DNA of 25,715 nt from a virus, in the IMG/VR virus record IMGVR_UViG_3300027754_000389, positions 1 through 25,715 of that record. The stretch is one strand, 5' to 3'. Made by a program: the position numbers and the translations under genes. Shown here one piece after another: positions 1 through 25,715 of this stretch. The notes beneath the pieces were generated by a model, which saw nothing but the letters and a program-made list of their open reading frames with translations, ran no database searches and was not told the origin of the DNA. Position 1 is the stretch's first letter, and every line of letters starts with the position of its first letter.

Positions 1-327
1 TTCCGTAATCACCCTTGTACTTTATGGGCAGCAAAAACAATTGATAATGCCTACTGGTTAATCAAATGGGGAATGAACTTGTGTGATGAATATACTTTAC
101 GATATAATAAAACTCACTCCTGCTATAATACCTTACTGCAAGCATACTATTTGTTTCCCAAAGGTAAGATTGACAAAGTGACATCATTTGCCCGTGCGAT
201 GCCCGATGAATATAAACTTGACGACAGCATTGACACTTTTACTGCTTACAAGATGTATATTGCATCCAAACCTTGGGTTGCATCTAATTATCTTCGTATG
301 CCAGAACGAAAACCTTCGTGGATTTAA
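1..327 (+). CDS. Conserved phage protein, 3' end of gene (5' end outside window)
   Basis: The reading frame is open from base 1 to the stop at 325-327, so the gene begins upstream. The first ATG in the window (73) lies inside the conserved region and is unlikely to be the start. The visible part carries HPCTLWA, then LCDEYTLRYNKTH, then a Pro-containing AMPDEYK segment and a C-terminal basic/aromatic tail. I recall this pattern from a widespread phage family sometimes labelled pyrimidine-dimer-glycosylase-like, but I see no catalytic evidence and do not assign that activity. The gene sits 3 nt upstream of the clamp-loader gene gp44 and is probably in the same early operon. Being a real gene is near certain; the function is unknown. 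Confidence 0.75.
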   Translation, partial: FRNHPCTLWAAKTIDNAYWLIKWGMNLCDEYTLRYNKTHSCYNTLLQAYYLFPKGKIDKVTSFARAMPDEYKLDDSIDTFTAYKMYIASKPWVASNYLRMPERKPSWI

Positions 328-330
328 ATT

Positions 331-1275
331 ATGAATAATGATTTCTTGTGGGTAGAAAAATACGCGCCGAAGAAAATTGAAGATTGCATTCTACCTGAAG
401 GTATTAAAAAAACATTTCAGGATTTTGTAAATCAAGGACAAATACCAAATCTGTTACTTGCCGGACCTCCTGGGGTTGGTAAGACAACAGTCGCAAAAGC
501 ACTTTGTAATGAATTAGGAGTTGATTTTTATGTCATTAATGGATCTGATGAGGGAAGATTTCTTGACACAGTACGGAACCAGGCAAAGAACTTCGCTTCG
601 ACCGTTTCACTTCAAGCAACTGGCAAACACAAAATTATCATCATTGACGAGTGCGATAACACAGGGAACGATGTTCAACTCCTCTTACGGGCAAATATTG
701 AGGCATTTTATGGTAACTGCCGATTTATCTTCACCTGTAACTACAAAAACAAAATCATCGAACCCCTTCACTCCCGATGTGCCGTTGTCGAGTTTGGTAT
801 TAAGTCCAAGGACAGACCAAAAATCGCAGCAAAGTTCTTTGAAAGACTCAAAAAGATCCTGGATCAAGAAAAAGTTGAAGCAGATGATAAGGTTCTCGTT
901 CAACTGATAAATAAGCATTTTCCTGATTGGAGAAGAGTCTTAAATGAATGCCAACGTTATTCTGTATCTGGTAGCATTGATTCTGCCATTCTTGCTACTT
1001 TCTCTGACATTAAAGTAAATGATCTCATTAAACATCTCAAAGAAAAGAACTTTCCGGAAGTTCGTAAATGGATTGTGGCAAACCTTGATAATGATGCCAG
1101 TAGTATTCTTCGTATGGTGTATGATGCTCTATATGAACATCTGGATGGTCCCAGTATTGCTTCTTGCGTTCTTATTGTGGCGAAATATCAATATCAATCA
1201 AATTTTGTAGCAGACCAAGAGATAAATCTTTTAGCAGCATTAACAGAGATTATGATTGAGAGTAACTTTAAATGA
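331..1275 (+). CDS. 44: Sliding-clamp loader large subunit (T4 gp44-like AAA+ ATPase)
   Basis: ATPase subunit of the clamp loader, which opens the gp45 ring and places it on primer-template junctions for gp43 polymerase. At 314 aa it matches T4 gp44 (about 319 aa). Visible motifs are Walker A GPPGVGKT (residues 45-52), Walker B IIIIDECD (102-109, the DExx box of clamp loaders), a sensor-1-like FIFTCNY (132-138) and the arginine-finger motif SRC (148-150). The N-terminal WVEKYAP is typical of clamp-loader/RFC proteins. The stop overlaps the start of the Dam-type gene as ATGA. The gp62 partner is one gene downstream. Confidence 0.96.
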   Translation: MNNDFLWVEKYAPKKIEDCILPEGIKKTFQDFVNQGQIPNLLLAGPPGVGKTTVAKALCNELGVDFYVINGSDEGRFLDTVRNQAKNFASTVSLQATGKHKIIIIDECDNTGNDVQLLLRANIEAFYGNCRFIFTCNYKNKIIEPLHSRCAVVEFGIKSKDRPKIAAKFFERLKKILDQEKVEADDKVLVQLINKHFPDWRRVLNECQRYSVSGSIDSAILATFSDIKVNDLIKHLKEKNFPEVRKWIVANLDNDASSILRMVYDALYEHLDGPSIASCVLIVAKYQYQSNFVADQEINLLAALTEIMIESNFK

Positions 1276-2174
1276 AATCTCTTAAAACTTGTTTAAGATA
1301 TCCTGGGGGCAAAAGTAGGGCGGTCACAAAGATGGATCCATACTTTCCTGATCTTAGATATTATAATGAGTTTCGAGAACCATTTCTTGGGGGTGGATCT
1401 GTAGCAATTCATATTACCAAAAAATATCCAGACTTAACTATTTGGGTAAATGATCTTTATGAACCTTTGGTGAATTTCTGGCAACAACTTCAGATGTTTG
1501 GTGCCGATATGAAAGACAATCTTCAAGGAATAAAATTAGCAAATAATAAACCAGAATTAGCAAGAGATCTATTTCTTTATTGTAAGGATAAATTACACGA
1601 AGAAGATCGCTCAAATCTTGATCGTGCTTCTGATTTTTATATTATCAATAAGTGTTCTTTTTCTGGACTTACGGAAAGTTCCTCATTTTCGCCACAGGCA
1701 TCTAATTCCAATTTCAGTCTTAGAGGTATTCAAAAACTTCCTGAGTATTCTAAACTTATTTCAAAATGGCGTATAACTAACTATTCATATGATTATATGA
1801 TGGACGGAAACAGAAATGTTTTTATGTATCTTGATCCTCCTTATGACATTAAGGATAATCTCTATGGCAACAAAGGATCAATGCACAAAGGATTTGATCA
1901 CGATAAGTTTGCTGTTGATTGCGATAATAACGATATGGATCAGTTAGTAAGTTATAATTCAGATCAGTTAGTGAAGGATAGATTTAAAAATTGGACTGCT
2001 GCTGAGTTTGATTTGACTTATACGATGCGTTCCGTAGGAGAATATATGAGAGATCAAAAACAACGTAAAGAACTTTTGCTTTTTAATTATAATAAAGATC
2101 CAAAAATTCAATTCAGTTTTGATGGTTGCTATAATTATAATAGATTGAAAAAAGAGGGTCTAATTGATGACTGA
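1272..2174 (+). CDS. dam: DNA adenine-N6 methyltransferase, Dam/D12 class
   Basis: Predicted to transfer a methyl group from S-adenosylmethionine to the N6 of adenine in DNA. A 300-aa protein with the D12-class order: N-terminal RYPGGKSR (residues 9-16), the AdoMet-binding FLGGGS loop (38-43) and the catalytic DPPY motif (188-191). After DPPY there is a long hydrophilic Asp/Asn-rich stretch before the C-terminus, so the target-recognition part may differ from T4 Dam. The target sequence (GATC or other) cannot be read from the protein. It starts in an ATGA overlap with gp44 and ends 8 nt into gp62, so it is wedged between the two clamp-loader genes and probably translationally coupled to both. 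Likely roles are protection from host restriction or marking of phage DNA. Confidence 0.9.
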   Translation: MKSLKTCLRYPGGKSRAVTKMDPYFPDLRYYNEFREPFLGGGSVAIHITKKYPDLTIWVNDLYEPLVNFWQQLQMFGADMKDNLQGIKLANNKPELARDLFLYCKDKLHEEDRSNLDRASDFYIINKCSFSGLTESSSFSPQASNSNFSLRGIQKLPEYSKLISKWRITNYSYDYMMDGNRNVFMYLDPPYDIKDNLYGNKGSMHKGFDHDKFAVDCDNNDMDQLVSYNSDQLVKDRFKNWTAAEFDLTYTMRSVGEYMRDQKQRKELLLFNYNKDPKIQFSFDGCYNYNRLKKEGLIDD

Positions 2175-2550
2175 ACTCAAAGATTGGTTGAACTCAATCA
2201 ACCAGACAAAAAACAATATTATAGACGAAGATCCTTCACTTGAAAAAGAATATTCTCCTTATGTGATCAATCATTGTCTTTCTGGATATATTGATTGCGT
2301 AATGTATGCAAATGAAATGAATATAACTCCAAATCTCGATAAAAAGTTACAATACGATTTTTATATAAATATTCTTAGAACTAAGAAGAGATTTTCTCCT
2401 TGGCTTCGTAAAGATACGATTAAAGATCTTGAATATGTCAAACGGTATTATCAATATAATAACGAAAAGGCACAACAGGCTTTAAAAATATTAACAAAAG
2501 AACAAATTAACTTTATTAAATCTAAATTTGAGACTGGAGGAATGAAATGA
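2167..2550 (+). CDS. 62: Sliding-clamp loader small subunit (gp62-like)
   Basis: Small, non-ATPase subunit of the gp44/62 clamp loader. The 127-aa protein is shorter than T4 gp62 (187 aa), as I recall for cyanophage versions. The region KKRFSPWLRKD followed by KDLEYVKRYY resembles cyanophage gp62 as I remember it; T4 gp62 has the related KRYGKWAK. An in-frame TTG exists at 2164, but the ATG at 2167 is the better start. It overlaps the methylase stop by 8 nt, which suggests translational coupling. The stop overlaps the regA start as ATGA. The assignment rests on family resemblance and position between gp44 and regA. Confidence 0.85.
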   Translation: MTELKDWLNSINQTKNNIIDEDPSLEKEYSPYVINHCLSGYIDCVMYANEMNITPNLDKKLQYDFYINILRTKKRFSPWLRKDTIKDLEYVKRYYQYNNEKAQQALKILTKEQINFIKSKFETGGMK

Positions 2551-2984
2551 GTGCCGTACAAGAACCAGAAGTGAAATGGACACCCGATATGATGGTTGAG
2601 GTTCTATTAAATGAACCTGATGACTTTTTGAAAGTTCGTGAAACTTTGACACGTATTGGAGTTGCTTCTCGAAAAGAAAAGAAAATATACCAGTCTTGCC
2701 ACATTCTTCATAAGCAAGGTAGATACTATCTTGTTCATTTTAAAGAACTTTTTGCATTAGATGGTAAACACGCAAATCTAACAGCAAATGACATACAAAG
2801 ACGTAATCGTATTGTTCAATTGGTTGCTGATTGGGGATTATTTACAATTGTAAAACCAGAAAAGATTACTGATATTGCGCCGTTAAACCAAATTAAAGTT
2901 CTTGCTTATAAAGAAAAAGGAGAATGGATTTTAGAAACAAAGTATAATATTGGAAAAAAGGCAAAACCAGCAGAAACCGAATAA
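2547..2984 (+). CDS. regA: Translational repressor of early genes (RegA)
   Basis: RNA-binding repressor that in T4 blocks ribosome binding on many early mRNAs, including those for replication proteins. It matches T4 RegA closely: DDFLKVRETLTRIG (T4 EDFLKVKETLTRMG), YQSCHIL, YYLVHFKEL, a DWGL turn and a C-terminal YNIGKK. At 145 aa it is longer than T4 RegA (122 aa), because of an N-terminal extension of about 14 residues and a Lys/Ala-rich tail. The start at 2547 is preferred over the internal ATGs at 2589 and 2592 because GGAGG (2536-2540) sits 6 nt upstream and the start overlaps the gp62 stop as ATGA. It is the last gene before a strong terminator. Confidence 0.96.
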   Translation: MSAVQEPEVKWTPDMMVEVLLNEPDDFLKVRETLTRIGVASRKEKKIYQSCHILHKQGRYYLVHFKELFALDGKHANLTANDIQRRNRIVQLVADWGLFTIVKPEKITDIAPLNQIKVLAYKEKGEWILETKYNIGKKAKPAETE

Positions 2985-2990
2985 AATCAT

Positions 2991-3014
2991 ACGGGGTTCA
3001 CTACCCCGTTTTTT
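2991..3014 (+). terminator. Intrinsic terminator after regA
   Basis: A 7-bp stem (2991-2997 with 3003-3009, ACGGGGT/ACCCCGT) with a 5-nt loop, followed by a six-T run. It ends the gp44-regA early transcript just before the hsp20 promoter. Confidence 0.9.
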
Positions 3015-3022
3015 GTGCTTTC

Positions 3023-3031
3023 TGTTATAAT
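3023..3031 (+). promoter_or_regulatory. Probable extended -10 early promoter for hsp20
   Basis: TGTTATAAT gives a perfect -10 hexamer (3026-3031) preceded by the TGn extension. I see no convincing -35 at 16-18 nt spacing. It lies directly after the regA terminator and about 60 nt before hsp20. The likely start near 3038 coincides with a 6-bp inverted repeat (TGTGAA 3038-3043, TTCACA 3055-3060). Confidence 0.6.
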
Positions 3032-3090
3032 TAGTATTGTGAATGCCGTAAGGGTTCACATAATCAAATCTCGCTTTTTAAGGAGCAAAA

Positions 3091-3525
3091 ATGACTAATC
3101 TTTCTAGGTACACATCTGCTGATCTTCCTGCCCTGATGGATAGGATTACTCGTAATAGTATTGGAATGGACGAATATTTTGATCGTCTATTTAACCTTCA
3201 TGAAACAACATCAAATTATCCTCCATATAATTTAGTTCAAATCAGTAGTGTAGAGTCGAGGTTAGAACTCGCACTTGCTGGATTTGCTAAAAAAGAAGTT
3301 CTTGTTTATACGCAAGATGGAAAACTTTTTATTGAAGGACAAAAAGAAGATAAAGAAACTGAAACAAATTATGTACATAAAGGTTTAGCGCAAAGAAGTT
3401 TTACTAGAACCTGGACTCTTGCTGATGATACAGAAGTCACTTCTGTAAATTTTGAGGACGGATTACTTACAGTAATTTTGGGAAGAATCGTTCCAGAATC
3501 GCATAAGAGAAAAGATTATCTATAA
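3091..3525 (+). CDS. hsp20: Small heat-shock protein, Hsp20/alpha-crystallin (IbpA-like)
   Basis: ATP-independent holdase chaperone that binds unfolding proteins. Hsp20 is common in T4-like cyanophages, although its client proteins are not established. The 144-aa length fits the family. An IbpA-like N-terminal arm includes MDEYFDRLF; then comes the alpha-crystallin beta-sandwich (roughly residues 45-133) with LELALAGFAKKEVLVYTQDG, LAQRSFTRTWTLADDTEV and the closing strand GLLTVIL. The C-terminal tail is short. The start has a good ribosome site, TAAGGAG (3079-3085), 5 nt before the ATG. It stands alone, with its own promoter and terminator, between regA and the polymerase operon. Confidence 0.95.
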   Translation: MTNLSRYTSADLPALMDRITRNSIGMDEYFDRLFNLHETTSNYPPYNLVQISSVESRLELALAGFAKKEVLVYTQDGKLFIEGQKEDKETETNYVHKGLAQRSFTRTWTLADDTEVTSVNFEDGLLTVILGRIVPESHKRKDYL

Positions 3526-3528
3526 ATA
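3521..3528 (+). promoter_or_regulatory. Late promoter motif TATAAATA over the hsp20 stop
   Basis: An exact match to the T4 late-promoter box, overlapping the hsp20 stop codon. Transcription would begin near 3534 and reach the terminator at 3556-3597 within about 60 nt, so the product would be a short RNA unless the polymerase reads through. Confidence 0.5.
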
Positions 3529-3555
3529 ATAGTGAGCTAAACTATCGTTGCTGCA

Positions 3556-3597
3556 GGGAGGTAACTGGCAAAATCCAGTTGCACCTCCCCTTTTTTT
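3556..3597 (+). terminator. Strong intrinsic terminator after hsp20
   Basis: The stem pairs 3556-3568 with 3575-3589. It has a GGGAGGT/ACCTCCC outer helix and an AACTGG/CCAGTT inner helix, separated by a 2-nt bulge, with a 6-nt loop and a seven-T run (3591-3597). The descending arm also holds the -35 of the next promoter. Confidence 0.92.
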
Positions 3598-3607
3598 ATG
3601 CTATAAT
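3579..3607 (+). promoter_or_regulatory. Early sigma70-like promoter overlapping the terminator
   Basis: TTGCAC (3579-3584), then exactly 17 nt, then TATAAT (3602-3607), with a TGC extended -10 just before the hexamer. The -35 lies in the terminator arm and the T-tract lies in the spacer. It would drive the run from 3629 through gp43, uvsX, gp41 and mazG. Confidence 0.75.
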
Positions 3608-3628
3608 CAAAACAGGTATGATGAAATT

Positions 3629-4033
3629 ATGTCTATCAAATTAGCACTTTTAAAATCAGGAGAAGAAGTAATCGCAGATATTAAGGAAATTATAAGCGAA
3701 GACGAGAAAGTAATTTCGTTTTTATTTTGTAATCCTTATACTGCAAAACTTCTTACGCCTCAAGTTTTAGTAGAAGATACTGAAAAAACACCAGAAAGGG
3801 AATATAGTGTTTCTTTTAATTCTTGGATGCCATTATCTTCTGAAACTGATATTGCAGTAAGCACTGACTGGGTGGTTTCAATTGTGGAACCAATAGAAAT
3901 GGTAAAAAAATCTTATGAGGAGAAAATGAATGGAAGACGAAATGATGCTACCGATGGATCAGCAAGTGGAGGAAGAGGGGGAAATAACAACTCAAGTATT
4001 AATCTTAGTGAACAGGTTGATTTTGATCAGTAA
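3629..4033 (+). CDS. Conserved cyanophage protein, possibly Sm-like fold (paralogue 1)
   Basis: Not matched to a named family. The start at 3629 is chosen because it follows the promoter at 3579-3607; an earlier in-frame TTG at 3548 would require translating through the terminator. The 134-aa product begins MSIKLALLKSGEEVIADIKE, alternating strands with a Gly turn that could form a small Sm-like beta barrel (inference only). It continues to WMPLSSETDIAVSTDWVVSI followed by VEP, then a Gly/Asn-rich, low-complexity tail. The W-M...S..T.I..S.D...S..EP pattern recurs in the next gene, so the two appear to be paralogues. The low-complexity tail is the part that overlaps the next gene in another frame. 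Confidence 0.8.
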   Translation: MSIKLALLKSGEEVIADIKEIISEDEKVISFLFCNPYTAKLLTPQVLVEDTEKTPEREYSVSFNSWMPLSSETDIAVSTDWVVSIVEPIEMVKKSYEEKMNGRRNDATDGSASGGRGGNNNSSINLSEQVDFDQ

Positions 4034-4235
4034 AATTCAAGAAGTTTTAGCAGATATAGGACAACCTGATTGTAGATTGATTGATCCTTATATTATTTCG
4101 GATAGTCAAGAATTATCTCCTTGGATGTGTGATTATACTTCTACGACTGAAATTATGATTAGTTCTGATAAAATTTTGTCTTTACTAGAACCAAAAGAAA
4201 ACATACTAGAGAAATACCTTGGATTTACTAAATGA
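3930..4235 (+). CDS. Conserved cyanophage protein (paralogue 2), overlaps preceding gene
   Basis: A 101-aa protein of unknown function. The start at 3930 is supported by a strong ribosome site, GAGGAG (3917-3922), 7 nt upstream, even though the first 104 nt overlap the end of the preceding gene in a different frame. The N-terminus is acidic (Glu-rich), followed by VLILVNRLILISKIQEVLAD, then SPWMCDYTSTTEIMISSDKI and a closing EP...YLG. The second half aligns with the preceding protein (WM, S..T.I..S.D...S, EP). The stop overlaps the gp43 start as ATGA, so it is probably co-translated with the polymerase. This resembles a small gene I recall upstream of gp43 in other cyanophages. Confidence 0.8.
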   Translation: MEDEMMLPMDQQVEEEGEITTQVLILVNRLILISKIQEVLADIGQPDCRLIDPYIISDSQELSPWMCDYTSTTEIMISSDKILSLLEPKENILEKYLGFTK

Positions 4236-6727
4236 AGTTTTATACGAATGTTTATGAGAAATTCAATAAAATATATGTAAGAGGATATGAAGATGGGAAT
4301 TATTTTTCATATGGAGAAGAATTTTTACCTACTTTATATGTTCTTTCTAAAAAGAAAAGTAAACATAAAACTTTAGATGGATTGGATGTAGAACCAATTC
4401 AGCCAGGTAAGATTTCCGAATGTAAAGATTTTTTTGCAAAATATGCAATGGTAGAAGGATTTCCAATTTATGGAAATGATAATTACAAGGCACAATACAT
4501 TTCAGAAAAATATCCAGAAGATGAAATAAAATTTGATATTAATAAAATTCGTTTATTTACGATTGATATTGAAGTTGCGTCTGAGGGAGGATTTCCAAAT
4601 GTTTTTGATTGTGCCGAAGAACTTCTTGCAATTACTTTACAAAATTATGCAACTAAAAATATTATAACTTTTGCTTCTCGTCCCTATAATAATACTCGTA
4701 AAGATGTTCAATACGTACAATGTAGAGACGAAGTTGATTTGGCGCATAGGTTCTTATCATTCTGGGAAGAAAACACTCCCGATGTGGTAACTGGTTGGAA
4801 TTGTGAACTTTATGATATTCCTTATATTTTAGGAAGAATTGATAAAATTCTTGGGGAGAAGGATGCTCGTCGTCTTTCTCCTTGGAAAAATATCTATCGC
4901 AAGGAACTAGTAATTAAAGGAAGAGCACAAATTTCTTATGATGTTGCTGGAATATCCGTAATTGATTATTTGGATTTATATAAAAAGTTTACTTATACCA
5001 ATCAAGAGTCTTATAAACTAGACCATATTGCTTTTGTTGAATTGGGTCAGAAAAAATTAGATCACTCTGAATTTGAAACCTTTAAAGATTTTTATACAAA
5101 AGACTGGCAAAAATTTATTGATTATAATATTAAAGACGTAGAACTCGTAGATAGACTTGAAGATAAAATGAAGTTAATTGAACTTTGTTTTACGATGGCT
5201 TATGATGCAAAAGTAAATTATACAGATATATTTTATCAAGTAAGAACTTGGGATGCAATCATTTACAATTATTTGAAAAAAAGAAATATCGCAATTCCAC
5301 AGAAAGATCGTTCTACAAAAAGTGATAAGTTTGCCGGTGCTTATGTAAAAGAACCAAAACCAGGAATATACGACTGGGTTGTTAATTTCGATTTGAATTC
5401 ACTTTATCCTCATTTGATAATGGGGTATAATGTTTCACCTGAAACTTTATTAGATAAAAAACATCCTACAGTATCTGTGGATAAAATTCTAAATAAGCAA
5501 CTTGATTTTTCTGATTATAAAGATTATGCGGTATGTCCTAATGGAGCAATGTATCGTAAAGATATTCGTGGATTTCTTCCAGAACTAATGGAAAAAATGT
5601 ATAATGATCGTGTCATTTATAAAAAGAAGATGATTGAGGCAAAGAAACAATATGAAAAAACTCCAACTAAAAAATTAGAGAAAGAGATTGCTCGTTGTAA
5701 TAATATACAAATGGCAAAAAAGATTTCTTTGAACTCTGCCTACGGAGCCGTAGGTAATGAATATTTTCGTTATTATAAGTTAGCAAATGCCGAAGCAATC
5801 ACAACATCAGGGCAAGTTGCAATTCGTTGGATTGAAAATAAGATGAATTTGTATCTAAATAAACTCCTTAAGACAGATGAAGTTGATTATGTTATTGCTT
5901 CTGATACTGATAGTATCTACCTTCATATGGGTCCTCTGGTTGAAACTGTATACAAGGGAAGAGAGAAAACTACTGAAGGCATTGTTTCGTTCCTTGATAA
6001 GATCTGTAAGATGGAACTTGAAAAGTATATTGAAAGTTGTTACCAAGAACTGGCAGATTATGTAAATGCCTATGATCAAAAAATGCAGATGAAACGCGAG
6101 AATATTGCTGATCGTGGAATTTGGACTGCTAAAAAAAGATACATTCTCAATGTCTGGGATAGTGAAGGTGTGCGATATGAAGAACCTAAACTTAAGATAA
6201 TGGGTATTGAGGCAGTCAAATCTTCTACACCAGCACCTTGTCGTCAAATGATTAAGGATGGGTTGAAAATTGTAATGAGTAAAACAGAAGATGAAATGAT
6301 ATCTTATATTGATAACTGTCGTAATACTTTTATTGAACTTTCACCAGAAGAAATATCATTTCCTCGTATGGTCTCAGATGTAAATAAACATAAAGCAGTT
6401 TCTACTCTTTATGGTAAAGGTACACCAATTCACGCAAGGGGTGCGTTAATTTATAATCATATGATTAAAGAAAAGGGTCTGGATAAAAAGTATGCATTTA
6501 TTCAAAATGGCGAAAAGATTAAGTTTTGTTACCTTAAACTTCCAAATCCAATTCGTGAAAATGTAATTTCTTTTATTCAAGAATTTCCAAAGGAACTAGC
6601 ACTAGACAAATATATAGATTATGATTTACAATTCAATAAAGCTTTTCTTGACCCAATGAAGGTCATTTTAGATGCTATTGGATGGAACGTGAAAAAAACA
6701 GTTAACTTGGAATTATTTTTTGTATAA
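4232..6727 (+). CDS. 43: DNA polymerase, family B (gp43-like)
   Basis: Replicative polymerase with 3'-5' proofreading. The 831-aa length is slightly below T4 gp43 (898 aa). Exonuclease motifs: Exo I FTIDIEV with D112 and E114; Exo II VTGWNCELYDIPY (186-198); Exo III YNIKD (298-302). Polymerase motifs: A is DLNSLYP (387-393), B is KKISLNSAYG (496-505), C is DTDS (558-561). All catalytic acids are present, so it should be active in both functions. The extreme C-terminus LELFFV is a hydrophobic tail like the clamp-binding tails of T4/RB69 polymerases (inference). It begins in an ATGA overlap with the small upstream gene and ends 2 nt before uvsX. No intron or intein interrupts the motifs. Confidence 0.98.
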   Translation: MKFYTNVYEKFNKIYVRGYEDGNYFSYGEEFLPTLYVLSKKKSKHKTLDGLDVEPIQPGKISECKDFFAKYAMVEGFPIYGNDNYKAQYISEKYPEDEIKFDINKIRLFTIDIEVASEGGFPNVFDCAEELLAITLQNYATKNIITFASRPYNNTRKDVQYVQCRDEVDLAHRFLSFWEENTPDVVTGWNCELYDIPYILGRIDKILGEKDARRLSPWKNIYRKELVIKGRAQISYDVAGISVIDYLDLYKKFTYTNQESYKLDHIAFVELGQKKLDHSEFETFKDFYTKDWQKFIDYNIKDVELVDRLEDKMKLIELCFTMAYDAKVNYTDIFYQVRTWDAIIYNYLKKRNIAIPQKDRSTKSDKFAGAYVKEPKPGIYDWVVNFDLNSLYPHLIMGYNVSPETLLDKKHPTVSVDKILNKQLDFSDYKDYAVCPNGAMYRKDIRGFLPELMEKMYNDRVIYKKKMIEAKKQYEKTPTKKLEKEIARCNNIQMAKKISLNSAYGAVGNEYFRYYKLANAEAITTSGQVAIRWIENKMNLYLNKLLKTDEVDYVIASDTDSIYLHMGPLVETVYKGREKTTEGIVSFLDKICKMELEKYIESCYQELADYVNAYDQKMQMKRENIADRGIWTAKKRYILNVWDSEGVRYEEPKLKIMGIEAVKSSTPAPCRQMIKDGLKIVMSKTEDEMISYIDNCRNTFIELSPEEISFPRMVSDVNKHKAVSTLYGKGTPIHARGALIYNHMIKEKGLDKKYAFIQNGEKIKFCYLKLPNPIRENVISFIQEFPKELALDKYIDYDLQFNKAFLDPMKVILDAIGWNVKKTVNLELFFV

Positions 6728-6729
6728 CT

Positions 6730-7734
6730 ATGGACTTTTTAAAAGATATTGTAAAAGAAATTGGTGGAGAATACACACAACTGGCATCCGAAATTGACGA
6801 AACTGAAACGTATGTGGATACTGGCAGCTACATTTTTAACGCTCTTGTATCTGGTAGCATCTTTGGTGGTGTTTCTGGGAACAAGATTACTGCAATTGCA
6901 GGGGAAACTTCTACTGGAAAAACTTTCTTCAGTCTTGCTGTCGTTAAGAATTTCCTTGATAATAATCCTACTGGATACTGTTTGTATTTTGATACTGAAG
7001 CAGCAATCACAAAATCCCTTTTGGAAGGTAGGGGAATTGACACAACTCGCTTGGTGGTTGTCAATGTAGTCACGATTGAAGATTTCCGTAATAAGACTCT
7101 GAAAGCAGTTGATTTATATTTGAAAAAATCTAAAGACGAAAGACGACCTTGTATGTTTGTACTTGACTCTTTGGGTATGCTCTCTACTAATAAAGAAATT
7201 ACAGATACACTTGCCGAGAAGGATACTCGTGATATGACTAAGGCACAACTGATTAAGGGTGCTTTTAGAATGTTGACTCTTAAGTTGGGTCAGGCAAATA
7301 TTCCTATGATAGTCACCAATCACACATATGAAAGTATGAGTCTTTATGGTGGTAAGCAAATGTCAGGTGGATCTGGATTGCAATATGCATCATCTACAAT
7401 CGTATACTTATCAAAGTCAAAAGAAAAAGATGGAACAGAAGTTATAGGAAATATTATCAAAGCAACAACAAAGAAATCAAGATTAAGTAAAGAAAACAAA
7501 CAAGTTGAAATTCGGTTATTTTATGATGAACGTGGACTTGATAAGTATTATGGATTACTTGAACTTGGTGAGATTGGTGGATTGTGGAAAAATGTCGCAG
7601 GACGTTATGAGATTGGTGGTAAAAAAATCTATGGTAAAGATATATTAAAAGATGTAGACAAGTATTTTACTCCAGAAGTAATGCAAGCACTTGACGAAAC
7701 TGCACAAAAAGAATATTCTTATGGAAGCTCTTAA
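6730..7734 (+). CDS. uvsX: RecA-like recombinase (UvsX)
   Basis: Strand-exchange ATPase for recombination-dependent replication and repair. The 334-aa protein has Walker A GETSTGKT (58-65), a catalytic DTEAAI segment (88-93) and Walker B CMFVLDSLGML (141-151). After these, MIVTNHTYESMSLYGGKQM followed by SGGSGLQY matches the DNA-binding L2 region of UvsX. It is shorter than T4 UvsX (about 391 aa), mainly at the ends. The start lies 2 nt after the gp43 stop. The last 14 nt overlap the 2OG oxygenase gene. Confidence 0.96.
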   Translation: MDFLKDIVKEIGGEYTQLASEIDETETYVDTGSYIFNALVSGSIFGGVSGNKITAIAGETSTGKTFFSLAVVKNFLDNNPTGYCLYFDTEAAITKSLLEGRGIDTTRLVVVNVVTIEDFRNKTLKAVDLYLKKSKDERRPCMFVLDSLGMLSTNKEITDTLAEKDTRDMTKAQLIKGAFRMLTLKLGQANIPMIVTNHTYESMSLYGGKQMSGGSGLQYASSTIVYLSKSKEKDGTEVIGNIIKATTKKSRLSKENKQVEIRLFYDERGLDKYYGLLELGEIGGLWKNVAGRYEIGGKKIYGKDILKDVDKYFTPEVMQALDETAQKEYSYGSS

Positions 7735-8278
7735 TGGATTAGTTCAAGTATATGAGAATGCATTAGAAGAAAATGTATGTGATTTTTTGATTGATATGTT
7801 CGAAGAACATTCAAATAAACAAGAACGTATAGAAAATGAAAGAAAACCAAACTTTACTCAATTTAATCTTACAGAAAATTGTAAATTAACAAAAGAGATT
7901 GAGCAAGTTCACAATCATCTTATTCAAAAAACATTTCAATATCGCAACGAATATTACGAAATGGTAGACAGAAGAGTTTTTCCAAAAGAACACGCATTTG
8001 AGCAATTTCGAATTAAACGTTATAATGATGATGGAAATGATGAGTTTGATACTCACGTAGATGTGGTTGATTATGAAACCGCAAGAAGATTTTTATCTTT
8101 TATGTGGTATCTTAATGATGTCGAAGAAGGAGGAGAAACAAAATTTTTAAATATGATGGTCAATCCAAAGAAAGGAAATCTTCTGGTTTTTCCTCCACTT
8201 TGGATGTTTCCACATTCTGGACTAATTCCAATTAGTTCGCCAAAATATATTATTAGTACGTATTTACATTATAAGTAA
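7721..8278 (+). CDS. 2-oxoglutarate/Fe(II)-dependent oxygenase (prolyl-4-hydroxylase-like)
   Basis: A 185-aa dioxygenase of the double-stranded beta-helix superfamily. Such enzymes are frequent in cyanophages, but the substrate is unknown. The iron triad is visible: H112 and D114 (FDTHVDV) and H165 (MFPHSG). A basic residue ten positions later (K175, SPKYIIST) is placed to bind 2-oxoglutarate. The core motifs RFLSFMWYLNDVEEGGET and GNLLVFPP are typical of the P4H branch. The ATG at 7721 is preferred over an upstream in-frame ATG at 7691, which would overlap uvsX more deeply. The stop overlaps the gp41 start (TAATG). It sits between the recombinase and helicase, so a role tied to DNA metabolism is conceivable but not shown. 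Confidence 0.9.
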   Translation: MEALNGLVQVYENALEENVCDFLIDMFEEHSNKQERIENERKPNFTQFNLTENCKLTKEIEQVHNHLIQKTFQYRNEYYEMVDRRVFPKEHAFEQFRIKRYNDDGNDEFDTHVDVVDYETARRFLSFMWYLNDVEEGGETKFLNMMVNPKKGNLLVFPPLWMFPHSGLIPISSPKYIISTYLHYK

Positions 8279-9654
8279 TGGAAAAAATTGAAACTACTAT
8301 TCTTCGCAATCTTCTTTTTAATAATGAATATTGCAGAAAAGTATTGCCTTTTATTAAAACGGAGTATTTTGAAAACCTTCACGAGAAAGTAGTTTTTGAA
8401 GAGATTTGTAAGTTTATTGTTGCTTATGAAGAACTTGCTACTAAAGAAGTTCTTTTAATTGAAACTGAAAAAAGAACAGATATTACAGAGGATACTTACA
8501 AAACTATTTGTGATTATGTTTCAAAACTTGATGATGGACACGCAGATTTAGAATGGGTAACTGATACTACCGAAAAATGGTGTCGTGATAGAGCAATTTA
8601 TCTTGCTTTGATGGAAAGTATCAAAATTGCTGATGGTCAAGATGAAAAGAAAAACAGAGATGCAATTCCAAGTATTCTTCAAGAAGCATTAGCAGTTGGT
8701 TTTGATAATAATGTTGGGCACGATTATCTAAATGATTTTGAGAAACGTTATGATTTTTATCACAAAAAACAAGAAAAAATACCATTTGATTTAGATTATT
8801 TCAATAAGATTACCAAAGGTGGTATACCAAATAAAACACTCAATATCGCTCTTGCCGGAACTGGTGTTGGCAAATCTTTGTTTATGTGCCACGTTGCTGC
8901 TTCTGTTCTTTTACAAGGAAAGAATGTTCTTTATATAACTCTTGAAATGTCAGAAGAAAAGATTGCCGAACGTATTGATGCAAATCTTTTAAATATTAAT
9001 ATCAAAGATATTGAAACACTTCCAAAAATAATGTTTGAAAGTAAAGTAAATGCTATTGCAAAGAAAACACAAGGAACTTTAATCATTAAAGAATATCCAA
9101 CTGCTTCAGCACATTCGGGACATTTTAGAGCATTATTAAATGAACTGCAATTGAAAAAATCATTTCGTCCTGATATTATTTTTATTGATTATTTAAATAT
9201 TTGTGCTTCTTCAAGATATAAAGGTAATCTTTCGGTTAATTCTTATTCTTATATTAAATCAATTGCTGAAGAATTAAGAGGGCTTGCGGTAGAAATGAAT
9301 GTTCCTATTTTTAGTGCAACACAAACTACTCGTAGTGGTTCTACAAATTCTGATCCAGATTTGACTGATACTAGTGAGTCTTTTGGTCTTCCTGCGACTG
9401 CTGACCTTATGTTTGCTTTGATTTCTACCGAAGAATTAGAACAATTGGGACAGATTATGGTAAAGCAACTTAAGAACAGATATAATGACCCAACATCCAA
9501 TAAAAGATTTGTTGTTGGAATAGATAGAGCAAAGATGAAACTTTATGATGTAGAACAAAACGCTCAAGATGGTATACTTGACGCTGGTAAAGATGAAGAG
9601 TATAATGATGAAGAAAAGAAACCTAAAAAATCATTTGAGGGATTTAAATTCTAA
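8278..9654 (+). CDS. 41: Replicative DNA helicase (gp41-like, DnaB family)
   Basis: Hexameric 5'-3' helicase that unwinds ahead of the fork and pairs with gp61 primase. The 458-aa length is close to T4 gp41 (475 aa). Motifs: Walker A AGTGVGKS (193-200); H1a-like LYITLEMSEE with E223; Walker B IIFIDYLNIC (300-309); the DnaB H3-like SATQTTRSG segment; and a C-terminal DRAKMK basic patch. The N-terminal about 150 residues are helical and variable, as in gp41. It begins at TAATG on the oxygenase stop and ends one base before the mazG ATG. Confidence 0.96.
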   Translation: MEKIETTILRNLLFNNEYCRKVLPFIKTEYFENLHEKVVFEEICKFIVAYEELATKEVLLIETEKRTDITEDTYKTICDYVSKLDDGHADLEWVTDTTEKWCRDRAIYLALMESIKIADGQDEKKNRDAIPSILQEALAVGFDNNVGHDYLNDFEKRYDFYHKKQEKIPFDLDYFNKITKGGIPNKTLNIALAGTGVGKSLFMCHVAASVLLQGKNVLYITLEMSEEKIAERIDANLLNINIKDIETLPKIMFESKVNAIAKKTQGTLIIKEYPTASAHSGHFRALLNELQLKKSFRPDIIFIDYLNICASSRYKGNLSVNSYSYIKSIAEELRGLAVEMNVPIFSATQTTRSGSTNSDPDLTDTSESFGLPATADLMFALISTEELEQLGQIMVKQLKNRYNDPTSNKRFVVGIDRAKMKLYDVEQNAQDGILDAGKDEEYNDEEKKPKKSFEGFKF

Positions 9655-9655
9655 T

Positions 9656-10066
9656 ATGACCCAAGTTATTGATACAAAAAAATATATTGAGTTCGTTCGT
9701 GAAACTACAAGTAAAGCAAGTAGTGATTTTCCTTCTTTGCTTTCTCGTCTAACTGAATTGGAAATTGGAGATGCAGATGTCCCTCGTCTTATGACTGCTG
9801 CATTTGGAGTGAGTGCCGAGGCAGGAGAACTTGTAGAAATTATAAAAAAAATATTCTTGCAAGGAAAGCCATATAATGAAGAAAATATCATCCATATGAA
9901 AAAAGAGGCAGGAGATATTCTCTGGTATATGTCTCAACTTTGCATTGCTCTTGATACTACTTTTGAAGAATTGATGGAAATTAATTACCAAAAACTATCA
10001 GCAAGATATCCAGAAGGAACTTTTGATATTCATCGTAGTGAAAATAGAGTAGAGGGGGATTTGTAA
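9656..10066 (+). CDS. mazG: MazG-like nucleotide pyrophosphohydrolase
   Basis: Predicted all-alpha NTP pyrophosphohydrolase. MazG is common in cyanophages and has been proposed to act on (p)ppGpp or on nucleotide pools; the actual substrate here is not known. The 136-aa protein has the metal-binding pattern EAGELVE (E55, E58) followed by KEAGD (E84, D87) in two helices, with ILWYMSQL after it. The ATG at 9656, one base after the gp41 stop, is preferred over upstream in-frame starts inside gp41. It is the last gene of the polymerase-helicase run, followed by a strong terminator. Confidence 0.92.
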   Translation: MTQVIDTKKYIEFVRETTSKASSDFPSLLSRLTELEIGDADVPRLMTAAFGVSAEAGELVEIIKKIFLQGKPYNEENIIHMKKEAGDILWYMSQLCIALDTTFEELMEINYQKLSARYPEGTFDIHRSENRVEGDL

Positions 10067-10073
10067 AACATAC

Positions 10074-10105
10074 ACTCTCTCCTCTTTTGGGGAGAGTTTT
10101 TTTTT
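10074..10105 (+). terminator. Intrinsic terminator after mazG, fused to a late promoter
   Basis: A 9-bp stem (10074-10082 with 10089-10097, one G-T pair), a TCTTTT loop and a nine-T run to 10105. The last T is also the first base of a TATAAATA box. Confidence 0.92.
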
Positions 10106-10112
10106 ATAAATA
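10105..10112 (+). promoter_or_regulatory. Late promoter TATAAATA upstream of the 10147 gene
   Basis: An exact T4-type late box formed at the end of the mazG terminator T-tract, 34 nt before the ATG at 10147. Confidence 0.75.
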
Positions 10113-10146
10113 TAAGAAAATAAGGTAGAGTAGGATATTTTTTTAT

Positions 10147-10374
10147 ATGAAAACTTTTAAAATATTTTTAGAGAATGCAGCAGAAAATCTTGCAGCACTA
10201 AGAGCAAAAAGCGAAAATCGTAAACAAGAACTAATGCAACAAATTGCTACTCAAAGACAACAAAAAAAAGAAGATGAAGAATTAGAAAATACAATAAACA
10301 GAGAAATTGAAGAAAGAGAAAAAGCAAAAACAAATAAAAGAAAACCCACAAAATTAGAAGACAAAAAAAGATAA
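10147..10374 (+). CDS. Small charged coiled-coil protein with capsid-targeting-like N-terminus
   Basis: A 75-aa protein, not matched to a named family. It begins MKTFKIFLENA, which resembles the N-terminal capsid-targeting sequence of T4 internal proteins (MKTYQEFIAEA), although the residue at the expected gp21 cleavage point is Asn rather than Glu. The rest is an uninterrupted, highly charged Lys/Glu/Gln-rich helix ending in a basic tail. Composition and length are compatible with a head-core or packaged internal protein (inference). It is served by its own late promoter, and the next gene has another late box overlapping this stop region. It is the first of three neighbours with the same type of N-terminus. 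Confidence 0.72.
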   Translation: MKTFKIFLENAAENLAALRAKSENRKQELMQQIATQRQQKKEDEELENTINREIEEREKAKTNKRKPTKLEDKKR

Positions 10375-10382
10375 GATAAATA
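10375..10382 (+). promoter_or_regulatory. Late promoter GATAAATA upstream of the 10402 gene
   Basis: A NATAAATA match immediately after the stop of the 10147 gene, 19 nt before the ATG at 10402. A short inverted repeat (ACTAG 10383-10387, CTAGT 10393-10397) follows. Confidence 0.68.
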
Positions 10383-10401
10383 ACTAGAAAACCTAGTATA
10401 A

Positions 10402-11595
10402 ATGAAGACATTTGTCCAATTCATCAAAGAAGCCACAGAAACCCTTGCATCTACTGAAGCAAAGAATAGAGGTCTTGTGGGTGATGGACACGGGGATTGG
10501 TTTGATAAGCAAGGGAAGTTAATAGCAAAAACAGTTGGCGGAAAGTTAAAATATTTTGGACAAGGTGAGAAAAAACAACAACCAGAAGTATCAGTAAAAC
10601 AAAAAGTATCAACACAACAAGCAACACCTACAACACAACAAGGACAAGTAGGACAGCAGGAAACCCAAGAGGAGCAACCAAATGGGATTGTAATTTTACT
10701 TGGTAGATTTAATCCTCCATCCAAAAATCACGAAGCATTATTAGCAGCAGGTTATAATCAATCAATAAGAAAAAAATATGAATATCGTATCTATCCAAGT
10801 CGTATTCAGGATGGAGATTTAAATCCACTCAATCCACAATTAAAGATTTCATATATGAAATCTATGTTCTCCAAGTATGCAGATTATATTGTAGATAGTG
10901 ATAATATTAAAACTATTTTTGATGTTTTAAGTTCTGTTTATAATGATGGTTATACTGATGTAGTAATTGTAACAGGGCAAGATAGACTTGGAGAATTTCA
11001 AAGTTTAGCACATAAAGGTGAAGGTCAAAATTATCAGTTCAATAATATCGAAGTAGTTTCGTCTGGTGTAAAGGACCCTGATAGTGATGTAGAAACTGCT
11101 GGTTCTTCGTCAATGATGAGAACTGCTGCTGCACTTGGTGATTATGAAAAGTTTTCTGCTGGATTGCCACCATCTATGAAGATGGGCGAAAAACAAGAAA
11201 TGTTTAATACTTTATCAAAATCAATTAAGGTAACAGAAAATACACAACTTTGGAAAATTGCACCAGAATTGGATATTAGCGGATTGAGGCAAGATTATAA
11301 AAATAATGGTCTTTTTGATGTTGGAGCATTAGTCGAAAATCAAAATACTGGATTGATTGGAAGAATACTTCGTCGTGGTGCAAATCATTTAATTTGCGTA
11401 ACGAAAGAAGGTGTAATGTTTAAGAGTTGGTTAAAAGATTTGAGAGAAGTATATGAAGTTGGAACTTGCTCTTACCGAGCACACGCACAATCAATTACAC
11501 CAGGCCAACCAGTAGTTTCTTTTACGGATGTAGAGATTAAAGAAACAATACCAAAGAAAAATATAAATATCAATAAAGCAGCAAAAGTAAAATGA
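10402..11595 (+). CDS. Nucleotidylyltransferase-domain protein with capsid-targeting-like N-terminus
   Basis: A 397-aa protein in four parts. (1) The N-terminus MKTFVQFIKEA resembles the T4 capsid-targeting sequence, with IKE|A in the place of the gp21 cleavage site. (2) An HGDW segment (residues 30-33) is followed by a Gln-rich linker (about 57-93). (3) A nucleotidylyltransferase core has GRFNPPSKNHE (101-111), VTGQDRLGEF (190-199) and SSSMMR (235-240), the counterpart of the ISSTxIR loop of NMN/cytidylyltransferases. (4) The C-terminal domain contains SGLRQDY and a small beta-rich segment with GLIGRILRRG. In the usual HxGH signature the first His is replaced (SKNH), while His110 remains, so activity is uncertain. 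The substrate is unknown; NMN or a cytidylyl acceptor are possibilities. Late promoter upstream; ATGA overlap with the next gene. Confidence 0.85.
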   Translation: MKTFVQFIKEATETLASTEAKNRGLVGDGHGDWFDKQGKLIAKTVGGKLKYFGQGEKKQQPEVSVKQKVSTQQATPTTQQGQVGQQETQEEQPNGIVILLGRFNPPSKNHEALLAAGYNQSIRKKYEYRIYPSRIQDGDLNPLNPQLKISYMKSMFSKYADYIVDSDNIKTIFDVLSSVYNDGYTDVVIVTGQDRLGEFQSLAHKGEGQNYQFNNIEVVSSGVKDPDSDVETAGSSSMMRTAAALGDYEKFSAGLPPSMKMGEKQEMFNTLSKSIKVTENTQLWKIAPELDISGLRQDYKNNGLFDVGALVENQNTGLIGRILRRGANHLICVTKEGVMFKSWLKDLREVYEVGTCSYRAHAQSITPGQPVVSFTDVEIKETIPKKNININKAAKVK

Positions 11596-12671
11596 GAACT
11601 TGGAAGGAAGTTATACAAGAAGCAAGTGCTACTGAAATTAAAAGAGCAGGAGAAGCAGCATTACGAGATGAAAGAAATAAAAATAAAGCAGAAAAAATAA
11701 CAAAAGGCAAATCTTCTTATCAGGATTATTTGGAAAAACAACTTGCATTTAAAAAGGACAAATACGAAGCACAAAAAAAAGCACAAATTGAAAGAGCGAA
11801 AGAAAAAAATGTCCAAGGACCTTTAGATCAAGCAAAGGCGTCACTTAAAGGAATTCAAACCCAAACTATTTCGGACAAAGATAAGGAAGGCACGGCATAT
11901 TCTAAACTTATGGGAAATGTTGGTTCTACTGCTGTTGGAGTTGGTGGTGCTGTATTTCACGGTATAAGAGCATTAGCAGCAAGAAAAAAAGCAGAAACAA
12001 AAGCAAAGGAGAAACAACAAGAAAAAAGAGAAAGAAAAGCAGCTGGAAGACCACCTGGAAAAACTGAAAAAAAAGAAAATCCTTCACCCGAAGCACCAAC
12101 TGCTAAAACAGAAAAATCACAAGAACAACCAAAATTACTTGTTCCATCTACAAAAAGACTTCCTCCATCTGGAGGTACTGGTGGTCGTGGTGCTAAAAAG
12201 CAAACACTTGGACAAAGAGCAAGAAATAATCCAGCAATTAAAGCAGGATTAATTACTCAACGTATGGAAAGTTATTCTAATTGGAGAGAAGAACTTTTAA
12301 TTGAAGTAGACGAAAAAGATAAAGGAAAAAAAGAAAAAATTATAGATGTGATGAAAGGAAAAAATACAATCATTATCAATCCAGAAGATAAAAAGGTAAA
12401 TGAAGAATCTGCTGCTTGGCAAAGAAAGGAGGGAAAGAATCCAGAAGGTGGATTAAATGCAAAAGGAATTGCGTCTTATCGTAAAGAAAATCCTGGTTCA
12501 AAACTCTCTCTTGCTGTGACTACTCCACCATCAAAACTTAAAAAAGGTAGTAAAGCAGCAAATCGTAGAAAGTCTTTTTGTGCTCGTATGGGAGGAATGC
12601 CTGGACCTATGAAAGACGAAAAAGGTCGCCCAACCAGAAAGGCATTAGCATTAAGAAAGTGGAATTGTTAA
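11592..12671 (+). CDS. Basic modular virion-type protein with DUF6321-like C-terminus
   Basis: A 359-aa, Lys-rich protein. The N-terminus MRTWKEVIQEA again resembles a T4 capsid-targeting sequence with an IQE|A cleavage-like site. The next 100 residues are charged helix; residues about 110-128 are a Gly/Ala-rich hydrophobic patch; then comes a Pro/Lys/Glu-rich linker. A middle element, SYSNWREELLIEVDE, leads to KNTIIINPE. The last 86 residues (274-359) form a compact basic module: AWQRKEGKNPEGGLNAKG, then KSFCARMGG and a closing RKALALRKWNC. I recall this module as a phage domain of unknown function (DUF6321-like). A DNA-associated internal head protein fits the charge and the late promoter of its operon, but this is inference. 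Confidence 0.78.
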   Translation: MRTWKEVIQEASATEIKRAGEAALRDERNKNKAEKITKGKSSYQDYLEKQLAFKKDKYEAQKKAQIERAKEKNVQGPLDQAKASLKGIQTQTISDKDKEGTAYSKLMGNVGSTAVGVGGAVFHGIRALAARKKAETKAKEKQQEKRERKAAGRPPGKTEKKENPSPEAPTAKTEKSQEQPKLLVPSTKRLPPSGGTGGRGAKKQTLGQRARNNPAIKAGLITQRMESYSNWREELLIEVDEKDKGKKEKIIDVMKGKNTIIINPEDKKVNEESAAWQRKEGKNPEGGLNAKGIASYRKENPGSKLSLAVTTPPSKLKKGSKAANRRKSFCARMGGMPGPMKDEKGRPTRKALALRKWNC

Positions 12672-12685
12672 ATTGTGGTAAAATA

Positions 12686-12693
12686 GATAAATA
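12686..12693 (+). promoter_or_regulatory. Late promoter GATAAATA upstream of the 12723 gene
   Basis: A NATAAATA match 15 nt after the preceding stop and 29 nt before the ATG at 12723. Confidence 0.68.
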
Positions 12694-12722
12694 AAATAGG
12701 AACATTTCACCTAGAGGTTATT

Positions 12723-12908
12723 ATGTCAGTCGCAATCGTATGGGCATGGGTATCAGCTAATCAAGCACTTTTAGCAACTGTATTATTTGCAGTTTCGGAA
12801 GCACTTGGAGCAAATCCAAAAGTCAAGGCTAACGGTATTCTTTCACTTATCATTATTCAGGCACAAAATGCTTTGAAAGCAAAAGGCGCAAAAGACATTA
12901 CTCCTTGA
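12723..12908 (+). CDS. Small hydrophobic protein, function unknown
   Basis: A 61-aa protein beginning MSVAIVWAWVSANQALLATV, with a hydrophobic first half, a polar turn (NPKVKAN), a second hydrophobic stretch (GILSLIIIQAQNAL) and a basic end. It could insert in the membrane with one or two short segments, which would be compatible with a holin-like role, but no family motif supports that. The start is supported by AGAGG (12713-12717) 5 nt upstream and a late promoter at 12686. I recall similar short proteins in other cyanophages. Confidence 0.75.
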   Translation: MSVAIVWAWVSANQALLATVLFAVSEALGANPKVKANGILSLIIIQAQNALKAKGAKDITP

Positions 12909-12942
12909 GAGTAATTATAAAAAAACTCAATTTATTAAATTA

Positions 12943-12968
12943 TAGTGAATTTTTCAAAAAATTCACTA
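12943..12968 (+). repeat. Perfect 12-bp AT-rich inverted repeat
   Basis: TAGTGAATTTTT (12943-12954) is followed, after CA, by its exact complement AAAAATTCACTA (12957-12968). It has no T-tract after it on this strand. It lies between the 12723 gene and a separate GC-rich terminator 18 nt further on. Confidence 0.7.
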
Positions 12969-12986
12969 AATATAAAATAGATTTAC

Positions 12987-13013
12987 TGGGGAGTAAATAA
13001 CTCCCCATTTTTT
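12987..13013 (+). terminator. Intrinsic terminator fused to a late promoter
   Basis: An 8-bp stem (12987-12994 TGGGGAGT with 13000-13007 ACTCCCCA), a 5-nt loop and a six-T run (13008-13013). The last T begins the next TATAAATA box. Confidence 0.92.
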
Positions 13014-13020
13014 ATAAATA
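13013..13020 (+). promoter_or_regulatory. Late promoter TATAAATA upstream of the 13049 gene
   Basis: An exact late box directly at the end of the terminator T-tract, 28 nt before the ATG at 13049. Confidence 0.78.
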
Positions 13021-13048
13021 CTTTTAGGAAAACTTACGGAAGAAAAGA

Positions 13049-14083
13049 ATGGCACTCTGGGGCATTTCAACAACAACCGAAACTGCGGCAAATAATTATA
13101 ACATTCCAAAGTTTATGCACATCGTTGACAAAAACATTACAGGGCATAATGTTTTTGCTGATGGTCGAGGATGGATACACAGACACTACAAGAGTTCTGA
13201 AAACTCTGGAATTAGCACCAGGTATTATGATGAGGTTTTAGTTCCTGTTGCTGGTCTGAATACTGCTGGTAGTGGTTCTAATAGTACAGGACACGGAAAT
13301 TCTACTCCAGTAGCAGTTTTCTTCGAAGATCCAAACAAGGCATCACCAATCTCTGTTGGTGGTGGCGGAACTACCGGTATTGCTACTAATACTACTGGAT
13401 ATGTTCATCTTGTTTATAATGAACTGGTTTATGTTTCTGCCGGAGCAACAGTTAGAATTCGTACCTTTGATGCTAATAATGCAAATGAAAGCACTGCAAT
13501 TGTTGGGACAGCAGCATCAGTTACACCTGGAGCACCAGTTGTTAATTATGTAAATGTCAATGGATTGACTGTTTTTACAAATTATAACGGACAGATTACA
13601 AATAGAGTAGCATTTGCCTTTACTTCACCAAGTACTGTTTTGACTGCAAACGTTCCATTCACAACATCAGTAACTACGACAGGACAAACTGTTGCGATTG
13701 GTGGAACTAATATCTTTGTTGACTCAGTAACGGGTGTTTCTATTGGAAGTTCACTTACAGTAGCAGGTAAACTTACAAATGTTTCTGTTGTTGCTGTTGG
13801 AACTACTTCTGTTCAAATTGGAACTGCAAGTACAATTTCTTCAACAATTACTGCAGGACTTGGAGTTACATTTAGCACAAGAACAAATGCTACAAAGTTG
13901 TTTATTGATATGAGTAGAGGATTTATTGGTGTTGGTACTGATGGTGCAACTGGCGTTGGTATCATTAGCTCCTTTACTTCTGACATCATTCGTCAAATAG
14001 GCGGTGCTGGAACTTATCTTTCTTTACAAAAAGATGGAGTAACTGCCGTTGGACTTGGAACAACTACATTAACAGTTAGATAA
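13049..14083 (+). CDS. Probable virion structural protein
   Basis: A 344-aa protein rich in Gly, Thr, Ser and Val with very few charged residues, typical of beta-structured virion surface or tail proteins. The opening MALWGISTTTETAANNY resembles the N-terminus of a structural protein family of T4-like cyanophages (MALWG...). It is followed by a segment with GRGWIHRHYKSSENSG, then repeated beta-strand-like Thr/Val/Gly stretches (for example TVAIGGTNIFVDSVTGVSIG). No enzymatic motif is visible. A strong late promoter sits upstream. The exact place in the particle cannot be decided from sequence alone. Confidence 0.8.
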   Translation: MALWGISTTTETAANNYNIPKFMHIVDKNITGHNVFADGRGWIHRHYKSSENSGISTRYYDEVLVPVAGLNTAGSGSNSTGHGNSTPVAVFFEDPNKASPISVGGGGTTGIATNTTGYVHLVYNELVYVSAGATVRIRTFDANNANESTAIVGTAASVTPGAPVVNYVNVNGLTVFTNYNGQITNRVAFAFTSPSTVLTANVPFTTSVTTTGQTVAIGGTNIFVDSVTGVSIGSSLTVAGKLTNVSVVAVGTTSVQIGTASTISSTITAGLGVTFSTRTNATKLFIDMSRGFIGVGTDGATGVGIISSFTSDIIRQIGGAGTYLSLQKDGVTAVGLGTTTLTVR

Positions 14084-14091
14084 TATACAAT

Positions 14092-14463
14092 ATGAGATTT
14101 GATGAATTGAATGAAGAAAACTACATAATCTTTGCGATTAAACATTATGAAAATCCACAAGCAATTACGCAAGAGGATTTTTTTGAAGATATGAAAAGAT
14201 TTAAGTGGATTAAACGACTTCTAAACAAATATAAAAATACCGGTGATTTAAATACTCATTTAATCATTAATCACTTTATGTCTCTTTATAATGTATTTGG
14301 AGAATCTACAACACCTTTATTGTTTTATAAAATTAATAAAGAACTTTGGGGTGTTTTAAAGACTTTTGTTTTATATCTTGGAAGACTTCCAGAATATCCA
14401 AAAACTACAATACACGATATACCAGTAGACATAGAGTGTCTTAAGATTTTAAACTCAATCTAA
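14092..14463 (+). CDS. Conserved phage protein of unknown function
   Basis: A 123-aa, mostly helical protein: an acidic N-terminus with YENPQAITQEDFFEDMKRFK, then WIKRLLNKYKNTGDLNTHL, then NHFMSLYNVFGESTTPLLFY and a C-terminal LGRLPEYP. I recall this KRFKxIKRLLN...NH...LYNVFG pattern from many T4-like and other marine phages, but no function is attached to it. It follows the virion protein by 8 nt, so it is probably transcribed from the same late promoter. The stop overlaps the next ATG (TAATG). Confidence 0.8.
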   Translation: MRFDELNEENYIIFAIKHYENPQAITQEDFFEDMKRFKWIKRLLNKYKNTGDLNTHLIINHFMSLYNVFGESTTPLLFYKINKELWGVLKTFVLYLGRLPEYPKTTIHDIPVDIECLKILNSI

Positions 14464-14675
14464 TGAAAGAAGAAGTTCTATTAAAGGTTATTAGTATTAT
14501 TCGTAATCTTCGAGAAGACGGAATAATATCCTCTGGTGCGCCAACAAATAATGCTTCAGGTGAAAATATTGCAGGTCTTCCTCCGGACAACCCACCAGTA
14601 GATTTAAGAAAAAAAAAATATAAAGGTATTCCATTTTTTTACAAAAATATCTTTAGGAGAAAGAAAAATGTTTAA
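14463..14675 (+). CDS. Small conserved phage protein, basic C-terminus
   Basis: A 70-aa protein with a helical start (MKEEVLLKVISIIRNLREDG), a central Gly/Pro/Asn-rich segment containing PTNNASGENIAGLPPDNPP, and a strongly basic tail with RKKKYKGIPFFYK and RRKK. No function is recognised. It is tightly coupled: it starts on the previous stop (TAATG) and its stop overlaps the next gene by 8 nt. Confidence 0.75.
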   Translation: MKEEVLLKVISIIRNLREDGIISSGAPTNNASGENIAGLPPDNPPVDLRKKKYKGIPFFYKNIFRRKKNV

Positions 14676-15147
14676 GCAAACTGGAGCATCAACTGATACT
14701 AAAGTTGCAGTTCTTGAAGAAAAAGTTTCTATCTATGAGCAAATGATGAAAAAGATTGAAGATGCAATATACGCAATTAGTGAAACAAGTCAAGGTATTT
14801 CTAAAATGCTTGCAATACACGAAGAAAGACTAGAGCAAGGCATAAGATCTGACGAAGTAATCATTAAAATGATCGATGATCTTAAAAAAACAGTAGAAGC
14901 AGAAGATGTCGATTTGAGTGATCGTATTGATGAAGTGATTGAAAGAGCACAAGAAAAAATAAATGAAATTGATAAAAAAGTAGAAGAAGTCAAAAAAGTC
15001 AAATGGATGGTGATTGGAATTGGCACTGCTATTGCGATTGTGGTAGCATCAGCAACATCATTAATGGGCGGTATATTGACACCTGATAATTTTGGATATA
15101 AGATAGAACAGAGAATAGTCCCAAATTCAGAAAACATTAAAAGATGA
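14668..15147 (+). CDS. Coiled-coil protein with C-terminal membrane segment (XhlA-like layout)
   Basis: A 159-aa protein. Residues 12-110 form long amphipathic helices with heptad-like spacing and many Glu/Lys residues, suggesting a coiled coil. Residues 112-132 (KWMVIGIGTAIAIVVASAT) form a single hydrophobic segment, followed by a short tail. This layout resembles XhlA-type hemolysin/holin-accessory proteins, but similarity of layout is not proof of function. The start has a good ribosome site, TAGGAGA (14654-14660), 7 nt upstream. The stop overlaps the primase start as ATGA, linking a probable late gene to a replication gene. Confidence 0.75.
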   Translation: MFKQTGASTDTKVAVLEEKVSIYEQMMKKIEDAIYAISETSQGISKMLAIHEERLEQGIRSDEVIIKMIDDLKKTVEAEDVDLSDRIDEVIERAQEKINEIDKKVEEVKKVKWMVIGIGTAIAIVVASATSLMGGILTPDNFGYKIEQRIVPNSENIKR

Positions 15148-16145
15148 GTTTTATTGATGAGAAATACATTTCGTTAGTTTCATCCAGGCTTCAAAAATTT
15201 ACAAAGAAAAAATCAGGTTTATATAACTTCCGTTGTAATTATTGCGGAGACTCTGAAAAGCAAAAAAGTAAAGCAAGGGGATATTTATATCAAATCAAAA
15301 ATGATTATAATTACAAATGCCACAATTGTGGTGCAACACGAACTCTTACAAACTTTTTAAAAGATTTAGATACTGTTCTTTATGATCAGTATGTAATGGA
15401 AAGATATAAGAATGGATTAACTGGAAAGAAATCAAATACACCAGAACCAGAATTTAAATTCGAAGCACCAATATTTAAAAAAAAAAGTTTCAATCTTCCA
15501 ACTATCCTAGAACTAAATAAAGAACATTTAGCAAGAGTTTATTTAGAAAAAAGACAGATACCAGAAAAGTTTTTAAGTGAATTATATTACTGTGAAAATT
15601 TTAAAGAATGGACAAATACACAAAAAGAAACTTTTAAATCGGTTCAATATGATGAACCAAGAATTATTATTCCTTTAATTAAGGATGGTGAAATTTTTGG
15701 TTATCAAGGTCGTAGTTTAAATAAATCATCAAAAGTTAAATACATTACAATCATTCTTGATGATAGTCAACCCAAAATCTTTGGTTGGGATAATCTTGAT
15801 TGGAAAAAAACAATTTATATTGTCGAAGGTCCTTTTGATAGTATGTTTTTGAATAATGCAATTGCGATGGTTGGTGCTGATATGGATTATATGTTTTTTA
15901 TTCACCATTATGATGTTGAATTTGTATTTGTTTATGATAATGAAAAAAGAAATAAAGAAATGATAGCAAGAGTCGAAAAGACAATTGATATGAAATTTCC
16001 TGTGGTGATTTGGCCACAAGACTTGAAATATAAGGACATTAATGATATGATATTAGAAGGACTTGATGTAGAAAAAATCATAAAAGATAATACTTTTATG
16101 GGATTAGTAGCAAAAGCAAAACTTATTGGATGGAAACGAGTATGA
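15144..16145 (+). CDS. 61: DNA primase (gp61-like)
   Basis: Makes RNA primers for lagging-strand synthesis together with gp41 helicase. The 333-aa length agrees with T4 gp61 (342 aa). An N-terminal zinc finger has C31-x2-C34 (CNYCGDS) and C59-x2-C62 (YKCHNCG). The TOPRIM core has IYIVEGPFDS with E228 and FVFVYDNE with D265. Residues 169-190 (PRIIIPLIKDGEIFGYQGR) form the conserved pre-TOPRIM strands. It starts in an ATGA overlap with the coiled-coil gene and ends in an ATGA overlap with nrdA, but lies about 5 kb from gp41. Confidence 0.95.
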   Translation: MSFIDEKYISLVSSRLQKFTKKKSGLYNFRCNYCGDSEKQKSKARGYLYQIKNDYNYKCHNCGATRTLTNFLKDLDTVLYDQYVMERYKNGLTGKKSNTPEPEFKFEAPIFKKKSFNLPTILELNKEHLARVYLEKRQIPEKFLSELYYCENFKEWTNTQKETFKSVQYDEPRIIIPLIKDGEIFGYQGRSLNKSSKVKYITIILDDSQPKIFGWDNLDWKKTIYIVEGPFDSMFLNNAIAMVGADMDYMFFIHHYDVEFVFVYDNEKRNKEMIARVEKTIDMKFPVVIWPQDLKYKDINDMILEGLDVEKIIKDNTFMGLVAKAKLIGWKRV

Positions 16146-18445
16146 GCAATGGAACAAAGGTTATTAAAAGAAGTGGAACTGCCGAAAGATTAGATTTGGA
16201 TAAACTTCATATAATGGTAGAGGAAGCTTGCAAAGACCTCTCTGGGGTTTCTGCATCTCAAGTTGAGATACAGTCTGGCATTCAATTTTATGATGGGATT
16301 ACAACAGCAGAAATACAAGAAATTTTAATTCGTTCTGCATCAGATTTGATTGATTTGGAAACCCCAAACTATCAATATGTTGCTGCCAGACTTTTGTTAT
16401 TTTCTGTTCGTAAATCTTTATATGGAAAACTTCAAGAGCATCCAGACTTTTTTACCCATATTCAGTCTTGTGTAAATCTTGGAGTTTACGACTCTGAAAT
16501 TTTATCATTATACACAGAAGAAGAAATTAATCGTCTTGGTTCTTTTATCAAACATAGTCGCGATTATCTATTTACTTATGCCGGTCTTCGTCAGGTAGTT
16601 GATAAGTATTTGGTACAAGATCGTAGTTCTGGTGGAGTATACGAAACTCCGCAGTTTATGTATATGATGATTGCAGCAACAATCTTCTCTAAATATCCAA
16701 AAGAGATCCGTTTAGATTACATTCGTAAATATTATAATGCAATCTCAAGACACCGAATCAACATTCCAACACCAATCATGGCAGGAGTGCGAACACCACT
16801 TCGTCAATTTGCATCTTGTGTTCTGGTTGATGTTGATGACACCCTCGATAGTATCTTTAGCAGCGATATGGCTATTGGCAGGTATGTCTCACAAAGGGCT
16901 GGTATCGGCATTAACGCAGGCAGAATCAGGGGCATCAACAGCAAAATCAGAGGGGGAGAAGTTTCTCATACAGGTGTTATCCCATTCCTCAAAAAGTTTG
17001 AATCAACTGTTAGATGTTGTACACAAAACGGGATTCGCGGTGGAAGTGCTACTGTCCACTTTCCAATCTGGCACCAAGAAATAGAAGACATTCTTGTTCT
17101 CAAAAATAACAAAGGAACAGAAGATAATCGTGTTCGTAAACTTGATTATTCAATTCAACTTAGTAAAATATTTTATGAAAGATTTATTCAAGATGGTGAA
17201 ATTACGCTTTTCTCCCCGCACGATGTACCTGGATTATATGATTCTTTCGGAACAATTGAGTTTGATTCTCTCTACCTTGGATATGAAAATAACCCCAATG
17301 TTCCAAAGAAAACAATAAAGGCACAAGAACTTATCCTCAATCTTCTTAAAGAAAGAGCAGAAACAGGTCGTATTTATATTATGAATATGGACCATTGTAA
17401 TTTTCATAGTTCTTTTAAGGATCAGATTACAATGTCAAATTTGTGTCAAGAAATAACTTTACCGGTTGTTCCACTTCAGCATATTGATGATGATGGACCA
17501 GAAGAAATAGCAACTTGTATTTTAAGCGCATTAAATGTTGGTAAAATAAAATCAGATGAAGAACTTGAGGAACTTTGTGACCTTACAGTAAGAGCACTTG
17601 ATGAACTGATTGATTATCAACACTACCCTGTAAAGGCAGCAGAGAACTTCACAAAGCGTCGTAGAGCTCTTGGTGTGGGATTTATAGGACTCGCACACTA
17701 TCTTGCAAAACTGGGACTTGCTTATGACTCTCAAGGTGCTTGGGATGCTGTGCATGGTCTTTCTGAATCGTTTCAGTATTACTTGCTGAAAACATCAAAC
17801 CAACTCGCAAAAGAAAAAGGACATTGTGAATATTTTGGACGTACCAAATATTCTGATGGTATGCTTCCGATTGATACTTATAAAAAAGATGTAGATGAAA
17901 TCTCCAATATTCCCTTTCAGCACGACTGGGAAGCACTAAGAGCATCTATTTTAGAGTATGGGTTGAGACATTCCACACTATCAGCACAGATGCCATCAGA
18001 GAGCAGTTCTGTCGTCTCTAATGCAACTAATGGTATCGAACCTCCTCGTGGTTATCTGTCAGTCAAGCAATCCAAAAAGGGACCACTAAAACAGATTGTA
18101 CCTCAATACCAAACTCTCAAAAATAATTATACTTTACTTTGGGATATGAAATCTAATCGAGGATATATCAATATTGTTGCAGTAATGCAAAAGTTTTTTG
18201 ATCAGGCAATATCAGGTAATTGGTCTTATAATCCAGAGAATTATCCTGATAATGAAGTTCCTGTAAGTGTAATGGCAAATGATTTTCTCACCACATATAA
18301 ACTAGGTTGGAAAACAAGTTATTACCAAAATACTTATGATGGAAAGACGGATGATGCAAAAGACGAAAGAGTAAATACTATTGATGATTTAGTAAATGAA
18401 ATTTTAAATTCAGGAGAAGATGACTGTGAAAGTTGCAAAATTTAG
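16142..18445 (+). CDS. nrdA: Ribonucleotide reductase class Ia, large subunit (NrdA)
   Basis: Reduces ribonucleoside diphosphates to deoxyribonucleotides for phage DNA synthesis. The start at 16142 gives an ATGA overlap with the primase stop; an in-frame ATG at 16130 would add 4 residues. The 767-aa protein has an N-terminal ATP-cone (VIKRSGTAERLDLDKLH). Active-site cysteines are C226 (FASC), C435 (NLCQE, the thiyl-radical position, with N433 and E437) and C459 (TCILSALN); these correspond to E. coli C225, C439 and C462. The C-terminal relay cysteines are C762 and C765 in CESC, spaced CxxC rather than the CxxxxC of E. coli. No thioredoxin or glutaredoxin gene is in the window. The 3' end overlaps nrdB. 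Confidence 0.97.
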   Translation: MSNGTKVIKRSGTAERLDLDKLHIMVEEACKDLSGVSASQVEIQSGIQFYDGITTAEIQEILIRSASDLIDLETPNYQYVAARLLLFSVRKSLYGKLQEHPDFFTHIQSCVNLGVYDSEILSLYTEEEINRLGSFIKHSRDYLFTYAGLRQVVDKYLVQDRSSGGVYETPQFMYMMIAATIFSKYPKEIRLDYIRKYYNAISRHRINIPTPIMAGVRTPLRQFASCVLVDVDDTLDSIFSSDMAIGRYVSQRAGIGINAGRIRGINSKIRGGEVSHTGVIPFLKKFESTVRCCTQNGIRGGSATVHFPIWHQEIEDILVLKNNKGTEDNRVRKLDYSIQLSKIFYERFIQDGEITLFSPHDVPGLYDSFGTIEFDSLYLGYENNPNVPKKTIKAQELILNLLKERAETGRIYIMNMDHCNFHSSFKDQITMSNLCQEITLPVVPLQHIDDDGPEEIATCILSALNVGKIKSDEELEELCDLTVRALDELIDYQHYPVKAAENFTKRRRALGVGFIGLAHYLAKLGLAYDSQGAWDAVHGLSESFQYYLLKTSNQLAKEKGHCEYFGRTKYSDGMLPIDTYKKDVDEISNIPFQHDWEALRASILEYGLRHSTLSAQMPSESSSVVSNATNGIEPPRGYLSVKQSKKGPLKQIVPQYQTLKNNYTLLWDMKSNRGYINIVAVMQKFFDQAISGNWSYNPENYPDNEVPVSVMANDFLTTYKLGWKTSYYQNTYDGKTDDAKDERVNTIDDLVNEILNSGEDDCESCKI

Positions 18446-19610
18446 AGTTCACTCGCAAGAACCTACAATGCTAAAAGGAATGACCGTCTTTAATACTAAT
18501 GACGTTGATTCCAAGAAACAACCAATGTTTTTTGGAAAACCACTTGGAATTCAAAGATATGACTCCTATAAGTATCCAATTTTTGATAAGTTAACTCAAC
18601 AACAACTTGGTTTCTTTTGGAGGCCAGAAGAAATTTCTCTACAAAAAGATCGTGCAGATTACCAAACACTAAGACCAGAACAAAGGCATATCTTTACTTC
18701 AAATTTAAAGTATCAAATTATGCTTGATAGTGTTCAAGGTCGTGGTCCTGGAATGGCATTTACACCTTATTGTTCTCTTCCTGAACTTGAAGCATGTATG
18801 ACTGTATGGGGATTTATGGAAATGATACATTCTAGATCTTATACTTATATTATTAAGAATGTTTATCCAGATCCAGCAGAAGTTTTTGATACTATTCTAA
18901 ATAATGAAAAGATATTAGAAAGAGCATCATCAGTTACTGGTGCTTATGATGATTTTATAAATTCTGCACATTCCTATGGAACTTCTAATGATTGGGAGTT
19001 TGCAAATGAAGGTGTTCCTTATGGAACTGATGCAAGACTTGAATTAAAACGAAAACTATATCGTGCAGTTGCTAATGTAAACATTTTAGAGGGGATTAGA
19101 TTTTATGTCTCGTTTGCATGTTCTTTTGCGTTTGGGGAACTTAAACTCATGGAGGGATCTGCCAAAATTATCTCTCTTATCGCAAGAGATGAAAATCAGC
19201 ATCTTGTCATCACTCAAAACATCCTCAACAAATGGAATGACGGAGATGATCCAGAGATGCAGAAGATTGCTAAGGAGGAACAAGAATGGGTAAGAGGAGC
19301 ATTCAAAAAGTGTGTAAATGAAGAAAAACTATGGGCAGAATATTTGTTTAAAGATGGTTCTATGATTGGATTGAATGATAAACTACTTGGAAACTATGTT
19401 GAGTGGATTGCAAATCGTAGAATGAAAGCAGTTGGATTAAAACCTGAATATGATATTGCATCAAAGAACAATCCACTTCCTTGGACTGAACATTGGATTA
19501 ATTCTAAATCAGTTCAAGTTGCACCCCAGGAAACGGAAATTTCTAGCTATTTGGTTGGTGGAATTAAACAAGATATGAAAAACGATAGTTTTACTGGATT
19601 TAAGTTATAG
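18420..19610 (+). CDS. nrdB: Ribonucleotide reductase class Ia, small subunit (NrdB)
   Basis: Carries the diiron-tyrosyl radical cofactor for NrdA. Taking the start at 18420, the ligands are D103 (MLDSVQGR), E134 and H137 (MEMIHSRSY), E224 (NILEGIRF), E258 and H261 (RDENQH), and the radical tyrosine is Y141. The spacing D103-E134-H137-Y141 is the same as D84-E115-H118-Y122 in E. coli, so this is a tyrosyl, class Ia enzyme. AGGAG (18412-18416) lies 3 nt before 18420, and this start overlaps nrdA by 26 nt. In-frame ATGs at 18468 and 18480 (before VFNTNDVD) are alternatives, because homologues as I recall begin near there. Followed by a strong terminator. Confidence 0.96.
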   Translation: MTVKVAKFRVHSQEPTMLKGMTVFNTNDVDSKKQPMFFGKPLGIQRYDSYKYPIFDKLTQQQLGFFWRPEEISLQKDRADYQTLRPEQRHIFTSNLKYQIMLDSVQGRGPGMAFTPYCSLPELEACMTVWGFMEMIHSRSYTYIIKNVYPDPAEVFDTILNNEKILERASSVTGAYDDFINSAHSYGTSNDWEFANEGVPYGTDARLELKRKLYRAVANVNILEGIRFYVSFACSFAFGELKLMEGSAKIISLIARDENQHLVITQNILNKWNDGDDPEMQKIAKEEQEWVRGAFKKCVNEEKLWAEYLFKDGSMIGLNDKLLGNYVEWIANRRMKAVGLKPEYDIASKNNPLPWTEHWINSKSVQVAPQETEISSYLVGGIKQDMKNDSFTGFKL

Positions 19611-19615
19611 GATTT

Positions 19616-19638
19616 GGGGGCATATGCCCCCTTTTTTT
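19616..19638 (+). terminator. Intrinsic terminator after nrdB, fused to a late promoter
   Basis: A perfect palindrome, GGGGGCAT/ATGCCCCC (19616-19631), followed by seven Ts (19632-19638). The last T begins a TATAAATA box. Confidence 0.9.
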
Positions 19639-19645
19639 ATAAATA
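19638..19645 (+). promoter_or_regulatory. Late promoter TATAAATA upstream of the 19667 gene
   Basis: An exact late box at the end of the nrdB terminator T-tract, 21 nt before the ATG at 19667. Confidence 0.75.
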
Positions 19646-19666
19646 AATAAAAACCGTAGAAATGAT

Positions 19667-21100
19667 ATGTCTAATTTTTACAAAAAAGAAAACATAAATG
19701 AAGGTTTGAGTTTTGAAATAAAACCGTCCAGAGGAATTGGAGCATTAACACCTGACGCAGCTCAACAACTAGGACCAAAAGCAGTTGAACTACAAAAGAA
19801 AAAAGCAGCAGAAGTAGATCTTCCTAACAAGTCGGGCGTTAAACTTGCAAATTCATATAAACCGAAAGGAAAAATAGTAAAAGAAGCACACTACAATCCT
19901 ACGACTGGAAAAATTCAAGCAGAAAAACCATCAGAAGAAGAAATTAATACGTTGGCAAAAAAAGCAGCAGCATCTGGACCAAAGAAAAGAAAACCAGTTG
20001 GTTCAGTTCGTAAAAATAGTGCGACCTTCAAACCATCATCACCAGAGCAAGCAAAGGCGGATATGAAAAGTTGGAATGATTATTGGAGTGGAAGTGAAAC
20101 AATTGATGTAGGTGCTGATGCTGGTTCTACTATTAGCGATTTCGTCCATTCAAAGAGCAAAACATTCAAGGGTGATAGTACGAAGCAAAGAATTAAGAGA
20201 GCACTTGGTGCTTATTATGGAGCACAGAAAGAAGAAATAGAAAATAGTTATGAGTGTGTGATAGAAGCACTTGTAGAATATGGATTTGCCGAAGATGCCG
20301 AAACTGCAAACGATATGATTATTGGATTAAGTGAAGGTTTTATTGGTATGATATTTGAAGAATATTTGGAAGAGAAAGCAAGAGGCACTAGACCAAAAAC
20401 AACTGCACACGCATATGATATGGACGAAACTTTGTTTGGTCACGACCATTCAAAGGTGAATGTCCACGTTCATAATGAAAAAGGAGAGAGAACTCAAAGT
20501 TTGAGTAATCAAGAATTCAATACTCATAAACTTCCAAAGGGTCATTCTTATAACTTTGATGAGTTTAGAAGTTCAAAGGTTTTTGAAAAGTCAGCAAAAC
20601 CTTTGAAAAAAATGATTAAGCATTTGAATAAACAAAAAGCACGAGGATATGATACTCATATTGTAACGGCTCGTAGTGATATGGACGATCAACCTGCATT
20701 TGCAAAACATCTTTCTAAGTATGGTATTAATATCAATCCAGGAGAAAACGGTAAAGGACATACTCACGTTCATCGTACAGGTAATCTTGAAGGTAGTGAT
20801 GTTGGAGTAAAGAAGAAAGATACACTTCAAGGTTTATCACAAAAACACGGATATAAGAAAATTCATATGTATGATGATGCTGCAAAGGTCCATAAGGCGG
20901 TTCAAAACACACCAGGAGTTGAGGTCAAAACTCATATGGTAAAACCAAGAGGGAAGTCAGGTGAAGTGCGACCACGGTCGTTTAGAGCAACCGAAACACA
21001 AAAAGAAGAATATTATATTGATTTTGGAATTAATAATATACAAGAAGTGAAAGAAATAGACATTACGCCTTATGAATACTGGAAAGAAAATATAAGATAA
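19667..21100 (+). CDS. Virion-type modular protein with HAD phosphatase domain
   Basis: A 477-aa protein. Residues 1-190 are low-complexity and basic. Residues about 194-233 form a helical module (YECVIEALVEYGFAEDAETA, then MIIGLSEGFIG) that recurs at the C-terminus of the next gene product. Residues 245-425 look like a HAD-superfamily hydrolase: motif I AYDMDET (D251, D253), motif II VTAR (T334) and the late acidic motif MYDDAAK (D403, D404). It is His-rich around 259-269 and 365-369. HAD domains of this sort include 3'-phosphatases such as the PseT/PNK phosphatase, but no kinase domain is present and the substrate is unknown. The late promoter and shared module suggest a packaged or virion-associated enzyme (inference). 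Confidence 0.82.
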   Translation: MSNFYKKENINEGLSFEIKPSRGIGALTPDAAQQLGPKAVELQKKKAAEVDLPNKSGVKLANSYKPKGKIVKEAHYNPTTGKIQAEKPSEEEINTLAKKAAASGPKKRKPVGSVRKNSATFKPSSPEQAKADMKSWNDYWSGSETIDVGADAGSTISDFVHSKSKTFKGDSTKQRIKRALGAYYGAQKEEIENSYECVIEALVEYGFAEDAETANDMIIGLSEGFIGMIFEEYLEEKARGTRPKTTAHAYDMDETLFGHDHSKVNVHVHNEKGERTQSLSNQEFNTHKLPKGHSYNFDEFRSSKVFEKSAKPLKKMIKHLNKQKARGYDTHIVTARSDMDDQPAFAKHLSKYGININPGENGKGHTHVHRTGNLEGSDVGVKKKDTLQGLSQKHGYKKIHMYDDAAKVHKAVQNTPGVEVKTHMVKPRGKSGEVRPRSFRATETQKEEYYIDFGINNIQEVKEIDITPYEYWKENIR

Positions 21101-21103
21101 ATA
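21096..21103 (+). promoter_or_regulatory. Late promoter GATAAATA upstream of the 21129 gene
   Basis: A NATAAATA match overlapping the stop codon of the preceding gene, 25 nt before the ATG at 21129. Confidence 0.68.
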
Positions 21104-21128
21104 ATAGAAAAAGTACTTTTTTAGTAAA

Positions 21129-22601
21129 ATGAAGCAAGAGAATTTAGACGAGCTTAAAAATATCTACTTAGGTTTGGTGACTGGTGGGGAAGGACCGGAA
21201 GTGTTGAGTGAGGCACCTACTCAATTTGCTAAAGATTTACAGAATAATATAAGAGATACGGCAGCTCAAAAAACAGTTAATAAAGCTCTTAGTGGAGGAC
21301 TAAAACCTGCTGCAACACCTACAGTTCCGAGACCTGCTGCACCTACTCAATTTGCTAAAGATTTGCAGAATAATATAAGAGATACGGCAGCTCAAAAAAC
21401 AGTTAATAAAGCTCTTAGTGGAGGACTAAAACCTGCTGCAACACTACCAGCAAAAAAAGTTGGTCCTAAGATTGTAGGTCCTAAGATTGTAGGTCCTGGT
21501 GGTGATAATAGTGGAGGAACACCAGCAGGACAAGCACCAAAACCTGCTGCTCCAAGACCAGCAGCAGCACCTACAAAACCAATGGGTGGCGCTCCTATGG
21601 ACCAGTTTGCAAGAGCAAATCCAACTCTTGCCGCCAAAGTAAAACCAGGGCAATCTGGATATGATACTATCAACACAAGATTATCTGCCGATAACGATAG
21701 AGGACCAAGCACACCAACACCAGCAGCAGAACCTTCTGGTGAAACTGATAGGCTCAAAAAGGCACTTGACATCAAAAAGTCAGATGTGACCTCTTCTTAT
21801 GAATGGTCTTCAGTAAAAACTCTAAAGAATATTGCAGATGCATATTCTAGTGTTTATGAGAAGAAAGAATATGAAACATCCAGAGATAAAGACAAAGATG
21901 GTGATAATGACTTTGCTGATAATATGATTGCTCGAATGGTTGCTTCTGGTATGTCCCGTGAAGAAGCAATTAAGAAAGTAAAGAATAAGTCTTATAATGA
22001 AGAAATTGAGTATATTGAAGAAAGAGACGAAGGCAAACCAGGTTTAATGTTTAAGAAGATTGCTGCAAAAGCAGCAAAGAAATATGGTTCAAAAGAAGCA
22101 GGCAATAGAGTTGCTGGAGCAATTCGTAAGAAAGTTCTTGCAAATGAAGCAACTGCGATGGCTAAGAGAGGTCTTGATGAACCTGCAATTCGTAATAAGA
22201 TTGCATCAACAACTCGTGGCGATGAGAGTGCAGACAAAGCAACTGCACTAGCAGATCGTGAAACTTATGGTGATAATAAAAAGAAAGAAGGTAGAGAGAA
22301 ACTTGCAAGAAAGCAAAGAGGCGATTTCCGTGATACGACTTCTTCAAATCCTGGACTTCACGGATATGCATACAAAGCAACAACCGATGCTGATAAAGAA
22401 AAGCAGGCAGCAAGAGGAAAACAAAGAGGTGTCCTAACTCCTAATGAAAAGAAGACCCTGAATAGAGAAGAAGTTCATATCTATGATACTATTATATCAC
22501 ACTTACTTGAATATGGTTTCGCAGATACAGAAGAAGGTGCAGATGTGATTATTGAAAATATGAGCCAATCTTGGATTAAACAAATCCTAAGTGAAGATTG
22601 A
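21129..22601 (+). CDS. Modular virion-type protein with internal 42-residue repeat
   Basis: A 490-aa protein, not matched to a named family. The N-terminal part (residues 29-105) contains a near-exact tandem duplication starting APTQFAKDLQNNIRDTAAQ, with a 42-residue period. A Pro/Ala/Gly-rich linker with VGPKI repeats follows. Residues 253-264 read DKDKDGDNDFAD, an EF-hand or dockerin-like acidic loop, followed by MIARMVASGMSREEAIKKV. The middle is basic and helical (KIAAKAAKKYG, RVAGAIRKKV). The C-terminal about 40 residues (YDTIISHLLEYGFADTEEGA, then SQSWIKQIL) repeat the module seen in the preceding gene product. A structural or packaged role is likely from the late promoter and composition, but unproven. 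Confidence 0.78.
   Translation: MKQENLDELKNIYLGLVTGGEGPEVLSEAPTQFAKDLQNNIRDTAAQKTVNKALSGGLKPAATPTVPRPAAPTQFAKDLQNNIRDTAAQKTVNKALSGGLKPAATLPAKKVGPKIVGPKIVGPGGDNSGGTPAGQAPKPAAPRPAAAPTKPMGGAPMDQFARANPTLAAKVKPGQSGYDTINTRLSADNDRGPSTPTPAAEPSGETDRLKKALDIKKSDVTSSYEWSSVKTLKNIADAYSSVYEKKEYETSRDKDKDGDNDFADNMIARMVASGMSREEAIKKVKNKSYNEEIEYIEERDEGKPGLMFKKIAAKAAKKYGSKEAGNRVAGAIRKKVLANEATAMAKRGLDEPAIRNKIASTTRGDESADKATALADRETYGDNKKKEGREKLARKQRGDFRDTTSSNPGLHGYAYKATTDADKEKQAARGKQRGVLTPNEKKTLNREEVHIYDTIISHLLEYGFADTEEGADVIIENMSQSWIKQILSED
21213..21444 (+). repeat. Direct repeat, two 106-bp copies with period 126 bp
   Basis: Copies at 21213-21318 and 21339-21444 differ at one base (A21239 versus G21365, a silent Leu codon change). 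They are separated by 20 nt encoding a Pro-rich linker. The near identity at the DNA level points to a recent in-frame duplication. Confidence 0.93.
21462..21497 (+). repeat. 15-bp tandem repeat encoding VGPKI
   Basis: GGTCCTAAGATTGTA occurs at 21462-21476 and 21477-21491, followed by a partial third copy (GGTCCT, 21492-21497). It lies in the Pro/Gly linker of the 21129 gene. Confidence 0.9.
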
Positions 22602-22621
22602 TTTATAAAAACAAATAAGTA

Positions 22622-22649
22622 AAAGCACCTATTGACTAGGTGCTTTTTT
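22622..22649 (+). terminator. Intrinsic terminator after the 21129 gene
   Basis: A 10-bp stem (22622-22631 AAAGCACCTA with 22637-22646 TAGGTGCTTT), a TTGAC loop and a T-run (22644-22649). Confidence 0.9.
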
Positions 22650-22660
22650 ATGACTATAAT
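22632..22660 (+). promoter_or_regulatory. Early sigma70-like promoter embedded in the terminator
   Basis: TTGACT (22632-22637) starts in the terminator loop; after exactly 17 nt comes TATAAT (22655-22660). Eleven of twelve consensus positions match. It should drive the endonuclease-like gene at 22725. Confidence 0.78.
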
Positions 22661-22724
22661 AACTCTGTGGGTTTTGAGAAAATATCTTAGGTTCTAAATA
22701 CATTAAGATTACTTAAAGGACCTC

Positions 22725-23186
22725 TTGGCGACATATAATAATCCTTGGTTATATAATGAAGAACCCTTTGAGACAAATGATATCCAAGATTGGTATGGGT
22801 TTGTATATCACATACGAAACACTTGTAATACTCGGTGTTATATTGGAAGAAAGTACTTTTGGTCTTTTACAAAGGATAAAGGAAAGAAAAGAAAAAGCAA
22901 AAAGGAAAGTGATTGGAAAAATTATTATGGAAGCTGTACAGAACTCAAAGAAGACATAAAGATATTTGGAAAAGATAAGTTTGAAAGAAAGATTATAAGT
23001 CTTCACAAGACATTAGGAAAAACTAATTATGAAGAAACTAAACAGTTATTTTTAAATAATGTTTTGATTGAAGCACTTGACGATAATCATCCAAAGTATT
23101 ATAATTCACAGATACTATCTCGTTATTTTAGGAAAGATTATTTCAATTATGAATCAAACAAAAACACAAATAATGGTGCAGTGTGA
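22725..23186 (+). CDS. GIY-YIG-like endonuclease, possible free-standing homing endonuclease
   Basis: A 153-aa protein. GFVYHIRNTCNTRCYIGRKYF (from about residue 25) has the spacing of a GIY-YIG nuclease N-terminus, with GFV in place of GIY and YIG intact. Downstream DWKNYYGSC, a FERKIISLH strand/helix and YYNSQILSRY match the pattern I recall in phage GIY-YIG-like proteins. The start is TTG at 22725, with AAAGGA (22715-22720) 4 nt upstream; no in-frame ATG precedes the conserved part. Free-standing nucleases of this type in phages often promote their own spread into related genomes. It has its own early promoter. Confidence 0.72.
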   Translation: MATYNNPWLYNEEPFETNDIQDWYGFVYHIRNTCNTRCYIGRKYFWSFTKDKGKKRKSKKESDWKNYYGSCTELKEDIKIFGKDKFERKIISLHKTLGKTNYEETKQLFLNNVLIEALDDNHPKYYNSQILSRYFRKDYFNYESNKNTNNGAV

Positions 23187-23352
23187 TAGTATTGTTGCAT
23201 ATTATATTGAACGAATAGAACATCATTATAAAAATGGAAGAAAAAAAGAAGCAAGATGTTTACATAAAGAAATTCAACAATGGATACAGGAAAAAGAAGA
23301 TTATGAAGTGATTACTTTAGAATACTTAACTGATTATTTTGACAAAACCTAA
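23149..23352 (+). CDS. Small conserved-looking hypothetical protein
   Basis: A 67-aa helical protein (MNQTKTQIMVQCDSIVAYYI, then HYKNGRKKEARCLHKEIQQW) with an acidic/aromatic C-terminus. The function is unknown; the A-x-Y-x-x-x...K.GR..EA...H.EI pattern suggests a helical-hairpin protein. ATG 23149 overlaps the 3' end of the endonuclease-like gene by 38 nt in another frame. An alternative start is ATG 23173. The last codons contain the -35 of the next promoter. Confidence 0.6.
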   Translation: MNQTKTQIMVQCDSIVAYYIERIEHHYKNGRKKEARCLHKEIQQWIQEKEDYEVITLEYLTDYFDKT

Positions 23353-23367
23353 ATAATCTCATATAAT
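23339..23367 (+). promoter_or_regulatory. Perfect consensus sigma70 promoter
   Basis: TTGACA (23339-23344), exactly 17 nt, TATAAT (23362-23367): a full match to the bacterial housekeeping consensus. The -35 lies in the last codons of the 23149 gene. The expected start near 23374 falls at the base of the terminator hairpin at 23372. The next gene downstream is the tail-lysozyme-like protein. Confidence 0.82.
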
Positions 23368-23371
23368 GATT

Positions 23372-23400
23372 AAGCAATCCTTAAAAAGATTGCTTTTTTT
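23372..23400 (+). terminator. Intrinsic terminator after the 23149 gene
   Basis: An 8-bp stem (23372-23379 AAGCAATC with 23388-23395 GATTGCTT), an 8-nt loop and a seven-T run (23394-23400). A second pair of arms, AATCTCATA (23355-23363) and TATGAGATT (23403-23411), encloses it and could extend the hairpin. Confidence 0.88.
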
Positions 23401-23432
23401 ATTATGAGATTTTGACGTGACAACCTAGAGCC

Positions 23433-24161
23433 GTGGAAGATGCCCTTCGAGAGATGTGGTGTACCCCTCTTCTATACGGATGCCGAATTCTATTAAAATT
23501 AATGCTACTATCAACAATTGCTACCCTTTCAGTCTTAACTGCGTTTGCTTCACCACTACTCTTACCGGTGAGTGCTCCACCAGTGCCTGAGAAAGAAAGT
23601 TTAGAACTCACAATTCAAGACTTCTCAAATCAGAAAGACACCAAATCTGAAAAACTAAACATTACAGAAACGAAGGTCGAAAATAAAGAAAAGATTTGGA
23701 AATGTAAAGGGTGTAATCAAACAGAAACTTATGCTTTGAGTTACTTGCAAAAACAAGGAATCAAAGATAAGAATGCTCTAGCAACCATCATGGGTAATAT
23801 CAAACAGGAATCAGATTTTGTTCCTAATATCTGTGAGGGTGGGTCTAGAGTTTCCTACCAAGGATGTGGAAGCGGTGGATATGGATTAATCCAATGGACC
23901 GATTCTGCAAGATATGATGGATTAGGAAGACATGCTGCCCGTATGGGTGCTAGTGCTTCTACACTTGATACTCAACTCAACTATATGTTGAATGAGGGTG
24001 ATTGGAAAATGATTGAACCGAGAATGAAAACTCCTGGTAAATCAATTGACCAGTATATGTACTACGCAAGTAAGTGGATACGCTGGGGACATCACGGAGC
24101 AAGAACTGACTTTGCTTATCGTTATGCGAAAAAAATGGTTCTTACAGAAGTAGATGCCTAA
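23433..24161 (+). CDS. Signal-anchored tail-lysozyme-like peptidoglycan hydrolase
   Basis: Counting from GTG 23433 (242 aa), residues 19-40 form a hydrophobic signal or anchor segment (ILLKLMLLSTIATLSVLTAF), followed by an acidic linker. CKGC (91-94) may bind metal or form a disulfide. The C-terminal domain (about 100-240) matches phage tail-lysozyme patterns: ALATIMGNIKQESDF with catalytic-type E126, GYGLIQWTDSARYDGL (149-164), then TQLNYML. Such domains cleave host cell wall during entry or lysis. The start is uncertain: GTG 23433, ATG 23454 or ATG 23502 all keep the hydrophobic segment at least in part. It follows a perfect early promoter, unusual for a lytic or tail enzyme. Confidence 0.82.
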   Translation: MEDALREMWCTPLLYGCRILLKLMLLSTIATLSVLTAFASPLLLPVSAPPVPEKESLELTIQDFSNQKDTKSEKLNITETKVENKEKIWKCKGCNQTETYALSYLQKQGIKDKNALATIMGNIKQESDFVPNICEGGSRVSYQGCGSGGYGLIQWTDSARYDGLGRHAARMGASASTLDTQLNYMLNEGDWKMIEPRMKTPGKSIDQYMYYASKWIRWGHHGARTDFAYRYAKKMVLTEVDA

Positions 24162-24164
24162 TTG

Positions 24165-24172
24165 AATAAATA
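24165..24172 (+). promoter_or_regulatory. Late promoter AATAAATA upstream of the 24197 gene
   Basis: A NATAAATA match 3 nt after the lysozyme-like stop. It lies just before a weak hairpin and 24 nt before the GTG at 24197. Confidence 0.5.
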
Positions 24173-24173
24173 T

Positions 24174-24196
24174 GGGGGAATGTATCTTCCCCCTTT
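24174..24196 (+). terminator. Weak terminator-like hairpin
   Basis: GGGGGAA (24174-24180) pairs with TTCCCCC (24187-24193) around a 6-nt loop. The tail is TTTGTGTTT rather than a clean T-run. It could be a partial terminator or a structure over the next start codon. Confidence 0.55.
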
Positions 24197-24604
24197 GTGT
24201 TTAACTTTAATTTTGGCAAGAAGAAACCAACTATTTTTAAATATGCAATTGTAGGAGTTATATTTACTTCAACTATTACAGTTATATCTCAGTGTACTCG
24301 TATACCAGAAGAAAAATTATATGATATTGTAGATCAAGTTCAAAGAAAAATACCTGGAAAACCTTTGAATGATTATATTATAACTGATCCAATTCTTTTA
24401 GATAGAAGAATCAAAAGAGATGTTGATTCTGCAATACTAGAATATGAGAGGTTGACGGGAGATGATGGTAGTGTTAGAATAAGTCCATCATATTTTTCAG
24501 AAAAACCACCTGATGGCAGTAAAGCACAAAAATTACTTGGTGGTGAATTAAGAATATGTGGTTCTTGGGTTCCTGATTGCCCAAAAGAAAATCAAGTTCA
24601 ATAA
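24197..24604 (+). CDS. Small membrane-anchored protein of unknown function
   Basis: A 135-aa protein starting at GTG 24197, with no in-frame ATG nearby. The basic N-terminus (NFGKKKP) is followed by one hydrophobic segment (residues about 14-31, FKYAIVGVIFTSTITVIS), then a mostly soluble part with CTRIPEEKLYDIVDQVQRKI and a Cys-containing end (LRICGSWVPDCPKE). The topology is N-in with the bulk outside the inner membrane (positive-inside rule). Next to a lysozyme-like gene, an accessory lysis role is possible but no motif supports it. No good ribosome site is visible, and the start lies at the foot of a GC hairpin, so start usage may be regulated or the start may be wrong. Confidence 0.6.
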   Translation: MFNFNFGKKKPTIFKYAIVGVIFTSTITVISQCTRIPEEKLYDIVDQVQRKIPGKPLNDYIITDPILLDRRIKRDVDSAILEYERLTGDDGSVRISPSYFSEKPPDGSKAQKLLGGELRICGSWVPDCPKENQVQ

Positions 24605-24605
24605 T

Positions 24606-24678
24606 GCGAATGTAGTTCAGTTGGTAGAACGCTATCCTTCCAAGTTAGATGTCGTCGGTTCGAGTCCGATCATTCGCT
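24606..24678 (+). tRNA. tRNA-Gly (anticodon TCC)
   Basis: Cloverleaf read by eye. Acceptor GCGAATG/CATTCGC; D-stem GTTC/GAAC; anticodon stem CTATC/GTTAG with one T-T mismatch and loop CTTCCAA; 5-nt variable loop; T-stem GTCGG/CCGAT with loop TTCGAGT. The 3' CCA is not encoded. It reads GGA, a Gly codon used often in the genes here. Confidence 0.93.
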
Positions 24679-24700
24679 TTCCCTTTTTGGGATAATTTAT

Positions 24701-24772
24701 TCCACAATAGCTCAGCGGTAGAGTCGGTGACTGTTAATCACTTGGTCCCTGGTTCGAATCCAGGTTGTGGAG
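24701..24772 (+). tRNA. tRNA-Asn (anticodon GTT)
   Basis: Cloverleaf read by eye. Acceptor TCCACAA/TTGTGGA; D-stem GCTC/GAGT; anticodon stem GGTGA/TCACT with loop CTGTTAA; T-stem CCTGG/CCAGG with loop TTCGAAT. Discriminator G, CCA not encoded. It lies 22 nt after the tRNA-Gly and 22 nt before the bilin reductase ATG. Confidence 0.95.
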
Positions 24773-24794
24773 TTTCTTATTATAACTATTTAAA

Positions 24795-25439
24795 ATGTTC
24801 TGGCAAAAATATCATGATATTTTAATTAAATATCTAACCTTGGAAAATACATATTCTCAAGAAACTGTACAAAATGATTCTAAATTGGAATCTTTTTTGT
24901 ATCAAGGAGAATACATTCTTAAATCTAGAGTAACTAATATAACAAAAGGCAGCACATCAATCTATAATAATATTCTCTATCCAAAAACTGGAAAAAATCT
25001 TCCTTGTCTCGGAATGGATTTGATGGCATTCTTTAAAAATAAAGTTATCTTAACTTTTGATTTCCAGCATCCAAAAGAAAACTATGATTTTGATCATGAA
25101 ATTGTGAGAAAAAATATGGGGAAATATTTGGATAATACTAAAGAAATTCGTTTCTTTGAACCAGGTAATCACTTCTCTCGATATGTATTTGTGCGTAAGT
25201 GTCATATGGATGAGGTGGATCAGTATTTACCAGATTTTGAAAAATACGTTTCTACATATTCTAAACTTTTGGAGGAATTTCAACCAGAAGAAAATAATAC
25301 AGAAGAGTTTATTAATTTTGATAATTATATGCTAAAGTTAGATCCAGTATCTGGATATATGCAGTCAAATTTTGGTAAAGAATTTGCTGAAAAATATGTG
25401 AAAAAATTTTTATTTGAGTACTCTAGTTTCTCATTATAA
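24795..25439 (+). CDS. pebS: Ferredoxin-dependent bilin reductase, PebS/PcyX type
   Basis: Predicted to reduce biliverdin using ferredoxin electrons to a phycobilin; in PebS and PcyX the product is phycoerythrobilin. The 214-aa protein matches cyanophage PebS (233 aa) along its length: IYNNILYPKTG, LPCLGMDLM, VILTFDFQHP, FFEPGNHFSRYVFVRKC, then FDNYMLKLDPVSGYM and FLFEYS. The two acids used by PebS (D105, D206) correspond to D75 (GMDLM) and D183 (LDPV). The N-terminus is shorter than in PebS. Sequence by eye cannot separate PebS from PcyX; the family is clear, the symbol tentative. No heme oxygenase (ho1) gene, the usual partner, is in the window, though it may lie beyond the end. Confidence 0.88.
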   Translation: MFWQKYHDILIKYLTLENTYSQETVQNDSKLESFLYQGEYILKSRVTNITKGSTSIYNNILYPKTGKNLPCLGMDLMAFFKNKVILTFDFQHPKENYDFDHEIVRKNMGKYLDNTKEIRFFEPGNHFSRYVFVRKCHMDEVDQYLPDFEKYVSTYSKLLEEFQPEENNTEEFINFDNYMLKLDPVSGYMQSNFGKEFAEKYVKKFLFEYSSFSL

Positions 25440-25442
25440 ATA
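25435..25442 (+). promoter_or_regulatory. Late promoter TATAAATA upstream of the Dps-like gene
   Basis: An exact late box overlapping the bilin reductase stop codon, 15 nt before the ATG at 25458. The position is close but workable for a late start. Confidence 0.65.
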
Positions 25443-25457
25443 TCTAAAAATAGGATA

Positions 25458-25715
25458 ATGGAAAAACTATTTAAACAATTAAGTGATGCTCAGGCATCAC
25501 TCTTTGTTCTTTTTCAAAAGACTTGGGTATATCATTGGGATGTAGTGGGACCTGATTTTCACCAATTTCACACATTATTTGGAGAGCAGTATAATACAAT
25601 GTTTGAAGAGATTGATACTCTTACAGAACATATGAGATATTTGGGTATGAAACCAGTTAGTACTTTAACTAGAGCAGTTGAAGTATCTATGATTAAAGAG
25701 GCAAATAGTTCAATT
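25458..25715 (+). CDS. Dps-like ferritin, N-terminal part (gene runs off window end)
   Basis: The first 86 residues are visible and the frame is open to the window end. Dps proteins form 12-mers that bind DNA and oxidise and store iron, protecting DNA from peroxide. Visible motif: VYHWDVVGPDFHQFHTLFG, then FEEIDTLTEHMRYLG. The residues aligned with the E. coli Dps ferroxidase site are H26 (H51), H38 (H63), D53 (D78) and E57 (E82), with D67 replaced by G42 next to E43. The late promoter suggests a packaged protein or one made late, perhaps helping control iron or oxidative damage (inference). Confidence 0.85.
   Translation, partial: MEKLFKQLSDAQASLFVLFQKTWVYHWDVVGPDFHQFHTLFGEQYNTMFEEIDTLTEHMRYLGMKPVSTLTRAVEVSMIKEANSSI

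Follow-up and report, generated by a model that had tools for sequence, protein, structure and literature searches.

Putative T4-type capsid-targeting N-termini on three consecutive proteins of a T4-like cyanophage, one of them with a predicted nucleotidylyltransferase fold

For phage T4 the packaging of internal head proteins via a short capsid-targeting sequence (CTS) at the N-terminus has been described in detail. Truncation of the internal protein IPIII revealed that no more than its first ten residues are needed for packaging. Within the CTS, the residues that matter for targeting are 4 and 7 and those for processing 8 and 10, the protease gp21 cuts after [LI]xE, and a CTS with Asp at position 10 is targeted with its cutting blocked (PMC9026906). 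It was proposed in the same review that the CTS may allow T4-like phages to package various proteins (PMC9026906). For cyanophages, an enzyme has already been reported in purified particles, and the available parts of those accounts give no explanation of how it is routed there.

The P1-P3 locus and its N-terminal tags

The window, i.e., the whole stretch of DNA analysed here, is an IMG/VR virus record of 25,715 bases with T4-like cyanophage genes. Based on translations and matches to annotated cyanophages, genes for clamp loader, regA, hsp20, DNA polymerase, UvsX, gp41 helicase, MazG, primase, nrdA and nrdB were named. The window is a fragment, and the gp21-23 head module does not lie within its 25,715 bases. 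The genes P1, P2 and P3 are consecutive and bounded by mazG and primase. An earlier note had described three successive proteins with T4-like N-termini at 10147-11630. The three ORFs are present as described and the start of the span is correct; its end takes in just the N-terminus of P3, a gene that extends to 12671. The T4 reference sequence given there, MKTYQEFIAEA, is the true start of both IPII and IPIII. The features of the locus are the following:

10074..10104, + strand: hairpin with T-run, intrinsic terminator-like, directly before the late-promoter box of P1 (from sequence)
10105..10112, + strand: T4-late-type box TATAAATA, 42 nt 5' of the P1 ATG
10147..10374, + strand: P1, 75 aa, charged, Lys/Glu-rich, start MKTFKIFLENA
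10147..10179, + strand: CTS-like segment of P1, residues 1-11, with F4, F7 and L8 present and N10
10375..10382, + strand: imperfect late box GATAAATA, 5' of P2 (from sequence)
10402..11595, + strand: P2, 397 aa, composed of CTS, DGHG mini-domain, disordered linker, nucleotidylyltransferase domain (phrog_395) and small beta domain
10402..10434, + strand: CTS of P2, MKTFVQFIKEA, predicted cut after E10 (IKE/A)
10471..10557, + strand: mini-domain GLVGDGHGDWFDKQGKLIAKTVGGKLKYF of P2, residues 24-52, phrog_3561, also in S-CREM2 ORF12 and ORF14
10681..11226, + strand: predicted catalytic domain of P2, NaMN/phosphopantetheine adenylyltransferase fold, with GRFNPP-SKNH and GSSSMMR
11562..11569, + strand: box TATAAATA, 30 nt 5' of the P3 ATG, within the 3' end of P2
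11592..12671, + strand: P3, 359 aa, basic, composed of Trp-type CTS, basic linker and C-terminal DUF6321
11592..11624, + strand: CTS of P3, MRTWKEVIQEA, predicted cut after E10 (IQE/A)
12279..12305, + strand: internal NWREELLIE motif of P3, contains LxE
12432..12662, + strand: DUF6321 domain of P3 (PF19846, E 4.5e-23)

Nine TATAAATA boxes were observed in the window compared to 3.7 expected. The claim that all three genes follow late promoters is borne out in part: this box precedes P1 and P3, and P2 is preceded by the imperfect GATAAATA only.

For the recognition of the tag two regular expressions were used. The loose one was built from the T4 rules (M..[FYW]..[FYWILMV][ILMF].[END]); the strict one demands an aromatic residue at position 4, a hydrophobic one at position 7, I, L or M at position 8 and E at position 10. 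Within the ORFs of at least 40 aa in the window, the loose expression matched three out of 247 ATG starts, and these are exactly P1, P2 and P3, the match beginning in each case with the earliest ATG of the ORF. For the strict expression, the probability of a chance match is about 4e-4 per protein; applied to the T4 stretch searched, it found IPII and IPIII and no others among 104 ORFs. A chance origin of the tags was rejected on the basis of the whole-window count, the expectation from composition, the T4 control and the two control patterns described below. The hydrophobic residues at positions 4 and 7 are F4/F7 in P1 and P2 and W4/V7 in P3. An IxE-A site had been noted in two of the three proteins, and it is found in P2 and P3; P1 reads LEN. 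Judged from sequence, P2 and P3 agree with every T4 CTS criterion that could be checked.

The nucleotidylyltransferase domain of P2 matches phrog_395 with an E-value of 1e-76. An AlphaFold model based on 46 sequences reached a mean pLDDT of 76. It starts with a low-confidence helix at residues 4-11 and has one more helix ahead of a small beta module (about residues 24-52). Residues 55-89 form a disordered linker to a well-predicted alpha/beta domain, and the C-terminal end is taken up by a small beta domain. Comparison of the model core with NaMNAT and PPAT structures gave a Foldseek probability of 1.00 (E 7e-6), and by this model P2 has an alpha/beta nucleotidylyltransferase fold; a sequence search against solved structures returned no match for P2 or P3. 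The nucleotide-binding motif (T/H)xGH is replaced by SKNH in the window as well as in 56 of the 80 nearest loci (SKLH in four), and is canonical in more distant relatives. The activity of P2 is therefore uncertain and NAD synthesis is not claimed; on its sequence we place it in the NMNAT/"cytidylyltransferase" family and do not list it as a proven NMNAT. The mini-domain GLVGDGHGDWFDKQGKLIAKTVGGKLKYF recurs in ORF12 (BLAST E 3e-9) and ORF14 of cyanophage S-CREM2, which are otherwise unrelated to P2 and are both tagged and virion-detected; tag and module therefore seem to travel together.

The DUF6321 domain of P3 scored 82.1 bits (curated cut-off 28.5) and is also found in S-CREM2 ORF137, a protein detected in virions. 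The internal NWREELLIE motif of P3 is possibly a second protease site or a targeting element, which is speculative. With the P3-type tag pattern M[KR]-x-W-x-E-[ILV]-I-x-EA 55 stretches were found, nearly all of which belong to one modular family. Its complete members comprise 353-675 aa, with a constant start motif, varying linkers and at least three types of C-terminal end.

A tag with position-specific conservation is attached to unrelated cargo

Eighty P2-related IMG/VR loci were reduced to 26 at 90% identity. F4, F7 and E10 are present in 25 of these, and in the last one they are shifted by one extra Met. The 80 loci had been picked by peptides along the whole of P2, and a further set by the tag pattern itself. 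Owing to this selection bias, conservation was measured again on loci found solely via the catalytic motif R[FYM]NPP[TSH]x[GN]H. Among these 79 loci, 72 were tagged and the others were mostly near-misses, such as MNFVDFIKEA and MKNLFQFLSEA. Within 65 representatives, F4 was found in 61, F7 in 64, E10 in 61 and A11 in 51; 64 had one of L, I, F and V at position 8, while positions 5, 6 and 9 varied widely. As read from these proteins, the conserved tag positions are those which T4 genetics requires.

The earlier note had proposed to search for the N-terminal pattern and to list the domains attached to it. In IMG/VR, the P2-type DNA pattern MK-x-F-xx-F-[LIFV]-x-EA occurred in at least 120 stretches; among the matches listed 80 loci were represented, and 79 of 81 matches opened ORFs of at least 40 aa. 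The two control patterns were rarer: with the second Phe shifted from position 7 to 6 there were 12 stretches, and with E10 changed to K there were 42, of which 15 belonged to ORFs with 40 aa or more. Most tagged proteins among the matches listed were P2-like. The tag was nevertheless attached to diverse unrelated cargo: DUF6321 at two loci, in a 95-residue protein with little beyond tag and domain, and, at one locus each, a GNAT acetyltransferase adjoining a weakly RNA-2'-phosphotransferase-like protein, a lytic transglycosylase, a nucleotidase-like protein (HAD nucleotidase), a protein of the polynucleotide kinase family and an NMNAT fused to a P-loop kinase (NadR-like).

The prohead protease gp21 (S77 type, PF03420) and the capsid protein gp23 (PF07068) were both detected in the same seven of 16 tag-bearing records. 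Both were missing from the other nine, which may be fragments; a search of these nine records for an S78 protease of HK97 type gave no match. Cyanophage gp23 carries LxE/A or LxE/T sites, e.g., LTE/APTQ in S-CREM2, and gp22 has many [LI]xE sites. In both proteins they fall where T4-type cleavage would be expected.

Tagged relatives in virions and alternative explanations

Orthologues of P2 were detected in purified virions of S-SM1 (PMC3037559; start MKKFSAFLNEA), S-SCSM1 (PMC9602691; MKSFLQFLKEA) and S-CREM2 (PMC10665884; MKNFSSFLTEA), and the accessible portions of the three accounts make no mention of a targeting or processing signal. The virion table of S-CREM2 is complete and includes coordinates. 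The strict T4 expression matched three of its 219 proteins, with 0.09 expected, and the published table reports mass-spectrometric detection in virions for each of the three (Fisher p=0.0022 for tag versus virion detection, computed over the 193 proteins outside the structural and lysis categories). They are ORF6 (S-adenosylmethionine lyase family, PF23780), the kinase-like ORF14 and ORF154, the relative of P2. ORF12, annotated as Cas9, carries RFASFMAEA within residues 17-27 and is the fourth and remaining non-structural, non-lysis enzyme in this table. A broad expression which admits the tag at residue 17 of ORF12 gave p=3e-5; it was drawn after the sequence had been seen and is not the main test. 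Two annotated proteins of S-SCSM1 carry strict tags, of which the NMNAT was reported in virions and ORF30 (106 aa, MKTFKQFMSES) was not. The virion-detected neighbors of this NMNAT, ORFs 89, 90, 92, 93 and 97 in the published list, have no N-terminal tag, and other packaging routes therefore exist. The NMNAT of S-CBWM1 was likewise reported in virions, but its sequence lacks the tag.

Taken together, there is strong support for packaging of P2 via a T4-type CTS, because tagged orthologues occur in the virions of three phages, the residues needed in T4 are conserved and the control patterns are rare. For P3 it is well supported, because the tag is kept on a fast-changing family whose C-terminal domain is shared with a virion protein of S-CREM2. 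Two other explanations of the virion data were weighed. The N-terminal motif might dock the proteins to another part of the particle, such as tail, neck or outer capsid. Mass spectrometry of virions does not tell inside from outside, and several untagged neighbors labelled as virion proteins include tail-fibre-like genes; the conserved positions, however, coincide with the head-directing ones of IPIII and are combined with an [IL]xE/A site for the head protease, the E10 to K control yields fewer matches, mostly in very short ORFs, and the tagged cargo consists of enzymes, so that docking outside the head is very unlikely. The detection in virions might also reflect contamination by abundant late proteins, with the motif serving another purpose, e.g., binding to a membrane or a replication complex. 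Possible co-purification was raised by the proteome authors themselves, and the peptide count of the S-CREM2 NMNAT is low (three peptides; PMC10665884). We consider this explanation highly improbable in view of the finding of tagged P2 orthologues in three independent phages, the presence of all strict-tag proteins of S-CREM2 in its virions, the residue-by-residue agreement of the motif with the T4 CTS and the fact that the sole DNA-metabolism protein in the S-CREM2 virion table, as published, is the tag-bearing ORF12.

The assignment of P1 is less firm. All its relatives start with MKTF[KQ]IFLE[ND], position 10 being N or D and never E, and the [IL]xE site ending at residue 10 is absent in P1. 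For this reason P1 was not classified as a cleaved CTS protein, and the earlier reading is supported in part: head packaging by a CTS is supported for P2 and P3, and the cleavage part is not carried over to P1. P1 might have a start that is only CTS-like, being either an independent small protein or a degenerate copy whose start stems from a duplication and is out of use. Besides the residue at position 10, this would fit the lack of a significant match of P1 in Pfam or PHROG and its absence from most NMNAT loci. The relatives nevertheless retain the start MKTF[KQ]IFLE while the body diverges, and in T4 Asp at position 10 blocks cutting and leaves targeting intact. We regard a merely CTS-like P1 as the less probable, though still credible, explanation; because of the T4 precedent P1 may rather be predicted to be targeted and packaged with its tag uncut.

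Proposed packaging and comparison with known systems

The reading we prefer, and regard as probable, is that P1-P3 belong to the internal proteins in the head of a T4-like cyanophage and are routed there by a T4-type CTS, with P2 and P3 being cut. Late in infection, the aromatic or hydrophobic residues at positions 4 and 7 (and 8) would dock the three proteins on the prohead core, so that they become enclosed in the shell. A gp21-type prohead protease would then cut P2 and P3 after E10 ([IL]xE/A) and leave mature cargo in the head, and P1, with docking residues kept and no E10, would be packaged with its tag uncut. By analogy with T4, we infer that the cargo would exit the head together with the DNA and work inside the newly infected cell, where P2 would be a nucleotidylyltransferase of NMNAT fold, probably acting on NAD or another nucleotide, and P3 a basic DUF6321 protein. 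NAD is known to be rebuilt by phages in conflicts with NAD-depleting defences (PMC12774641). A role of P2 against such defence would be attractive, if P2 makes NAD.

It is an evenly balanced question whether T4-type environmental phages possess a general modular delivery, in which one tag, often together with the DGHG mini-domain, serves many unrelated cargos. These would include NMNAT, NadR-like NMNAT-kinase, SAM lyase, protein kinase and the Cas9-annotated nuclease, and further GNAT acetyltransferase, RNA 2'-phosphotransferase-like protein, HAD nucleotidase, lytic transglycosylase and DUF6321. If so, the cargo would reach the host with the DNA and already be active when the first phage gene is read, e.g., against NAD-depleting or restriction defences. 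The tag offers a simple explanation for the recurrence of NMNAT, SAM lyase and kinase in purified cyanophage particles, and a sequence rule by which, given nothing but the DNA, one could predict the proteins that are brought into the host by this abundant group of aquatic phages. If ejection holds, metabolic takeover and counter-defence by cyanophages would start with packaged enzymes, ahead of gene expression.

The CTS principle is known from T4. In the literature searched, which covers few subscription journals and thus provides a weak negative, no account linking the CTS to cyanophages was found. P2 is a member of the family (phrog_395) of the cyanophage virion NMNAT/cytidylyltransferase (T4-GC190, S-SCSM1 ORF91, S-CREM2 ORF154), with which it also shares the tag and the position of the tag; the clade of the window differs by SKNH in place of (T/H)xGH. 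The head proteins of the giant phages phiKZ and SPN3US likewise have propeptides that are cut after Glu by a gp21-related protease, but these are mostly much longer than the tag (PMC5694885). Alt, the ADP-ribosyltransferase of T4, is likewise an enzyme which is located in the head, processed by gp21 and ejected; its fold differs from that of P2, and cyanophages were reported to lack alt (PMC2984593). The closest resemblance is to T4 IPI, IPII and IPIII, with which the proteins described here share an N-terminal tag of 10-11 residues, hydrophobic positions 4 and 7 and I or L at position 8, and in the case of P2 and P3 also E at position 10 and A at position 11. Several tagged genes per genome and T4-type gp21 and gp23 in related records are further common traits. 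Unlike the T4 internal proteins, the cargo consists of enzymes, many tagged NMNATs additionally contain the DGHG mini-domain and a linker, the P3 family has W at position 4 and Val or Ile at position 7, position 10 in P1 and its relatives is N or D, and the bodies of P1-P3 have no detected relation, their tags alone being alike.

Nucleotide-binding motif of P2 and other tagged proteins

Within the clade of the tagged NMNAT-type nucleotidylyltransferase P2 near the window (window 10681-11226; L001-L061), the (T/H)xGH motif is replaced by SKNH or SKLH. Since this form is conserved in 60 of the 80 P2-related loci, the alteration suggests a changed chemistry and not decay. Tagged NMNATs of about 427 aa are encoded in the related loci L095, L105, L110 and L151, and the L095 enzyme carries a fused P-loop kinase domain, by which it resembles bacterial NadR. 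An adjacent pair of tagged ORFs (L103:3736-4529) encodes a GNAT acetyltransferase and a weakly RNA 2'-phosphotransferase-like protein. The ORF at window 19667-21100 contains a HAD/polynucleotide-kinase-like domain (phrog_415), and a protein of the same family in L119 bears the capsid targeting sequence.

Tags and tag-like sequences at other positions

In the virion protein ORF12 of cyanophage S-CREM2 (L082:7704-10313), annotated as Cas9 and without a match in Pfam, a tag occupies residues 17-27, and KTFRDFLN is found at the C-terminal end. A tag-like stretch, RTFKEFLEYIE, lies at the C-terminus of the small virion protein ORF93 of cyanophage S-SCSM1 (L085:21627-21836), hinting that C-terminal tags may exist.

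Late promoters and possible gp21 sites

At three window sites (10089-10112, 13005-13020 and 19630-19645) T-runs lead directly into TATAAATA late-promoter boxes located 29-42 nt upstream of genes; a clear hairpin precedes the T-run of the first. Judged from sequence, terminator and late promoter appear to be fused here.

Common to proteins of the P3 family is an internal motif, [NS]WREE..LxE (window 12279-12305; L384; S-CREM2 ORF155, L081:25492-26013), which possibly includes a site for the prohead protease gp21. The 490-aa ORF at window 21129-22601 has a tandem APTQFAKDLQNNIRDTAAQKTVNKALSGGLKPAAT repeat and, near its start, VLSE|APTQ, which is very similar to LTE|APTQ, the predicted cleavage site of S-CREM2 gp23.
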